DNA from: an uncultured bacterium
GTDB lineage: Bacteria; Vulcanimicrobiota; CADAWZ01
Assembly: GCA_902790465.1 (NCBI GenBank)
Contig: CADASF010000010.1
Coordinates: 1 to 64,000, forward strand
Length of the DNA stretch: 64,000 nucleotides
Reading direction: 5' to 3'
The notes under the pieces are model-generated. The model worked only from the letters and a program-made list of their open reading frames with translations, was not told the origin of the DNA and ran no database searches. Made by a program: the position numbers and the translations under genes. How positions within the stretch are numbered: the stretch's first letter is position 1; every line of letters begins with the position of its first letter. Of this stretch, positions 1 through 64,000 are shown piece after piece.

Positions 1-552
1 AAATTTTACTTGACTGCAACCTTTTAAAATACTGTAAAATGAACGAAGAGTTTCTCGCATTTCATTTGCTTTTTCTAAATTGTTTAGATTGTCTGTCATC
101 GGTTTATCATATTCATCAATGAGAACTACTACTGACCCAAACTGTTCATATAATTCATTTATAACATCAAGAAAAACATCTTCAGCATTATCTTGAACAA
201 CTATATCAAGTTTATATTTTTTTATATAATATCTAACAAGATAATTTATGATTGATCTATTTAGTTCTTCACTATTTTTATATTTAGCTAAAACACTCAT
301 ATCTATTTTTATAACTGGATTTGGATTTTTAGCTTGCTCTTTTACCCATTCCTCAGCATATAATCCCTTAAATAATTCTGCTTTACCTTGAAACATTGCC
401 TCTAATGTTGATAAAGTAAGTGATTTTCCAAATCGACGAGGACGAGAAAGAAAATAAACTCCTTTTTTTCTAACAAGATTAAATAAATGTTTGGTTTTAT
501 CAACATAAATAAAATCTTCATTTCGAATATCTTGAGATTGCCACGGTCGCAC
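1..552 (-). CDS. AAA-ATPase-like protein, partial; 5' end replaced by a dispersed repeat
   Basis: The reverse strand is open from the left window edge to about position 585. The protein reads FIYVDKTKHLF, then a Walker A-like loop in SRPRRFGKSLTLS, and about 100 residues later a Walker B in VVVLIDEYDKP. This order is typical of the predicted AAA-ATPase family (PF09820 type) that usually carries a PD-(D/E)XK nuclease domain at its C-terminus; that part lies beyond the window. Relatives normally start 10-15 residues before the YVDKT motif with a normal ATG. Here the codons just upstream of SQDIRNEDF lie inside the dispersed repeat at 534-571, and the only in-frame start I see is a GTG at 552-550 within that repeat. 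The gene is therefore either 5'-truncated or uses a start donated by the repeat. Family call is firm; functional status is uncertain. Confidence 0.7.
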   Translation of the reverse strand, partial: MRPWQSQDIRNEDFIYVDKTKHLFNLVRKKGVYFLSRPRRFGKSLTLSTLEAMFQGKAELFKGLYAEEWVKEQAKNPNPVIKIDMSVLAKYKNSEELNRSIINYLVRYYIKKYKLDIVVQDNAEDVFLDVINELYEQFGSVVVLIDEYDKPMTDNLNNLEKANEMRETLRSFYSILKGCSQVKF

Positions 553-571
553 AGCTCCCTCGCAATGACAT
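534..571 (+). repeat. Dispersed repeat core (ATTGCCACGGTCGC...CTCGCAATGACA), copy at the AAA-ATPase 5' end
   Basis: The stretch GATTGCCACGGTCGCACAG followed by CTCCCTCGCAATGACATC recurs at 816-854, 7062-7098, 34528-34565 and 63341-63377, in both orientations. Its ends form an imperfect inverted repeat (ATTGCCACGGTCGC against the complement of GAGGGAGC...GCAAT). This copy abuts the coding sequence of the AAA-ATPase directly. Confidence 0.85.
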
Positions 572-724
572 CTATTCTATTTACTTTTTTCACAGCCCCA
601 TTATCCTTCCTATTATTAATTTTTTCTAAAATTAAGGAGCTTAAAATGCTCCTCTTAATGTTTCCCTTCTTCCTTTTATATTATTTTTTTTCCAATTATA
701 CAACAATATCACAAAAAATGCAAA

Positions 725-760
725 TAAAAAAACTCTTGCAAAATTATTTTCTGCAAGAGC
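725..760 (-). terminator. Probable rho-independent terminator
   Basis: CTCTTGCA at 733-740 pairs with TGCAAGAG at 752-759. Read leftward it is followed by a T-rich run, and read rightward by CCTCTTTTT. It could end transcription of the exported protein gene at 985-1437. The rest of 570-984 holds only a short repeat element; no gene is seen. Confidence 0.5.
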
Positions 761-780
761 CTCTTTTTATATAATTTCGT

Positions 781-906
781 AAATTAACTCGTTGTGTTAA
801 TTAATAAAAAAGTGATTGAGATTGCCACGGTCGCACAGCTCCCTCGCAATGACATCTCCTCTAAACAGAGGCTGTTTAGTTTAATTTTAAAATATTAATT
901 AGCTAA
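781..906 (+). mobile_element. Short MITE-like element (about 125 bp)
   Basis: This contains the repeat core (816-854) flanked by AACTCGTTGTGTTAATTAAT on the left and AATATTAATTAGCTAAC on the right. The flanks resemble inverted copies of the ends of the longer elements at 7000-7385 and 34455-34850. No coding capacity. Boundaries are approximate. Confidence 0.55.
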
Positions 907-984
907 CAAAAACAATAAAATTATCTCAAATTTAATTGCTATAAATTCAATTTGTGAATATTTTTTATAGTTATGCTAAAAGTG

Positions 985-1437
985 CTACTTCTTAATTCCC
1001 ACGATCTGTAAATATTCTGAATAACCACTGTATAAAATACCACAAGGATAGCCATAAACAGTTATTATATCACCCTTTTTAATTGAACTTGCAGGACAAA
1101 GAAGTATTACATCAACAGGTACTGAACTAACCTGTATTTTTACTTCACAAGATTTTGTTCCATCCCAATTTAGTGAATTTGGAGTAGATGTAACAGGACC
1201 AGCCATTTTTATCAAAGTTCCATAATATGATTTTGGATTATTATAAACATTTCCAATCATTACCATTCTGTAATTATCAATTATTGAACTTCTACTTGTA
1301 TTTTTAATTAAATCAAAGGCAATCCATACATTACTGTTGACTTTTACATCTAAACTTGATGTATCCCAAGCGAATACTTGTGATGTAAAAATAGACAAAA
1401 ATACAAACACAAAAATCAAGAAACATTTTTTAAACAT
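985..1437 (-). CDS. Exported protein, possible OB-like fold
   Basis: A 150-residue protein of unknown function. Residues 1-23 form a clear signal peptide (positively charged MFKKC, hydrophobic core, cleavage likely after QVFA). The mature part is beta-rich, with GTLIKMAGPVTS, VDVILLCPAS and KKGDIITVYGYPCG. The last segment, a short strand followed by KxGDxIxVxG, resembles OB-fold proteins that handle small ligands or nucleic acid outside the cytoplasm, but I cannot name a family. There are two or three cysteines in the mature chain. It is the last gene of a leftward group that also contains the Sel1 protein and the GHKL-helicase, and is separated from the former by a 100-bp gap carrying a repeated sequence. 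Confidence 0.8.
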   Translation of the reverse strand: MFKKCFLIFVFVFLSIFTSQVFAWDTSSLDVKVNSNVWIAFDLIKNTSRSSIIDNYRMVMIGNVYNNPKSYYGTLIKMAGPVTSTPNSLNWDGTKSCEVKIQVSSVPVDVILLCPASSIKKGDIITVYGYPCGILYSGYSEYLQIVGIKK

Positions 1438-1466
1438 TCTTTCATTCCTTCTATAATTTTTTTCGT

Positions 1467-1506
1467 TTTATCTCTTCTCTTTTTTGTTCGCCAAAGATTT
1501 TTATTT
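1467..1506 (-). repeat. Intergenic direct repeat, copy 1
   Basis: TTATCTCTTCTCTTTTTTGT followed by TCGCCAAAGATTTTTAT closely matches 2074-2115. On the reverse strand each copy lies between the start of one gene and the stop of the gene before it, so the leader upstream of both downstream genes was probably duplicated. Confidence 0.7.
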
Positions 1507-1539
1507 TATCACATCACAGCAAACATCACCAACAACATC

Positions 1540-2043
1540 TTATACTTCTTCTTTTAAATTTTTCAGCTCTTCCAAGGCACATTCTGCTATTTTTTTATCA
1601 TCGGATTTACTTGATTTTTCAAACCATTCTATAGCTTTTTCTTTATCTTGTTCAAATATCTTATCATCACTACTGTTGTAAGCATAAGCTAAATAAAGCA
1701 TAGCTTCAGGATAACCATTTTCGGCTGATGTCAACAACCATTTTTTAGATTCTTCATATTTTTGCATTGTATAATAGTGAATAGCAAGATGAAATTGTTG
1801 TTCAAAATCTCCATTTTTAGCCCTAATCTTCATATCTGATTCAAGATCAATACAATCTTTTTTCATTCTAATATTCAAATCTCTCAACTTTTCATCTATT
1901 TCATTACTTTTTTCTAAATCATTATCTTTTCTATTCACAAGTTCTTTAGCTATTGATATTATTTCATCTGAATATTTCAAAATCCCATTTGCATTTTTAG
2001 CATCATTACTTGCTTCCACTTTCTTTTCATCTATGTCTTCCAT
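1540..2043 (-). CDS. Sel1-repeat (TPR-like) protein
   Basis: About 167 residues. I place the start at the ATG at 2043 (MEDIDEKKVEAS) because AGGAGG stands 8 nt upstream; the open frame extends further but lacks such a signal. The N-terminal half is charged and helical. The C-terminal half has Sel1-like repeats: FHLAIHYYTMQKYEESKKWL, then SAENGYPEAMLYLAYAYNSS, then KEKAIEWFEKSSKSDD. Sel1 repeats are alpha-solenoids for protein-protein contacts; no enzyme motif or signal peptide is present, so the protein is probably cytoplasmic. It starts 64 nt after the stop of the GHKL-helicase gene and is probably co-transcribed with it, which suggests an accessory role. Confidence 0.8.
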   Translation of the reverse strand: MEDIDEKKVEASNDAKNANGILKYSDEIISIAKELVNRKDNDLEKSNEIDEKLRDLNIRMKKDCIDLESDMKIRAKNGDFEQQFHLAIHYYTMQKYEESKKWLLTSAENGYPEAMLYLAYAYNSSDDKIFEQDKEKAIEWFEKSSKSDDKKIAECALEELKNLKEEV

Positions 2044-2073
2044 AACAAAAATCCTCCTATATTTTTTTATATT

Positions 2074-2115
2074 TTTATCTCTTCTCTTTTTTATTCGCCA
2101 AAAATTTTTATATTT
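2074..2115 (-). repeat. Intergenic direct repeat, copy 2
   Basis: TTATCTCTTCTCTTTTTTAT followed by TCGCCAAAAATTTTTAT; see the copy at 1467-1506. It overlaps the stop codon of the GHKL-helicase gene. Confidence 0.7.
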
Positions 2116-5100
2116 CTTTATGAACTTGAATGTCGATTGAATAATCTTCACTTCGGATTTCATAGCACTTTTCAGGCAAATTATACACATTTACATTTTG
2201 ATGACTTGTTGAAAAGGCATTATCTTCCAAATATGTCTCACTTCCAAACATCAACTTTTCAACTTCTTTTGAAGAATATTCAATATATTCATTCTTTTTA
2301 ATCAAAGTTTCTAAGTTTTTTACAAATTCCAAATCATCAATATTTTCTGTATCATCATCTGGCATAATCACAAAAAGATAATCTCTTGCACGGCTTATTG
2401 CAACATTTATTATATTTTGTTTATTCAATGATATTTTCTTATTGGATGAATTCAAAGGCGGATTATTTAGTAAAGCTATAATAATGTTACATTCATCCCC
2501 TTGGAATCCGTGAATAGTTCCAGCTTGAATACTTATGTTTTGTGGAATATCAGAAGAAGCTAACAATTTATCTACCAATAAAATCTGTGCCTTATAAGGT
2601 GAAATCACTCCAATTTTTATATTTTCATTTGAATTTCTTTCACTTATAATATTCGCCAAATATTGTGTAAATTCAAAAGAAAACAAAGCAGAATAAATCT
2701 GATATGGACTACTATATCTAAGGCGTTTAGCTCTGTAAATGCTCTCATATTTACTGACTGGATATTTTATGATATTGAGAGATTTTATGTTTATTTTATC
2801 TTCAATATTTAGCTTCAACTGATCTGATTCTTCCCTTTTATGCTCCAAAATTCCGCCATAGGCAAAATGACTAAAAATGTTTCCTATAGAAGGAATACTT
2901 CTGTATTGAATTGGAAGTTGATGAACTTTATATTCATGCGGAACAGTTTTAGTATCTTCGAAAGATTTCAAATTCACCAAATCATAAATATTTCCATCTT
3001 TCCATTCTTTACACTGTACAATAGGATCAATCTGGAATGGATCGCCTGCAATTATAAACTGCTTTGGTTTTGCTTTGTACAAAACATAGACAATATAAGC
3101 AAGAGGAATCATTGATGCCTCATCTATGACTATATAATCCCATTCAATATCCCTTAAATTTATTGTTTCCCTATTTTCAATCATAAAATAATCATAAGGG
3201 AAACGAGCCATAGTCGTAATTGTAATATTCTTTTTAGCCTTTTCTATATCAAAAAACTTCTCATGAAAAATATCTTTATTTTGTTCAATATTTTCATCGT
3301 CAGTTATTCCAAATCTAACAAGAAAATTTCTATATTCTTCTTCTTTATCATTTTGTATGATTTTATTTGTCAAAACATCTGCCGATTTATTTGTAGGAGT
3401 CAAAACCAAAATTTTAACATCTTCTGTCTTCATTTTTGGAAGCAAAACTTCTCTTGCAAGATGTGTTGTTTTTCCAGTGCCAGGAGGACCAAAGACAAAC
3501 TCAATATTTTTACAAAGATTTTTTTGCAGATCATAATCATCTGACAACTCATAATTATCTTTCAACTTGAGCGACTCAAACTTTTCTTGAAGTTCTTTTA
3601 TCAAGAAATCAGTATTTTTAGCTTCTATTTCAGCCTTATAGATTTTACTAAATTCAATATCTTTTATATTTTCATTTGGTTTTAGTTTAACTCTTAGTGT
3701 ATAGTTTTTTACACTACTTACTTCAATTTCTACTTTAACTTTTTTGATTTCATCTTCTGTTTCTTCTTCACCGATAGTAAATGTTAAAGGAATATTTCCT
3801 AATTCTTCAATATATTGAGGAATATATCTATTAGGATTTTTGAGTATCAAAATTCTATCTGTTTCTTTCTCTACTTTGTAAAAAGTTATTGAAATCTCTC
3901 GACTTTTTGATTTTTTATCCCCAATAATCAAATCTTTTTCTTTTTCCAATAAATACTTAAACCAACCAAAAGAATATCGTATAGAATTTTCTATTTTCTT
4001 TGTAAGTTTTTCTTCTCGTGCCTTTTTGATTTTCTCTTCAGCCTCTGCTTTTATTGCCTTTATTTCATCTTTAAGTTCATCATTTATTTCTTTATCAACA
4101 GAAGATTCAACATCTTTTGGCTTGTTCTCTAAAGGTTTTTCTGAATTATCAGCTTCAAGATTTTTTTCAGTTTCTGTAGCAAAATCAGAAATGTCTTTTG
4201 GTTGGCTTAATCTTGTTGGCAAATGGTCGATATTAGAAATATCTTCATCAGTTGAAATTTGATTTCTATTTTCTTCTCTCTGCAAGCGTTGTTCTTCTCT
4301 TTGGCGTTCAATTTGTTCCAATTTTTCAAGTCGATTAAGAGCCTCACTTACACTATTATAACCAAGACTTTTAGCCTTTTCTGTATCTTTATCCAATTTT
4401 ATTTCTTCTTTAAATTTTAAATAATCAATCAAATTTCTAATCTTGTAAGAATCAATATCATTTTCAGTATAAATATTAGATAACTCATTCTTGGTTATAT
4501 CTTGCGGAGCAACAAATTTGTTGTTTTTATCAACTAACCATTTAGAGTTCTGAAGAAGTAATGTTTCATCTGAAGGAAAACATTTGTATTTTTCAGATCT
4601 CTTAAAATAATCACATCTTATACAAATATAAGAATCTATATAATGTAAATTTGCTAAAATTTTCCAAAAAAACAAAGATTTTTCTACATCTTGATTTTTA
4701 ACTATATAATCCAAAATTTCATTAAAACCATCAATAGAATATTTATACCAATAACGAGGTCTGCCATATGTAGCTAATCTATTAATTTCATATCTATATT
4801 CCCGTTCGATATCATTATATTCATTTAAAGAAGATTCTATTTTCCTTATATTTTCACTCACTTTGAGAAAACTAAAGAAAAAATAATTTAAATTTTCTTT
4901 CTCATATTCTATATTTGATTTCTGCAAAAGATTTATATAATATTCAATATCCAAAAATTTTGTACTTGGCTTTGTTTCAAAATAATCTTTTAGATTTTTT
5001 GAAGGATAATACAATTCAGAACCTTTCTCATAGTATTCTACTTTTCCATTCAAAGTATAATACTTTAAAAAGTTTATATTTTTGAATTTATTTACAGGAG

Positions 5101-6946
5101 AATCCCAAGATATACCTTTTTCATTATAAAATTTGAATAAACTTACAAAAGTATTATCGTGATCTATATTTGGGAGCTTTTGTTCATATTGTTTTAAAAC
5201 AATCTTCTTTAAATAATCTTCAGTATCAGGTTCTTTCACTCCTAAAGATGTCAATAACTCTTTAGTATCTTCATCTTTAAGAAGCTCTCCAAAAATAGTA
5301 TTATATCCTTGAATTCCTTCTAATGGTAAAAACAAATCTATTTCATCATTACGATAAACAGCCACTGCTTTCTTATCTTGATTCAAAAAAATAGGCTTTG
5401 TTCTTATTTTATTTTTTCTTTCTTTTCCTTCAAGAATCCAGCGATAAAATTTTTGTAACCATTCTATAGATTGACTTTCTATAAAACTTGGAGTAATACT
5501 ATTTAGAAAATCGTCATCTGTTAAATATTTATTCACAAGAGGTGTTATATATTTTATTTCATCATTTTTAGCAATAGAACAAAATACCCATTCAGCAGAA
5601 TTATTATTAACCAAAACCGATAACTGCTCATTTGAAAGAAATTCTCTAAATTTAGATGTTGTCAAATAAGCATTTTCTTTTGTGACATACCCATTTTTAG
5701 TTGGTAAAAGTTTTTCTGTCTCAAATTTTTCTTTTATTCTATCATAAAACGAGGAAAAAGATATTTCATCATAATAAGTAATAGCTCTCTCTTTCGGAAC
5801 AATATCGAGGATATTATCATCAATATATCTAATGCCCTTTTCTTCCCCAATATCTCGCAAATAGATTAAACTATCACCTGCAAGTTTTGATAAAATATTT
5901 ATCATATTCTTATTATGCGATTCGTTTGATTTTATACTTTCTCTATTAGCAGTTAAAAGAAATGGAGCATTTATCAAAAAATTCAAATTAGTATTTTCTC
6001 TTGTTGAAAAAAAACAAAAAGCAGTTTTCTTAATAGGTTTTAATTTATTTTTTTCATTAACTAAAAAAGCAACAGAACAAGTCAAATCCTTACTTTTAGT
6101 GATTTTTCTATTGAATTTCCAAAATCTTTGGGTAATTATATCATTTATTTTAGATTGAGCTTTTGGTTGTATATATTCTATAAATTCAGCAGTTGTATTT
6201 TCATCTAAAATTTTAGATTCAATAACTATTTTTTCATACATTCCAAGATTTTTTTTACTTTCAAATTCATATTCAATATTTTTAATATTATTTAAAAACA
6301 AATTAGGATATGAAAGAGATTGTAATTTACTTGAAATATCTTGATATGATGAATCCATATTTATATCTTCATATTTTCCCTTATCATTTATCTTCTTTCC
6401 CTTAAATGAAAATATAAATACAGTTTCATCTTCTTTTCTTCCTTCATAGTCAAGTTTAATCTCTTTTGGCACTATATAATCACTTATTTCAAAACGAAAA
6501 TTTTTATCATAAATTTTTGGAGTTGATGTATATTGAAAAACAGATTTAAATCCAGTTCCAAATTTTCCTATAGTATTTGTTTTGTAATCATTATTATCAT
6601 TTTCTTCTCTAGGTTTTGAAGAATTACCAAAAGATGTGATAGAATTTATATCACCTAACTTTAAAGTATCATCTCCTTCTTTTTTAGGATCTGAAATTGA
6701 AAAATGACGAGTTCCATTGTGCTTAAATATAAGTTTATCTTTTTCAAGAATAAATTCAACATTGGTTGCTCCTGTATCATCTGCATTTTGAATAAGTTCA
6801 TAAATAAAATGTGCAGTCTCAGAAACATATTCATTAGTAAATATTTTTAATAATCCAATTCCAGCAGGATTATTTTTCACTCCATCTATTAAATTTTTTC
6901 TATTTATTCTAAGGTCTTCAAACCATTTTTCTTCTTCTTCAGTCAT
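2108..6946 (-). CDS. GHKL-ATPase / superfamily 1 helicase fusion protein
   Basis: 1612 residues. Residues about 30-190 form a GHKL (sacsin/Hsp90-type) ATPase domain: the N-box YELIQNADDTGATNVEF, then the glycine-rich GKFGTGFKSVFQYT. The middle (about 200-870) has no family I recognise. Residues about 870-1010 are charged and coiled-coil-like. A superfamily 1 helicase follows: Walker A GPPGTGKTT at 1153-1161, DEAS box at about 1275, and a C-terminal NVAISRARDYLFV motif that matches SF1 motif VI. The ATG at 6946 has AGGAGG about 11 nt upstream. Large proteins joining a GHKL domain to a nucleic-acid helicase are common in accessory genome regions and in anti-phage islands. A defence role here is inference from architecture and from the neighbouring mobile repeats, toxin-antitoxin pair and Sel1 protein. 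Confidence 0.88.
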   Translation of the reverse strand: MTEEEEKWFEDLRINRKNLIDGVKNNPAGIGLLKIFTNEYVSETAHFIYELIQNADDTGATNVEFILEKDKLIFKHNGTRHFSISDPKKEGDDTLKLGDINSITSFGNSSKPREENDNNDYKTNTIGKFGTGFKSVFQYTSTPKIYDKNFRFEISDYIVPKEIKLDYEGRKEDETVFIFSFKGKKINDKGKYEDINMDSSYQDISSKLQSLSYPNLFLNNIKNIEYEFESKKNLGMYEKIVIESKILDENTTAEFIEYIQPKAQSKINDIITQRFWKFNRKITKSKDLTCSVAFLVNEKNKLKPIKKTAFCFFSTRENTNLNFLINAPFLLTANRESIKSNESHNKNMINILSKLAGDSLIYLRDIGEEKGIRYIDDNILDIVPKERAITYYDEISFSSFYDRIKEKFETEKLLPTKNGYVTKENAYLTTSKFREFLSNEQLSVLVNNNSAEWVFCSIAKNDEIKYITPLVNKYLTDDDFLNSITPSFIESQSIEWLQKFYRWILEGKERKNKIRTKPIFLNQDKKAVAVYRNDEIDLFLPLEGIQGYNTIFGELLKDEDTKELLTSLGVKEPDTEDYLKKIVLKQYEQKLPNIDHDNTFVSLFKFYNEKGISWDSPVNKFKNINFLKYYTLNGKVEYYEKGSELYYPSKNLKDYFETKPSTKFLDIEYYINLLQKSNIEYEKENLNYFFFSFLKVSENIRKIESSLNEYNDIEREYRYEINRLATYGRPRYWYKYSIDGFNEILDYIVKNQDVEKSLFFWKILANLHYIDSYICIRCDYFKRSEKYKCFPSDETLLLQNSKWLVDKNNKFVAPQDITKNELSNIYTENDIDSYKIRNLIDYLKFKEEIKLDKDTEKAKSLGYNSVSEALNRLEKLEQIERQREEQRLQREENRNQISTDEDISNIDHLPTRLSQPKDISDFATETEKNLEADNSEKPLENKPKDVESSVDKEINDELKDEIKAIKAEAEEKIKKAREEKLTKKIENSIRYSFGWFKYLLEKEKDLIIGDKKSKSREISITFYKVEKETDRILILKNPNRYIPQYIEELGNIPLTFTIGEEETEDEIKKVKVEIEVSSVKNYTLRVKLKPNENIKDIEFSKIYKAEIEAKNTDFLIKELQEKFESLKLKDNYELSDDYDLQKNLCKNIEFVFGPPGTGKTTHLAREVLLPKMKTEDVKILVLTPTNKSADVLTNKIIQNDKEEEYRNFLVRFGITDDENIEQNKDIFHEKFFDIEKAKKNITITTMARFPYDYFMIENRETINLRDIEWDYIVIDEASMIPLAYIVYVLYKAKPKQFIIAGDPFQIDPIVQCKEWKDGNIYDLVNLKSFEDTKTVPHEYKVHQLPIQYRSIPSIGNIFSHFAYGGILEHKREESDQLKLNIEDKINIKSLNIIKYPVSKYESIYRAKRLRYSSPYQIYSALFSFEFTQYLANIISERNSNENIKIGVISPYKAQILLVDKLLASSDIPQNISIQAGTIHGFQGDECNIIIALLNNPPLNSSNKKISLNKQNIINVAISRARDYLFVIMPDDDTENIDDLEFVKNLETLIKKNEYIEYSSKEVEKLMFGSETYLEDNAFSTSHQNVNVYNLPEKCYEIRSEDYSIDIQVHKEI

Positions 6947-6999
6947 CAGATGCTCTCACCTCCTATTTTCATATTTTTAATTTCTCCTTTCATAAAATT

Positions 7000-7385
7000 A
7001 AGGCGTTGTGTTAGTTAATTAATATTTAAAATATCCCCGAATAGCCTCTATTTAGAAGAGATGTCATTGCGAGGGAGCTATGCGACCGTGGCAATCTCAA
7101 CCACTTAATTTAAATTTAGTAATTTATTAAGTAGATTAAGAATCTCATTCTAAATATAGCCTACCGACTCAATTTTTAAGTAAATAATAATTTACAGGCT
7201 TAGATTGCTAGGCTTCCCCCTCGTGGGGATATTTTTTTAAAAACTCGTTAGAGTTTTTAACTATTTCAAAGCCTCGCAATGACAAAGTGGCAGTAAACAG
7301 GCATATCGGGCATATATTGGATAGTTTACAGAAAATTTTTATTTACTTATTTTTTTTTAATCAACTAACACAAGATGTTAAAATT
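7000..7385 (-). mobile_element. Long MITE-like element, about 385 bp
   Basis: The left end GTTGTGTTAGTTAATTAAT and the right end AATCAACTAACACAAGATG are inverted relative to each other. Inside are the core ATTGCGAGGGAGC...GACCGTGGCAAT (7067-7095), a second diverged core at 7203-7237, and a third half core, CCTCGCAATGACAAA, at about 7273. The same order and much of the same sequence recurs at 34455-34850. There is no open frame of note, so it is non-autonomous. Confidence 0.75.
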
Positions 7386-7389
7386 AACA

Positions 7390-7790
7390 AAAACTATACA
7401 AACTTAAATGTTTAACAACATAGTTTACATAATTCCGTAGCATTTAACAAAAATGTTTAACAACAACGTTTAACAAGAATGTTTAACAACATAGTTTACA
7501 TAATAACATAGTTTACATAATTTCGTAGCATTTAACAAAAATGTTTAACAACAACGTTTAACAACGTAGTTTACGTAATCTCCGTAAGAAAAGACAAAAG
7601 GTGCTAAAAACTTACGTATAACAACGTAGTTTAGCACCTTTTGTTAACATTACAGTTAACACTACAACTTTTCTGTTAAGTTTTTTTTAGTTTCTGTTTT
7701 TGTTATGGAACTAAGTTATGTTCGCGTTTAACACAACTTTTCAGTTAACATTATGAAACCAAGTTACATTCGCGTTTAACATATAGTTTC
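7390..7790. repeat. Cluster of GTTTAAC / GTTTACATAA-type short repeats
   Basis: About 400 bp without genes. AATGTTTAACAACA, CAACGTTTAACAA, ATAGTTTACATAAT and CGTAGCATTTAACA recur many times with variable spacing. A block of about 60 bp beginning GTAGCATTTAACAAAAATG is present twice (7437 and 7526). Further along, variants such as CAGTTAACA and CGCGTTTAACA continue to about 7780. Spacing is irregular and there are no unique spacers. The toxin-antitoxin promoter follows 170 bp later. Confidence 0.75.
7594..7644. other. Perfect 15-bp hairpin within the repeat cluster
   Basis: ACAAAAGGTGCTAAA at 7594-7608 is the exact reverse complement of TTTAGCACCTTTTGT at 7630-7644, with a 21-nt loop that itself contains ACGTA and CGTAG. 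It could be a terminator, a protein site or part of a structured RNA. Confidence 0.7.
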
Positions 7791-7958
7791 TGTTTTGTTA
7801 TAAAACAAACACAAAAAATATAAGAAAAATAACATTTAACTTAACACAAAAATTACACTTTGCTCTAATTCCATATAAATATTTTTTCTCCTTCTTATTT
7901 TAGAAAAAAAAGAGAAAAATCATTAAAAATAAAGGAAAAAGATAGGTAAAGTAAATAG

Positions 7959-7988
7959 TTGACATTGTATATACAAATTTGATATAAT
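7959..7988 (+). promoter_or_regulatory. Promoter of the toxin-antitoxin pair with palindromic operator
   Basis: TTGACA at 7959-7964 and TATAAT at 7983-7988 are separated by 18 bp. The perfect palindrome TTGTATATACAA fills 7965-7976 in the spacer, the expected place for autorepression by the antitoxin dimer. Confidence 0.75.
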
Positions 7989-8009
7989 AATAAAAAGAAG
8001 GTGATAAAA

Positions 8010-8264
8010 ATGGCACGAGTTAATTTTCGTATTGACGAAGAAATAAAAGCAAATGCAGAAAAAGCCCTTAAAGAAATGGGACTTACAATGTCAACTGCTA
8101 TTACAATGTTTTTGGTAAAAGTGGGAAGAGAAAAAAGAATCCCTTTTGAAATCAATGTTGATCCATTTTATAGTTCTGAAAACATAGCTGAACTCGAAAA
8201 AAGAATTACCAGTATAAAAAATGGCACAAGTACATTAAAAGAACATGAATTAATAGAGATATAA
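8010..8264 (+). CDS. dinJ: RelB/DinJ-family antitoxin
   Basis: 84 residues when started at the ATG at 8010 (MARVNFRID), with AAGAAGGTG just upstream; an in-frame GTG at 8001 overlaps that ribosome site and is less likely. The N-terminal MARVNFRIDEEIKANAEKAL followed by MSTAITMFLVKVGRE is the ribbon-helix-helix DNA-binding fold of the RelB/DinJ family. The C-terminal part should wrap the toxin. It is followed after 4 bp by a YoeB-type toxin, which makes the pair a type II toxin-antitoxin module. It probably represses its own promoter through the palindrome at 7965-7976. The symbol reflects family, not proven orthology. Confidence 0.85.
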   Translation: MARVNFRIDEEIKANAEKALKEMGLTMSTAITMFLVKVGREKRIPFEINVDPFYSSENIAELEKRITSIKNGTSTLKEHELIEI

Positions 8265-8268
8265 TTTT

Positions 8269-8532
8269 ATGAAAAAAATTTGGCACGACAAAGCTTGGGA
8301 AGAATATCTTTATTGGCAAACTCAAGATAAAAAAACTCTAAAAAAAATCAATAATTTATTAAATGACATAGACCGCAATGGTTATAATTGTTCTGGAAAA
8401 CCAGAACCTCTAAAAAATAATCTATCTGGATATTGGAGCGTAAGAATTGATGAGAAAAATCGAATAGTATTCCGTATAGTCAATAACCAAATAGAAATAT
8501 ACCAATGTGGCACACATTACAAAAATACATAA
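8269..8532 (+). CDS. yoeB: YoeB/Txe-family mRNA interferase toxin
   Basis: 87 residues, the usual YoeB length. It begins MKKIWHDKAWEEYLYWQTQD, typical of YoeB, and carries KPEPLKNNLSGYWSVRI. Residues that align with the catalytic set of E. coli YoeB are present: E46, R65, H83 and Y84. The family cleaves mRNA at the ribosomal A site when free of antitoxin. It starts 4 bp after the antitoxin stop and is followed by a strong terminator, so the operon has two genes. YoeB is usually paired with YefM (Phd family), so the pairing with a DinJ-type antitoxin is a mixed combination, though such pairs are known. Confidence 0.92.
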   Translation: MKKIWHDKAWEEYLYWQTQDKKTLKKINNLLNDIDRNGYNCSGKPEPLKNNLSGYWSVRIDEKNRIVFRIVNNQIEIYQCGTHYKNT

Positions 8533-8566
8533 AAAAAGACTGTGAAAAAAATTCGCAGTCTTTTTT
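8532..8566 (+). terminator. Rho-independent terminator after the toxin gene
   Basis: AAAAAAGACTG (8532-8542) pairs with CAGTCTTTTTT (8556-8566). It probably also serves the convergent SDR gene on the other strand. Confidence 0.85.
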
Positions 8567-8586
8567 ATTAAAACTAAAAAATATAT

Positions 8587-9399
8587 TTACAGTGCGTGTC
8601 CACCAGACACTTTTATTACTTGTCCAGTAAGCATTCTTGCCTGCTCACTTGCTAAAAATAATATAGTTTCTGCAATATCTTCTGGTTGAATTAATTTTCC
8701 CATTGGAATTAATGGAATAACTGTTTTTTCCAAATCTTCATCAATCCATCCTGTTTGAGTTGGACCAGGTGCGACACAATTTACAGTAATTCCATACTTT
8801 CCAACCTCAAGAGCAATACTACGAGTAAGTGCTTCTAAAGTTGCTTTACTCGCTCCATAAGTAATTTGACCAGCAAAAATTTGAGATGAGTCTGTAGAAA
8901 TATTTATAATTCTTCCATAATCACCACGGTGATTAATCAATTCCTTCATCATCAAAATGCTTCCTCGAACATTGACTGCAAATGTATCATCAATGACATT
9001 TTGAGTGATTTTTTCTATTGTATCAAAACCATTTTCATCATCGACAGCAGCATTATTAACCAAAATATCTATTCTTCCGTATCGTTCAATAACATTCGAA
9101 TAAATTTTCTTTACAGATTCCTCATTGGAAATATCGTCTTCCAAAATAATATAATCTGCATTCATTCCTTTTAGTTTGATTTCTACAATATCTGCATTTC
9201 CTGCATTAGCTTTGTAATATCTATCTACACCATTTTTATCAGTCTTATTCTTATCAAATGGTCTAAAAACTTTTTTATATATTAAGACAACCTTTGCACC
9301 TTCACGAGCAAAAGCAAATGCTGTTATTGCTCCAATGCCTTGTGGATTATTAGCCCCAGTAATTATAGCAACTCGATTTTCTAATCCGTAATTAATCAT
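8587..9399 (-). CDS. Short-chain dehydrogenase/reductase
   Basis: 270 residues, the classical SDR length. The Rossmann glycine motif is TGANNPQGIG at 14-23, the NNAA motif is at 115-118, and the catalytic set is Ser168-Tyr181-Lys185 (YGASK). The C-terminal GQVIKVSGGHAL is typical of FabG-like reductases. The family oxidises or reduces alcohol/ketone groups with NAD(P). An insertion of about 30 residues after beta-2 (RPFDKNKTDKNGVDRYYKA) is longer than in FabG and is seen in a subset of SDRs annotated as 3-ketoacyl-ACP reductase-like; the substrate is unknown. Monocistronic, leftward, with a terminator-like hairpin upstream. Confidence 0.9.
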   Translation of the reverse strand: MINYGLENRVAIITGANNPQGIGAITAFAFAREGAKVVLIYKKVFRPFDKNKTDKNGVDRYYKANAGNADIVEIKLKGMNADYIILEDDISNEESVKKIYSNVIERYGRIDILVNNAAVDDENGFDTIEKITQNVIDDTFAVNVRGSILMMKELINHRGDYGRIINISTDSSQIFAGQITYGASKATLEALTRSIALEVGKYGITVNCVAPGPTQTGWIDEDLEKTVIPLIPMGKLIQPEDIAETILFLASEQARMLTGQVIKVSGGHAL

Positions 9400-9480
9400 A
9401 ATCTTACCTCGTCAAATAAAAATCTGTTTCACCTTGAAAATAAAATTATTCTACAAATGCCGATTTTATCTTGCTTTTCG

Positions 9481-9544
9481 GTAAAAATTTAGGGCTTGCT
9501 GGTAAAGTCTATTTTGGCTAATATGAAGTTTACCAACAAGCCCT
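9481..9544 (-). terminator. Terminator hairpin downstream of the glycosyltransferase
   Basis: AGGGCTTGCTGGTAAA (9491-9506) pairs with TTTACCAACAAGCCCT (9529-9544) with one mismatch. Read leftward it is followed by AAATTTTTAC. It lies between the glycosyltransferase stop (9848) and the SDR start (9399) and could also attenuate SDR transcription. Confidence 0.7.
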
Positions 9545-9732
9545 AATTAGAATCTCATTAAAATAAATGAAAACAAAATTTTGCAATTAATATTATTCCA
9601 ATAAATACTAAAAGTTGAAAAATAAATACTATAAACTCTACAATTGATGCTACATGTTCAATATTATTTAAGAAATTATCAAAATTTCTTTTTTATTCAT
9701 TTTCCCTAATTAGAACCTCATTAAAATAAAGT
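9541..9732. repeat. Direct repeat pair CCCTAATTAGAAYCTCATTA in a gene-free region
   Basis: CCCTAATTAGAATCTCATTA (9541-9560, then AAATAAA) recurs at 9704-9723 with one change. The 430 bp between 9400 and 9847 otherwise shows only the terminator hairpin and AT-rich sequence; no gene is seen. Confidence 0.6.
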
Positions 9733-9847
9733 GAAATTGCGGATAACAACACCATTGATATGGACATTCTTGGTATAAGTTACTCACTAGTTCTCTTCTT
9801 TAGGTAATCAATACATCTGAAATCCTCATTTTTTCAAATTTACTTTT

Positions 9848-11182
9848 TTAGTTTTTTAATGGTTTTAAAAATATTTGTCCATTTATTGTAGTTTGAAGAC
9901 CTATTCTTTTTAAATTAAAATCGTTAACAGTAACTTCTATATTATGAAGCAATATAGACAATGCCCTATTCCAAGTGAATTGTTTGGCAGTTTCAAGACC
10001 TGTATTTCTTATTTCTTCTCTTAATTGCGAATTTTGTAATATATCACATATTGCATTTTTTAATTCTTCGGGGTTTTCAGAATTAGTTCTTATTGAATTT
10101 TTATTGTTTATAGCATAATCTTCGCCTGTACAGCCAAGAATTGGAAGTCCTTTTTTAGCCATTACTTCGAGACCAACTATTCCAAATGGTTCATAAGTTG
10201 AATTTGCAAAAACGAGATCAGCTGTTCCGTATAGAAGCATCAAAAATTCCTCAGGGATAAAGAAATCCATCTCAATAATATCGAAATGTGAATATTTTTT
10301 GAAAGTAGATATGATTGATGACAATGTTGGATTTTTTATATTTACGGTAACATATTTTAAGCCGAGTTCGAGTATTTTATATATAACTTCTGTACGATAT
10401 GGTTGAGCTCCACCTCTCATCAAAAAGTGAGGTCTCAATCCCTCTTTTTTTAATAGTGAAATTGTTTCTATTGCACAAATCCAATTTTTATCTGAATCAT
10501 AGCGTGCTACTTTTTGGACGATTATCCCATCAAAGCAATTTTTAATTGCTTCTTTTGCTGTCAAATCAGGTTCACCTATTATACGCTGTGGTATTCCATT
10601 TGGAATTGGTATTGAATCAACAGAGTAAATATCTTTCATTCTCTTTTTCATAAATTTACTCACTGTCGTAATTGTGCATATTTCATACAATTTTTTAATA
10701 TCAACACCATTTAAACCATATTCGTTATTAACATTCCAATATATAACGCAGTAATCTCTGAGATCTTTTTTGCGTAATAATTCATCAAGTATTATAACAC
10801 TTTCTGACATTTGCCAATCTTCTGCCAAAATAGCTGTTAAAATACCTTTTTGGGCATTTGGAATAACAATTTCGTCGATAATTTCTTGTGGAACGATTTT
10901 ATTCCACTCCTCTATTTTTTCTTTTTCTCTGTCGTAAATTCCAGAAGATTCACTGCTTATATTTTTGCATTTTCTGTGATATGTGATATTTCCGATAGTA
11001 GTATTTTCTGGAAGATATGGATCGCCAACAAAAAAAGTGTGAACCTTGTAATTTTCTTCACTTATTACTTTAGCCAGTTCCATTATTCGAGTACCAAGAC
11101 CGCCAACAAGCGAATATTTATCTGGTCCTTCGAATGACATCAGTACAAAAACTACATTTTCTTTTGAAAATAAATTCGACAT
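9848..11182 (-). CDS. Glycosyltransferase, GT4/GT5 type (GT-B fold)
   Basis: 444 residues. The N-terminal domain begins with NVVFVLMSFEGPDKY and GGLGTR at 27-32, like the K-x-G-G-L loop of starch/glycogen synthases. The C-terminal domain carries ADLVFANSTYEPFGIVGLEV, the E-x7-E donor-binding motif of GT4/GT5 retaining enzymes. RGGAQPYRTEVIYKILELGL marks the sugar-nucleotide side. The family transfers a sugar from a nucleotide sugar to a glycan or glycogen-like acceptor; the acceptor here is unknown. No signal peptide or membrane segment. It stands alone, leftward, with a terminator after it, so context adds nothing to the substrate. Confidence 0.85.
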   Translation of the reverse strand: MSNLFSKENVVFVLMSFEGPDKYSLVGGLGTRIMELAKVISEENYKVHTFFVGDPYLPENTTIGNITYHRKCKNISSESSGIYDREKEKIEEWNKIVPQEIIDEIVIPNAQKGILTAILAEDWQMSESVIILDELLRKKDLRDYCVIYWNVNNEYGLNGVDIKKLYEICTITTVSKFMKKRMKDIYSVDSIPIPNGIPQRIIGEPDLTAKEAIKNCFDGIIVQKVARYDSDKNWICAIETISLLKKEGLRPHFLMRGGAQPYRTEVIYKILELGLKYVTVNIKNPTLSSIISTFKKYSHFDIIEMDFFIPEEFLMLLYGTADLVFANSTYEPFGIVGLEVMAKKGLPILGCTGEDYAINNKNSIRTNSENPEELKNAICDILQNSQLREEIRNTGLETAKQFTWNRALSILLHNIEVTVNDFNLKRIGLQTTINGQIFLKPLKN

Positions 11183-11341
11183 ATTTTAACCCCATTTTTA
11201 GTCATGTTTGAGAATGATTTATCAAAATATATTTTCTTTTTATATATCTTTTTCCTTTTATCTTTTTATATTGCTTTTTAAAAAAATATAGTATAAAATA
11301 TAACTTGTACTTAGTAATATTTTTTACAGAGAGATAAAAAT

Positions 11342-11962
11342 ATGGAAGACGAAATTAAATTTCAAGATGTAAAAATTCCATTTGGAATTAATAAAAATTT
11401 TATAACTAAAAAAGATGATAATTTTATTATAAATTCTAAATTTGGTGGAGATTTTTTTCCAAATAAAACAAAAAAAATAATAGAAACAACTGCACAAATA
11501 TCTTTCGGTATATATATTATACTAATGTTTGTTATATTATTTCTTTATAATAATGAAAGATTATCTATTGAGGTTGTAATTTATTGTATTTTACCATTTA
11601 TTTTTATGGGAATATTATTTCCTTCTTGGTATTCATTAACTTCTATTAAAACACAATTCATTTTTTCTTCTAATGGAATTGATATAAATTCACAAAAAGG
11701 CAAAATATTTATATTTAAAGAAGATATAGACAGTGTTAAAATTTCAATAGATAAAAAAACTCATAAAGGAAATGATTTTTATTTTTATTCTATTGTTCTA
11801 AATTTTAAAAAAAGGATAGATATTCCATATATCTATGAAAAAAAATATTCAGCAAAAATTCTTGAAGAATATAATTTTTATGATGGTGAAGATACTCGAA
11901 CAAAGTTTATTTTAGTTTCATATATTGTTCAAGAAATAAGAAAAGCACTCGAATTATATTGA
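11342..11962 (+). CDS. Two-TM membrane protein with C-terminal PH-like beta domain (paralogue family, member 1)
   Basis: 206 residues. The layout is a short soluble N-terminus (KFQDVKIPFGINKNFI), two adjacent membrane segments (about 57-77 and 82-104), then a beta-rich domain with IFSSNGIDINSQKGKIFIFK followed by EDIDSVKI. The chain ends YIVQEIRKALEL. The same order is seen in the products at 12023, 20061, 41481 and 41993. The fold resembles membrane-anchored bacterial PH-like domains, but this is pattern recognition only. Function unknown. The next gene is its closest relative and lies 60 bp downstream, so the pair is probably a tandem duplication in one operon. Confidence 0.8.
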   Translation: MEDEIKFQDVKIPFGINKNFITKKDDNFIINSKFGGDFFPNKTKKIIETTAQISFGIYIILMFVILFLYNNERLSIEVVIYCILPFIFMGILFPSWYSLTSIKTQFIFSSNGIDINSQKGKIFIFKEDIDSVKISIDKKTHKGNDFYFYSIVLNFKKRIDIPYIYEKKYSAKILEEYNFYDGEDTRTKFILVSYIVQEIRKALELY

Positions 11963-12022
11963 AAATAGCTTAATTTGGTAATATTTTAGATATTTGCAGA
12001 CTATTTTTTAAAAGGAAAAAAT

Positions 12023-12727
12023 ATGATGTTAAATAAAGAAATAGAATTAAAAGATGTAAAATCTCCTTTGGGAATGGCTAAAGATATAATAGATAAAAAT
12101 TCAGAATCGAATAAATTTATAATAAATGAACCAATTGGAAGCAATTTTTTCCCAAAGCATAGAATTACTACTTTTAGGGCAATATTGTCTATTTTAATAG
12201 GACTTGCAAGTTTTTATTTTTTTACTGTAATTGACAAAATTTTATATAAAATATTGAAAATTAATCACTGTCTTTCAATATTAATTCTTTGTATTTTATT
12301 TTTTCTTGTACTTTATATTGTTGGTAAATTTACAAGCAATAAAACTAAACTTATATTTTCTTCTGATGGAATGAATATAAATTCGAGAAGTGGATCATTA
12401 TTTATCCCCAAAGATGATATAGAAAATGTTTTTGTAAAAGAAACACAAAGCGTAAAAATTAAGAATAAAAATATTCAATATGATGTTTCGGTAAAATGTA
12501 AGAAACCTGAATATATTCAATACGATATTATCTTAAAATTCAAAAAACCTGTACATAATCCTTATTCAAAAGAAGATAAAAGTGAAATAAAATTACTCCA
12601 AGAATTTCAAATCAAAAGTTACTTTTTTTATATTCCAGATTTAAAATATAAAGACATAGAAAATACAAGAAATTTCACATATTATATCGTTCAAGAAATA
12701 AAAAAAGCACTCAATATTATAACATAA
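12023..12727 (+). CDS. Two-TM membrane protein with C-terminal PH-like beta domain (member 2)
   Basis: 234 residues, paralogous to the product of 11342-11962. Both start with ELKDVKSPLGMAKD-like sequence, then an FFP motif before the first membrane segment. Membrane segments are at about 58-76 and 85-106. The beta domain has LIFSSDGMNINSRSGSLFIP and KDDIENVFV; an insert after it repeats itself (YDVSVKCKKPEYIQ, then YDIILKFKKPVHN), which looks like an internal duplication of one strand. It ends YYIVQEIKKALNI. AAAGG lies about 8 nt before the ATG at 12023. Function unknown. Confidence 0.8.
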   Translation: MMLNKEIELKDVKSPLGMAKDIIDKNSESNKFIINEPIGSNFFPKHRITTFRAILSILIGLASFYFFTVIDKILYKILKINHCLSILILCILFFLVLYIVGKFTSNKTKLIFSSDGMNINSRSGSLFIPKDDIENVFVKETQSVKIKNKNIQYDVSVKCKKPEYIQYDIILKFKKPVHNPYSKEDKSEIKLLQEFQIKSYFFYIPDLKYKDIENTRNFTYYIVQEIKKALNIIT

Positions 12728-12850
12728 ACAGTGGCTGTGAAAAAACTATAAATGAGTAATTTTGTGAGATGCCTTTTTAGAAAATCAATTTTTGTTATTA
12801 ACTTTTCCGTTACTCCCTCTTTACCACCAACAAGTTGCGAAAGCAGATAA

Positions 12851-12894
12851 AAAAAAGCCTGCAAATTTGACTATTCATTCACAGACTTTTTAAA
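12851..12894 (-). terminator. Terminator of the FAD-binding subunit gene
   Basis: Read leftward, AAAAAGTCTG pairs with CAGGCTTTTTT across a loop of about 20 nt, starting just after the stop at 12898. Confidence 0.6.
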
Positions 12895-12897
12895 ATT

Positions 12898-14184
12898 TTA
12901 TCTTTGATTTTCTTTTTGGTATTCTTTGATTGCTCTTAACAAGTTGTCAAAATTTATATCTTTGTCAACAACTTTCACAATCTTTTTAATATCTTCAGCC
13001 TTCAAAATCGGATTTTCTCTGACTATTTCATAAAATAGCATTACTATCTCTTTTAAATATTTTTTACTATCACTTACTTTATATTTTTCTAAAGATTTAA
13101 AAAGTTTATATGCTGTTGAATCTTCGAAAGTCAAGAGATATTCGATTGTTTCAATATGTTCATCTTTTGCTTCTATCGAAAATATATTTCTTGTGTCAAC
13201 AACTCTTCCATTAAATATTACATAAGGTGTCTCTGTTATATCTTCTTCGTAAAAAAGTGTAAATAATGATTTCTTATCAGTTGTGAAAAATGTGTGCATT
13301 TTTTCATCAACAGTAGAATTTATCATTATTTCTTCATCAGGATTTCTTCCAAACTCGAGCAATTCAAAAATATATTTTTTAAAATCTAATTCTTGACGAG
13401 CACATTCAAAAACTAATTTATTTGTTGATAATATTTTTCCAAAAATTTCATCATTACTTAAAGAAAGAGAATATTCACCTAAAAACAATGGATAGTCTGA
13501 ACAAGCTGATTCTGCAAATCTAATTTTATTGTCTTCTGTAACAAGTGCAACCAAATTTACAAGACTTTCATAGTCATTGTTCAAATCTTCAGTAGTTCTT
13601 AAAATTTTTGCAGGTGAATTAAAATATTTGTTAGGAATTTCTATTGACTCAACAAATAACAAATCATTTCTTATTATTGAATTATCTTCACTTTCTTTAA
13701 TATCTTTTTTATAATATTCTTTTGAGTAAAATTCAGAAACAGAAAGAGTTGTTATTTCCCCATTAGAATCCCTCATTTTTACAGAGGCATAAGCAACCAA
13801 TAAAACAGGAGCAATTATACTATTCTTGGGATCAAATAAATTTCCACCTATTGTTGCCATATTTCTTATAGGTCTTGACGGAACTTCTAATGCTGAATCT
13901 ACAAGAATTTCAAATTCATCATTTATATAGTCATTTTCTGTAATCTCTGTAAGTGTAACTGCTGATCCTATGCTTAAAATTTCTTCTTCATATTTATAGT
14001 TGATTTCTTTTAGTTCCTCAATTTTTTTTATATCAACTATAAAATTTGGATAAATTCCTTTAAGTGCAAAATCTCCTATTGAAGATGTACCACCAGCTAA
14101 AATTTCTACAGTATCATTAGTTTTTTCTTTTTCAGCCAAAAAATTATATAATTCTTCTTTTGAATTTGGAGTAAAAAATTTCAT
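12898..14184 (-). CDS. FAD-binding molybdopterin dehydrogenase-type protein (orphan, extended)
   Basis: 428 residues. The first 290 match the FAD-binding subunit of molybdenum hydroxylases (CoxM/XdhB type): EILAGGTSSIGDF near the N-terminus and PIRNMATIGGNLFDPKN in the middle, both FAD-contacting loops. About 130 extra C-terminal residues (from roughly 300) have no family I recognise. No large molybdopterin subunit or 2Fe-2S partner is adjacent, and the second flavin loop is less conserved than in the true subunit at 29743. It overlaps no gene; the metallo-hydrolase stop is 10 bp upstream, so the two are co-transcribed. It may serve a hydroxylase encoded elsewhere, or have become a stand-alone flavoprotein. 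Confidence 0.8.
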   Translation of the reverse strand: MKFFTPNSKEELYNFLAEKEKTNDTVEILAGGTSSIGDFALKGIYPNFIVDIKKIEELKEINYKYEEEILSIGSAVTLTEITENDYINDEFEILVDSALEVPSRPIRNMATIGGNLFDPKNSIIAPVLLVAYASVKMRDSNGEITTLSVSEFYSKEYYKKDIKESEDNSIIRNDLLFVESIEIPNKYFNSPAKILRTTEDLNNDYESLVNLVALVTEDNKIRFAESACSDYPLFLGEYSLSLSNDEIFGKILSTNKLVFECARQELDFKKYIFELLEFGRNPDEEIMINSTVDEKMHTFFTTDKKSLFTLFYEEDITETPYVIFNGRVVDTRNIFSIEAKDEHIETIEYLLTFEDSTAYKLFKSLEKYKVSDSKKYLKEIVMLFYEIVRENPILKAEDIKKIVKVVDKDINFDNLLRAIKEYQKENQR

Positions 14185-14194
14185 GTTCTATTCC

Positions 14195-14863
14195 CTATTT
14201 GTTATATTCAAAGACATCATTTGCTTTCATTATGACAACTTTTGTGTTGCTATCTTTTTCTACTTTTTGCTTGAAATCTTCGGGGTCTTGTGCTATTAGT
14301 GGGAATGTGTTATAGTGCATTGGAATTACAATTTTTGGATTTACAAGTTTTGTTGCAACTATAGCATCTTCGGGTCCCATTGTGTATTTGTCGCCTATTG
14401 GGCAGAGAAGTACATCGACTGGAGTTTGTTTTGCGATCAATTCCATATCACCAAAAAGACCTGTATCTCCTGTGTGATATACTGTTATTCCGTCAATGTT
14501 AAAAATAAAGCCACAGGGATTGCCAGTTGCTGTACCGTCTGGAGTTGAATTTCCGTGAAAAGCTGTTACATATTTTATGAAACCAAAATCAAATTTTATC
14601 TTGCCACCAATATGTCCGTCTATTGTCTTACAACCTTTTTTAGCAAAATAATTTGCAAGCTCAAAAACAGCCATTATAGGAATATCATTCTTTTTTGCTA
14701 TTTTTTCGGAATCGCCAATGTGGTCTCCGTGTCCATGTGAAACTGCAATCAATGTTGGTTTCTTTTCTGCCATTTTTGGAGAAATCATCATTGGATCAAC
14801 TAAAATTCTGTTATTGTTTGATTCGAGTAAAAAAGAAGAATGACCGCCATAATAAATTTTCAT
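14195..14863 (-). CDS. UPF0173-type metal-dependent hydrolase (metallo-beta-lactamase fold)
   Basis: 222 residues, the usual UPF0173 (YtkL) length. The metal-binding motif H43-x-H45-x-D47-H48 is in SHGHGDHIG; further ligands are the His in AFHGNS, the Asp in YHTGDTG and the His in IPMHYNT. The family is a cytoplasmic metallo-beta-lactamase-fold hydrolase; substrates are not established. GNPCGFIFNIDGITVYHTGD is strongly family-typical. It is the first gene of a leftward pair with the FAD-binding protein. Confidence 0.93.
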   Translation of the reverse strand: MKIYYGGHSSFLLESNNNRILVDPMMISPKMAEKKPTLIAVSHGHGDHIGDSEKIAKKNDIPIMAVFELANYFAKKGCKTIDGHIGGKIKFDFGFIKYVTAFHGNSTPDGTATGNPCGFIFNIDGITVYHTGDTGLFGDMELIAKQTPVDVLLCPIGDKYTMGPEDAIVATKLVNPKIVIPMHYNTFPLIAQDPEDFKQKVEKDSNTKVVIMKANDVFEYNK

Positions 14864-15025
14864 ACCACTGCCCCCTTTATTTTTTAAACAACTTCTAAAT
14901 ATTTTCTTTATTTATTTTTAATATCCCTTTTATAAAAAAAACTGAAATTATAAAAAATATTAAATGTATTTGAATAGAATATAAAGAATAGATATATGTG
15001 TAATTTTTGAAAATTAGTTTAAAAA

Positions 15026-15058
15026 TGACAGATTCTGTCAATAGATATATGTTATAAT
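15026..15058 (+). promoter_or_regulatory. EcsC-gene promoter with TGACA-N5-TGTCA operator
   Basis: TGACAGATTCTGTCA at 15026-15040 is a perfect palindrome around its central T. TATAAT stands at 15053-15058 and the gene starts at 15091. Related 15-mers lie upstream of two tubulin-like genes (45204, 48673), the Hsp70-like operon (58040) and the small-protein pair (36427). Confidence 0.7.
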
Positions 15059-15090
15059 CTAAGGTGAAATATAAAAAAATTGGGGGAAAA

Positions 15091-15819
15091 ATGGATATTA
15101 TAAAAAAAGGTGTTGACATTGAAAAAATTGTAAAACAAGCGAGTAAACTTCCACTTGTAAAAATTAACAGAGAAGAATTTTTAGAAAAAGAGTTAAAAAA
15201 ATATTGTTCTGAAGAAACTATCCAAAAGGCTATAGAAACAACTCCAAGAAAAGCAGGAATATCAAAAGAGTTAATAAATACAATAGCAGATAATTGCATA
15301 AATTATGAAACAAATAAAGTCAGTGCTATATCTTTTGCTGCAGGAATACCTGGTGGTTTTGCAATGTTGGGTACAATTCCAGCTGATCTCGCTCAATATT
15401 TTGGACATATAATCAGAATTGCCCAAAAATTGGGATATATATATGGCTGGAGAGAAATAGAATCAGTAGAAGATAACCTTGATTCTGAGTCATCAAATAT
15501 AATATTAATATTTATGGGAATAATGTTTGGAATCGAAGGAGCAAGTGGCACTGTTAGTAAAATTGCTTCACAGATGGCAGCAGCAAATGCAGGCAGACAT
15601 CTTGCAAAAATAATAGCAAAACAAGCTGGTTTTAAAGTTGTACAAGATATTCTAAAAAAGATTGGAATTAAAGTCAATCAAAAATTATTGGGGCAATTTC
15701 TTTCAAAATCTATTCCAGTTTTAGGTGGAGCTATATCAGGAGGTATAACTTATGCCTCTTATAAACCAATGTGTTATAAACTAAAAGATGCTCTCTCAAA
15801 ATGTCCACAAGCTGAATAA
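15091..15819 (+). CDS. EcsC-family-like protein
   Basis: 242 residues from the ATG at 15091, preceded by TGGGGG; an upstream in-frame ATG at 15064 would place that ribosome site inside the gene. The centre reads FAAGIPGGFAMLGTIPADLAQYFGHII, which matches the PGG...PADL signature of EcsC-like proteins. Amphipathic or hydrophobic helices follow (IILIFMGIMFGIEGA and IPVLGGAISGGITYASY). EcsC is a poorly characterised, probably membrane-associated protein first seen beside an ABC transporter in Bacillus; there is no transporter here. Single gene with its own promoter, operator and terminator. The shared operator suggests a link to the tubulin/Hsp70 system. Confidence 0.75.
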   Translation: MDIIKKGVDIEKIVKQASKLPLVKINREEFLEKELKKYCSEETIQKAIETTPRKAGISKELINTIADNCINYETNKVSAISFAAGIPGGFAMLGTIPADLAQYFGHIIRIAQKLGYIYGWREIESVEDNLDSESSNIILIFMGIMFGIEGASGTVSKIASQMAAANAGRHLAKIIAKQAGFKVVQDILKKIGIKVNQKLLGQFLSKSIPVLGGAISGGITYASYKPMCYKLKDALSKCPQAE

Positions 15820-15837
15820 CTCTTTGAATGGAACTAA

Positions 15838-15886
15838 AAAACTCTTTGTGCTAAATATTTTTTAGATATTTAGCACAAAGAGTTTT
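15838..15886. terminator. Bidirectional terminator
   Basis: AAAACTCTTTGTGCTAAATA (from 15838) pairs perfectly with the complement at 15866-15886, then a T run. It separates the rightward EcsC gene from the leftward gene at 15905. Confidence 0.9.
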
Positions 15887-15904
15887 TTTTTATACATATA
15901 TAGT

Positions 15905-16513
15905 TTATACTTGATAATTTGACTCATTATCTGAATTGTTTGTTGAAGAATTGGCAACACTTGCATTTAAAGCCCACATCATAAAACTTCCTACAGTTAC
16001 AGCAAAAAGCATAAAAAATATAAAAAATCTATTTTTTTTGTCTCTTTCCTTTTTAGAAATTTTATTTAAAACTTCCCTATTTTTAGCAGATTGAGTTAGT
16101 AAATCTTGATAACTCATTTTTGAAGTCTGAAAATTCCCATAACCATCTTTAAAAACTGTAACTTTTTTTATATCACCAATTTTTAAAGGCTCTATAGGCT
16201 TTGTATTATAACTAAATTCTATTGATTTTGTCTTATATTTTACATTATCTATAAAATATTCCAATGTATAATTATATGATTTTCCTACTTTTTCTCCATA
16301 AGATGTAACATCACTTTCTGTTACTTCTGTAACTTTTGCATCTATCTGGCGAATATCATCTGATTTGGAATAATTTTTATATTCTTCGTTATTTTCATAA
16401 AGTCCCCAAATACCAACAAGTATAAAAATTCCACAAACAAACATTAAAAAAATTTTGGCAAAAATAACATTGTCTTTAGTTATTGGTATTTGTTTCCTAT
16501 AGTGAAAGTGCAT
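15905..16513 (-). CDS. DUF3592-type membrane protein (member 1)
   Basis: 202 residues with a membrane segment at about 22-40 and another at about 165-185. Between them is a beta-rich extracytoplasmic domain with VEAKV-like DAKVTEVTESDV, YTLEYFIDNVKYKTKS and PLKIGDIKKVTVFKD, the GD-x-hydrophobic pattern of DUF3592. The product at 39367 is a clear paralogue with the same order. Function of the family is unknown. No co-directional neighbour within 500 bp. The 545 bp upstream hold repeats only. Confidence 0.8.
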   Translation of the reverse strand: MHFHYRKQIPITKDNVIFAKIFLMFVCGIFILVGIWGLYENNEEYKNYSKSDDIRQIDAKVTEVTESDVTSYGEKVGKSYNYTLEYFIDNVKYKTKSIEFSYNTKPIEPLKIGDIKKVTVFKDGYGNFQTSKMSYQDLLTQSAKNREVLNKISKKERDKKNRFFIFFMLFAVTVGSFMMWALNASVANSSTNNSDNESNYQV

Positions 16514-16753
16514 TTTTCATTTTCTCCTCTGTTTTTTTAGCGTTATTGGTTTAGTCGTTGTGTTAATTCGTCAGTTAAATAATTTGAATGAGCAACTTTT
16601 TGCTGTACGGTCCAATACAGTATTTTTTCTCGTAGTCTTATTACTTTAACGGAAATCAATTTTTGTTATTAATTTTGCTTTTATAAATAATTTTCAAAAA
16701 TACGATACAATGTTAATATTTTTTATTTTGTAGCTGTAAGGCGGGCATTTTCG

Positions 16754-16852
16754 CTCCTTTGCAAGCAAAGGAGATTGGCCATTGGAACTGAATCAGTTTT
16801 TTTCGTTGTAGATATAAAGAATGAGATGTTAATTATCGAAAAAAAAACTGTC
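16754..16852. other. Two hairpins in a 545-bp gene-free region
   Basis: CTCCTTTGC/GCAAAGGAG (16754-16773) is a perfect 9-bp stem with a 2-nt loop. CAGTTTTTTTCG near 16793 pairs with CGAAAAAAAAACTG near 16840. The region 16514-17058 also has a diverged element end (CGTTGTGTTAATTCG near 16556) and a half core at 16974-17019. No gene is seen. Confidence 0.45.
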
Positions 16853-16973
16853 TGAAGTGAATGCCTTATTGCTAAAATAAAAAAATAGTATTTTTGAAAA
16901 TTATTATGAACTAAAAAAATTGATTTCCGTCACCCTTCTTGAAAAAAAACTCTTTAAGTGTTTATTTCGTTTC

Positions 16974-17019
16974 TTTGCAATGACATCGCCCCTAAATAGA
17001 GGCTATTTTTGTATATTTA
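16974..17019 (+). repeat. Fragment of the dispersed repeat
   Basis: TTTGCAATGACATCGCCCCT followed by AAATAGAGGCTATTTTTGTA matches the right part of the element at 63321-63420. Confidence 0.6.
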
Positions 17020-17033
17020 CCAAGCGACCTATG

Positions 17034-17129
17034 GAACTTCTATTATTTGCTCCATTGTTTAGCCTTTTTCCCATAACCACCAACCAGAGCTATCCCAAGA
17101 ACTTCTATTATTTGCTCCATTGTTTAGCC
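17034..17129. repeat. Exact 31-bp direct duplication at the 3' end of the LRR gene
   Basis: The 31 bp starting GAACTTCTATTATTTGCTCC at 17034-17064 are identical at 17099-17129. The offset of 65 bp is not a multiple of three; the LRR stop codon (17059-17061) falls in the first copy, read in another frame. Confidence 0.9.
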
Positions 17130-18228
17130 CCTTAGGTTCTTCTTTCTTAACCTCTTGGATATATTCATCCTTGAAAAATCTAACAGGAGCCGTTATTTTT
17201 GTCAATTTTTTACAGCCTGAAAATGAATTAAGACCGAGGTTTGCAACTTTTTCAGGAATAACCAAATTATTTAGTGATTCACATTCAAAAAATGCCATTG
17301 AACCTATTTCTGTAACTGAATCAGGAAGCGTGATATTCACCAAAGATTTACAACCACAAAAAGTATTTTTTTCTATTTTTGTTACTCCATTTGGAATCGT
17401 TACTTTAGATAGTGAAGCACAATCCTCAAAAGCACTCTCTCCTATTTTTTTCACTGTATCAGGTATATTTACAATAGTTAATGATTTACAACCGCAAAAA
17501 GTTTTTTGTGATATTTCTGTAACACCATTTGGAATTGTAATCACTGTAAGTAAGTTGCAATTTTCAAAAGCACTTGATCCAATAAATTTTACAGAATCAG
17601 GAATATTTACTTGCTTTAAAGAAGTACAGCCTTTAAAAGCATTAGGATTTATACTTTTTACTGTATTTGGAATGACAACATGGGTCAATGATGTACAATT
17701 TGCAAAAATAGAATTTTCTATAGCTGTTATCTTGTAAGCAATTCCACTTGGTGTTGAAAAAGTACCAAGTATATTTAGTTTTGTTATTGTATTTTTATTG
17801 ACATATCCCAACAATTTTAAGGCATCATCATTCAATGTTATCTCTTCGACTTTTTGTTGGGTATTGTTGATTTGTGGAGCTGGAGCATAAATTCTCTCAG
17901 CTATCACATTTTTTGTTTTCAAATCTTCAATATTTTTTTCATAGCCAAGAGGAATGCCAAATGTCTCTATTATAAAAGTTATTGAATCATCTGTTAAACC
18001 AAAATCTTCAAGATAATTTTTTATTCTCACAAGCCTTGTGTTTATGGGCAGTGTATTATCTATGAACAAATTTAAAATAGAATCATCAACATTTCTTCTC
18101 AATATGATTCGTTCTTTTCGATGTTCTGGAGCTAAATCATCTATTGAAGCAAAAAATATTTTTGAATTTTTAAATATTTCAATTCCTCTTTGTGAAATAA
18201 TATCTTTGACTGCTTCTTGAATAGTCAT
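17059..18228 (-). CDS. BspA-type leucine-rich-repeat protein
   Basis: 389 residues. Residues about 1-125 form an uncharacterised alpha/beta N-terminal domain; about 155-375 contain some nine LRR_5 repeats of 23 residues, pattern CTSLTHVVIPNTVKSINPNAF, then GCTSLKQVNIPDSVKFIGSSAF and so on. These beta-solenoids serve in binding, often on bacterial surfaces, but no signal peptide is visible, so this one is probably cytoplasmic or exported by another route. The C-terminal tail (NNRSSWDSSGWWLWEKG) is short and aromatic and its end was changed by a 31-bp duplication with frame change. A 43-codon frame with one CPYC motif lies just upstream. Confidence 0.85.
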   Translation of the reverse strand: MTIQEAVKDIISQRGIEIFKNSKIFFASIDDLAPEHRKERIILRRNVDDSILNLFIDNTLPINTRLVRIKNYLEDFGLTDDSITFIIETFGIPLGYEKNIEDLKTKNVIAERIYAPAPQINNTQQKVEEITLNDDALKLLGYVNKNTITKLNILGTFSTPSGIAYKITAIENSIFANCTSLTHVVIPNTVKSINPNAFKGCTSLKQVNIPDSVKFIGSSAFENCNLLTVITIPNGVTEISQKTFCGCKSLTIVNIPDTVKKIGESAFEDCASLSKVTIPNGVTKIEKNTFCGCKSLVNITLPDSVTEIGSMAFFECESLNNLVIPEKVANLGLNSFSGCKKLTKITAPVRFFKDEYIQEVKKEEPKGLNNGANNRSSWDSSGWWLWEKG

Positions 18229-18279
18229 TTGTTCTTTTACCTCTGTATTTTTCGAATATATTTTCGAAATTATTTAGAA

Positions 18280-18411
18280 CTATTTTTTTCTTTCTTTTTT
18301 CACTATTTCTTTTTGTATTTTAGCTTCAAGTTTTTTCACTTCTTTTGAAGATAAAGTCGAAATTTCTTCTATATCTTCGAAATCACAGTATGGACAAGTT
18401 ATTTTATTCAT
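18280..18411 (-). CDS. Possible small CxxC protein, 43 residues
   Basis: An ATG at 18411 opens a frame that reads MNKITCPYCDFEDIEEIS followed by a lysine/glutamate-rich helix and a TAG at 18280. A single CPYC suggests half a zinc site. It begins 6 bp after the stop of the gene at 18418 and ends 51 bp before the LRR gene, filling the gap. The ribosome site is weak, so this may be a remnant of a longer zinc-ribbon gene. Confidence 0.4.
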   Translation of the reverse strand: MNKITCPYCDFEDIEEISTLSSKEVKKLEAKIQKEIVKKERKK

Positions 18412-18417
18412 AAAAAA

Positions 18418-18936
18418 TTACCAATTATACATTTCAATATGTTTTATAATATTTCTTTTTATTGTGAAATAAAGATGTGTTCTTTCTTGATTTGGCAATT
18501 TTTCACCCTCATAAACATAAACAGTTTCTGTATCTTCTGTTTGAGGACCATCTTCTGGAATTTCTGCACATTTTTTACCATATTTTTTTATCATCTGCTC
18601 TTTAGAGTCGCCTATTTTAATTCCGTCAAAAGTTGTTATTTCGTTTTTTCCAGATAAAATAACTCTTGTAACAATATCATCATCACAATAGACTTCAAAA
18701 GTATCATCATAATATAATTTTTTAAATTCATAATCTTTTTGTGTGTCTGAATTGTATTGTGTTTTTTTTATGGTGCTTTTTGGTTCACCAAATAATTTAA
18801 TTACTTTTTGACTGTTGTCCCCTATTTTAATGCCACCAATGGACATTCTATCATTTGAAATATCAGCATAAGCCATAGTATTCACCACCAAAAACAAAAA
18901 TAATATAGATAAAACAAAAATTGATTTCTTGGGCAT
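18418..18936 (-). CDS. Exported protein with two BamE/SmpA-like repeats (pair member A)
   Basis: 172 residues with a signal peptide (MPKKSIFVLSILFLFLVVNT, cleavage near AYA at 22-24). Two similar units follow: GGIKIGDNSQKVIKLFGEPK and DGIKIGDSKEQMIKKYGKKC. The IxxGxxxxxVxxxxGxP pattern resembles SmpA/BamE-like and related outer-envelope domains. Its neighbour at 18951 is a paralogue of the same build, 14 bp upstream, so they form a leftward operon. Function unknown; probably periplasmic. Confidence 0.8.
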   Translation of the reverse strand: MPKKSIFVLSILFLFLVVNTMAYADISNDRMSIGGIKIGDNSQKVIKLFGEPKSTIKKTQYNSDTQKDYEFKKLYYDDTFEVYCDDDIVTRVILSGKNEITTFDGIKIGDSKEQMIKKYGKKCAEIPEDGPQTEDTETVYVYEGEKLPNQERTHLYFTIKRNIIKHIEMYNW

Positions 18937-18950
18937 TTTGTAAATCCTTT

Positions 18951-19451
18951 TTAGTAAGATGTTGTAAGTGTCATTTCGCTTATTTTTCCATTTTTGATTT
19001 GAAATATAAATTGAGATGAATTTTCGCCATTTGGTTCATAGACATACATTTGTACTCCATTATCTGAAAAAGATTGACTTGGTTGACCATATACATCTGC
19101 TAATCTTATTTCAGGATCGCCAACTTTTATTCCGTCACGAGTTTTTATCCCATTTTTACCTGATGATGTTACAGATATTACGACTCCATTCATTAAATGA
19201 ATTTTAAAAGAACTACCATAAGAAACAGTTTTTAGTTCGTATTTACTACCATCGTGAATACTGTTTTTCATTTCTGTTTCGATCTTTTTGGGCTGACCGT
19301 ACATTTTTTTAACTTGATTTAGATTATTACCAAGTTTTATTCCACCAATAGAAAATCTGCTACTCGATATACCTGCATAAGAAATTGCATTTAACATAAA
19401 AAAGGATATAACAAAAATAGATATAAAAAGTAGGATGTTTATTTTTTTCAT
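18951..19451 (-). CDS. Exported protein with two BamE/SmpA-like repeats (pair member B)
   Basis: 166 residues. Signal peptide residues 1-26 (MKKINILLFISIFVISFFML, cleavage near SYA). Repeats: GGIKLGNNLNQVKKMYGQPK and DGIKVGDPEIRLADVYGQPS. Both members share FSIGGIK/MSIGGIK directly after the signal peptide and a central strand ending SSGKNGIK or LSGKNEI, which shows they are recent duplicates. First gene of the two-gene operon. No enzyme motif. Confidence 0.8.
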   Translation of the reverse strand: MKKINILLFISIFVISFFMLNAISYAGISSSRFSIGGIKLGNNLNQVKKMYGQPKKIETEMKNSIHDGSKYELKTVSYGSSFKIHLMNGVVISVTSSGKNGIKTRDGIKVGDPEIRLADVYGQPSQSFSDNGVQMYVYEPNGENSSQFIFQIKNGKISEMTLTTSY

Positions 19452-19539
19452 TTATTGCCTCTCAGTAATATATTTTATATAAATATTTATACTTAGTTAT
19501 TTTAATTACCTTTTAAAATTTGGAAAATAAGGAGAAAAT

Positions 19540-19818
19540 ATGGAAGGATACAAATTTATTTTAATTTCAAATCAAGTTCGTTTTGGATATGGTTATCGGA
19601 CTGTCGATGGCAATAAAGAATATTTTGCTTTTCATGGAGTACCTTCAAGAAACGATGACTATTTTATAAATGTAGAAATAACAAGTGATGAGTTTGAAAA
19701 AATTGCAAGTGAATATCCAAGACAAATAGATGCAAATAGAGATGAAGCAGAAATATTTAGAAAAAAATATGTCGAAGGACACAGAGTTATTTTAGAAGGT
19801 TGGAACAGATTATTATAA
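19540..19818 (+). CDS. Hypothetical 92-residue cytoplasmic protein
   Basis: A good ribosome site (AAGGAGAAAAT) precedes the ATG at 19540. The protein is soluble, with beta strands early (FILISNQVRFGYGYRTV, EYFAFHGVPS) and a helical, charged end (EIFRKKYVEGHRVILEGWNR). No known family and no cysteine pairs. It stands divergently from the exported pair at 18418-19451 and 240 bp before the next rightward gene. Confidence 0.7.
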   Translation: MEGYKFILISNQVRFGYGYRTVDGNKEYFAFHGVPSRNDDYFINVEITSDEFEKIASEYPRQIDANRDEAEIFRKKYVEGHRVILEGWNRLL

Positions 19819-20060
19819 TTTTTCGATTTAATATAATAAATAATCCCCTATTTTTCCTATTTTTCCTATTTTTCCCCTGTTTCCTCCCCCTTTGTTTTGT
19901 TTTAGATTTTTGTATTTTGTTTGTTTTTTAATTAATATTGGTTCGCCTAAGAATATTTTTCCGAATAAAACTAAAGAAAATAAAAAAAAACATAAAATAT
20001 AAAGGAAAATAAATCTTTTTTTGCCAAATATAATATAAAATAGCATATAATTTCATAAAA

Positions 20061-21251
20061 ATGGAAACAGATTTAAACTCATTATTTTCATATTATAAAA
20101 AAACAGATTCGACAATAGAATTTCAAACAAGTAGTTCAACTGAATTATTTCTAACTAAAAAAGAACAAATTACAAGTATATTTATAATAATACCAATAAT
20201 AACCCTAATTCTTCCAATTATATGGATTATGTGTAGCAACTATGGTTTTTATCAAAATATAACTATTATTTCCATAATCTTTATTATAGGAATAATTATA
20301 GAATGTAAATTAATATCATCTCTCAATTTAAATATAAATGAAGTCAAAATGACATTTTCTCCAGAGGCTTTAATAATAGATTCATACAAAAGAGGAGTAA
20401 TATATATAGAATCATATAATATTGCAAATATCTACATAAAAAGTGAAGAATATCGTTCAAGCTATAATTCAAAATATTCACAAAGTACCTATACAATCGT
20501 TTGCAAACTCCACAAATCAATAAAATTGCCTATTAATAACAATAATATAGAAGAAATTACATTACTGAAAAATTTTGAAGGGAAAAATAATTTAAATAAA
20601 GCTCGAGAGGTAATATCTGATTTAAAACATATTTTAAATTTAAAAGAAGACATAAATAATAATCAAGAAAAATATTTTGATATAGGAGATACAAAATTTG
20701 AAAAATATCCAAAAAAAATAATAATAACCACAAAGTCAATAGACGGATTTTTCAATGGTTATTACTATAATGATTTTGTTGATATATCATTTGCCGTTAT
20801 ATTTTCTGGTTCTGTTTTAGCAACATTTGGGATATCAGCTATTACTCCTATAGATTATAAACTTTTGACAATAAGCATAGTAATTGCTCTTGTTTCTTTA
20901 ATCTCATTTATTATTTTTAAATTAAAAACAATTCCAAGTAAAATCATTTATACAATAACACCTTATGAAATTAAAATTGATACCGATAAAAAACAATCAT
21001 TTTTAGTTAATAAAAATGATGTAAAATCAGTTAATTTAGAAAAAGTAAAAGATATAAAAGATAGAGGTTTAAGCACTGCATTTTATGTAATTTATGACAA
21101 TATTCTAATAAAACTAAATAAAAAAATATCTTTTTATCCAATTAGATTTTTAATTTCAGATGAAATAAATCTGCTTGGCAACATAAAAACAGAAAACAAT
21201 GAATATTCAAAAATAATCGCAGAAGAAATAGCAAAAATACTACAACTTTAA
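20061..21251 (+). CDS. Membrane protein with two copies of the two-TM/PH-like module (family member 3)
   Basis: 396 residues in two halves of similar build. First half: two membrane segments (about 37-55 and 62-82), then VKMTFSPEALIIDSYKRGVI and ESYNIANIYIK. Second half: two membrane segments (about 240-260 and 268-288), then IIYTITPYEIKIDTDKKQSF and NKNDVKSVNLEK, ending SKIIAEEIAKILQL. It thus joins two units that occur singly at 11342, 12023, 41481 and 41993. Function unknown. The radical SAM gene follows after 17 bp and may be co-transcribed. The 240 bp upstream hold only a short CCTATTTTT tandem repeat (19850-19880). Confidence 0.8.
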   Translation: METDLNSLFSYYKKTDSTIEFQTSSSTELFLTKKEQITSIFIIIPIITLILPIIWIMCSNYGFYQNITIISIIFIIGIIIECKLISSLNLNINEVKMTFSPEALIIDSYKRGVIYIESYNIANIYIKSEEYRSSYNSKYSQSTYTIVCKLHKSIKLPINNNNIEEITLLKNFEGKNNLNKAREVISDLKHILNLKEDINNNQEKYFDIGDTKFEKYPKKIIITTKSIDGFFNGYYYNDFVDISFAVIFSGSVLATFGISAITPIDYKLLTISIVIALVSLISFIIFKLKTIPSKIIYTITPYEIKIDTDKKQSFLVNKNDVKSVNLEKVKDIKDRGLSTAFYVIYDNILIKLNKKISFYPIRFLISDEINLLGNIKTENNEYSKIIAEEIAKILQL

Positions 21252-21268
21252 AAATAATTGGAGGCAAA

Positions 21269-22285
21269 ATGGAAGGTCTTTATCAGAAAAAAAACATTGA
21301 AGATTTATCTTCAAAATGTCTATTATGTCCACACAAATGCTTGATTAAAAATGGTGAATATGGTTTTTGTGGTGGAAGAAAAAATATAAATGGTACTATT
21401 CATTTATTATCTCTTCCTATTACTGGATATTTAGACCCTATCGAAAAAAAGCCATTATATCATTTTTATCCAAATAGTAAAATAGCATCATTTGGTTCTG
21501 AAGGTTGCAATTTAAAATGCAAATTTTGCCAAAATTGGACTATAAGTCAATTTAAATCTTCTGATAAAGACAAATTAGAAGAAATAACAGAAAGAACTAT
21601 CCAAAATATAATTAAAGTTGGCACAAATAAACAAGATGGAAATATAGGTTGTGCATATACATATAATGAACCTTCCATTTCTTTTGAATATATATTAAAA
21701 TCTTCTGAAGCAATCAACAAGGCAGGAATGAAAAATGTACTTGTTACAAATGGATATTTAAATGCAGGACCTCAAAAAAGACTTTTAAAATATATAGATG
21801 CCATAAATCTCGATATAAAATCTTTTGATGATTCATTTTATAAAAATTATTGTTCAGCAACTTTAAAACCAGTTTTAAGATATGCTGAAAGAGCAAAAGA
21901 ATATTGTCATGTTGAAATAACAACTTTAGTCATTCCCACATTGAATGACTCAAAAATAGAAATTCAAGCAATCGCAAAATGGATCGCAAAACATTTGGGA
22001 AATGATACTCCTTTTCATCTATCTGCATATTTTCCAAATTATAAATTAGACATAGACGCAACAAACCCTGAAAAACTGATCGAACTTAGAAAATATGCTA
22101 TGGAATATTTGAAATATGTATATACAGGAAATATATATGATAAAGAGGGAAAAAATACATATTGTCCTTCTTGTTCAAAGCCTGTAATAGTAAGAGGATA
22201 TGGCTATAGACCTATAACAGAAATAAATTTAAATGGAGATAAATGCAAATTCTGTGGAGAAAAAATAAATCTAAAAATTAACTAA
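21269..22285 (+). CDS. AmmeMemoRadiSam-type radical SAM protein
   Basis: 338 residues. The N-terminal Cys cluster C17-x2-C20-x3-C24 and C34 (CLLCPHKC...GFCGGRK) precedes the radical SAM motif C80-x3-C84-x2-C87 (CNLKCKFCQNW). The C-terminus has two CxxC pairs (YCPSCSKP and CKFCGEK) around RGYGYRPI. This order matches the PflA-like radical SAM member of the AmmeMemoRadiSam family; the physiological substrate is not established. The usual partners AMMECR1 and Memo are not in this window. It reductively cleaves S-adenosylmethionine with a [4Fe-4S] cluster, which fits an anaerobe. Confidence 0.9.
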   Translation: MEGLYQKKNIEDLSSKCLLCPHKCLIKNGEYGFCGGRKNINGTIHLLSLPITGYLDPIEKKPLYHFYPNSKIASFGSEGCNLKCKFCQNWTISQFKSSDKDKLEEITERTIQNIIKVGTNKQDGNIGCAYTYNEPSISFEYILKSSEAINKAGMKNVLVTNGYLNAGPQKRLLKYIDAINLDIKSFDDSFYKNYCSATLKPVLRYAERAKEYCHVEITTLVIPTLNDSKIEIQAIAKWIAKHLGNDTPFHLSAYFPNYKLDIDATNPEKLIELRKYAMEYLKYVYTGNIYDKEGKNTYCPSCSKPVIVRGYGYRPITEINLNGDKCKFCGEKINLKIN

Positions 22286-22370
22286 TCTCGCTCCTAAAAA
22301 ATATAAATATTTCAGCTTCTTTATTTTGAAATAAATTCATAATCAAGAAGGAAAAAATGGATTAAAATAT

Positions 22371-23807
22371 ATGCACAGACAATTTCTTTTTTCTATTCTT
22401 TTGCCACTTTCGATAATCTTATTTATAATGAGCTATTTCAATATAAGCTCATTTGAAGCTGTTGTCAAGACAAATACAAAATTAAAAACAACTTGTGAGA
22501 TATTGGAAATAAAAGAAAAAGTAAAAAACTCAGATCTTTTAGATTTTTTTTCTCATATAGAAAAAAGACATATAGACCAATTTTTTTCAAATTTTTCACA
22601 GATAATAAAAGCAGAAATATATTCAAATGGTAAAGTAATTTACACATATAAACATCATCAAAAATATATATCCGATGATCTTTTAAATAAGGTTAATATA
22701 TCTTCTGAACATCACTTAAAATCCAATCAAATATTTTATATATACACAGAAAAAAATGCAAAATCTATGTTATCTAGAATAAATTTATTCATAAATTTTG
22801 CTTTTATTGCTATTTTCTTATTTTTATCTTATATAGCTGTAAAAACTTGGTTCTTAAACGCAGTTAAAAAACCATTAAATCAAATCAATAATGCACAAAA
22901 TAGACTCGCAAATGGTGAATTTGATGTAAGAATGCAGACAGAACTTGCAAAAAGTGGAGAAATAATGCAAATTGCAGGCTCTTTTAACAATATGGTAATT
23001 GAATTGGAAAATTTCAAAAAAGAGCTTGAAGAAAAAAATAAGAGCCTTGAAGATATAAATATAAAATATAAAAAATTAAATGAAGAACTCGAACTTGAAG
23101 TCAGCAAAAAAACAAAAGAATTGAGAGAATTTTTTTCACTTATAACACATGATTTAAAAGTTCCACTTGCAGCTGTTCAAGGTTACACTTCCCTATTGAT
23201 GAGACCAAAAACAGGTGAATTAAACGAACGACAGACAATGTTTATTAAAAATATTGCAATAGTAAATTCACATTTGACAAATCTTGTAAGAAATTTAATC
23301 GATTCATTTAAATATGAAAGCGGAAAAACTGTATATTTCTTTGAAAATTTCAAATTATCTGAACTTTCTGGAGAAATTGAGACAAATGTAAATCTTCTAC
23401 TTGAAGAAAAAAATATAACATTGACATCAAATTTAAAAGAAAAAGATTTTGTTGTATATGGCGATAAAATGAAGATACTGCGAGTTATAATAAATCTTTT
23501 GAGCAATGCAATAAAAAGCAGTGAAGAAAATTCAAACATAGAGTTAATTTGCAAGGAATTAAAGAAAAAGAAAAAAATTTCTATATCAATAACAGATCAC
23601 GGAAAAGGAATTGAAGAAGATAAAATCAAAGAAATATTTAAAAAATTTGCACAATTTCCATATAATGATAAATCATCTGAAGGAACTGGATTAGGTTTGT
23701 ATATTGTTAAAAAAATAATCGAAGATCACAAAAGCGAAATTGAAGTAACGAGTGATAAAAATGATGGAACTTCGTTTACATTTTATTTAAAAAAATGCCA
23801 AGAATAG
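22371..23807 (+). CDS. Membrane sensor histidine kinase (HisKA type)
   Basis: 478 residues. Membrane segment 5-23, an extracytoplasmic sensor of about 110 residues, second membrane segment about 139-158, HAMP (160-215), a coiled coil (215-252), HisKA with the phospho-acceptor H260 in SLITHDLKVPLA, and an HATPase domain with N-box NLLSNAIKSS, G1 DHGKGI and G2 GTGLGLYIVKK. The gene start is not marked by a strong ribosome site; GAAGG is near 22348 and is followed by a two-codon ATG-GAT-TAA frame. Its likely partner is the NarL-type regulator 187 bp downstream. HisKA kinases usually pair with OmpR- or NtrC-type regulators; NarL types usually go with HisKA_3, so the pairing is unusual. Confidence 0.9.
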   Translation: MHRQFLFSILLPLSIILFIMSYFNISSFEAVVKTNTKLKTTCEILEIKEKVKNSDLLDFFSHIEKRHIDQFFSNFSQIIKAEIYSNGKVIYTYKHHQKYISDDLLNKVNISSEHHLKSNQIFYIYTEKNAKSMLSRINLFINFAFIAIFLFLSYIAVKTWFLNAVKKPLNQINNAQNRLANGEFDVRMQTELAKSGEIMQIAGSFNNMVIELENFKKELEEKNKSLEDINIKYKKLNEELELEVSKKTKELREFFSLITHDLKVPLAAVQGYTSLLMRPKTGELNERQTMFIKNIAIVNSHLTNLVRNLIDSFKYESGKTVYFFENFKLSELSGEIETNVNLLLEEKNITLTSNLKEKDFVVYGDKMKILRVIINLLSNAIKSSEENSNIELICKELKKKKKISISITDHGKGIEEDKIKEIFKKFAQFPYNDKSSEGTGLGLYIVKKIIEDHKSEIEVTSDKNDGTSFTFYLKKCQE

Positions 23808-23842
23808 CGAATTGTTATAGCAATTTTCAAAATTAGTGCAAA

Positions 23843-23922
23843 TTTAGTTTGGGGTATAATACACTCACTTTAACACTCGCTTCGCTCATGATGCAGTTCG
23901 TTGCATTACACCCCAAACTAAA
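23843..23922 (+). other. Hairpin between kinase and regulator genes
   Basis: TTTAGTTTGGGGT (23843-23855) is the exact complement of ACCCCAAACTAAA (23910-23922), with a 54-nt loop. ATAGTTTATTTTTTC follows. It may terminate or attenuate transcription between the two genes, or mark a small insertion. Confidence 0.6.
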
Positions 23923-23993
23923 ATAGTTTATTTTTTCTTATTATTTTTAAAAATTGCTGTAACATTTGAAAAAGATATAAACAGCAGGTGTAT

Positions 23994-24680
23994 ATGAGTG
24001 AGAGTGAAAAAATAAAAGTTATTTTAGCAGACGATCATAATTTGTTTAGGAAAATGCTTTTTCATCTTTTGAGTGATGAAGACGACATAGAAGTCATAGG
24101 AGAAGCTAGCACTGGAAAAGAAGCATTAGAACAGTGTAAAGAAAAAAATCCTGATATATTGATTCTCGATATAAATATGCCAGTTATGGACGGATTAGAG
24201 GCTATAAGACTTCTTCATGCACAAAATAATAACATAAAAGTTATAATACTTACAGCAATAGAAGATGATGATTATATATTTAAATTCATTAGAGAAGGAG
24301 CTACTGCATATCTTTTAAAAGACACTACCCCACAGGAAATGCTAAAAACGATTCGTGCTGCTTATTATGGAGAATCTTTAATTCAAGCAAAAGTGATGAA
24401 AAAGATTTTAAATGAATTTTGCAAACTCTCTGAACAAAAGGAAAAAAATATTCACCCTACAACAAATTCAAAGGCTTTGGAATCACTTACAGAACGTGAA
24501 AAAGAAGTCCTTTCACTCATAGCAAAAGGAATGAACAACAAAGAAATTGCCTCATCTCTTGTAATATCTGAGGCAACTGTAAAAACACATGTTGCTAATT
24601 TGATGAGTAAATTAGAAAAAAGAGACAGAGTTGAACTCGTACTTTATGCCTTAAAATCTGGATTTTCAATACTAAGCTAA
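23994..24680 (+). CDS. NarL/LuxR-family response regulator
   Basis: About 228 residues from the ATG at 23994, just after AGCAGGTG; a GTG at 23988 is also in frame. Receiver domain with acidic pair DD in VILADDHNLF, phospho-acceptor Asp in ILILDINMPVMDG (D59 in this numbering), switch Thr in VIILTAIED and Lys in AYLLKDTTP. The C-terminal LuxR-type helix-turn-helix is LTEREKEVLSLIAKGMNNKE followed by SEATVKTHVANLMSKL. It binds DNA as a dimer when phosphorylated; targets are unknown. Convergent with the ABC permease gene at 24702. Confidence 0.94.
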   Translation: MSESEKIKVILADDHNLFRKMLFHLLSDEDDIEVIGEASTGKEALEQCKEKNPDILILDINMPVMDGLEAIRLLHAQNNNIKVIILTAIEDDDYIFKFIREGATAYLLKDTTPQEMLKTIRAAYYGESLIQAKVMKKILNEFCKLSEQKEKNIHPTTNSKALESLTEREKEVLSLIAKGMNNKEIASSLVISEATVKTHVANLMSKLEKRDRVELVLYALKSGFSILS

Positions 24681-24701
24681 AAATAGATTATCTCTAACGC
24701 T

Positions 24702-25535
24702 TTATTTCTTTATCATTGCAATTAGACGCTTTATGTAATTTTTCTTTGGTGAAAAAAGAACAGAGATAAAGAAAATAGTTGTTGATAACATAACTATTGT
24801 AGCACCAGAAGCAGTATTTAGATAATAAGAAAGAACAAGACCACCTATACAAGAGACAAGCCCTAAAATGACAGAAATAGTCATCATAGTTTTAAAATCT
24901 TCTGCAAATTGATATGCCGAAGCTGCAGGAGTTATAAGCAAAGCACTTGCAAGAACTATTCCTACAAGTTTCATTGAAGCAACAATAGTTAGAGAAATCA
25001 AAACTAAAAGGCAATAATATAGCCAATTTACAGGAAGTCCCATTATCTCGGCAACTTCAGGATCGAAAGTTACAAATTTTAATTCTTTGAAAAAAACGAA
25101 AATACATGGCAATACAACACAAGCTACCCCACCTATTAAATAGATATCTTCATTAGAAACAGCAAGTATGCTTCCAAATAAGTAACTCATCAGATCGATA
25201 TTATAGCCCTTTAATAATCCTATACAAAGCACGCCAAAAGCCATTGTCGCTGAAAAAAATATTCCAACAACCGTGTCCTCTTTTATTACTTTCCTTCTCG
25301 CTATTTTACCAATACAAAGAGCAGTTAAAACAGAAAATACAATGGCAGATATAAGAGGATTTACATTTAATAAATAACCAAGTGCAACTCCACCAAATGA
25401 AGCGTGAGCAATACCTGCTCCAATAAAAGACATTCCCCTTAAAACTACATAAACACCAATAACAGAACATAGTACCCCAATGATTATTGAGGCTATTAAT
25501 GCTCTTTGCATAAAAGCATATTCAAAAATACCCAT
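24702..25535 (-). CDS. Metal ABC transporter permease (ZnuB/MntB type)
   Basis: 277 residues with about eight membrane segments. The N-terminal MGIFEYAFMQRALIASIIIG and the following GVYVVLRGMSFIGAGIAHAS are typical of ABC-3 permeases for zinc, manganese or iron. FVTFDPEVAEIMGLPVNWLY matches the conserved cytoplasmic loop that touches the ATPase. It starts 2 bp after the ATPase gene's stop. Which metal is carried cannot be decided, since the substrate-binding lipoprotein that sets specificity is absent from this operon. Confidence 0.93.
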   Translation of the reverse strand: MGIFEYAFMQRALIASIIIGVLCSVIGVYVVLRGMSFIGAGIAHASFGGVALGYLLNVNPLISAIVFSVLTALCIGKIARRKVIKEDTVVGIFFSATMAFGVLCIGLLKGYNIDLMSYLFGSILAVSNEDIYLIGGVACVVLPCIFVFFKELKFVTFDPEVAEIMGLPVNWLYYCLLVLISLTIVASMKLVGIVLASALLITPAASAYQFAEDFKTMMTISVILGLVSCIGGLVLSYYLNTASGATIVMLSTTIFFISVLFSPKKNYIKRLIAMIKK

Positions 25536-25537
25536 TA

Positions 25538-26338
25538 TTATTTATCCTTACAAACGACCATATGTGGAATTTCTCCATGATTAAAAAGAACTGCATCACA
25601 GCCATACATTTCAGAAAGAACTTTTCCATTAATAGCTTTTGGAACAGAATGGAGAAATAATTTTTTATTTATACAAGCAACTGCATCAACATAATTGGCA
25701 ATAACCCCTACATCATGTGATACAATTATTATAGTCATATTTTCTTTTTTTAATACTTTTAATAATTCATAAAAATTTGAAGAATGAAGTTGATCAACTC
25801 CATTTGTTGGTTCATCTAAAAACAAAAGTTCTGGATTTGCAGCCAAAGCCCTTGCTATAAAAACACGCTGAACCTGACCACCAGAAAGTTTGGAAAGTGG
25901 CTTATCAGCTATAGAAGTAATATCTACTTGTTCCATAACTTCATCAACTATTTTATAATCTTCTTTGGAAGGTTTAGCAAAAAGACCTATTCGTGGATAT
26001 CTTCCCATCATAACTGCTTCTTTTGCCCTTATTGGGAAAGTCATATCAACAGAGCGAATCTGTGGAACATAGGCAATCCTATTTCTATCTTTTCCCAAAT
26101 GGTCAGGAGATTTTCCAAAAACAGAAATTTTACCAGATGAAGGCTTAATAATTCCCAAAATAGATCTCAAAAGTGTAGTTTTCCCAGCACCATTTGGACC
26201 AATAACAGCAGTTACACAACCATAAGGAATGGACATATTTATATCTTCAAGAACCATTCTATCATTTAGATATACTACAACATTTTCAAGTTCTATTATA
26301 TTTTTAGCTTTATCTTCTTTTTTATCTTTGTTTGACAT
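25538..26338 (-). CDS. Metal ABC transporter ATP-binding protein (ZnuC/MntA type)
   Basis: 266 residues. Walker A GPNGAGKTT at 47-55, signature LSGGQVQRVFIARALA, Walker B ELLFLDEPTNGVD, and a switch His in IIVSHDVG. MTFPIRAKEAVMMGRYPRIG is typical of the zinc/manganese/iron subfamily. It partners the permease downstream. Upstream, 11 bp away, lies a prepilin gene rather than a binding-protein gene, so the transporter seems to have joined an unrelated operon. Confidence 0.94.
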   Translation of the reverse strand: MSNKDKKEDKAKNIIELENVVVYLNDRMVLEDINMSIPYGCVTAVIGPNGAGKTTLLRSILGIIKPSSGKISVFGKSPDHLGKDRNRIAYVPQIRSVDMTFPIRAKEAVMMGRYPRIGLFAKPSKEDYKIVDEVMEQVDITSIADKPLSKLSGGQVQRVFIARALAANPELLFLDEPTNGVDQLHSSNFYELLKVLKKENMTIIIVSHDVGVIANYVDAVACINKKLFLHSVPKAINGKVLSEMYGCDAVLFNHGEIPHMVVCKDK

Positions 26339-26349
26339 AATATTTTAAT

Positions 26350-27231
26350 TTAATTTATCTTTCCATTATTAAAAGGCACAACTGACTGATTTATCTGTAT
26401 AGAATATCTATTTTTCTTAACTGCGTCATCTTCATGCTTTTCAACTTTTTTATGTTTCTTAGCTTTGTCATATTCTTTAATTAATTTCTTTTTAGCAACT
26501 TCATCAATAACACTAGAAGATCTTTCAACCTCTCTAAATGCAACAATAAAATAACTTATAGTTCCATTTGGGATCTCATCATCATTTGATTTTTCTAAAT
26601 TATTGGAATCATTAAAAGAAACATTAAAATCTGCGATATTATCAGCGACAATAGATGAAGTTTTTTGATTGGTATCTTCAAGAGATAAAGGTTTCATAAA
26701 AGATTTTACATCAAGTCGTGTCATATATTTTTTTTCATTATTTTTATCAATAGGAATAATTACTTTAACAAGACTTTTTGGCAATAAATGTAAATCTTTT
26801 GAATCTTTAAAATCAGGTGATTTCATTGGAGATAAATAATATAACACAAAAAATTTGGAATCATCTAATTCTATTTCACCTTTTGAACTTCCCAAAAAAT
26901 CTATATATAAATTATCTGAAAATTGACTTTTTAAATTAGAAAAAAAAAGTTTAAAAGACATCCAAGAGTAGATTTCTCCATCATCTGAATGGTATTTACC
27001 ACTATTAAAAGAAGTTATGTCTGTATTTGAAAGATTTGAATTTATATCAGATACAGCTTTTCTTATATTTTGTTCCATTACATATTTTTCTTCAGCAGTT
27101 TTCCAAGAGACTGATCCTATATGCAATACAACAAAAATACTTACAGCCATAAAGCAAAAAACTGCACAAGAAATAAGAAGCTCTATCAAAGAACTACCTA
27201 TTTTTTTATTTTTTTTATTTGAAATAAACAT
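26350..27231 (-). CDS. Type IV prepilin-like protein, large
   Basis: 293 residues. The N-terminus MFISNKKNKKIG then SSLIELLISCAVF is a prepilin peptidase site (cleavage after Gly12, Glu at +5) followed by one hydrophobic helix. The mature part is long and hydrophilic with a charged, lysine-rich stretch near the end (DKAKKHKKVEKHEDD). The size and order resemble minor pseudopilins of the PilW/GspJ type. No pilus assembly genes are in the window. It is 3 bp from the other prepilin gene, so both are probably made together. Confidence 0.8.
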   Translation of the reverse strand: MFISNKKNKKIGSSLIELLISCAVFCFMAVSIFVVLHIGSVSWKTAEEKYVMEQNIRKAVSDINSNLSNTDITSFNSGKYHSDDGEIYSWMSFKLFFSNLKSQFSDNLYIDFLGSSKGEIELDDSKFFVLYYLSPMKSPDFKDSKDLHLLPKSLVKVIIPIDKNNEKKYMTRLDVKSFMKPLSLEDTNQKTSSIVADNIADFNVSFNDSNNLEKSNDDEIPNGTISYFIVAFREVERSSSVIDEVAKKKLIKEYDKAKKHKKVEKHEDDAVKKNRYSIQINQSVVPFNNGKIN

Positions 27232-27234
27232 AAT

Positions 27235-27756
27235 TTAAAATTTTTCTTGCTTGGGATAAAAAATAATTTTTGACAACTTAGTACTTGCATTTAAATAATT
27301 TTTATCTTTCATAAATGAATTATAGAGTCCGTCTGTTGTCAAATCATATGTTTCAAAAGATTTTTGTTCATTATTTTTTGAATCACTAAATTGTTTTCTA
27401 TTATTATCAAAAGTTTTTTCATACCACCAAAAAACAGTTACATCCACTTTCTTAACAGGATCTGGAGTATGTGAAATTGGAGAAGATACATCTATTATAT
27501 AAAAATATTGGACAGAATTAATATTCATATTTCCAAAAACAGATAAATCTTCTAATACTTTTCCCTCATTTTCAGAAAGAAAATCTTCCATTATCTTCAT
27601 TCCTGCAGATGTGCCAACCGTTATATTAGCAGATGTTTCAGAAGATTTTATAAGTCTTCCATAAATTCCTATTACAAAAACAAGAGATGAAGACAAAATA
27701 AAAACTCCAACCATCAATTCAATTAAACTAAATCCTATTTTTTTATTTTTCCACAT
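27235..27756 (-). CDS. Type IV prepilin-like protein (PilV/GspI type)
   Basis: 173 residues. MWKNKKIG then FSLIELMVGVFILSSSLVFV gives a class III signal sequence (cleavage after Gly8, Phe at +1, Glu at +5). The mature domain has a VDVTVFWWYEKT strand typical of minor pseudopilins. It sits between a glycosyltransferase gene (5 bp upstream) and the larger prepilin. A pilus-like or type II-like secretion machine encoded elsewhere is implied. Confidence 0.82.
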   Translation of the reverse strand: MWKNKKIGFSLIELMVGVFILSSSLVFVIGIYGRLIKSSETSANITVGTSAGMKIMEDFLSENEGKVLEDLSVFGNMNINSVQYFYIIDVSSPISHTPDPVKKVDVTVFWWYEKTFDNNRKQFSDSKNNEQKSFETYDLTTDGLYNSFMKDKNYLNASTKLSKIIFYPKQEKF

Positions 27757-27760
27757 TTTT

Positions 27761-28573
27761 TTATTTCTTTTCTTTTTCCAACTCTATACTATTGCTATTT
27801 TGGCTCTTTTTATACAAAGAATATAAAAAATTAGCAATAGGCTTATTCCAAAAACGCTCAAACATTATTAAATCTTCTTTTCCTCGTATATTATCCCCTA
27901 TCAATTTTGTAGTTTCTGAAGATTCATGAATTCTATGTGTCATCAATATTTTAGGAATATAAACAAAATTACCTTTTATTTTAGAAGCTCTTTCCCAATA
28001 ATCCCAATCTAAATTACATTTAAAGGAGGTATCAAAACTCAAATCAGAAAGTTTATTTTTATTATAACAGACAGAAGGACAACAAATAGGACTTCCAAAA
28101 GAAAGAATAAATCTTCTAAGAAAAACAAAATTATTAAAAAATGGAATTAAAAATGGAGAAAGCATAAACCTTTTTATCGAAAGATTTAAACTCGAATAAA
28201 TAAATTTATCATTTTTTAATTCTCTATAATCTGTAAATGCAATTATTGTTTCTGAGTTGACAGAAGAATCTATATTTTCAGCATATTTAGGATAAAAAAA
28301 ATCATCTTGATGACAAAGAGTTACAAAATCAGCATCTGCAAAATTCATTGCAAAATTCCAATCTGTGGCAATACCTGGTTTTGAATTTGTAACAAAAATA
28401 GGTATTGAATATTTTTCACAAATAGATGAAATATACCTATTGGGTGTTGATGTTGATACTATTATATCTGTTTTTTTAGTCTGGTCTACAAGAGATTTTA
28501 TAGATTCCTCTAAAAAAGGAGATTCTTCATAAGCACAAACGGCAAAAATATGTTTAAAATTATTCTTCTTCAT
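27761..28573 (-). CDS. Family 2 glycosyltransferase
   Basis: 270 residues. GT-A fold: FAVCAYEESPFLEESIKSLV at the N-terminus, VTLCHQDDFFYP as the DxD-type metal site and CNLDWDYWERASKIKGNF as the acceptor-side ED/W motif. These enzymes transfer sugars to cell-envelope glycans. It overlaps the DUF2304-type gene by 14 bp, and belongs to a cassette GT2 - DUF2304 - GT2, commonly found in polysaccharide or protein-glycosylation loci. Confidence 0.88.
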   Translation of the reverse strand: MKKNNFKHIFAVCAYEESPFLEESIKSLVDQTKKTDIIVSTSTPNRYISSICEKYSIPIFVTNSKPGIATDWNFAMNFADADFVTLCHQDDFFYPKYAENIDSSVNSETIIAFTDYRELKNDKFIYSSLNLSIKRFMLSPFLIPFFNNFVFLRRFILSFGSPICCPSVCYNKNKLSDLSFDTSFKCNLDWDYWERASKIKGNFVYIPKILMTHRIHESSETTKLIGDNIRGKEDLIMFERFWNKPIANFLYSLYKKSQNSNSIELEKEKK

Positions 28574-28985
28574 CTTTTTTAGACTCTTTTATAAGAGAAT
28601 TTTCTTTTTGCTTAGCCTCTTTTGCCTCAGCTATAACTTTTTTAGTAATATCTTCAAGAACTTTTTGATTAAGTGAAGTCATTTGAGAAAGTTTCTTTAT
28701 TTTATTCTTCAAGTTAGTAATTATAACAGTCAATATAAAAACTGTAACGAGCAGAAAAACAATAGAAAAGAAGAAAATAACATTTATCGGTTTTGAGATA
28801 TGTAACCAACTTGCTATATGATATGAAATTTTTGGATAGAAAGAAAATAAAAGCATTGCTATTCCTGCAAATATCCACGGCAAGGAATATCTTATTTCCA
28901 TTCTATTCTGTCTTAACATCACAATGACAAGCAAATTATAAAAAAAACTTATAGATATTGCAAAAATTTGAAGATCTTGAACCAT
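28560..28985 (-). CDS. DUF2304-type membrane protein
   Basis: 141 residues with three membrane segments (about 5-23, 35-52, 68-90) and a charged cytoplasmic helix at the end. RYSLPWIFAGIAMLLFSFYP and the overall size match DUF2304 proteins, which are regularly found beside dolichyl-phosphate-mannose-synthase-like glycosyltransferases. Probably a membrane partner for the glycosyltransferase 23 bp upstream. Confidence 0.8.
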   Translation of the reverse strand: MVQDLQIFAISISFFYNLLVIVMLRQNRMEIRYSLPWIFAGIAMLLFSFYPKISYHIASWLHISKPINVIFFFSIVFLLVTVFILTVIITNLKNKIKKLSQMTSLNQKVLEDITKKVIAEAKEAKQKENSLIKESKKDEEE

Positions 28986-29008
28986 AAATTGCCTACTTAA
29001 AAAAAATA

Positions 29009-29725
29009 TTATTTTATGGGAGCAAACATTTTATTTTTATTTCTTATTCTTATCAAAAATAAGGATAAAATAACTTTAATCATATAATAAACTGCAGCAA
29101 TAAAATAAATAGAGCTTACTCCAAATGCTCTTTCACGCATTATAACAGGAATTTCGAGTATTTTAAAATCAAGCATTGCCAACATCATAAGACTTTCAGG
29201 CTCTGGATAATCTTCAGGATATGAATTGACAAAACAATTTATAACTTTTCTATTACAAGCTCTCAATCCACTTGTTACATCATAAAATCTCTTTCCTGTC
29301 AAAATCATTATTATAAAGCCTAACAGAGAAATTCCAATTCTCCTCAAAAGAGAAGATTGAAATCCCTCTTTTTCTATAAATCTCGAGCCAATAGATAAAT
29401 CAGCCTCACCTTTTAAAATAGGTTCAACTACTTTATCAATATAAAGTGGATCATGTTGACCATCCCCATCTATCTGTACAGCTATATCATAATTATTCTC
29501 CAAAGCATAGAGATAACCTGTTTGCATAGCTCCACCTATACCAAGATTTAATGGTAAATTCAATACATTTAAATTATGTTCTTTACATATTTTTTTTGTA
29601 TCATCTGTAGAACCATCATTTATTATTACATAATCATAATCAGGAGCTTTTTCTTTTATTTCAGCAATAAGTTTTGGTAAATTCTTTGCCTCATTAAAAG
29701 CTGGTATAATAAGAAGTTTTTTCAT
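29009..29725 (-). CDS. DPM1-like family 2 glycosyltransferase
   Basis: 238 residues. LLIIPAFNEAKNLPKLIAEI, then YVIINDGSTDDT and VQIDGDGQHDP (the DxD site) mark a polyprenyl-phosphate sugar transferase. ALENNYDIA and GSRFIEKEGFQSSLLRRIGI complete the family pattern. One membrane-associated helix at the end (IYFIAAVYYMIKVILSLFLI). It would load a sugar on a lipid carrier for transfer outside. 18 bp from the hydroxylase FAD subunit gene. Confidence 0.9.
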   Translation of the reverse strand: MKKLLIIPAFNEAKNLPKLIAEIKEKAPDYDYVIINDGSTDDTKKICKEHNLNVLNLPLNLGIGGAMQTGYLYALENNYDIAVQIDGDGQHDPLYIDKVVEPILKGEADLSIGSRFIEKEGFQSSLLRRIGISLLGFIIMILTGKRFYDVTSGLRACNRKVINCFVNSYPEDYPEPESLMMLAMLDFKILEIPVIMRERAFGVSSIYFIAAVYYMIKVILSLFLIRIRNKNKMFAPIK

Positions 29726-29742
29726 AACTAATTACTTTTTCC

Positions 29743-30600
29743 TTAGCACGATCTGAGAATTTCAGCAAGAAAGACACCAACAACATGCGATCTATATTCT
29801 TTTGTTGAACGAAGATCATCTATTGGCTTACAATCAGCCTGTACAGCAGAAGGAATCTGTGCCAACATCTCTTCATCAATCTTTTTACCCTCTATGAGTT
29901 TTTCACAATTATGTGCAGAAATTATAACAGGTCCAACACTTCCAAGAGCAATTTTTACTCCTACTAGAACTCCTTCTTTCTTAATACCTCTAAAAGCAAC
30001 AGATGACTTACTTATAGCAAGTGCCTTTCTCGTTGCACTTCTTCTATAATCAGTAAATTCATTTTCGCCAAGCATATCGACAGTAATTTCAGTTAAGAGC
30101 TCATCTGGCTGAATAATAGTTCTTCCAGGTCCTTTTATAAACTCTTTTATAGGTACTTCTCTTTTTTGCGAAGCAGAAGCCAATGTCAAAACTGCATTTA
30201 AAACATACAAAGAAGGCAATATATCACCTACAGGGCTTGCATTACAGATATTGCCACCAATAGTTCCCCTATGTCTAATCTGTGGAGAACCAATGACAGA
30301 AGAAGCCTTTGTCAATATAGACGCATGATTCTTCAAAAGTATGCTCTTTGCAATTTGAGCATGTGTACAACCTGCACCAATTTTTATTTTATCTTCACAA
30401 GTTTTTATCTCTTGAATTTCCTTTAATGCAGATATATCTAAAACAGAATCAAGAAAAAATGATTGATTTCCATTTCCTCTTGCCATTACATCTGTTCCAC
30501 CTGCAACGATTCTAACTTTTCTTCCATTTTTATATGAATGTTTCAAAATCAAAAGAGCTTCTTCTAAATTCAAAGGGAGAAATCCATTAATGTTTTTCAT
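29743..30600 (-). CDS. Molybdenum hydroxylase FAD-binding subunit (xanthine dehydrogenase type)
   Basis: 285 residues from the ATG at 30600, with GGAGG 8 nt upstream; the ATG at 30618 would include that site. FAD loops: RIVAGGTDVMARGNG and SPQIRHRGTIGGNICNASPV. The C-terminal GVKIALGSVGPVIISAHNCE is the CO_deh_flav_C-type domain. It passes electrons from the 2Fe-2S subunit to NAD(P) or another acceptor. It overlaps the 2Fe-2S gene by 14 bp. Together with the two genes upstream it forms a three-subunit hydroxylase, probably for purines given the YgeY/YgeW pair and the shared leader motif. Confidence 0.92.
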   Translation of the reverse strand: MKNINGFLPLNLEEALLILKHSYKNGRKVRIVAGGTDVMARGNGNQSFFLDSVLDISALKEIQEIKTCEDKIKIGAGCTHAQIAKSILLKNHASILTKASSVIGSPQIRHRGTIGGNICNASPVGDILPSLYVLNAVLTLASASQKREVPIKEFIKGPGRTIIQPDELLTEITVDMLGENEFTDYRRSATRKALAISKSSVAFRGIKKEGVLVGVKIALGSVGPVIISAHNCEKLIEGKKIDEEMLAQIPSAVQADCKPIDDLRSTKEYRSHVVGVFLAEILRSC

Positions 30601-31081
30601 CTTCGTTTCCTCCTTCAATCTTGTTTAAATCACGAGCAGCACCTTCAACTGCTAAAACAATTCGTTTATATCCTGTACATCTACAGAGATTTCCTGAAAG
30701 TCCTTGTCTTATTTCATCTTCAGTTGGATTTTTATTATCTTTTAAAAGTGCATAAGACGACATAACCATTCCAGGGATACAATAACCACATTGAACAGCA
30801 CCAACTTTTTTGAAATTGTCATTTATTATCTCTGTCTCAGGAAATTGTTGTAATCCTTCTATTGTTATAATTTCTCTTCCCTCTGCAGAAACGGCTGGAA
30901 CAAGACAAGAATTTACAGTCATACCGTCCATAATTACTGTACAAGCTCCACACTCTCCCTCTCTACAACCAATTTTTGTTCCTGTAAGCCCAAAATCTTC
31001 TCTAATGACATCACACAATGGCTTTTGTGGAGGAATATCAACTTCTTTTACAATTCCATTTATATTAAAATTTATCTTCAT
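30587..31081 (-). CDS. Molybdenum hydroxylase 2Fe-2S subunit
   Basis: 164 residues, standard length. The plant-type cluster ligands are C39, C44, C47 and C59 (GCREGECGACTV...SCL). The second, helical domain has C98, C101, C133 and C135 (QCGYCIPGM...LCRCTGYKRI). Electrons go from the molybdenum centre through both clusters to FAD. It overlaps the large subunit by one base and the FAD subunit by 14. Confidence 0.95.
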   Translation of the reverse strand: MKINFNINGIVKEVDIPPQKPLCDVIREDFGLTGTKIGCREGECGACTVIMDGMTVNSCLVPAVSAEGREIITIEGLQQFPETEIINDNFKKVGAVQCGYCIPGMVMSSYALLKDNKNPTEDEIRQGLSGNLCRCTGYKRIVLAVEGAARDLNKIEGGNEDEKH

Positions 31082-33393
31082 TATTTTTCCCCCTTTCTGC
31101 TCAAAGCGAATAATTTTTCAGGAGTAATTGGAATCTCGCAAACATCAATATTAGTTGCCATACTGACAGCATCAGCAACACATGGTGCGACAAATACACA
31201 AGGCATTTCACCAAGTCCTTTTGCACCAAATGGTCCATTCCAAAATGGCTCTTCAACAACAATGGCTTCAACCATTGGAACATCTCCTGTTGTAGGGATT
31301 ATATAATTAGCAAATCTATTATTTAGAATTTTGCCATCTTTCATTATTATATCTTCAGTTAGAGCATATCCCAAAGCCTGAACAGCTCCACCTTCAATTT
31401 GACCTTCAACAAGTATTGGATTTATGGCTTTTCCAATATCACAAGCTGTAACAAGTCTCAAAACAGTTATCTCATAAGTTTCGAGGTCAACTTCAACCTC
31501 ACAGCCTGTGGCTGCCCAAGCATAACCTGAATAAGCATCTCCATGGAAAGTCTTTTCATTCCAATTAATACTTGGAGGTGTCGAATAACGAGAATAAAAA
31601 CTCGTGTCAATCGAATGTTTCTTTAAAAGTGCATAGATGTCTTTCATCTCACAGATTTTTTCATCATTGAAATAAAAAATTCCGTCAACACAATTTATTT
31701 CTTCTTTTGGATAATTATACTCTTTTGCAAGGGTTTCAATTATAGTATCTAATGCAATTTTAGAAGCCTCGTGCAAAACTTTTCCAACGATCATTGTAGT
31801 TCTTGAAGCGACAGTTGGACCACTATCTGGGACATCTTTTGTATCTGTTTTGGCAACTTTCACCTGTTCAAATGGAATGTGTAATGTCTCTGCTGCAATC
31901 TGTGGAAGAATAGTCCTCATTCCCTGTCCCATTTCAGTTGTAGAACAGAGAAGTTCAACTTTTCCATCTTCACGAATCCTAACTCCAGCCTTTGCTTTTA
32001 TATAATCTTCTCCTCTACCTGTAAAACCTGCTCCGTGAAATACAGCAGAAAAACCAACCCCACGACGCTTTTTTGTATTAACAGGCTGTTTTGAATATTC
32101 TTTATATAAATTTGGATAGTCAAATTTTTCAAACAAAGCATTTATACATTTATCAAGAGCAACAGGATCGACTAAATGCTGACCAGTAGCCGTTACATCC
32201 CCTGTTTTTAAAAGATTTTTACGCTTAAATTCAGCAGGATCAAATCCAAATTTTTCAGCATGTCTTGTTATATGTCTTTCCATAGCAAAAAATGATTGTG
32301 GAGCTCCAAAACCTCTAAATGCAGATGTTGGAATTAAATTTGTAGCAACAGCACGCCCTCTTATCTTTATGTTTTCACAATTATAAGCACCTGCTCCTGC
32401 GATAGTTCCTCTTGCAAGAACGACTGGAGAAGCCATTGAATAAGCTCCTGAATCAAATATAATATCTGAATCAATAGCAAGGAGATTACCCTCAGAATCT
32501 GAAGCAGTCTTTATTTTTATTACAGAAGGATGTCTTTTTGTTGTTGCTTCTAAATCTTCAGTCCTCTCATAGACCATTTTAACTTTTCTTTTAGATTTTA
32601 GTGCGAGTAATGCCGCATGACAAGCAATTAATGTTGGATAGTGTTCCTTGCCACCAAAACCACCACCAGTTGGAAGCTGAACGATGTTTATATTTTCAGG
32701 AGGAAATGGAAATAGTTTATTTCCTTCTTTTCTTATATAATATGGACACTGCATAGAGCCATATATCGTAACTCCATTTCCATCTTCTTCTGGAACTGCT
32801 ATCATTGCCTGTGTTTCAATATATGCCTGTTCTTGGTAAGGTGTCCTATATGTGCCTTCATAGACACAATATCCTTTTTCCTCAGCAGAAGCAAAAATGG
32901 AATCAGGCTCGCCTTTATTAACATTATATTCTTTGATTATGTTGTCATCAGAATATATCAAATTCTTTTTATCGAGTGAATCAAAAACATTTAGAGTTGG
33001 CTCAATTATTTCATATTCAATTTTTATATGCTTTTTAGCCTCTTCTGCAATTTCTACAGTTGGACCAGCAATCAATAGTACAGCTTCGCCAACATAATTT
33101 ACTCTGTTGTTTCGTGGCAAAAATGGAACTTCTTTATTAAAGTTATCCAAATAATTTTCACCCTGTATGTCATCAGCAGTAACAACTGTTATAGATGACC
33201 AATCAAAATCAGAATCATAATTAATAGACTTAATCAAAGCACAGGGATGTGGACTTCTCAAAGTAACCCCATGCAGATAATCTTCACTATAATAGTCATT
33301 TGTATATTTCATTTTTCCACGAAGTTTATCATCTGCATCAACTCTGACAACAGGCTGACCAACACATGGAGTAGAGGCTTTTTTCGTCATCAT
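31081..33393 (-). CDS. Molybdenum hydroxylase large (molybdopterin-binding) subunit, xanthine dehydrogenase type
   Basis: 770 residues. The N-terminal AOX/XDH hammerhead domain (VGQPVVRVDADDKLRGKMKY) is followed by GGGFGGKE at about 246, typical for molybdopterin contact, SAFRGFGAPQS, and the catalytic glutamate in AKGLGEMP at about 727. EMGQGMRTILPQIAAETL is also family-typical. It hydroxylates purines or other N-heterocycles at molybdenum. In anaerobes with YgeY/YgeW these enzymes are often selenium-dependent; that cannot be seen here as the cofactor is not in the coding sequence. First gene of the operon, 58 bp after a conserved leader motif. Confidence 0.93.
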   Translation of the reverse strand: MMTKKASTPCVGQPVVRVDADDKLRGKMKYTNDYYSEDYLHGVTLRSPHPCALIKSINYDSDFDWSSITVVTADDIQGENYLDNFNKEVPFLPRNNRVNYVGEAVLLIAGPTVEIAEEAKKHIKIEYEIIEPTLNVFDSLDKKNLIYSDDNIIKEYNVNKGEPDSIFASAEEKGYCVYEGTYRTPYQEQAYIETQAMIAVPEEDGNGVTIYGSMQCPYYIRKEGNKLFPFPPENINIVQLPTGGGFGGKEHYPTLIACHAALLALKSKRKVKMVYERTEDLEATTKRHPSVIKIKTASDSEGNLLAIDSDIIFDSGAYSMASPVVLARGTIAGAGAYNCENIKIRGRAVATNLIPTSAFRGFGAPQSFFAMERHITRHAEKFGFDPAEFKRKNLLKTGDVTATGQHLVDPVALDKCINALFEKFDYPNLYKEYSKQPVNTKKRRGVGFSAVFHGAGFTGRGEDYIKAKAGVRIREDGKVELLCSTTEMGQGMRTILPQIAAETLHIPFEQVKVAKTDTKDVPDSGPTVASRTTMIVGKVLHEASKIALDTIIETLAKEYNYPKEEINCVDGIFYFNDEKICEMKDIYALLKKHSIDTSFYSRYSTPPSINWNEKTFHGDAYSGYAWAATGCEVEVDLETYEITVLRLVTACDIGKAINPILVEGQIEGGAVQALGYALTEDIIMKDGKILNNRFANYIIPTTGDVPMVEAIVVEEPFWNGPFGAKGLGEMPCVFVAPCVADAVSMATNIDVCEIPITPEKLFALSRKGEK

Positions 33394-33450
33394 ACGCTCC
33401 TTTATCTATTATGCTATATAATAAAAAAATAGATAAAAATAAATAAATTA

Positions 33451-33481
33451 AAATTTCAGCATGCAAAGTTTAATTCCTGCA
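33451..33481 (-). promoter_or_regulatory. Conserved leader motif upstream of the hydroxylase operon
   Basis: TTTCAGCATGCAAAGTTTAA followed by TTCCTGCA is nearly the same at 39137-39167 upstream of ygeY. In both cases ATAGATAAA/GTAGATAAA-like sequence lies on the gene side. It is a candidate site for a common regulator, or a short RNA element. Confidence 0.65.
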
Positions 33482-33489
33482 TATAAACA

Positions 33490-33528
33490 GAAAAAAGCCC
33501 TTCAATAATAAAATCGAAAGGCTTTTTT
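33490..33528 (-). terminator. Terminator of the radical SAM gene
   Basis: AAAAAAGCC (33491-33499) pairs with GGCTTTTTT (33520-33528), extended by CTTC/GAAA. It separates the gene at 33540 from the hydroxylase promoter. Confidence 0.8.
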
Positions 33529-33539
33529 GTAAATTAGAT

Positions 33540-34427
33540 TTACTTATTCCTTCTGCCTGTGTTTTCGCTTCCTCTTACTTCCTCGTGATAAAAGAAATTA
33601 ACAATGGCAGGATGTCCTTTTGGATTATCTTCTTCAATCAATTTATTATTAACATACTTACAATTATTTTTTTCTGCCATTAATTGAATATTTTCTTCTA
33701 ATTGTCGAAAATAACTTTTATCGTTTTTATTATAAATTTCGTCATACAAAATCGAATATTGCGGATATTTTTCATTTATGTAATTCAAAATCGTTGATTT
33801 AAAACTGCCTCGTAAATTCAAATTTTCAAGCCAAATCGTATCACAAATATTTCTTACTTTTTCGAATATTTTTTCGATATTTGTTATTTCAGGAAAAATG
33901 GGAGAAATAAAGCAAACTGTCTTTATCCCTTCATCATATAAAATTTTCATAGCCTTTAGTCTTTTTTCAATACTTGAAGCCTTATCCATATCATTTTTGA
34001 AATTTTCATCAAGTGTATTTATCGAAAATCCAACTATTATTTTTTTCAAATTCTTTAAAAGTTGAAGATCTCGCAAAATTAAATCAGATTTTGTTAAAAT
34101 GACAAATTCTGCACCGCTGTCTTTCATCTCTTCTAAAAAAGCTAAAGTTCTTTTATAAATTTTTTCTTGTGGATTGTATGGATCTGTTACAGAACCTAAA
34201 CCCACAATTTTTCCTGAATATTTTTGCGGATTTTTGATTTTATCCCAATATTTGACATCAAGAAAAATGCCCCATTCTTCAGGGTGATTTGTAAATCTCT
34301 TCATAAATGAGGCATAACAATACTTACAAGCGTGTGAACATCCGATGTAAGGATTTACAGAATAGCCACCTAAAGGCAAATTTGACTTAGTCAATATAGA
34401 TTTTACTTTAACTTCTTTTATTATCAT
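33540..34427 (-). CDS. SPL-family radical SAM protein
   Basis: 295 residues. The motif C-x3-C-x2-C is in NPYIGCSHACKYCYASFMKR at about 26-45. Then GLGSVTDPYNPQEK and LTKSDLILRD follow, the order seen in radical SAM proteins of the spore-photoproduct-lyase-like group found outside spore formers. No ThrH-like or DNA-binding addition. Substrate unknown. The ribosome site is weak. Single gene with its own terminator. Confidence 0.87.
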   Translation of the reverse strand: MIIKEVKVKSILTKSNLPLGGYSVNPYIGCSHACKYCYASFMKRFTNHPEEWGIFLDVKYWDKIKNPQKYSGKIVGLGSVTDPYNPQEKIYKRTLAFLEEMKDSGAEFVILTKSDLILRDLQLLKNLKKIIVGFSINTLDENFKNDMDKASSIEKRLKAMKILYDEGIKTVCFISPIFPEITNIEKIFEKVRNICDTIWLENLNLRGSFKSTILNYINEKYPQYSILYDEIYNKNDKSYFRQLEENIQLMAEKNNCKYVNNKLIEEDNPKGHPAIVNFFYHEEVRGSENTGRRNK

Positions 34428-34454
34428 TTTCTAAATCTCATCATTCAAAAGATT

Positions 34455-34850
34455 TACTATTTTAACATCTTGTATTAGTTGATTTAGATATTAAAATTCA
34501 CCCAAATAGCCACTATTTAGAAGTCTTGTCATTGCGAGGGAGCTGTGCGACCGTGGCAATCTCAACCACTTAATTTAAATTTAGAAATTTTATTAAGTAG
34601 ACAAAGTAAATTATTTTAAACAGAGGCGATCGACTCAATTTTTAAATGAATAATAATTTACAGGCTTAGATTGCCACGGTCGCTCCCTCCTTGTGAGGGT
34701 ATTTTTTTTAAAACTCTAAAGAGTTTTTAACTATTTGTGAAGCTCCCTCGCAATGACAAAATGGCAGTAAACAGGCATATATTGGATAGTTTATAGCAAC
34801 TTTTTTTATTTACTTATTTTAAAATCAATTAGCAAAAAACATTAAATTTA
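34455..34850 (-). mobile_element. Long MITE-like element, about 395 bp
   Basis: TAACATCTTGTATTAGTTGA at the left end; AAAATCAATTAGC...ACATTAAA at the right as a diverged inverted copy. Cores at 34530-34562, 34670-34700 and a half core CTCCCTCGCAATGACAAA at about 34742. GGCAGTAAACAGGCATA and ATTGGATAGTTTA near the right end also occur at 7290-7335 and, in part, at 42701-42777. No gene. Confidence 0.75.
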
Positions 34851-34990
34851 GAAGCTAATATATTCTTTTGTTTAAAATCTAATTTTTCCTTTTAAATTTT
34901 ATTATAACACAATATCAAAAAAAACAAAAGTGAAGGGAGAATGTGTATTATTTTTTATCAAGATTGTTAATTCTAATAAATTTTTAATAG

Positions 34991-35245
34991 TTAATCATCA
35001 AATCCATGAAATATTTCCCAACTATTTGCCCCACAAAAAAAACAAGGCTCTTTGGGAGGGCGACGATCTTCAACTGTATTCTCGCATTTTTTACATTTAT
35101 AAGTTCTAAAGCTCCCCATATTCGAAGCAGGAGTGGATTTCCAAGCTCCCCCAACTTCACCGCAATAATCACACACTGTAGGTTTTTCGTCATCAACCAA
35201 TCCTTGTTTACATACTTGACAAACCCAATATCTCAAATCTCCCAT
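34991..35245 (-). CDS. Double zinc-ribbon small protein
   Basis: 84 residues from the ATG at 35245 (MGDLRYWVC), with GAGGG about 10 nt upstream. Two ribbons: CQVC...CDYC (residues about 9-29) and CKKC...CFFC (about 50-70). The spacing is rubredoxin-like, and the first reads YWVCQVCKQGL, similar to rubredoxin-type domains, so iron is also possible. No other domain. Its role could be electron transfer or protein contact. Single leftward gene. Confidence 0.8.
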   Translation of the reverse strand: MGDLRYWVCQVCKQGLVDDEKPTVCDYCGEVGGAWKSTPASNMGSFRTYKCKKCENTVEDRRPPKEPCFFCGANSWEIFHGFDD

Positions 35246-35424
35246 ATTATCATTTCCCTCTTTCAATGATTTTATAAAAAATATAAGGATTGCAAAATTA
35301 AATCATAATAATATCACAATCCTTCTCATAGTAATAAAAAATCTTATCACTACTCTTTTTCATACAAGGTATTAAATGTAAAATTTTTAAAAAAAAATTT
35401 ATTATATGAAATTATATAAAATAT

Positions 35425-35691
35425 TTAATCCCCTAATTCTTCTTTAAGATTCCTTATTTTTTCAACTAACTCACTTGCATCTGCATCCAAAGCATAATCC
35501 CAAGCCTCATCAAGTAATTCAATTGCCGTATAACGATCACCACACCTATAAACACTTAATGCTTTTTGATACATTCCAGAGGCAATTTTATATGCTGCAT
35601 TCTGATCTCCTGCCAATGCTTTTTTTATACACCCTCCATAACAATCATCTATATTATATTCGCAATCATCACAATCATCAGAATAATACAT
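35425..35691 (-). CDS. Small Cys-rich/TPR-like protein
   Basis: 88 residues. The N-terminus MYYSDDCDDCEYNIDDCYGG has four cysteines within 20 residues; the rest is helical and repeats an A-x-x-x-Y/A pattern (QNAAYKIASGMYQKALSVYR, then YTAIELLDEAWDYALDAD) like a single Sel1/TPR pair. GGAGAAG lies about 9 nt upstream. Unknown function. It starts a run of small leftward genes at 35.4-36.3 kb. Confidence 0.65.
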   Translation of the reverse strand: MYYSDDCDDCEYNIDDCYGGCIKKALAGDQNAAYKIASGMYQKALSVYRCGDRYTAIELLDEAWDYALDADASELVEKIRNLKEELGD

Positions 35692-35742
35692 AAAATTTTC
35701 TTCTCCTATAATATATTTATTTCTATAAAAATTATATTTTAT

Positions 35743-36096
35743 TTAATTATTTAATATAATTTTTATAGAAATTCTTTTATAATTATCCTGTTTACTATCA
35801 CCTAATGAATTTAATATTGAAATTAATTCATCTTTTGATTTATCTTCAGATTCATATTTTTCTATTTGTTTTAGAATAATTTCAACGATATTTTTCTCTT
35901 CTTTTTCTCTTTCTGAAAGTTTATCATATATTTTTACAAATTTCATTGCTTTATCTTGGTCTTTACTGCTTTTTATAAGGTCTCCTCTAAAATCACCTTT
36001 ATCAAGTTTTTCTTTCAGATATTCATATTTTTTCTTATTTTCATATTTATTCTTTTCATACATAAATCCACTTTTTAAATCTTCCCACCAACTCAT
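35743..36096 (-). CDS. Small helical protein with DELIS motif (B)
   Basis: 117 residues, charged and helical. The C-terminus, SKDELISILNSLGDSKQDNY then KRISIKIILNN, is a close copy of the C-terminus of the product of the next gene upstream. Its start overlaps the stop of that gene by one base, so they are translationally coupled. No known family. Confidence 0.65.
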   Translation of the reverse strand: MSWWEDLKSGFMYEKNKYENKKKYEYLKEKLDKGDFRGDLIKSSKDQDKAMKFVKIYDKLSEREKEEKNIVEIILKQIEKYESEDKSKDELISILNSLGDSKQDNYKRISIKIILNN

Positions 36097-36311
36097 TAAA
36101 TTTCTACTCCATGTTCTTTTAATATAATTTTTATAGCAGCCTTTTTATAAAAATCCTCTCCACTGTTACCAAATGAATCTAACAGTGAAATTAATTCATC
36201 TTTTGATTTATGTCTATATTCAATCTTATACTTTTTTATTTTATCACTACTTTCCTTAATATTTATAAATAGCTTTGCAATTCCTCTTCCTACCCCTTCC
36301 AAAAATCCCAT
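36096..36311 (-). CDS. Small helical protein with DELIS motif (A)
   Basis: 71 residues: MGFLEGVGRGIAKLFINIKE then SKDELISLLDSFGNSGEDFY and KKAAIKIILKEHGVEI. The last 35 residues parallel the product of 35743-36096. GGTAG precedes the ATG. The 240 bp upstream are homologous to the regions upstream of the tubulin-like genes at 45085 and 48555, including the TGACA-N5-TGTCA site. It may therefore be an accessory part of the same system. Confidence 0.65.
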   Translation of the reverse strand: MGFLEGVGRGIAKLFINIKESSDKIKKYKIEYRHKSKDELISLLDSFGNSGEDFYKKAAIKIILKEHGVEI

Positions 36312-36426
36312 TTTGTTTACTACCTTTCTATATTTTTGCTATGTGAAAAATTTTCACACTCTTTATTTATACTCAACAAATATTAACAGATTTTAACCTA
36401 ATTATTACAATTTCGACTTAATTCAA

Positions 36427-36441
36427 TGACATATTTTGTCA
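36427..36441 (-). promoter_or_regulatory. TGACA-N5-TGTCA operator upstream of the small-protein pair
   Basis: TGACATATTTTGTCA lies 116 bp before the start at 36311. Flanks ATTACAATTTCGACTTA (36404) and TTCTCATCATGGCATA (36540) correspond in order and spacing to those at the tubulin genes. Confidence 0.7.
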
Positions 36442-36599
36442 TTACACAAATTAGCAACTCAAAAAATTTTCTATTACCATGATAAAATAAAAATAAGTAT
36501 CCTTTTAAGATACAAAAAAAAAAAAAATACTTTTTAAGAGATTCTCATCATGGCATATTTTGGAAAAATAAAGACAACTAACAAGAAACACCACAAAAA

Positions 36600-36637
36600 A
36601 AAAGACAGTACCATAAAAAATATAGCACTGTCTTTTT
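36600..36637 (-). terminator. Terminator of the ygeY-ygeW operon
   Basis: AAAAGACAGT (36600-36609) pairs with ACTGTCTTTT (36627-36636); read leftward a T-rich run follows. It starts 28 bp after the ygeW stop. Confidence 0.85.
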
Positions 36638-36664
36638 ATTTATCTACGCTATACTAACTAAAAA

Positions 36665-37861
36665 CTATCTGATTCTTGGTTTTGCTTCGTTCAAAAGTGC
36701 AGAAAGTGTATCTGCTGGGTCTTTCTTCTTTGCAAGGAGAATCATTGCAGCGATTATGTATGGCTTGAAACTTGCTTGTTTGTAAAGAGGTACTCTGTAG
36801 CGACTGAAAACAGAAGCTGCAACTTCGCCTGCTTCACAAGATACATCTGTAATATCTGCAGGTAGGCAATGGAGATAGAGAGCCTTTCCACCCTTTGTGA
36901 GCTTCATCATCTCTTCTGTGCATTCCCAATCTTTGTGGTTTGCATTCTGTGCCAAGAGTTCTTTTTCAAGTTTGTTGATACCATCTTTGTCGCCTTGTTT
37001 GTAGAGTTCTGATCTCTTTTCCATAGCTTTGAAAGGAGCCCAACTCTTTGGATAGACGATGTCAGCATCCTTAAATGCTTCTTCCATAGAATTTACTTTT
37101 GTGAATTTGCAACCTGCTATTTCAGCATTTTTGCGACCGATTTCTTCTACTTCAGGCATAATTTCATAGCCCTCTGGATGTGCCAAAACTACATCCATTC
37201 CAAAACGAGTCATAAATCCAATAACTCCCTGTGGAACTGAAAGAGGTTTGCCATAAGAAGGAGAATAAGCCCAAGTCATAGCAACTTTTTTGCCTCTGAG
37301 GTTTTCAACACCGCCAAAATGATGGATAACATGGAGTGTGTCAGCCATAATCTGTGTTGGGTGGTCTAAATCGCACTGGAGGTCAACGAGTGTTGGTCTC
37401 TGTTCGAGAACGCCATCTCTGTAACCTTCGTCAACAGCTTTTGCAACTTCTCTCATATATCTGTTGCCTTCGCCAATATACATATCATCTCTGATACCAA
37501 TGACATCAGCCATAAATGAAATCATATTTGCAGTTTCTCTGACTGTTTCACCATGTGCAATCTGTGATTTGCCTTCGTCCAAATCTTGAACTTCAAGACC
37601 AAGTAGATTACAAGCTGAAGCAAAACTGAATCTTGTTCTTGTTGAATTATCTCTGAAAAGTGATATTCCAAGCCCTGAATCAAAAATGCGAGTAGAAATA
37701 TTTGCTTCTCTCAATCCTCTCAAAATATCGGCAACGAGGAAAACTGATTTGATTTCATCATCTGTTTTGTGCCAAGTCTCAAAGAAATCATTGAGATACA
37801 TATTTTTATACTCACAACCTGCGAGCATTGTTATCATTTTTGCGATTTTTAGCTTATCCAT
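36665..37861 (-). CDS. ygeW: Knotted carbamoyltransferase YgeW
   Basis: 398 residues, the length of E. coli YgeW. The carbamoyl-phosphate loop is S73-TRTR in FRDNSTRTRFSFASA; HPTQ is at 167-170. The loop between these (EGKSQIAHGETVRETANMIS) is typical of the knotted trans-carbamoylases rather than of ornithine or aspartate carbamoyltransferase. In anaerobic purine breakdown YgeW is thought to act on a ureido intermediate to give carbamoyl phosphate and diaminopropionate. The gene follows ygeY by 14 bp. The third usual partner YgeX (diaminopropionate ammonia-lyase) is not in the window. Confidence 0.92.
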   Translation of the reverse strand: MDKLKIAKMITMLAGCEYKNMYLNDFFETWHKTDDEIKSVFLVADILRGLREANISTRIFDSGLGISLFRDNSTRTRFSFASACNLLGLEVQDLDEGKSQIAHGETVRETANMISFMADVIGIRDDMYIGEGNRYMREVAKAVDEGYRDGVLEQRPTLVDLQCDLDHPTQIMADTLHVIHHFGGVENLRGKKVAMTWAYSPSYGKPLSVPQGVIGFMTRFGMDVVLAHPEGYEIMPEVEEIGRKNAEIAGCKFTKVNSMEEAFKDADIVYPKSWAPFKAMEKRSELYKQGDKDGINKLEKELLAQNANHKDWECTEEMMKLTKGGKALYLHCLPADITDVSCEAGEVAASVFSRYRVPLYKQASFKPYIIAAMILLAKKKDPADTLSALLNEAKPRIR

Positions 37862-37875
37862 ATTAAACTCCTATG

Positions 37876-39090
37876 TTATTTCTCGATATTTTTTCTATAT
37901 ACTGAAGGAAGTGCTGAATAGAATGCACAACAGCGAACTAGGTCTGCTTTCCAAGTCTTTTCATTTGGTGAATGTGCTTCTTTTTCTTTACCTGGTCCAA
38001 ATCCGATTACTGGGATTCCAAACATTCCCATAATTGAAACGCCATTTGTTGAGAATGTCCACTTGTCAAGGCAAGGTTCTTCATTGAAGAGTGATTTATA
38101 TGATTCAACAGATGATCTGCAGAGTACATGGTCTTCTGGAATTACCCAAGTTGGGAAATAGCAATCTGTTGGATATACTAAACCAGTGTAAGAAGGTCTT
38201 TCATATTTGTACATAGATACTGTTACACGGTCTCTTATTGCATTTACAGAAGGAAGTTCTCTGATTTGACCGAGTGCGAGGTCTGCATCTTCGCCAAAAG
38301 TAAGTCTTCTGTCAATTGAAATTGTACAGCCATCAGCTACAGCACAACGTGATGGTGATGAATAGAAGATCTCAGAAACTGTCAAAGAACCTTTTCCGAG
38401 GAAAGGATCTGTTTTTAGTCTTAAATGCAAATTCTCGAGGTCTGCCAAAATTCTGCCCATATCGAAAATAGCATTTTGTCCTCTTTCTGGAGCAGAACCG
38501 TGAGAAGAAATACCCTTTACTTCTACTTTGATTTCCATTCTGCCTCTATGACCTCTGTAAAGTTTGCCGTCTGTTGGCTCTGTGGAAACAACAAAGTCAG
38601 GTCTTATATTCTTTTCTTTGATCAAATACTGCCAGCAAAGACCATCACAATCTTCTTCTTGAACAGTACCTGTCATCAATACTGTTACATCTTCTGGAAC
38701 AAGGTTATGTTCTTTCATAATCTTTCCAGCATATACCATTGCAGCCATTCCGCCTTCTTGGTCAGAAGCCCCTCTTCCGCCAATTTCGGTTTCGGTCTCA
38801 TAGCCTTCGTATGGATCAAATTTCCAGTTGCTCTTTAAGCCAATTCCTACAGTATCAATATGGGCGTCAAAAGCAATTATGCGTGAACCGTTGCCAATTC
38901 GTCCAATAACATTTCCCATTTCATCAATTTCGACACCGTCAAAACCAACTTTTTCCATCTCTTCTTTGATTCTCAAAACAACTTCTTTTTCCCCACAACT
39001 CTCTGATGGAATCTTTATCATATCCCTTAAAAAACGGGTCATATCAGGTTCATATTTCTTTGCAAGTTCAGCAATTTTGGAAAAATCCAT
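37876..39090 (-). CDS. ygeY: YgeY-family (M20-type) hydrolase
   Basis: 404 residues. M20 metallo-hydrolase motifs: H77-x-D79 ([10 protein letters not shown]), the bridging D110 ([11 protein letters not shown]), E145-E146 (VQEED) and the late His in [28 protein letters not shown] is the dimerisation/lid loop. The overall sequence fits the YgeY family, described as linked to selenium metabolism and to anaerobic purine use, where it opens an amide or ureido bond upstream of YgeW. First gene of a two-gene operon; the shared leader motif lies 47 bp upstream. Confidence 0.92.
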
Positions 39091-39136
39091 TTCAAATCCT
39101 CCCTCTACAAATAAGTAGATAAATAATAAATAAGAT

Positions 39137-39167
39137 AAATTTCAGCAAGCAATCTTTAATTCCTGCA
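39137..39167 (-). promoter_or_regulatory. Conserved leader motif upstream of ygeY
   Basis: TTTCAGCAAGCAATCTTTAA followed by TTCCTGCA; compare 33451-33481. About 27 of 31 positions agree, in the same orientation and at a similar distance from the gene. Confidence 0.65.
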
Positions 39168-39366
39168 AAAAAATAGAAAAAAGAACTCGCTTTTTTCTTC
39201 CATATTTTTCAAAATAATGTCAACTCGTTGTGCTATTTAAAAATAGTATTTTTTCTTTATAAAGTGCCATAATTATTATTCTTAGTTTTTAGGTATAAGT
39301 CGCTCACTATTTCTCTTTTTTCCGCATATATTCACGGAAATCAATTTTTTAATTCATAATAGTTCG

Positions 39367-39930
39367 TCAAATTTTTTCCTTTTGTTTTCCCCTTATTCCC
39401 CAAAAACCTGCAATACAGATGAAAATTCCAACAACTATCATTATATATGAATACAAATTTTGTTCTTTTACATATTCTAAAGATTTAATCTTAGGAACTT
39501 GATATATTCCATTCTTATTTTTATAAACTTCTATTTCTCTTGTATCGCCAATTTTCATCGGTTCTATTTTATTATTATAATCACTGTGCTCATATATAGT
39601 ATCTTTATATACTTTATCATTTATATTATATTCAATATGATATGTATATTTTTTTCCTGATTCTTTTTTAATTCGATCTGTTTTATGTTTCTTCTTTTTA
39701 GTTTCTATATCGTTATGTTCTTGTGATTCGGTTGTATAAATTGTCAACACTTTTACATCTGTAACTTTAGCCTCAACTTTACGAATATCACTTGATTTTG
39801 CATATTCATTATATACTTTAGTATTTGTATAAATTGTTGAAATTCCAATATAGACAAAAATGATACCTATAATGAGCATAATAATTGTCTTTACAGATAG
39901 TGGCAAACAAAATCCATTTTCAGATACCAT
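39367..39930 (-). CDS. DUF3592-type membrane protein (member 2)
   Basis: 187 residues; membrane segments at about 13-32 and 160-180 surround a beta-rich domain: KVEAKVTDVKVLTIY, a charged insert (ETKKKKHKTDRIKKESGKK), YTYHIEYNINDKVYKDT and EPMKIGDTREIEVYKNKNG. It is a paralogue of the product at 15905. Function unknown. It is 65 bp upstream of the SbcD-like gene and may be co-transcribed. The gene-free stretch 39170-39366 shows only a diverged element end (CTCGTTGTGCTATTT). Confidence 0.8.
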   Translation of the reverse strand: MVSENGFCLPLSVKTIIMLIIGIIFVYIGISTIYTNTKVYNEYAKSSDIRKVEAKVTDVKVLTIYTTESQEHNDIETKKKKHKTDRIKKESGKKYTYHIEYNINDKVYKDTIYEHSDYNNKIEPMKIGDTREIEVYKNKNGIYQVPKIKSLEYVKEQNLYSYIMIVVGIFICIAGFWGIRGKQKEKI

Positions 39931-39994
39931 AGTAATTTCCTTTGTTCCAAATAATATTTTGACTTATTTTTTTTTCGAATAAATTTAAAAAAAC

Positions 39995-41224
39995 TCAACA
40001 AGATTCATCTTTAAATAAAAGCTCAACAGCTTCCCTATATGCTCTTCGCAAAATCTCCTTATCTTCTTCGTTTTTATCTTTTATACAAAGTTCAAAAATT
40101 CCATCTACATCATCTGTCAATGAATCGACAGTAAAATTTTCCAAATCAGTTTTATTCGTTGTTAAATTATCCAACTCTGTTTTCAATTTCAATATTGTAT
40201 AAGACGCATTTTCAGAAATATCATCTATTTTAGTTTTGACATCTACAATATTTTCAGAACCTTTAAATACAATTTCCAAATAATCATCTGCATTATTTTC
40301 TTTCAATTCAGATAATTTATCTAAAATAACGGACAAATCCCCTACAATTCTCGTCATATTATGAAAAATAGGCACAGGTATCAATTTTAAATCAAGTTCT
40401 TTTCCTTTTGATTGAATAAGAGATATTGATTTATTACTTGGTTCGCCAAAGCCAAGTCTTAAAGGAGCTCCACTGTAACGGAACATTTTATTATCTTTTG
40501 AAATAGGCATTGGCTGATGAATATGACCAAGTGCTAAATAATCAATATCATAAGAAAAAGTATTTGGAGGAATTGAAACACTATTGCCCAAAATCGAAAT
40601 TATCCTCGAACCATCGTCAATTATTTCGTCTGCTTCAACAAATTCAGATGAAAAAAGATGTCCCATAGCTATTATTGGAATGTCGAGATCTTTTCTTATT
40701 TCCAAAGCCTTATCAACAATTTTTTTATAATGTTCTGAAACAGACTTTACATAAACCATATTTTGTTCATTTGCATTATTTCCAACCTTTATGTTGGAAA
40801 TATCTTTTTCCCTTAAATATGGAACAGCACAGACAATAGCTGTCAAATTACCTAAATCATCTCTTATTTCAATAATTTCATCTTCTATATTTTCTGTGAT
40901 TTCAGAAACAATTTTAATATTCAAACAATCGAGTATCTTTTTTGAAGCTCCGAGAAAAAGAGGTGAATCGTGATTTCCAGAAGTAATTATAATATCTTTA
41001 CAATATGAACTATTTAAATCGGCAAGAAACTCATAATAAATTTTCCTTGCTTCATTTGAAGGAAGAACAACATCAAAAATATCTCCAGAAATTAAAAGAA
41101 GATCAACTTTTTCCTCATTTATAATATCTATAAGCCACCTAAAAAAATTTCTAAACTCTTCTTCCCTGCCTTTTTCATAAAGTCTTATTCCTATGTGAAG
41201 GTCTGATGTATGGATAAATTTCAT
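39995..41224 (-). CDS. SbcD/Mre11-type exonuclease
   Basis: 409 residues from the ATG at 41224, preceded by GAGGGG at 7 nt. Calcineurin-like phosphoesterase motifs: D8-x-H10 in FIHTSDLHIGIR, LLISGDIFD, ITSGNHDSP, and LGHIHQP. The length and the capping domain after residue 290 fit SbcD. It should act with an SbcC/Rad50 ATPase in processing of hairpins and double-strand breaks. No SbcC gene is adjacent; neighbours are membrane proteins, which is unusual for this pair. Confidence 0.88.
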   Translation of the reverse strand: MKFIHTSDLHIGIRLYEKGREEEFRNFFRWLIDIINEEKVDLLLISGDIFDVVLPSNEARKIYYEFLADLNSSYCKDIIITSGNHDSPLFLGASKKILDCLNIKIVSEITENIEDEIIEIRDDLGNLTAIVCAVPYLREKDISNIKVGNNANEQNMVYVKSVSEHYKKIVDKALEIRKDLDIPIIAMGHLFSSEFVEADEIIDDGSRIISILGNSVSIPPNTFSYDIDYLALGHIHQPMPISKDNKMFRYSGAPLRLGFGEPSNKSISLIQSKGKELDLKLIPVPIFHNMTRIVGDLSVILDKLSELKENNADDYLEIVFKGSENIVDVKTKIDDISENASYTILKLKTELDNLTTNKTDLENFTVDSLTDDVDGIFELCIKDKNEEDKEILRRAYREAVELLFKDESC

Positions 41225-41263
41225 ATTTTTCCCCTCTTTTTTATAAGTCATTTTTAACACGCT

Positions 41264-41492
41264 CTAATAATTTAACATCTCTTGTAATTCTCTTTTCAAT
41301 AAAAATGCAATATCCTTCCATTCTTTATCAATATTACCAAATAAACTAAATCTATCTTTTTCCAAATCAGCTACTGGTTTTAAAAAAATAGGTGAATTAG
41401 TTTTTAAAATAATTTTATAATAATTAGGTTCTTCTGGTCTTTTTTCAATTACACTTTCTGTTTCATCTTTATCTATATCATTAATACATTTT
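41264..41492 (-). pseudogene. Shifted 3' remainder of the two-TM/PH-like gene
   Basis: After the stop of the upstream frame the sequence stays open in another frame to a TAG at 41264. It reads NYYKIILKTNSPIFLKPVAD then EWKDIAFLLKRELQEMLNY, with no start codon near its beginning. It resembles the ends of the paralogues at 11342, 12023 and 41993. Removing one A from the AAAA run at 41489-41492 (reverse strand) joins it to the frame upstream and gives a product of about 239 residues. Confidence 0.65.
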
Positions 41493-41984
41493 ATAACCTT
41501 TTAAATTCAAAAAAATAGGCTTTTTACATTTTAAAATAATAGCATAACCTTTAACACAATTCTTCCTATATTTTTCAATAAGTATTACATTAGGGTAAAT
41601 ATCTTCAATATTTAAAGGTTCAATAAAAAATAAATTTGGCTTACTTTTAGTTCCAATGCTAATACCTGATTCAGAAAAATTAAATATGATATTTTCTTCT
41701 TTTTTACTATATAAAATATATAATAAAATTAACACTATAAATAATAAGGAAACTAAAAAATAAATTATATTATGATTTGCTCCATCTTTTTCTAAGAAAA
41801 AAAATACATATATTACAAATATACAAAAAACACCCAATACGCCAAATTCTATAAATTGTTTATAATAAGGAAAAAATTCTTTAAAGCAATCTGCTTCAAC
41901 TTGTAAAGAATCAGATGATTTTTTAAATTCAAACTTAGATTCAAGATCAAAATTTAAATTATTTACTTTTTTTATGAATTTCAT
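41481..41984 (-). CDS. Two-TM membrane protein with PH-like domain (member 4), C-terminally frameshifted
   Basis: 167 residues. Membrane segments at about 46-63 and 75-93, then IIFNFSESGISIGTKSKPNL and EPLNIEDIYPNVILIEK, like the other members. It stops after YAIILKCKKPIFLNLKGYKM, about 70 residues earlier than expected. A one-base change would restore the rest (see 41264-41492). It is either a pseudogene, a sequencing slip in an A run, or expressed in a short form. Its start is 8 bp after the stop of the paralogue at 41993. Confidence 0.7.
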   Translation of the reverse strand: MKFIKKVNNLNFDLESKFEFKKSSDSLQVEADCFKEFFPYYKQFIEFGVLGVFCIFVIYVFFFLEKDGANHNIIYFLVSLLFIVLILLYILYSKKEENIIFNFSESGISIGTKSKPNLFFIEPLNIEDIYPNVILIEKYRKNCVKGYAIILKCKKPIFLNLKGYKMY

Positions 41985-41992
41985 ATTTTACC

Positions 41993-42655
41993 CTAAAATT
42001 TTTCTATGTTCTTTTCATTATATTCTTTTATAACTTTTATATTTTGCTTTGTTGATAATCTTAATTTCTTTTTCAAAATATTCAATTTTGGTTCTAATTG
42101 TTCAAGATATTCTTTTTCGGTTAATGAGTCCCTATACAATAAAAATTTTTGCTTATAATCATTTCCAACAGGAAGATAAACATGCTTTTTAGATTTTAAT
42201 ATAATTGAATATATATCAAGGTCTTTATTAATGGACAAAGGATAATCTCTTTCATAATTAATTTTTTCAACTTGTACATATATGCTTGCAATATTAAGTT
42301 TCTCAATAAAAACAGGCTCAAAATTTCTATTAATTTCAGATTTTACTTCGATTCCATCTTTAGTAACAGTAACTATAACATCATGATCTTTTCCAACTGT
42401 AGTAAATACTGCAGATATAAACATCATTACCCCAACAATAGCTTGTGCACAACCTATAAAAAGTTTATATTCTGAATCTGAAGAAGAAATCGTATTAAAA
42501 AGAATTTGAGTAAGTAAAAAATATAATATAACCATACAAACTAAAACAAGTATTACAGGCAAAATTTTATATTCTTTTCTAAAAAAATATTCACCACAGG
42601 ATAATCTTACTCTTATATTTTGCTCATCTTCATCACTTATTATTCTAAAAATCAT
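41993..42655 (-). CDS. Two-TM membrane protein with PH-like domain (member 5)
   Basis: 220 residues. Membrane segments at about 31-52 and 66-86, then DVIVTVTKDGIEVKSEINRN and IEKLNIASIYVQVEK. The C-terminus is helical and basic (LNILKKKLRLSTKQN). Paralogue of the genes at 11342, 12023, 20061 and 41481. First gene of a short leftward set (with 41481). Function unknown. Confidence 0.78.
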   Translation of the reverse strand: MIFRIISDEDEQNIRVRLSCGEYFFRKEYKILPVILVLVCMVILYFLLTQILFNTISSSDSEYKLFIGCAQAIVGVMMFISAVFTTVGKDHDVIVTVTKDGIEVKSEINRNFEPVFIEKLNIASIYVQVEKINYERDYPLSINKDLDIYSIILKSKKHVYLPVGNDYKQKFLLYRDSLTEKEYLEQLEPKLNILKKKLRLSTKQNIKVIKEYNEKNIEKF

Positions 42656-42700
42656 CTAATATTATCCTCTACCTTATTAAACAAGTATTTACACTTTTTT

Positions 42701-42777
42701 AAATAAAGTGGCACTATACAGGCTTACATTGGATAGTTTTTTCCCCTACTTATTTAAAAATCAATTAACAGAACAAT
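42701..42777 (-). repeat. Right-end fragment of the MITE-like element
   Basis: AAAGTGGCACTATACAGGC, TTGGATAGTTTTTTCCC and TTAAAAATCAATTAAC match, in order, the right end of the elements at 7285-7385 and 34765-34850. The rest of 42660-42916 shows an imperfect CCTCC...GGAGG hairpin near 42815-42847 and a TTATAACTCTTAAAGTTATAA-like stem near 42885; either may terminate the tubulin gene. Confidence 0.6.
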
Positions 42778-42916
42778 TTAATTATAATATATATCTTTTG
42801 TGAAAAATAATAAAAAAACCTCCCATATTATGATAATACAGGAGGAGAAACAAAAACAGGTACAATGACCTTTATGTAATTATAACTCTTAAAGTTATAA
42901 AATGTCAAATATAATT

Positions 42917-45085
42917 TTAGTATGGCCAATATCTTTTATCACAATATGGACAAACAAATCTATTTGCTATCATGTTTCCAAGTGTACTTCGTATATCTTC
43001 TGTAGTACCCAACAAATGACCATTTGGACAATAATAACCTGCACCTTGTGCTCCATCTAATTGGTACAATTGTGAGAACTGCTCTGTATCAACAGGCATA
43101 TCTTCTGGGAACTTGAAGTTAATAAACTCCTTCATCAAACCATTGTTAAAACAATAATTTATTATACAGTTTTCAGCTTCTTCTTTTGATATATTCAATT
43201 CATACAAGTTAAAAGATTCAAGACATTCAAACAAAATTTCGATAAATCTATGTTTGCCTACCTGCTCACAATAATTCTTTATTTTATTTTGGCAAATACT
43301 CTTTATTATATTTTCCCTTGATGAATTTGAAGTAATATCCATCACAGCATCATTTAAATCTAAAGGGATCTGTTCTGTCTTTACAACAACATTGTCTGAA
43401 AGTATTTCTACAATAACTTTTCCCTGAGAAATTTTATACCAAGGAGATATCTTGCCATCTCTATCACATATCAAATAATTACCATTTGCATCTCTGTAAT
43501 TGCCAATAAACCTATATACAAACCAATATTGTCTAATTCTATTGATTAGTTCCTTAGTAATCAAACAATTGGTCCATTTGACATCTTTTCTTGTATTCCA
43601 ATAACTATAGTCATTGCAACTAAGTGAATCTTCAAGTGCCTGATCATCAGAATTATCTCTTTTCATTATTCCCTCTATATGTGCAAGAGAAAAAACCTGT
43701 TCCATCTGTAAATACATGATTTTATATAAATCTTTATTTGTTTCTCTGATATCAAAAACAGGCTTTCTTAGTGGCACAATATTTGACAGTTGCTCCATAA
43801 TATCCTGAATATATTCTTTTTTAATAAGAGAAGACTCTTGTTGTGAACCTATTAGCTCTGTCGAATCCTCGAAAGTCGAATCCTCGAAAAATGATTTCTC
43901 GAAAATCGATTTCTCTTTTTTAATATTTTTAATAAAAGAAGATTCTTGTTGTGAACAAAAAGCATATATCCCTTTACACACATTTATATCGACAAATGAA
44001 GGATCATTTTGGAATTTTTCAGGAATTGGAGAATCATATACCCGTATAGATGGCTCAGATTCCGAGCTAATCATTGAAATATCACTCGATATCTTATCTA
44101 AAAATCTATTTTTCTTCATTTTTGCAATATTTTCACAAGTATATTCCAAAGAAGCTATGCCAAATGTTGAGAAAGAAGGACTTAAATAACCAAGTTGTTT
44201 ATCGCCCCAAAGTACACTCATACCATTGACATTTGCTGCTATTATATCGTGGCTTGTCTCAGTACAAACTGCTGTCAAAAAAGAAGCTATTGTCGATTCA
44301 TTTTTGTTTATCTCAGAAATTGAAGGCATTGTTAGATACGTTACCTCATAAGGTCTTCTGCCATCAGTTGCAGGGCTTGAACAACCTGGCAATTTTTGTT
44401 CCCAAATAGAATCTGGCAACATATAGTGATTTAATTCTGTCAATGCAACAAAAGCATTCTTTTTCAACCTCGGAGATTGAAGACTCCAATGAGGAAGAGT
44501 AAAAATAGCAGTTGTATTAACATTATTATTGCTCCAAATGCGAAGAAGGTAACCAATATCTGCACAACAACCACTACCAGTACCACCACAGAGAGAACCT
44601 ACAACATAGACATTAACATAATATTCCATCATAATGTAATCATCTGTTCCAAGATTTTTTTGAATCTCTGCAGGTGATAATTTTTGAAGTCTATGTATTT
44701 CAGCTGTTATCTTTCCAGATATCAAATTATAATTATGAAAAAGAGCAAGACGACCTGCCATTCTTATATTTCCTGCACCTTTATTTATACAGGTACCAAC
44801 ATTTTTCAAAAGATTCGGATCACCCCATTTATTCCAATCAAAATCAGAACCAACATGTGGGGCTCCACTTATATAATCGGCAAAAGCTTCTTGTTCAACA
44901 GACATACCAATAAAATCATCTTCATCAAGAACATCTGATTTATGGGCTGTTTCGAGGACTTTTATTCCTACCCAAGAAGCCTTTTTATAATCGCCATATT
45001 TATAACTCAAATTATTTGCAACTTTTTCACATATATTTTGACCAGAAGTTCCAATACCTATGATCAAAGTTTCTGCAATTCTCAT
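42917..45085 (-). CDS. Tubulin/FtsZ-superfamily-like protein, copy 1 (middle domain missing)
   Basis: 722 residues from the ATG at 45085 (MRIAETLIIGIG), with GAGGT upstream; the 5' extension would contain that site. Tubulin-type motifs: GIGTSG near the N-terminus and the signature GSLCGGTGSGCCADIGYLLR. The C-terminus has a CPNGH...CPYC metal site, preceding RYWPY. Compared with the copy at 45412, about 330 residues of the helical middle region are absent; in their place is a short stretch with repeated elements (QQESSFIK, FEDSTFEDST, QQESSLIK). The GTP-binding end and the tail are otherwise closely similar. Superfamily members of this kind (Tubulin_2/FtsZ-like) are thought to form GTP-dependent filaments linked to membrane processes. 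Whether this shortened form polymerises is unknown. Confidence 0.85.
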   Translation of the reverse strand: MRIAETLIIGIGTSGQNICEKVANNLSYKYGDYKKASWVGIKVLETAHKSDVLDEDDFIGMSVEQEAFADYISGAPHVGSDFDWNKWGDPNLLKNVGTCINKGAGNIRMAGRLALFHNYNLISGKITAEIHRLQKLSPAEIQKNLGTDDYIMMEYYVNVYVVGSLCGGTGSGCCADIGYLLRIWSNNNVNTTAIFTLPHWSLQSPRLKKNAFVALTELNHYMLPDSIWEQKLPGCSSPATDGRRPYEVTYLTMPSISEINKNESTIASFLTAVCTETSHDIIAANVNGMSVLWGDKQLGYLSPSFSTFGIASLEYTCENIAKMKKNRFLDKISSDISMISSESEPSIRVYDSPIPEKFQNDPSFVDINVCKGIYAFCSQQESSFIKNIKKEKSIFEKSFFEDSTFEDSTELIGSQQESSLIKKEYIQDIMEQLSNIVPLRKPVFDIRETNKDLYKIMYLQMEQVFSLAHIEGIMKRDNSDDQALEDSLSCNDYSYWNTRKDVKWTNCLITKELINRIRQYWFVYRFIGNYRDANGNYLICDRDGKISPWYKISQGKVIVEILSDNVVVKTEQIPLDLNDAVMDITSNSSRENIIKSICQNKIKNYCEQVGKHRFIEILFECLESFNLYELNISKEEAENCIINYCFNNGLMKEFINFKFPEDMPVDTEQFSQLYQLDGAQGAGYYCPNGHLLGTTEDIRSTLGNMIANRFVCPYCDKRYWPY

Positions 45086-45203
45086 AAAAAAGTAATACCT
45101 CACAAAACAAACTAAATTCTAAAACAAAACTAATACATTTTAATTTTATAATTTTCTTATTACAAAATAAATGTGAATTTATTACAATTTAGACTTATTT
45201 CAA

Positions 45204-45218
45204 TGACATATTCTGACA
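45204..45218 (-). promoter_or_regulatory. TGACA-N5-TGACA operator upstream of tubulin copy 1
   Basis: TGACATATTCTGACA, 119 bp before the start at 45085. The whole stretch 45110-45370 is a near copy of 48585-48845. Confidence 0.7.
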
Positions 45219-45335
45219 TTATACCTATAAATAACAAAATAAAATTCTTATTTACATGATAAATAATATTTTTTAGTATCTTTATAAGATTTAAAAAAAA
45301 AAACTTTATAAAAAAGATTCACATTCATGGCAATA

Positions 45336-45371
45336 AAAAAGCTCCTTCACTTATAAGAGAAAGAGCTTTTT
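45336..45371 (-). terminator. Terminator of tubulin copy 2
   Basis: AAAAAGCTCCTTC pairs with GAAAGAGCTTTTT (one mismatch) 40 bp after the stop at 45412; T run in the leftward direction. Confidence 0.85.
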
Positions 45372-45411
45372 ATTTATATTGAATGCTTATTGTTAAACTC
45401 TAATCAATAAA

Positions 45412-48400
45412 CTATGGCCAATATCTTTTATCACAAAATGGACAAACAAATCTATTTGCTATCATGTTTCTGAGTGTACTTTTTATATCTTCTGTAGTAC
45501 CCAACAAATGACCATTTGGACAATAATAGCCTGTTTTAAAACACTCATGCCCTGCGACTTCTGCTCCTTCCCAATAAAGCAATTGTGAAAACAGCTTTTC
45601 ATCAACAGGTTTATCAACAGGGAACTTGAATTCAATAAATTCACTTTCAAGACCATTGTTAAAACAATAATTTATTATACAGTTTTCAGCTTCTTTTTTT
45701 GATATATTCAACTCATACGATTCCAAATTATCGAGACATTTGAACAAAATTTCAATAAATTCGCCTTTATTTCCCTTAGCTTCACGTTGCTGTATATAAC
45801 TCATTATCTTATTTTGGCAGGTAATTACTATCTCTTTCTGATTGGAAGCAATATCCATCACAGCATCATTTATATCTAAAGAAACTTTTTCTGTCTTTAC
45901 AACAACATTGTCTGATACTATGTCTAAAAACACTTTTCCATTTGAAATTTTATACCAAGGAGAATTATTTTCATCTCGATAATTACCAAGCAATCTATAT
46001 ACGACCCAAAATTGTTTAATTCTATCTATTTCATCTTGTGAAAGCAGACAATTTTTCCATTTCACATCTTTTCTTGTATTCCAAAAACTAAAATCATTAC
46101 AACTCATTGAATCTTCAAGTACCTTATAATCAGAATCATTACTTTTCATTATTCCCGCTATATGTGCAAGAGAAAAACCATGTTCCATCTGTAATGTAAT
46201 AATTCTATAAAGGTCTCTACTGTCAAAAACAGGCTTACGAAGTTGTACATTAGACAACAATCCAATTATATCATCAATGTATTCTTTTCTAAATAGACGA
46301 GACTCTTGTTGTGGACAGAAAACATTTATCTTGCCTATTGCAGGATCATTTCGAAATTTTTCAGGAATTGGTGATTGACTTGATATCATTGTTGGTTCTG
46401 AATTTTGTTGAATAGAAGATATAGCAGCAGAAGCATCTCCTTCTTTGTTTATCAAATAAAGTATGTTTCTATATTTAGATAAATCAGCAAAATAACTATT
46501 TGCTCTAAGCTCAATAGTCTTTTTGATGTAATCTGGAATATATTCCTTTATATCAGACATAAGCCTTGAATCAAAAGAACTCATAGAGTCAGTAAGCTTG
46601 GAAATCAAATCATCTTTCAACTTTTCAATTACAGAAGAAGCCATATCAAATTCAAGCTTTTCAACACTAACATTTGGATTATCATAAGTGTCTTCCAGAA
46701 CCATATTGTATATTTCTTCTACTTCATCTTTAATAGAATTATTCTTGTAAAACTGTATTCCATTAATAGGTGGAATATTTTTAAGTTCTCTATTGTATTC
46801 TGCTTCATAAAATTTATACATTGCCATAATTGCAGATTCCAAATTATCCAATCTTTTAATATACTTGTCCGCAAAAAAATTATATATATTTAAAAGATTA
46901 TAATTGTCATCCACTTTTGGATCAATAAACTTTTCTATTTTTTTTGTAGCAACAAGATGAACCATATCTTTTACATAAGAAACAGAATTTGCAATAATAG
47001 ACTTCCAAGCGTCATTTTGTTTATTATCAATAAACAAAGGAAGACCATCAATATGTAAATAATCTTCTGTCTGATTTCTGATATTTTCTCTCTTTAATTT
47101 ACTTACTTTTACAGCCTTAGAACATAACTTTTTTATCTTTCCATTTGGTTCTATCCAACTATCAATATCTGTTTTTCCAAGTCTTAAAATTCTTGAAAGA
47201 AAACCTGGACCAGCATTTATTGAAGTAATATATCTATCTGCCATTTCTAAAAATCTTTTTTCAAGAGAAGTAAGGAAATTATCTAACCAAAAATCAGCTC
47301 TTTCTTTTATATAAACATCATTATTAATTTCTTCTTTTATAGTCGAGAAAATAACATCTATCTGCTCATGAATAGAATCATCCTTAGTAAATTTTTGTTT
47401 TTCAAACTCCTCTTTCATTCTCGCTTCATATTTTGTTATAATTGACTTATCATAAAATTTATCCACAATAAATTTAGGAGTTTTTTCAAACAATTCAGCT
47501 CTAAATTGTGAAATATATTTTGTAGGATTATCTTTCCAACATCCATAAATTTTTTGTAAAAATCTGTCTTTACACATTCTTGAAACATGTTCAGCAGGAT
47601 ATTCCAAAGAAGCTATGCCAAATGTTGAGAAAGAAGGACTTAAATAACCAAGTTGTCTATCTCTTGCAAGCACATTCATACCATCGACATTTGCTGCTAT
47701 TATATCGTGGCTTATCTCAGTACAAACTGCTGTCAAAAAAGAAGCAATTGTCGATTCATTTTTGTCTATCTCATTTGGCATACAATTTATTGGTTGAGTC
47801 AAATAAATAAGATCATAAGGTTTTCTACCATCAGTTGCAGGGCTTGAAAAACCTGACAATTTTTGAGACCAAACAGAATCTGATAACATATAGTGATTTA
47901 ATTCTGTCAATGCAACAAAAGCATTCTTTTTCAATCTCGGATTTTGAAGACTCCAATGAGGAAGAGTAAAAATAGCAGTTGTATTAACATCATTATTTCC
48001 CCAAATGCGAAGAAGATAACCGAGGTCTGCACAACATCCACTTCCTGTACCACCACAGAGAGAACCTACAACATAGACATTAACAAAACCTTGCATTACA
48101 TCAATATTATCTTTTGTTCCAAGATTTTTTTGAATCTCTGCAGGTGATAATTTTTGAAGTCTCTGTATTTCAACTGTTATCTTTCCAGATATCAAATTAT
48201 AATTATGAAAAAGAGCAAGACGACCTGCCATTCTTATATTGCCAGCACCATCATTTATGTAAGCACCAATATTTTTTAAAAGATTTGGATCACCCCATTC
48301 ATTCCAACCAAATTCTATTCCAACATGTGGGGCTCCACTAACATAATCGGCAAAAGCTGAGGGTTCTACAAACATACCAATAAAATCATCTTCATCAAGA

Positions 48401-48555
48401 ACATCTGATTTATGGGCTGTTTCAAGAACCTTTATGCCCAACCAAGAAGCCTTTTTATAATAGCCATATTTACTATTTAGGCAATTTGCAACACCTTCAC
48501 ATATATTTTGACCAGCAGTCCCAACACCAATTATCAAAGTCTTTGCAACTCTCAT
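45412..48555 (-). CDS. Tubulin/FtsZ-superfamily-like protein, copy 2 (full length)
   Basis: 1047 residues from the ATG at 48555 (MRVAKTLIIGVG), with GTGAGG upstream. Order: G-box GVGTAG at 10-15; tubulin signature GSLCGGTGSG at 164-173; a conserved FTLPHWSLQNPRLKKNAFVA; then a long helical middle domain (about 345-750) of unknown fold; a conserved LRKPVFDSRDLYRI segment; and a C-terminal metal site CPNGH...CPFC ending RYWP. This build, a GTPase head with a long arm and a zinc tail, differs from FtsZ (about 380 residues) and fits the large bacterial tubulin-like (Tubulin_2/FtsZl) families, which are often found near vWA proteins. It sits in a row with two paralogues and beside the Hsp70/vWA operon. 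Function inferred: filament or scaffold in a membrane-linked process. Confidence 0.87.
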   Translation of the reverse strand: MRVAKTLIIGVGTAGQNICEGVANCLNSKYGYYKKASWLGIKVLETAHKSDVLDEDDFIGMFVEPSAFADYVSGAPHVGIEFGWNEWGDPNLLKNIGAYINDGAGNIRMAGRLALFHNYNLISGKITVEIQRLQKLSPAEIQKNLGTKDNIDVMQGFVNVYVVGSLCGGTGSGCCADLGYLLRIWGNNDVNTTAIFTLPHWSLQNPRLKKNAFVALTELNHYMLSDSVWSQKLSGFSSPATDGRKPYDLIYLTQPINCMPNEIDKNESTIASFLTAVCTEISHDIIAANVDGMNVLARDRQLGYLSPSFSTFGIASLEYPAEHVSRMCKDRFLQKIYGCWKDNPTKYISQFRAELFEKTPKFIVDKFYDKSIITKYEARMKEEFEKQKFTKDDSIHEQIDVIFSTIKEEINNDVYIKERADFWLDNFLTSLEKRFLEMADRYITSINAGPGFLSRILRLGKTDIDSWIEPNGKIKKLCSKAVKVSKLKRENIRNQTEDYLHIDGLPLFIDNKQNDAWKSIIANSVSYVKDMVHLVATKKIEKFIDPKVDDNYNLLNIYNFFADKYIKRLDNLESAIMAMYKFYEAEYNRELKNIPPINGIQFYKNNSIKDEVEEIYNMVLEDTYDNPNVSVEKLEFDMASSVIEKLKDDLISKLTDSMSSFDSRLMSDIKEYIPDYIKKTIELRANSYFADLSKYRNILYLINKEGDASAAISSIQQNSEPTMISSQSPIPEKFRNDPAIGKINVFCPQQESRLFRKEYIDDIIGLLSNVQLRKPVFDSRDLYRIITLQMEHGFSLAHIAGIMKSNDSDYKVLEDSMSCNDFSFWNTRKDVKWKNCLLSQDEIDRIKQFWVVYRLLGNYRDENNSPWYKISNGKVFLDIVSDNVVVKTEKVSLDINDAVMDIASNQKEIVITCQNKIMSYIQQREAKGNKGEFIEILFKCLDNLESYELNISKKEAENCIINYCFNNGLESEFIEFKFPVDKPVDEKLFSQLLYWEGAEVAGHECFKTGYYCPNGHLLGTTEDIKSTLRNMIANRFVCPFCDKRYWP

Positions 48556-48672
48556 AAAAAGTAATACCTCACAAAACAAACTAAATACTAAAACAAAACT
48601 AATACATTTTAATTTTATAATTTTGTTATTACAAAATAAATGTGAATTTATTACAATTTAGACTTATTTCAA

Positions 48673-48687
48673 TGACATATTCTGACA
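48673..48687 (-). promoter_or_regulatory. TGACA-N5-TGACA operator upstream of tubulin copy 2
   Basis: TGACATATTCTGACA, 118 bp before the start at 48555; identical to the site at 45204. Confidence 0.7.
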
Positions 48688-48807
48688 TTATACCCATAAA
48701 TAAGAAGATAAAATTCTTATTTACATGATAAATAATATTTTTTAGTATCTTTATAAGATTTTTTTTTCAAAAAAAACATTACAAAAAAGATTCACATTCA
48801 TGACAAT

Positions 48808-48845
48808 AAAAAAGCTCCTTCACTTGTAAGAGAAAGAGCTTTTTA
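48808..48845 (-). terminator. Terminator of tubulin copy 3
   Basis: AAAAAGCTCCTTC pairs with GAAAGAGCTTTTT, the same hairpin as at 45336, after the stop at 48883. Confidence 0.85.
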
Positions 48846-48882
48846 TCTTTATGAGAATTTTAATTCAACTAAAACTCAAATT

Positions 48883-49749
48883 TTAGCCAACAGGCCAATA
48901 TCTTTTTCCAGTTCCACAAGCTGGACAAACAAATCTATTTTGTATCATACCTCTAAGTCTTGATTGTATGTCTGAACCTTCAAATTTATGACCATTTGGA
49001 CAATAATACCCCTCACCTTGTGCTCCATCTAATTGGTACAATTGTGAGAACTGCTCTGTGTCAACAGGTTTATCAACAGGGAACTTGAAGTTAATATATT
49101 CTGACTCAAGACCATTTGCAAAACAATATCCTATGATAGCATCTTCTGCTTTTCCTTTTGTTATATTCAAATAATATGATGCATAAAATTCAAGGCATTT
49201 GAACAAAACTTCAATAAATTGACTTTTGCCAACTTGTTGAATATAAGTCTTTATCCTATTTTGGCAGGTCATTTCTATTGCTCTCTGTCTTGAAGGATTT
49301 AAAGCAATATCCATTATAGCATCATCTAAGGACAATTCAACTTTTTCTGTCTTTACAACAACATTGTCTGATACTATGTCTAAAAACACTTTTCCTTGTG
49401 AAATCTTATACCAAGGAGATATTTTGCCATCTTTATCACATATCAAATAATTGCCATTTGCATCTCTATAATTTCCAATAAACCTAAAGACAACCCAATA
49501 TTGTTTGATCTTGTCGATTACATCTTTTGAAATCAAGCAATTTTTCCATTTGACATCATTTCTCGTATTCCAATTTGTGAAATCATTGCAACTAAGTGAA
49601 TCTTCCAGTGCTTGCATATCTGAATCATTACCCTTTAAAATTCCTTTTAGATGTGCAAGAGAAGAACCATGCTGCATTTGTAATGCCATAATTCTATATG
49701 GGTCTCTACTATCAAAAACAGGCTTACGAAGTTGTACATTAGACAACAA
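48883..49749 (-). pseudogene. Shifted C-terminal part of tubulin copy 3 (zinc-tail domain)
   Basis: 288 codons that begin LSNVQLRKPVFDSRD and end with CPNGH...CPACGTGKRYWPVG. In copy 2 this follows the helical middle without a break. Here it lies in another frame from the upstream part (49755-52019). The in-frame sequence continues upstream of the ATG as FCPQQESRLFRKEYIDDII, so the ATG at 49749 is probably not a true start, and no ribosome site is seen. The zinc ligands and conserved segments are intact, so the break may be recent. It could be made only if frameshifting or internal initiation occurs. Confidence 0.8.
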
Positions 49750-49754
49750 TCCAA

Positions 49755-52019
49755 TTATATCATCAATGTATTCTTTTCTAAATAGACGAGACTCTTGTTG
49801 TGGACAGAAACTTTTTGGAATTTTATAGGAATTGGTGATTGACTTGATACCATTGTTGGTTCTGAATTTTGTTGAATAGAAGATATAGCAGCAGAAGCAT
49901 CTCCTTCTTTGTTTATCAAATAGAGTATATGTCTATAATTAGATAAATCTACAAAGTAACTATTTGCTTCAAATTCAATATTTTTCTTTATGTCATCAGG
50001 AATATATTCTTTTACATCTGACATAATTCTTGTATCAAAAGAGCTCATGCTACCAGTAAGACTTGGAACCAAATTGTCTTTCAATTTTTCAACAACAGCA
50101 GAAGCCATATCAAATTCACGCTTCTCAATACTGATATTTGGATTATCATTACTGGCCTTGATGACCATATTATATATTTCTTCAACTTCATCAGCAACTA
50201 TATTGTTCTTATAAAATTGTTTACCATTTACATGAGGAACTTTTTCAAGATTATCATTATATTCTTTTTCATGATATTTGTACAGTTCAACAATAGCAGA
50301 TTCAAAATTTTCTAATCTCTTTATATACTTATCCGAGAACAAATTATACTTACTTTGAATAGTATTATTCGCATATACCATTGAATCTACAAAAGATTTT
50401 ACCTTTTCAGCTACAACAAAGTTTATCATATCTCTTACATATGAAATAGATCTCTTTACAACATCTTCCCAAACTTCTTTTTGTTTTGCACCTATCAAAA
50501 AGAATAAACCTTTTATATTAATATATTCGTTTGCCTGATTCTTAATACTTCTTCTAGCAGTATCTACTTTTGTTTTAGCATTTGAATAAGCTTTTTCTAT
50601 ATCACCTTTTGGCATTGACCAAGCATCTATATCTGCTTTTGTCTGCTTCAATATTCTTGCAAGCAATCCAGGACCACCTGTCAAAGATGTCAAATATTTT
50701 TGAGAAATTAGCAAAAATTTATCTTCAATATGTTTGGAGAAATTATTAATCCAAGCATCAGCTCTGCTCTTGATGTCCACATCATCTTGAATTTCCCTAT
50801 TGATAGTGGCAAATATGACATCCATTTGGTTGTGAATAGAAGAATCTTTGGAGAAAACTTGTCTATCAAACTCCTCTTTCATTCTTTTCTCATATTTTGC
50901 TATAATGTTCTTATCAAACAAGTTATCAATGATAAGTTTAGGAGTTTTTTCTAATATCTCTTCTCTACCCTGTGAGATATCTTTACCAGAATTATCTTGC
51001 CAACATCCATAAATCTTTTGTAACATTCTCTCCTTGCACATTCTAGAAATATGTTCAGCAGGATATTCCAAAACAGCTATTCCAAAAGATGAGAAAGCAG
51101 GACTTAAATAACCAAGTTGTCTATTTGTTGCAAGAGCATTCATACCATCTACATTTGCAGCAGCTATATCATGGCTTGTTTCAGTACAGACAGCACTCAA
51201 AAAAGAAGCTATTGTCGCTTCATTTTTTGAAATCTCATTAGGCTGACCATTAGGTGGTTGAGTTAAATAAATGACATCATAAGGTTTTCTGCTATCAGTT
51301 GCAGGATTTGAGAAACCTGGCAATTTTTGAGACCAAACAGAATCATTTAACATATAGTGATTTAACTCTGTCAATGCAACAAAGGCATTCTTTTTCAATC
51401 TTGGAGCCTGAAGACTCCAATGAGGAAGTGTAAAAATACCTGTTACAGCAATATCATTATTTCCCCAAACACGGAGAAGATAACCGAGGTCTGCACAACA
51501 TCCACTTCCTGTTCCACCACAGAGAGAACCTACAACATATACATTTACAGAACCTTGCATTACATCAATATTATCTTTTGTTCCAAGATTTTTTTGAATC
51601 TCTGCAGGTGATAATTTTTGAAGTCTCTGTATTTCAGCTGTTATCTTTCCAGATATCAAAGCATAATTATGAAAAAGAGCAAGACGACCTGCCATTCTTA
51701 TATTTCCTGCCCCTACATTTATGCAAGAGCCAACATTTTTCAAAAGATTTGGATCTCCCCAATCATTCCAACCAAAATTACTTCCAACATGTGGAGCTCC
51801 ACTTATATAATCTGAAAACGACTTTGTTTCAACAGATAAACCTATAAAATCACCTTTTTCAAGTACATCTGATTTATGGGCTGTTTCAAGAACTCTAATA
51901 CCTACCCAAGAAGCCTTTTTATAGTCCCCATATTTACTGTTTAGATTGTTTGCAACACCTTCACACACATTTTGACCAGAAGTTCCTATACCTATGATCA
52001 AAGTTTTTGCAATTCTCAT
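49755..52019 (-). CDS. Tubulin/FtsZ-superfamily-like protein, copy 3, N-terminal part (frameshifted)
   Basis: 754 residues from the ATG at 52019, with AAAGGG upstream. Motifs: GIGTSG, the signature GSLCGGTGSGCCADLGYLLR, and the whole helical middle region. At SQSPIPIKFQK the frame departs from that of copy 2; compared with copy 2 about 25 nt are missing there, and translation continues in a wrong frame for 18 residues to a stop (VSVHNKSLVYLEKNTLMI). The product would lack the conserved zinc tail. No TGACA-N5-TGWCA site is visible upstream of this copy, in contrast to copies 1 and 2. It lies next to the vWA gene, separated by a terminator. Confidence 0.85.
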   Translation of the reverse strand: MRIAKTLIIGIGTSGQNVCEGVANNLNSKYGDYKKASWVGIRVLETAHKSDVLEKGDFIGLSVETKSFSDYISGAPHVGSNFGWNDWGDPNLLKNVGSCINVGAGNIRMAGRLALFHNYALISGKITAEIQRLQKLSPAEIQKNLGTKDNIDVMQGSVNVYVVGSLCGGTGSGCCADLGYLLRVWGNNDIAVTGIFTLPHWSLQAPRLKKNAFVALTELNHYMLNDSVWSQKLPGFSNPATDSRKPYDVIYLTQPPNGQPNEISKNEATIASFLSAVCTETSHDIAAANVDGMNALATNRQLGYLSPAFSSFGIAVLEYPAEHISRMCKERMLQKIYGCWQDNSGKDISQGREEILEKTPKLIIDNLFDKNIIAKYEKRMKEEFDRQVFSKDSSIHNQMDVIFATINREIQDDVDIKSRADAWINNFSKHIEDKFLLISQKYLTSLTGGPGLLARILKQTKADIDAWSMPKGDIEKAYSNAKTKVDTARRSIKNQANEYINIKGLFFLIGAKQKEVWEDVVKRSISYVRDMINFVVAEKVKSFVDSMVYANNTIQSKYNLFSDKYIKRLENFESAIVELYKYHEKEYNDNLEKVPHVNGKQFYKNNIVADEVEEIYNMVIKASNDNPNISIEKREFDMASAVVEKLKDNLVPSLTGSMSSFDTRIMSDVKEYIPDDIKKNIEFEANSYFVDLSNYRHILYLINKEGDASAAISSIQQNSEPTMVSSQSPIPIKFQKVSVHNKSLVYLEKNTLMI

Positions 52020-52116
52020 AAAAACCACCCTTTTAATAAAATGTTGTATTAGTTTGTTTTATTTGAAATCTAAATAAAAATTCGCAATTATAATATAATA
52101 TCCTTTTATATTAATA

Positions 52117-52152
52117 AAAAAAAGTGTCTGTTATTTTTAACAAACACTTTTT
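52117..52152 (-). terminator. Terminator of the Hsp70/propeller/vWA operon
   Basis: AAAAAAGTGTCTGTT pairs with AACAAACACTTTTTT (one mismatch) just after the stop at 52175. Confidence 0.85.
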
Positions 52153-52174
52153 TTTATAATTTTCAAAAGGCAAA

Positions 52175-53545
52175 TTAACCAACAATTAAATCATATGAAT
52201 TTCCATCCAAATCGATTGATAAAGAAATTACTGCTCCATTTCTTACTTTATATCTTTTATTAACCATTTCTTGAATATCATCTGGGTTAAATTCAGAAGG
52301 ATCTGTCGACATAGATGACTCATTGAATTGAAAAATAAATGAATCGTCATCTACAGAATATGAAATTTCAAAAACAGATTTTGCATCTTCAGGAACAGGT
52401 TCATTAGGATTTTCTTCACCTTTTATTCTAAGTGGTTTCTCAAAATTACCATCAACAAATATAAGTTCATAAGTGATATTTTCCTCAATCTCTTCTTTAT
52501 AAGGATTGTCATCAATACTAAATTCAATTTTATGTGTTTTTCCTTTTTTAGCTTTTTTATCATTTCCGTTTTTAGATTTTGGCATTACTGCAAAAATAAT
52601 TCCACAGATAACAACAACTGCACCAATTGCGATTGGTACAATAGGAAGTCCACCTTTATTTTCTTCAGTCGTTGTCTGTGTTTCTGAAGGAGTTGGTGTT
52701 TCTGTTGGTTGTGTTACCCCACTTTCTTCTTCTGCAGGTTCAGGTTTTACAGGTTCAGGCAATACTTCCGCACTTGGCTTATAATCATCAGGAACCCAAG
52801 TTGAATACGGAAAAGATGGATAACGATTTTCTTCATTATTACCCATACTTTTTAAATTTTTAGGTAGTGCAAGAGTTATGAAAATTTCTGTTGGTTTATC
52901 ATTATCTTCAAAATAAAATGGAAATGAATTATCTTCAGGGAATCTAAAACCTTTTTCTTGAAGCAATGATTTTAATTCAGGGCTGTTTTTGCCAATTACT
53001 GGGCGGTGTTCTCCAATAGGTCCCCTACTTTCATGGGAATTTGTTATCAATATCACAATAGTTGACTCAGGATTTTCAGTTTTTTTGAGGATAGACATAA
53101 GTGCTTGATATGTATCATGTCCACCTTTAGATTCATTCATTGTTGTTTTTGGAAGTGAATTTACAAATTGCTTACGTTCTGCTCCATCTTCTGAAAGTTT
53201 AAATGTATCTGATGTATCCCATACATCGAGTTCCCAAGCAACACTCGATATCGAATCAAAAGGAGTACATATATTATTTGCAATTAAACAAGCAGCTTGC
53301 TTCATTGCTACTACATTTCTCTGATCTGATGTAAAATGACTTGTTGAAAGTGCAACAACAAAATTGTATTTTCCTTTTTCAGGATCAGCATTTGATTTTC
53401 TCATTTCTCCCTTTATAAAATCATCAATACCTTTATAAAATTCTTTATTGGGAGCAATTCTCTCTATTTGTTCAGCATTAATTGAAGTTGGAAAAAATGC
53501 AAAAAACATAGAAAAAACAAAAATTAAAAGTAAAAACTTTTTCAT
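52175..53545 (-). CDS. Exported single-pass membrane protein with degenerate vWA-like domain
   Basis: 456 residues. Signal peptide 1-24 (cleavage near INA). Residues about 60-230 look like a von Willebrand A fold: NFVVALSTSHF in the place of DxSxS (Asp replaced by Ala65), GGHDTYQAL with the MIDAS-type Thr145, and VILITNSHES where an Asp is usual. The metal site is therefore degenerate. A proline/threonine/glutamate-rich linker (about 255-297) leads to a membrane helix (301-321), then a basic stop (KSKNGNDKKAKKGK) and a cytoplasmic beta-rich domain of about 125 residues. The layout suits a sensor or anchor reaching from the envelope to the cytoplasm. Last gene of the operon with the Hsp70-like and propeller proteins. 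Confidence 0.8.
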   Translation of the reverse strand: MKKFLLLIFVFSMFFAFFPTSINAEQIERIAPNKEFYKGIDDFIKGEMRKSNADPEKGKYNFVVALSTSHFTSDQRNVVAMKQAACLIANNICTPFDSISSVAWELDVWDTSDTFKLSEDGAERKQFVNSLPKTTMNESKGGHDTYQALMSILKKTENPESTIVILITNSHESRGPIGEHRPVIGKNSPELKSLLQEKGFRFPEDNSFPFYFEDNDKPTEIFITLALPKNLKSMGNNEENRYPSFPYSTWVPDDYKPSAEVLPEPVKPEPAEEESGVTQPTETPTPSETQTTTEENKGGLPIVPIAIGAVVVICGIIFAVMPKSKNGNDKKAKKGKTHKIEFSIDDNPYKEEIEENITYELIFVDGNFEKPLRIKGEENPNEPVPEDAKSVFEISYSVDDDSFIFQFNESSMSTDPSEFNPDDIQEMVNKRYKVRNGAVISLSIDLDGNSYDLIVG

Positions 53546-53562
53546 TTACTTCTCTCCTTAAA

Positions 53563-55431
53563 TTATTTTTTTAATTTTGCCAATAATTCTTCTATCTTAG
53601 TCTTTTCGTCTTTAGGTTTATCTTCTTCTTGTTCTATAGGTTTTCCACATTCACTGCAAAATTTTGTTCCATCTTTAGGCAATTCTGCTTTGCAATGTGG
53701 ACAAATAATAATTGAAGAATTTTCCAAAACTACAGGCAAATCCTCTTCATCTCTTGAAAAATCAAAACCCAAAGAAGGCTTATCTTCTTTTTGAATCAAT
53801 TCTTGTTTTTCTGCTGCACGATTAGGTATTTCAACAACTTTATTTATTTGAAGAATTTGAATAGGTTCAACAGTATCCTCATTTAATTCAAAATCAGTAT
53901 CAATTGACAACTCTTTCTGTTTTTCCTCATTTTCTTCTATTGTTGTTTGAAAATTATTATTTACAATTTGAGTATTTGTTGTATCTGAAGTTTCAGAATT
54001 GTCTTCAATTCTATCAACAACAACAACTCCCTTTTTATGTAGAACAAATATTTTATCTTCAAAACACAACATTTCTATTGGTTCTATTTTAGTATCCCCT
54101 TGCCATATAGTTTCAGAACTTCCTGAGTCTTTTTCCATTGCAAAAATATTTCCAAAAGTATTTCCAAATTGTATATTTCTAAACATTGACAATAAAATAA
54201 GAGTTCCATTTTCTTCTTTACATAAAATAGAATTTACATGTTCTGAATTGGTTAGGTTATATGTCCCAGTGCCATTTTGCATTATTCCATCACTAAATAT
54301 ATATGCATAATCTTGTGATTCTTTTCCTTTATATATAAAGAAAGCAATAGGATTTGGATCGCTTATGGAAAGAGATTGTTCATAATTTCTTCCTTCTAAA
54401 TCACATACATAAAATTGTACTGAATCAGAATATGCGACAGAAACTTTTTCATGATTAACCCAAATATAGTCAACTTTTCCTTTGTCGAAATAAATTTCTT
54501 TAGGGGGTTCATCTTCATTTTTATTGAAAAAATCATATTTATATATACTGTCATTTTTTCCTTGCCAATACAATGCAGTATAACTCATAGCTAAACAAGA
54601 TGAATTATTCATCAACTGATATTTATCTGAATCCAAATTTACTTTCTTGATAATTGGTTTAGTATTAACTTCTGGACATAACGCTGTATAAAGACAGTAT
54701 TCTCCATTATCTTCTGTCCACATGGCAACTCCACAATGTCCAGCTATCAATCCCACTGGTTTTCCTTTAACTTGATCATCAATAGGGATAGGCTCATTTC
54801 CATTTAAATTAAACCATAAAAACTTATCTTCTAAAGCAATTATGATGTTATCTGCTAAAACAGCCATACTCCGAGAAATGTTTGATTTTTTCCCCATAGG
54901 AACTGTCTTTGATCTTACTAAATTAAAATTGTTATCTATATCAAAAACATCAATACGAGTGTCATGCCAAACAAAAAGATAACAACCAACTATCCTAGCT
55001 GAATACAATTCTGAACAATCATTTTCATTTGCATAAAGTTCTCTTGATTCAGATTTATATTTTTTATCCTTTGAAGATAATTTTATTTTATAATTGTCAC
55101 AAAAACCAGTTCCATCATAATTATTTGAAGATAATTTAGGAGATTTCAAGCAACCTCCGTCTGCGGGACAAAAATGTAACCAAGGCTGCACTAGCCTTTC
55201 ACATTTTTCACATACATATAAAAGACTCTTACAATCAGGACACCTTATTTCCTCTCCTATTCCCATTATGCTTATCTTCATCATATTTTTTTGATTATCT
55301 TTATCACATATAGGACAATTATATCTAAAATTACCACCACATTCAGGGCAGAATCTCAAATCTTTTTCTGGTAAATCATTTGGAAGTTTTGAAGATATTT
55401 CACCCTTACAAATCGGACACTTCTTTAACAT
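53563..55431 (-). CDS. Zinc-ribbon protein with propeller-like middle
   Basis: 622 residues. The N-terminus carries three zinc-ribbon units: C5-C8/C28-C31, C39-C42/C64-C67 and C74-C77/C88 with C94 nearby. Residues about 130-470 are beta-rich with repeated short strands (IDVFDIDNNFNLVRS, KYDFFNKNEDEP, VDRIEDN), as in beta-propellers; I see no exact WD signature. A low-complexity acidic linker follows, then a further ribbon C577-C580/C592-C595 and a lysine-rich end. No signal peptide. It probably acts as a scaffold in the cytoplasm between the Hsp70-like ATPase (30 bp upstream) and the vWA membrane protein (17 bp downstream). Confidence 0.78.
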   Translation of the reverse strand: MLKKCPICKGEISSKLPNDLPEKDLRFCPECGGNFRYNCPICDKDNQKNMMKISIMGIGEEIRCPDCKSLLYVCEKCERLVQPWLHFCPADGGCLKSPKLSSNNYDGTGFCDNYKIKLSSKDKKYKSESRELYANENDCSELYSARIVGCYLFVWHDTRIDVFDIDNNFNLVRSKTVPMGKKSNISRSMAVLADNIIIALEDKFLWFNLNGNEPIPIDDQVKGKPVGLIAGHCGVAMWTEDNGEYCLYTALCPEVNTKPIIKKVNLDSDKYQLMNNSSCLAMSYTALYWQGKNDSIYKYDFFNKNEDEPPKEIYFDKGKVDYIWVNHEKVSVAYSDSVQFYVCDLEGRNYEQSLSISDPNPIAFFIYKGKESQDYAYIFSDGIMQNGTGTYNLTNSEHVNSILCKEENGTLILLSMFRNIQFGNTFGNIFAMEKDSGSSETIWQGDTKIEPIEMLCFEDKIFVLHKKGVVVVDRIEDNSETSDTTNTQIVNNNFQTTIEENEEKQKELSIDTDFELNEDTVEPIQILQINKVVEIPNRAAEKQELIQKEDKPSLGFDFSRDEEDLPVVLENSSIIICPHCKAELPKDGTKFCSECGKPIEQEEDKPKDEKTKIEELLAKLKK

Positions 55432-55461
55432 TCTTTCCTCCGAAATTTATATTGTATAAAA

Positions 55462-57948
55462 TCAAGAAATATTTATATCCCAAAAAATCTGTCTTCCACC
55501 ATCAGTACAAACGCATTTTTTGTCAGTAACTGTTACTACAAAAAATGCTTCTTCATCATCTGAATTATCTTTTTTAGATATTGCAGTAGCAATTTTCTTA
55601 TTTCCTTCCCACAATTTTGACTCAGCAAACAATTCCAATATTGCAATATTGGATTCATTATATGGAACATCTATTTGAAAAGATTTTTCAGATAAAACTT
55701 CTTCCTCTTTGATAATTTCTTCAATAATTTCTTCATCTGATTCATATTTTATAGTAAATTTTGCGAAAGAAGTTGTTTTGGATAATGGTTCAACAGGAAG
55801 GCAAGCACCTTCTACTACTGCATATAATCTATCATAATCAGTTAAAAATCCATCTTGTTTAGTTGCTTCTAAAGTCAAATGTAGATTTGAAAATATAGAA
55901 TTTCTGACATATCTACAAATATTTGAACCACCAACTAAAGCAATTGTGTTTACTTTTTTACAATTGATTCCCATTGAAAATAATTTATCATAGGCCTCTA
56001 CTACTATATCTTTAAATATTGATTCTATCACAACATTTCCGTAAGATTTATAGTCAAAACCTACATCTTCTTCTTGCAAGTAATTTTCTCTATTTAGAAT
56101 ATGTCTTGTGGGATTCTTCTTATTTTCATTGGCTTCTTTTTCAAATTGTTCTTTTATATTTTTACAAAATGCAAGTTTTTCTTTAGTTTTTGTTGGAGAG
56201 TTACTTTCATCTCCCCAAACAGCTTTCCAAAAACTTATATAAGTGCCATTAGAGAATGTTGAAATTAGATAAGCATTTTTATCTAATGCATCTGAAAATA
56301 TAAAATCAAGTAAATTTCCACCCAAATATGGCGTTTTTTGTATCGCAGGAGGATATTTGCTTTTTTGTTCGTCCGTCAATTCTAAATGAATTGATTTTAT
56401 ATCTGTAAGAGTTACAATTCCCTTATCTTTCTTGATTTTACCCACAGATAAATCGGTTGTACCAGCTCCTGAATCAACTGTTGCAAAAAGATCATCTTCA
56501 GATAATGTTTTAAAAATATCATTTTTTTCTAAAACCATATAATTTAAAATAACTTCAGGTTCAGAAATGAAACTAATCTGAGATTCTTCTATATTTTCTT
56601 CAGAAAAAGCTTTGTTAAAAGCATTTTTGAATGTATCTATATACCTTTTGATTTCATCTTCTTTCTCCAATATCGGATATGTAAAAATATAATCTGGTTT
56701 AAAGAAAGTGTTTAATTTGAAACCTGTTGGAATACTTTTATTAGCCTTAGGAAATAGTTCTTTAGCCCATTGTTTCATAATCTTGTATACTTCAGAGAAG
56801 AATTTACCAAGTAAAAACTCATTATCCAAATCACTTCTTTTCTGATTAAATCTAATTAAAGTCTTTAATCCTGTTATAGCTACTAAATTTTTTGTATTTG
56901 GTAAATGCAATATACAATCATCTATTGTTTTTATTTTTTTTGCTTTTTCATTATCATAGGAAAAATATTTTTGTTTGAAATCATCAACATTATTAAAACA
57001 ATAAAATTCTCCTCTTCCTGTTTTATCAATAATCATTGAAGAAGAAAAATATTTTCCACCAATATCTTCTATACAACAATTGTTTTTAGAGAGCATTGGA
57101 TGTCCACCGACCCAACAAGCTCTTATAGAAAATGTTTTTGCTCCCAAATCAAAAGATATTCTAAGTTTTCTACGATTCTTATTTTTTTGTTGAGGTTTAA
57201 CTTCAACAAGTTCTACTTTTTGATTAGCAATTTCCCAATATGGTGCTTTTTCAAGATTCATATTATTTTTTTCTATAGATAAAACGGCATTGCTGTTAGC
57301 TTTTATGGATATTTCAGTATTTCCAAACGAATCATTAGAATAGACATTATAACCACTTGGAGGATCAATTACAAAATTTCTGTCTATACTTGAAGGGTTA
57401 TATATACAAATATTTTGTCTTTCTATCTTATTTGAGAAAAATAAAAATTCACTTCCTAAATTCCATTCAGATGAAGCTACTGCAACTTTTCCATCAATTT
57501 GATATGATATTTCCTCAAAATTATTATTTTTCCAAATTTCGTTTAAATTTCTCAAACCATTGTTTAATCTAAAGCGTATAATTCCTGAAGGCTGTTTTTT
57601 GTAATCTTTCAAACAAAATTCAAAACATTTATTATCAATATTTTTATTAACCTGAACAAAACCTTGAGTTTCTGTGGGATCTTTTTTAAATAATACATTT
57701 GGTGCATCTGAAATATCACAATAAATATCTACAGATTCTCCATATATATGTTCAAATCTAATAAAAAATGAGCCACCATTCTCAATTTCAATATTTTTAA
57801 CAGACCCTATTTTTTCATATTGCGAAAGTATTGGTCCCCAAACTCGCCCTGTAGCCCTTCCACAATATGGACAAAATTTTTGTTCTCTTACTTTTGAATT
57901 TGAACACCAAAGACATTCATCTTTAGTTATTTGAGCATTTGTATTCAA
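55462..57948 (-). CDS. Hsp70/actin-superfamily ATPase with N-terminal zinc ribbon
   Basis: 828 residues. Zinc ribbon C12-C15/C26-C29 (CLWC...CPYCGR). Residues about 45-250 form a beta-rich domain. The actin/Hsp70-type nucleotide fold starts at about 261: phosphate-1 loop SFDLGAKTFS (D267), phosphate-2 loop VDSGAGTTDLSV (D492) and adenosine motif ALVGGSN (670-676). The C-terminal 110 residues are beta-rich (EKSFQIDVPYNESNIAILEL), where Hsp70 has its peptide-binding part. The longer N-terminus and absence of DnaK's KPNE-type sequences set it apart from DnaK; it looks like a specialised chaperone or actin-like ATPase. First gene of the operon; a TGACA-N5-TGACA site lies 92 bp upstream. Confidence 0.85.
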   Translation of the reverse strand: MNTNAQITKDECLWCSNSKVREQKFCPYCGRATGRVWGPILSQYEKIGSVKNIEIENGGSFFIRFEHIYGESVDIYCDISDAPNVLFKKDPTETQGFVQVNKNIDNKCFEFCLKDYKKQPSGIIRFRLNNGLRNLNEIWKNNNFEEISYQIDGKVAVASSEWNLGSEFLFFSNKIERQNICIYNPSSIDRNFVIDPPSGYNVYSNDSFGNTEISIKANSNAVLSIEKNNMNLEKAPYWEIANQKVELVEVKPQQKNKNRRKLRISFDLGAKTFSIRACWVGGHPMLSKNNCCIEDIGGKYFSSSMIIDKTGRGEFYCFNNVDDFKQKYFSYDNEKAKKIKTIDDCILHLPNTKNLVAITGLKTLIRFNQKRSDLDNEFLLGKFFSEVYKIMKQWAKELFPKANKSIPTGFKLNTFFKPDYIFTYPILEKEDEIKRYIDTFKNAFNKAFSEENIEESQISFISEPEVILNYMVLEKNDIFKTLSEDDLFATVDSGAGTTDLSVGKIKKDKGIVTLTDIKSIHLELTDEQKSKYPPAIQKTPYLGGNLLDFIFSDALDKNAYLISTFSNGTYISFWKAVWGDESNSPTKTKEKLAFCKNIKEQFEKEANENKKNPTRHILNRENYLQEEDVGFDYKSYGNVVIESIFKDIVVEAYDKLFSMGINCKKVNTIALVGGSNICRYVRNSIFSNLHLTLEATKQDGFLTDYDRLYAVVEGACLPVEPLSKTTSFAKFTIKYESDEEIIEEIIKEEEVLSEKSFQIDVPYNESNIAILELFAESKLWEGNKKIATAISKKDNSDDEEAFFVVTVTDKKCVCTDGGRQIFWDINIS

Positions 57949-58039
57949 ATTTTTAGTTCTCCCATATTCACAAAATAATCAAATTATATTTCTTAATAAT
58001 TCTATCTATTTATGCTAATTCCTTGAAAAAAATATAAAA

Positions 58040-58054
58040 TGACAGATACTGACA
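58040..58054 (-). promoter_or_regulatory. TGACA-N5-TGACA operator upstream of the Hsp70-like operon
   Basis: TGACAGATACTGACA, between the terminator of the DTW gene and the Hsp70-like start at 57948. Confidence 0.65.
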
Positions 58055-58057
58055 TAT

Positions 58058-58094
58058 AAAAAAGAGATCTTAAATAGCTTAAGATCTCTTTTTT
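58058..58094 (-). terminator. Terminator of the DTW-domain gene
   Basis: AAAAAAGAGATCTTAA (58058-58073) pairs perfectly with TTAAGATCTCTTTTTT (58079-58094). Confidence 0.92.
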
Positions 58095-58101
58095 GATAAA
58101 A

Positions 58102-58701
58102 TTATTGAAATGAAATCAATCTACCTCTATTTTTTAAATTTCTATAAACAAAGAGTTCAAACGCATTCTTTACGGCTTGTTCAGATTTTGTATCTCCCAA
58201 AATTCCATAGACATTCATTGCCGATTCACAAGTACAGAGTTTAAATTCTTCTCTTGAATCTCTCAATTTATAATTTGTAACAAAATTACTTGGAAATCTC
58301 AAAAATCCACGACAATGTCCCCTTAATCTTGAAGCAAGTCTTGATGCTTGTTTCCAAGTACCATCAGGAATAATTATTGTCGGAGTTTCATCTTCTCGCC
58401 AAATATCCTTTGTCAATAAAATAGAATCCTGAAATGGATATAGAACAAAGGCATTTAATTTCTCTATAGCTTCCAAATCAACAGGCTTATCTTCTAATTT
58501 GCCATATCTTATCAATTCACAATCTGTTATGCCTTTTAGAAGATTTCCTGTATTTGAAGGTTTCCGAGCATCCAAAGAATGTTGAATTAAAATAATTCTA
58601 ATTTTCGAATTAACTTTTTCTATTTCCGAACAGATACACAATCTCGGTATAAAACCACAAACAGTGCATTTGTTTTCAGGACTTCTATTTTTTCTCATCA
58701 A
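58102..58701 (-). CDS. DTW-domain tRNA-uridine aminocarboxypropyltransferase
   Basis: 199 residues. N-terminal metal-binding cysteines C12, C15, C22 and C24 (KCTVCGFIPRLCICSEI), then IRIILIQHSLDARKPSNTGN and the DTW-type motif D113-GTW in IIIPDGTWKQASRLASRL. The family (TapT/YfiP) transfers the 3-amino-3-carboxypropyl group of S-adenosylmethionine to a uridine in the tRNA variable loop. R-x-P in ARKPS and the acidic Asp are as expected. The transporter gene ends 18 bp upstream, so they are co-transcribed, with no obvious functional link. Confidence 0.9.
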   Translation of the reverse strand: MMRKNRSPENKCTVCGFIPRLCICSEIEKVNSKIRIILIQHSLDARKPSNTGNLLKGITDCELIRYGKLEDKPVDLEAIEKLNAFVLYPFQDSILLTKDIWREDETPTIIIPDGTWKQASRLASRLRGHCRGFLRFPSNFVTNYKLRDSREEFKLCTCESAMNVYGILGDTKSEQAVKNAFELFVYRNLKNRGRLISFQ

Positions 58702-58719
58702 AACCTCTTAAGAAACAAG

Positions 58720-60243
58720 CTATTTCAAATTCTTTCCACATTCGATACAGAATTTTCTTCCTGCATCATCTTGTTCTACTCCACAATGTGGACATACGAT
58801 TTTACCTTCTCTTACAGGCATTATTTCTACTTTTTCTTCCTCTGAATTTTCTTTCTTTGCCTTTTCCTTCAATTCATTTTCTTTAGCTACTCCTTCTTCT
58901 TCCTTTTTAAGTGTAAATGAAAGAAGAATAATTGAAATAACACAAGCAACTACACAAGATCCAAAGAATCCCTGCCATCCATGTGCTTTTATTATCCAAG
59001 CAGCACCGACACCAGATAAAACAGCTCCTAAATATCCAAACATTCCAGTAAATCCTGTTGCTGCTGATGCTGCATCTTGAACAGTTACCCTTGAAGTTTG
59101 TACTCCACCTACAAGATTTTGAGGACCATCAACAAAGAATCCTATCGCTCCAAGTATAGCACCATTAATCCATACTGACCAAAATCCAAATTTATCTGGA
59201 GAAAGCAATCCAAGACTTGGCATACAACAAGTACAAGCAATACCAAGAATGACTAAGAAAATTATATTAATAGGTGCACATCTTCCTTTAAAATACTTAT
59301 CTGCAATCCAACCAGCTACAATTCCACCAGGAACACCAAAAAATGGCATTATTGCAAGAGTTGCAGCTGCTGCTCCAGGTGTAAAAGCACATTCATCAAC
59401 GAGATATTTAGCTGTCCAGTCTAAAGTTGCAAAACGAATAAAATAGACAAAAACATAAGTTACAGCTAATATCCAAAGGAAACCATTTCCAAAAACATAT
59501 TTTAAAAGAATCTGTTTACGATTTAAATTCTTTTCTGGAACAACAGGCATTCTATCATTTTTATAATCTTCAATTTTTGGAAGTCCAACTGCTTGTGGTC
59601 TGTCTGTCAAAGTCATTAGAAGACCAATAGAAGCTATTATACCTATAATACCTGAAGCTACAAAGACATAACGCCAATTTCCCATTGCCAAAAATCCTGT
59701 AGCTATTAAACCGACAGTACAAGTTCCAAAAGTATGTGATGATGACCATATTGTCCATTTGGTAGCTCTTTCTTTTGGTGCAAACCAATGGACAAGACCT
59801 TTTGCGACTGGAGGAAATCCCATTGATTGGAATATACCATTAAGTCCCCAAAGCACATAAAGGATTATAAGAGAAGGAGCAAATGGGAAAAACAAATTCA
59901 CAAGAGAGGCTCCCAAAAGACCTGTGGCCATAAATACTCTTATGTTACATCTATCTGCCAACATTCCATTTAAAAATTTACCAATACCATAAGTTATATA
60001 CATTATGGTTCCTAAAATACCAAGTTGCTCGATTGTCAATCCTGTTCCAAACATTTCTTTTGCAAACATAGGACGGACAAAGGACTCACCTTTTCTGAGC
60101 CAGTAAAATATGACATAGCCAAAATACATACCCAAGAACATCTTCCATCTATATGCTTTATAGACAGAATCAATTTTTTCTGCAGGTACTTTTTCCTTTG
60201 CATCAGGCAAAGGTTTCATGATATTATAAATCCAGTCAAACAT
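58720..60243 (-). CDS. GlpT/UhpT-type MFS transporter with C-terminal zinc ribbon
   Basis: 507 residues with about 12 membrane segments. MFLGMYFGYVIFYWLRKGES and MFGTGLTIEQLGILGTIMYI, then GIGKFLNGMLADRCNIRVFM are typical of the organophosphate:phosphate antiporters and of the UhpC-type sensor relatives. After the last membrane segment comes a charged linker (KKEEEGVAKENELKEKAKKE) and a zinc ribbon C484-C487/C499-C502 (CPHCGVEQDDAGRKFC). That ribbon closely resembles the one in the product of 53563 (CPHCKAELPKDGTKFC). A cytoplasmic ribbon on such a transporter is unusual and may be a docking tag. Confidence 0.88.
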   Translation of the reverse strand: MFDWIYNIMKPLPDAKEKVPAEKIDSVYKAYRWKMFLGMYFGYVIFYWLRKGESFVRPMFAKEMFGTGLTIEQLGILGTIMYITYGIGKFLNGMLADRCNIRVFMATGLLGASLVNLFFPFAPSLIILYVLWGLNGIFQSMGFPPVAKGLVHWFAPKERATKWTIWSSSHTFGTCTVGLIATGFLAMGNWRYVFVASGIIGIIASIGLLMTLTDRPQAVGLPKIEDYKNDRMPVVPEKNLNRKQILLKYVFGNGFLWILAVTYVFVYFIRFATLDWTAKYLVDECAFTPGAAAATLAIMPFFGVPGGIVAGWIADKYFKGRCAPINIIFLVILGIACTCCMPSLGLLSPDKFGFWSVWINGAILGAIGFFVDGPQNLVGGVQTSRVTVQDAASAATGFTGMFGYLGAVLSGVGAAWIIKAHGWQGFFGSCVVACVISIILLSFTLKKEEEGVAKENELKEKAKKENSEEEKVEIMPVREGKIVCPHCGVEQDDAGRKFCIECGKNLK

Positions 60244-60477
60244 AAAAAATAACCTCTAAACAAAAATTCTCATTAATATTCATTTAAAATATTTCTTATT
60301 CCTTCTATATAAATAATAAATATGGAATTTCATATTAAAATTTATTTTTTAAATAATATTTGATATTTTGAAAAATTTATTGGATAATAATAAAAAGGAA
60401 TGTTAAAGAATCTGATGAAATATAATCTGATGAAATATATAAACATACAATCTATATTTAAAAAGAAGGTGTAAAAA

Positions 60478-61746
60478 TTGGATAATATAACGCCAAAAAA
60501 TGATTCTAATGAAAAAAAAGAATTAGAAGAAAATAGCGAAAAAATCGAACAAAATTTCGAAAATAAAGAAGAAAATAAAACTGAAGAACAAACAGTAAAT
60601 AAGACTGAAGAAAAGAAAAATGACCCATTTGATAATTTATCAAATAAGCAACCAAGTAATCAAGACAATATCAAACAAAATATAGAATCGAAAAAAGCCC
60701 CTACTAAAACAAAAAAGAAATCAAATACTTGGGTTTGGGCCATAGGAATTGGCTGTGGTGGATTAGTTGTTTGTTTTGTTGTATTTTTTATGTTTGTAAT
60801 GTTTTTAGCCTCTGCTGGGACAAAAAATAAATCTTCAAATAAAACAGTATTCAATAATCCGAATTACAATTTTGTAATGGGAGAACAGTCAAGTAAAAAT
60901 AGAATTCTTGAAATTCCAGTAGTTGGAGCTATAATGGATGATCAAAGCGACAATGTCAAGAAAAATCTCTCATTGCGAATAAAGGAAAATCTAAAAATAG
61001 CATCAGAAGACCATTCTATAAGGGCTATAATTTTTACTATAGATAGCCCTGGAGGTGGAATTACTCCAACAGACATAATTTGGAATGACATAAAAAAGTT
61101 TAAAGCAAAAAGAAAAATTCCTGTAATAACATATTGCGAAAATATAACAGCTTCTGGTGGTTATTATATTGCTTCTTCAACAGATTATATAATGGCAACA
61201 GAAACATCTTTAGTTGGAAGTATTGGAGTAATATCTCAATTTATGGAAATGGAAAAACTTTTCGATAAATTGGGAATAAAATGGAATGTCATAACTTCAA
61301 ACAAATCTAATGGAAATAAAAGTTTTAAAGATATGGGATCATTTACAAGAAAAATGACTCCTGAAGAAAAGGCATTTTTCCAATCATTAGTACAAGAAAT
61401 GTGGAATAAATTTGTAGATGTTGTAGCAGAAGGTAGAAAAGGAAAATTAACAAGAGACCAAGTTGCCAATTTAGCAGACGGAAGAATTTATACAGGAAAA
61501 ACAGCATTAAAACTCGGTCTTATTGATGGAGTAGGCTATAAAGAAGATGCTTTCAACAAAGCAAAAGAAATGGCAAATTTGGATTCAGCACAACTTGTAA
61601 ATTATAAACCAAAATTAGATTATTTCAAAGATTTATTCGAATCCAAGAATGAATCACCTATTCCCTCTGTAAAAACATTGATTGAAGGACAGACACCTCA
61701 ATTTATGTATATGTGGACGGCAGGTGGAAGCTACAGCGAAAATTAA
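60478..61746 (+). CDS. sppA: Signal peptide peptidase SppA (S49), TTG start
   Basis: 422 residues. The start is a TTG at 60478, with AAGAAGGTG about 7 nt upstream; no ATG is placed as well. Residues 1-80 are acidic and disordered (many Glu/Lys/Asn), 85-110 are a membrane helix, and the S49 domain follows: AIIFTIDSPGGG, catalytic Ser226 in NITASGGYYIAS, GSIGVISQFMEME, and the likely catalytic Lys284 in FKDMGSFTRKMTPEE. It degrades leftover signal peptides or other membrane peptides. The long acidic cytoplasmic extension is not usual for short SppA. The clostripain-like gene follows after 18 bp. Confidence 0.92.
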   Translation: MDNITPKNDSNEKKELEENSEKIEQNFENKEENKTEEQTVNKTEEKKNDPFDNLSNKQPSNQDNIKQNIESKKAPTKTKKKSNTWVWAIGIGCGGLVVCFVVFFMFVMFLASAGTKNKSSNKTVFNNPNYNFVMGEQSSKNRILEIPVVGAIMDDQSDNVKKNLSLRIKENLKIASEDHSIRAIIFTIDSPGGGITPTDIIWNDIKKFKAKRKIPVITYCENITASGGYYIASSTDYIMATETSLVGSIGVISQFMEMEKLFDKLGIKWNVITSNKSNGNKSFKDMGSFTRKMTPEEKAFFQSLVQEMWNKFVDVVAEGRKGKLTRDQVANLADGRIYTGKTALKLGLIDGVGYKEDAFNKAKEMANLDSAQLVNYKPKLDYFKDLFESKNESPIPSVKTLIEGQTPQFMYMWTAGGSYSEN

Positions 61747-61764
61747 CATAAAAGGAGAACAGCC

Positions 61765-63240
61765 ATGAAAATTTTCAAAAATATTTTAGGGTTTATAATC
61801 GTTTTATCGTTTATATTTCTCTATGGTTGCGGCGGAGGCGGTGGAAGCAAAAGCGAAAATTCCATTAATCCATTGTTTTTTATGTTGGCAAATAATAACA
61901 ATGGAGATAATCCTTCAGATAATCCATCAGATAATCCAGTAAAAAAATCGTGGCTGTTCTTGATTTATATTGCTGGAGATAATGACGATATAATTTATAA
62001 TCAACTAGCAAATCTCGATTCTCTTGAAAAAGTTGGCTCAGACGACAATACTCACATTGTGGCTTATATTGACATTGGTAATACTGAAAATAAGAGCAAT
62101 TGGAAAAACTCAAAATGGAGTGATTCTATAGATTGGAAAGGTGCAAGAGAATATTATATAACAAAAGATGACAACTTAAATGCCATTAATTCAGAACTTA
62201 TCACAGATTATGGCGATGTTGACAGTGGAAGCAAAGATTTTTTGGCAACATGTCTAAAAGAAGCTATGACAAAATATCCAGCCGATAATGTTTGTTTGGT
62301 CTTAAACAACCATGGTGGAGGCTATTATGGACTTCTTATTGATGATTCTGCAGGAAGTATAATGACTAATGTAGATGTTAAAGAAGCAATACAAGAAGCC
62401 GAAGAAAAAACAGGAATTAAAATAAACATACTCGGATTTGATGCTTGTGTTATGGCTGAGCTTGAACCTTGCTATGAATATAAAGATGTAACAGATTATA
62501 TAATAGGTTCAGAAGAACTTACTTCTTCTGTTGGTTGGCATTATGAAGAAATTTTGACATCTTCAAATGAACCCCAAAAAAAGATTAATTCTAATGCTCG
62601 ATTTGGAATATTGCCAAAAGCTACTAAAATTCTTCAAAATAGATATAAAGAATATTCAAAAGCAAATGAATCATCAAATGAATCATCAAAAGAATCATAT
62701 TCAAAAATATCTTCAGAAATAACTCCTCGACAGTTTGCAGAAATAATTTTTGATGTTCAAAAAGAATATCCTGAAGAAGTAAATACCTTTGCTGTAATAG
62801 ACACTTCAAAACTTGAAAATTTTAAAAACATGGTAGATAATTTTGCAAAAACAGTTATATCAACAGATGAAAATAATTTAGAAAAAGTAAGAAAGAATAT
62901 ATTATTAAATCCAAATAAAGAATCTTCTTGGAACTATGGTTTTGATTATAATTTCTTTGATCTTTACAATATGATGAATTCAATATCATCCTGTGAAGAT
63001 ATAACTGACGAAAATGTAAAAGAAAGTGCAAAATCTGTAATGGAATCTGTAAATAATACTATTCTCAAATATTCAAATGCAGGAGATATATATGAAGAAT
63101 ATGCTTATTCCTATGGATTGTCAATTTTCTTTACAACTTCTCCAAGTTCAATGCTTTCTTCAGATAAAAAATTATATGAAGAATTAGCCTTTACAAAAAA
63201 TACAAAATGGTATGAAATGATTAAATTACTGGAACAATAA
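61765..63240 (+). CDS. Clostripain-like (C11) cysteine peptidase lipoprotein
   Basis: 491 residues. Lipoprotein signal with lipobox FLYGC (Cys22) followed by a run of glycines. Catalytic pair His183 in LNNHGGGYYG and Cys228 in LGFDACVMAELEP, as in peptidase family C11 (clostripain, Arg-specific in some members). SYGLSIFFTT near the end is also typical. A short repeat SNESSNESSKES lies at about 305-316 and tandem DNPSDNPSDNP at about 48-58. It is anchored to the envelope and probably processes proteins outside the cytoplasm. GGAGAA precedes the ATG; co-transcribed with sppA. Confidence 0.9.
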   Translation: MKIFKNILGFIIVLSFIFLYGCGGGGGSKSENSINPLFFMLANNNNGDNPSDNPSDNPVKKSWLFLIYIAGDNDDIIYNQLANLDSLEKVGSDDNTHIVAYIDIGNTENKSNWKNSKWSDSIDWKGAREYYITKDDNLNAINSELITDYGDVDSGSKDFLATCLKEAMTKYPADNVCLVLNNHGGGYYGLLIDDSAGSIMTNVDVKEAIQEAEEKTGIKINILGFDACVMAELEPCYEYKDVTDYIIGSEELTSSVGWHYEEILTSSNEPQKKINSNARFGILPKATKILQNRYKEYSKANESSNESSKESYSKISSEITPRQFAEIIFDVQKEYPEEVNTFAVIDTSKLENFKNMVDNFAKTVISTDENNLEKVRKNILLNPNKESSWNYGFDYNFFDLYNMMNSISSCEDITDENVKESAKSVMESVNNTILKYSNAGDIYEEYAYSYGLSIFFTTSPSSMLSSDKKLYEELAFTKNTKWYEMIKLLEQ

Positions 63241-63248
63241 TTTGTACA

Positions 63249-63292
63249 AAAAAAAGATTGGGGATAAAATTCATTATCCCCAATCTTTTTTT
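63249..63292. terminator. Strong terminator after the clostripain-like gene
   Basis: AAAAAGATTGGGGATAA pairs perfectly with TTATCCCCAATCTTTTT, then a T run. Confidence 0.95.
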
Positions 63293-63320
63293 TTGCACAA
63301 ATTATCCCCTATTTATTTTT

Positions 63321-63420
63321 TGATTTAAATTAAGTGGTTGAAATTGCCACGGTCGCACAGCTCCCTCGCAATGACATCGCTTCTAATAGTGGCTATTTTG
63401 GTATATTTAAAATATTAATC
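63321..63420 (+). mobile_element. Short MITE-like element, about 100 bp
   Basis: TTAAATTAAGTGGTTGAAAT, the core at 63341-63377, AGTGGCTATTTTGGTATATT and AAAATATTAATC follow the order of the left part of the long elements in inverse orientation. No gene lies between 63241 and 63522. Confidence 0.65.
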
Positions 63421-63522
63421 AAATAGCATAAGGAGTTAAATTAAAATGACTTAATAATAATTTATAGTGGTTCGACAAATGTTATTTACACAAATAAAAA
63501 GGGATATGAAAAACTAAACAAA

Positions 63523-64000
63523 CTATATCATTTTAGAAATTTTCTTTGCTAAATTGTCTATATATTCAGTTGTCAATAGTTCTATTTCACCATTATCAGC
63601 CATTTTGGCAATATTTACATCTAAAGGAATTTTTGAAACAGAATCTATATCAAATTTCTTAGCTATTTCATCAATATTGCTATTTCCAAAAATATTATGT
63701 TCTTTTCCACAGTCTGGGCATTTAAAATAGCTCATATTTTCAACTATTCCCAAAATTGGAATTTTCATCAATGAAGTCATATTCACAGATTTTTCAACAA
63801 TCATATTTACCAAATCCTGCGGTGATGTAACAATTATAACACCATCTGAAGGCAATGATTGAAATATAGTCAATGGCACATCTCCTGTACCAGGAGGCAT
63901 ATCAACAATCATAAAATCAATATCTCCCCAAAGTACATCTGTCCAAAACTGCATAACTGTCGAAGCAATTATAGGACCTCTCCAAACTACAGGATCTGTA
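63523..64000 (-). CDS. apbC: Mrp/ApbC-family iron-sulfur carrier ATPase, partial
   Basis: The frame is open to the right edge; only the C-terminal 159 or so codons are present. DPVVWRGPIIAS then MQFWTDVLWGDIDFMIVDMP followed by PGTGDVPLT is the family hallmark, and VENMSYFKCPDCGKEHNIFG carries the CxxC that binds a [4Fe-4S] cluster between two subunits. IPLDVNIAKMADNGE follows. The P-loop is beyond the window. It loads iron-sulfur clusters on target proteins, which fits an organism with many such enzymes. Confidence 0.94.
   Translation of the reverse strand, partial: TDPVVWRGPIIASTVMQFWTDVLWGDIDFMIVDMPPGTGDVPLTIFQSLPSDGVIIVTSPQDLVNMIVEKSVNMTSLMKIPILGIVENMSYFKCPDCGKEHNIFGNSNIDEIAKKFDIDSVSKIPLDVNIAKMADNGEIELLTTEYIDNLAKKISKMI

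Follow-up and report, generated by a model that had tools for sequence, protein, structure and literature searches.

Tubulin_2 genes beside a probable operon for a zinc-ribbon Hsp70-like ATPase, a putative zinc-ribbon propeller and an exported one-pass protein in an uncultured gut bacterium

The window, a 64,000-nt stretch of the draft genome (3.05 Mb in 121 contigs) of an uncultured gut bacterium, carries on its minus strand three tandem tubulin-superfamily genes and, upstream of them on the same strand, adjoining genes for an Hsp70-like protein (hsp), a zinc-ribbon protein and an exported one-pass protein (Table 1). The gaps between the latter three are 31 nt (hsp/zinc-ribbon protein) and 18 nt (zinc-ribbon protein/exported protein), in agreement with the operon proposed by an initial annotation that had been made from the sequence alone. 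Terminator-like hairpins accompanied by T-runs lie 3' of the exported-protein gene and of the tubulin copies; because such hairpins stand in between, the three upstream genes are probably transcribed together, with the tubulins probably on transcripts of their own. At the other end of the locus, a perfect sigma-70 consensus (TTGACA-18-TATAAT, 42908-42879, minus strand) stands before a small membrane-protein pair (41481-42655).

Table 1. Positions of the genes and associated features of the locus within the window
Feature	Position	Strand	Length or property	Evidence
Hsp70-like ATPase gene	55462..57948	-	828 aa	Profile matches and motifs
Zinc-ribbon beta-propeller gene (predicted)	53563..55431	-	622 aa	Pfam DZR, AF2, Foldseek
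Exported one-pass protein gene	52175..53545	-	456 aa	AF2, topology, profile match
Terminator-like hairpin, exported-protein gene/tubulin copy 3	52105..52170	-	-20.4 kcal/mol, z -6.8	
Tubulin_2 copy 3, GTPase domain and middle region	49755..52028	-	757 aa	PF13809 1.4e-44, DNA alignment, synteny
Tubulin copy 3, C-terminal part in shifted frame, CPNGH...CPxC zinc module	48883..49749	-	288 aa	
Terminator-like hairpin after tubulin copy 3	48790-48870		z -3.0	
Upstream region of tubulin copy 2	48556..48761	-	98% identical to 45087-45292 upstream of copy 1	
Tubulin_2 copy 2, sole intact full-length copy	45412..48579	-	1055 aa	PF13809 3.4e-44
Terminator-like hairpin after tubulin copy 2	45310..45390	-	z -5.1	
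Tubulin_2 copy 1	42917..45103	-	728 aa	PF13809 1.5e-40, DNA alignment
Terminator-like hairpin after tubulin copy 1	42819-42845		z -3.9	

All three tubulin reading frames contain a Tubulin_2 domain (PF13809; E 1e-40 to 1e-44, 140-153 bits against a Pfam cut-off of 27 bits) with the GGTGSG loop, and they are the only Tubulin_2 genes in the genome. The CPNGH...CPxC tail ascribed to them earlier is present wherever the C-terminus is. The genes repeat in tandem with a period of about 3.47 kb, and their GTPase domains are mostly 77-89% identical. The three tandem tubulins of the initial annotation thus stand as to family, motif and arrangement, but copy 2 alone is intact. DNA alignment shows that copy 1 consists of the GTPase domain and the C-terminal zinc module, having lost in frame a candidate coiled-coil middle region of ~375 residues whose 3.5-residue hydrophobic periodicity is above that of shuffles (z 2.5), and that a deletion of ~25 nt near the 3' end of copy 3 shifts its frame, so that the reading frame 48883-49749 is the tail of copy 3. 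The same frameshift rules out reading this frame as a gene of its own.

Over its full length, copy 2 shares 52% identity with the lone tubulin of a related locus (L033), and by synteny it is copy 3 that occupies the place of the relatives' single gene. Because relatives carry a single tubulin gene and only one of the three copies here is unaltered, the triplicate set, earlier read as part of the design of the system, is better described from the sequence as a lineage-specific local amplification; for the same reasons we dropped a model in which three working tubulins serve as subunits of a hetero-polymer. The extra copies might be no more than decaying duplicates or assembly artefacts, an account that concerns the triplication only and is compatible with every other explanation considered here. 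An internal deletion in one copy, a frameshift in another, the single tubulin of relatives and the draft state of the assembly all fit such an origin. It is opposed by dN/dS values between copies that stay at 0.25-0.46 throughout, the frameshifted tail of copy 3 not excepted (0.28-0.39 against the other copies), and by the hairpin that each copy has of its own and the near-identical regions upstream of copies 1 and 2, and we regard it as possible, if rather doubtful. Given these ratios and a synonymous divergence between copies of 0.26-0.77, the copies have, judging by their substitution patterns, been under purifying selection for some time. Copies 1 and 2 are more alike in their 3' ends (95%) and upstream blocks (98%) than in their coding part (about 88%), which points to gene conversion between them. 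The amplification has possibly produced tubulin isoforms that lack either the middle region or the zinc tail.

The CPNGH...CPxC end is an addition of the tubulins of family f1, to which the host belongs; it is mostly absent from the other families of the phylum. By eye, the end of the Tubulin_2 protein of another genome of the phylum (G026; L044:7027-10236) resembles a SHOCT domain, and for this reason C-terminal modules of Tubulin_2 proteins may have been swapped between lineages.

The Hsp70-like protein gave no Hsp70 match in Pfam, only a weak DZR match. It is composed of an N-terminal zinc ribbon (CxxC-CxxC), a beta-rich domain, an Hsp70 nucleotide-binding domain and an SBD-beta-like end, the last judged by eye, with no sequence remaining for an alpha lid. 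Its profile matches that of zinc-ribbon Hsp70s elsewhere in the phylum (profile-profile probability 93%, E 3e-7), and the profile of these in turn matches DnaK over the whole nucleotide-binding domain (3.5e-30); a direct match between the hsp and DnaK profiles at residues 305-436, where it ends, is in register and weak (E 0.06). The motifs DLGAKT (phosphate-1), DSGAGTTD (phosphate-2), SEP (EP) and LVGG (GG) are all present. By profile, then, the gene encodes a predicted Hsp70 homologue with an actin-fold nucleotide-binding domain, and the zinc-ribbon ATPase of actin/Hsp70 type that was first proposed holds. It resembles DnaK in its nucleotide-binding motifs and SBD-beta-like region, and differs from it in the N-terminal ribbon and beta-rich domain, the missing lid, a very high divergence and active-site motifs that vary among orthologues. 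These are less complete in relatives, the phosphate-2 motif being degenerate in L033 and its Asp replaced by Asn in L034, so some members may work without ATP turnover.

The zinc-ribbon protein has several N-terminal ribbons (Pfam DZR, 1.2e-8), a predicted propeller at ~140-475, a disordered linker and an extra C-terminal ribbon that is absent from relatives. Its AF2 model is all-beta, of low confidence (pLDDT 53), and beta-propellers rank top among the Foldseek matches to it (best E 5.8e-9). A beta-propeller identity, as first suggested for this multi-ribbon protein, is supported by this modelling. The zinc-ribbon proteins of sister families match PQQ propellers, and the profile of the window protein overlaps theirs in the ribbons only; a tblastn search of plasmids gave no match. 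A transporter-like protein (MFS by eye) encoded at 58720-60243 on the minus strand ends in a zinc ribbon closely resembling the extra ribbon of the propeller-like protein, so that ribbon tails seem to be mobile in the host genome. Two further zinc-ribbon proteins are encoded on the same contig just beyond the end of the window (L032:428-1081 and 1094-1789).

The exported protein has a signal peptide, an alpha/beta ectodomain, a transmembrane segment at ~303-325 and a beta-rich cytoplasmic tail. A vWA-like ectodomain had been claimed for it and is not confirmed: Pfam gives no vWA match at E<=10, the metal-binding motif is gone, and Foldseek on a weak AF2 model (pLDDT 60) returns Rossmann-like proteins and no vWA. 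Methyltransferases among these matches were rejected as an identity, their TM score of about 0.2 being taken as generic Rossmann-like similarity. In position and topology the protein matches the canonical vWA proteins of sister families, and it aligns with their profile in register but weakly (probability 14%, E 0.002). The MIDAS site D-x-S-x-S, intact in those sister proteins, reads A-L-S-T-S in the window (ALSTS, ALSTS and ALSTA in the three orthologues). By alignment, then, the protein has lost its MIDAS motif, and its vWA fold is no more than putative.

A single-sequence query of genome contigs returned no relative, and an alignment query was needed to detect relatives. Two other f1 genera (G002, L033; G003, L034) have the genes arranged as hsp, propeller, exported protein and tubulin, the last as a single copy, and their proteins are 31-76% identical to those of the window. 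Tubulin_2 is present in 24 of the 149 genomes of the phylum. The zinc-ribbon Hsp70 occurs in 13 genomes at E<=1e-35 and in the three f1 genomes; all 16 are Tubulin_2-positive, making 16 of 24 genomes with Tubulin_2 against none of the 125 others (Fisher P 6e-16 by genome and 2e-7 by genus, relatedness being ignored). Weak Hsp matches without Tubulin_2 were seen in G015 and G046. In 13 of the 16 genomes the zinc-ribbon Hsp70 gene is on the same contig as Tubulin_2 and within 10 kb of it, and in families f12 and f13 the two adjoin, as close as 2 nt in f12 (L043), where the Tubulin_2 partner is a second, more diverged paralogue. Taken together with the order common to three f1 genera, this adjacency bears out the co-occurrence for which other genomes were to be searched. 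In f12 genomes the zinc-ribbon Hsp70 is followed by a gene that looks by eye like a serine/threonine kinase (L043:2598-4889). Sister families carry exported canonical vWA proteins (DxSxS), zinc-ribbon PQQ-type propellers and Tubulin_2 side by side.

The zinc-ribbon Hsp70 had no match in 23 Tubulin_2 genomes sampled by way of named loci (22 from other groups and L056 from this phylum), in a scan without positive control, nor in 400 genomes of the phylum of a Chloroflexota locus, likewise without positive control and with few candidates scored per genome. Because tubulin, hsp and propeller are also unmatched in a genome of the host's own genus (G001, 89% complete), the system is probably dispensable; a DTW gene that neighbours the locus was likewise not found in G001.

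The Hsp70-like protein could simply be a dedicated folding chaperone for the large tubulin, within a remodelling module of the known FtsZl1/vWA type. Tubulin-family proteins often need chaperones, and the abutting Hsp70 and tubulin genes of f12 and f13 would suit such a role. In f1, by contrast, hsp is tied to the propeller and exported-protein genes, and a terminator-like hairpin precedes the tubulin gene. Moreover, neither a J-protein nor GrpE is among the ten proteins scanned, and the Tubulin_2 proteins of cyanobacteria and Chloroflexota seemingly do without a zinc-ribbon Hsp70. We consider a purely folding role unlikely.

Because zinc modules end all three cytoplasmic proteins and the exported protein has a cytoplasmic tail, an envelope-anchored complex around the tubulin is suggested. 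The reading that we tentatively favour, at somewhat less than an even chance, is that the locus is a phylum-specific variant of the FtsZl1 (Tubulin_2)/vWA envelope systems in which the parts would act as follows. The Tubulin_2 protein would form a GTP-dependent, coiled-coil-linked scaffold, perhaps filamentous, lining the inside of the cytoplasmic membrane. The exported protein would be an envelope sensor or anchor, any signal passing through its cytoplasmic tail, which the zinc-ribbon propeller, as an adaptor, would join to the tubulin. The zinc-ribbon Hsp70, with its nucleotide-binding domain and lidless SBD-beta, would use ATP to load, hold or dismantle the tubulin assembly. The role of the system would be envelope or membrane remodelling, not division as such: two ordinary FtsZ-type genes lie elsewhere in the genome (C9:48551-49033 and C14:58217-58699, E about 1e-47), so division is covered without Tubulin_2, and they argue against Tubulin_2 as the main division protein. 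Polymer formation is uncertain, since the T6-H7 elements, on which canonical filaments depend, could not be aligned in the FtsZl1 family (PMC2875224). A bolder version, which we think improbable, is a self-contained machine, restricted among the phyla tested to one uncultured phylum, in which the Hsp70-type ATPase itself builds up or breaks down a polymer of the tubulin family on a cue from the envelope protein and zinc ribbons are a shared docking code.

Kaur et al. 2020 (PMC7159879) described GTPase-centric neighbourhoods, some of which pair tubulin with extracellular vWA proteins while others contain HSP70, and the locus might accordingly be a conflict system (defence or self/non-self) in which tubulin and Hsp70 assemblies are effectors below an NTPase switch. 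Tubulin, an extracellular vWA-type protein, zinc ribbons and HSP70 are all parts of that class, and the patchy presence within the genus would fit. However, the tubulin and HSP70 themes of the GAP1-N2 neighbourhoods are non-overlapping and tied to a DO-GTPase (PMC7159879), whereas the present locus has both tubulin and Hsp70, and searches for the defining DO-GTPase were negative: DO-GTPase2 was not detected in the three f1 genomes or the f12/f13 genomes with the set (C. glutamicum control positive), nor DO-GTPase1 in the host's own genome, where the controls gave no signal either. Pfam found no GAP1 among the ten proteins scanned (39.4-58.7 kb), PADLOC and NCBIfam scans gave no match beyond noise, and the cluster is without an effector gene. 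We hold a conflict role to be decidedly unlikely.

The FtsZl1 (Tubulin_2)/vWA operons, for which Makarova and Koonin 2010 (PMC2875224) predicted membrane remodelling, are the comparison for the remodelling variant that we favour. The locus shares with them a Tubulin_2 protein of ~1000 aa with a middle region and C-terminal domain, an exported protein in the vWA position and an ordinary FtsZ in the same genome. Unlike them, it has no P-loop GTPase, kinase or OmpA gene (by Pfam, among ten genes), which are frequent there though not universal; its exported protein is without MIDAS, which is intact in most vWA proteins of those operons; and a zinc-ribbon Hsp70, a zinc-ribbon propeller and a zinc-module end on the tubulin are added. 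In the literature searched, which lay outside subscription titles, we found no description of the set of tubulin, Hsp70, propeller and exported protein, and no functional study of FtsZl1/Tubulin_2 systems. The claim of a candidate new system therefore survives for the exact set and not for its kind: systems of the FtsZl1/vWA and DO-GTPase kinds are already described (PMC2875224, PMC7159879), and tubulin with Hsp70 in one locus without a DO-GTPase appears to be new. Within the tubulin superfamily, few branches have diverged as far as FtsZl1/Tubulin_2, which is also widespread. The fixed four-gene order, with a nucleotide-driven Hsp70 replacing the usual GTPase, would offer a compact set that can be tested as a complex, and the locus would join the tubulin and HSP70 themes that were separate in earlier work.
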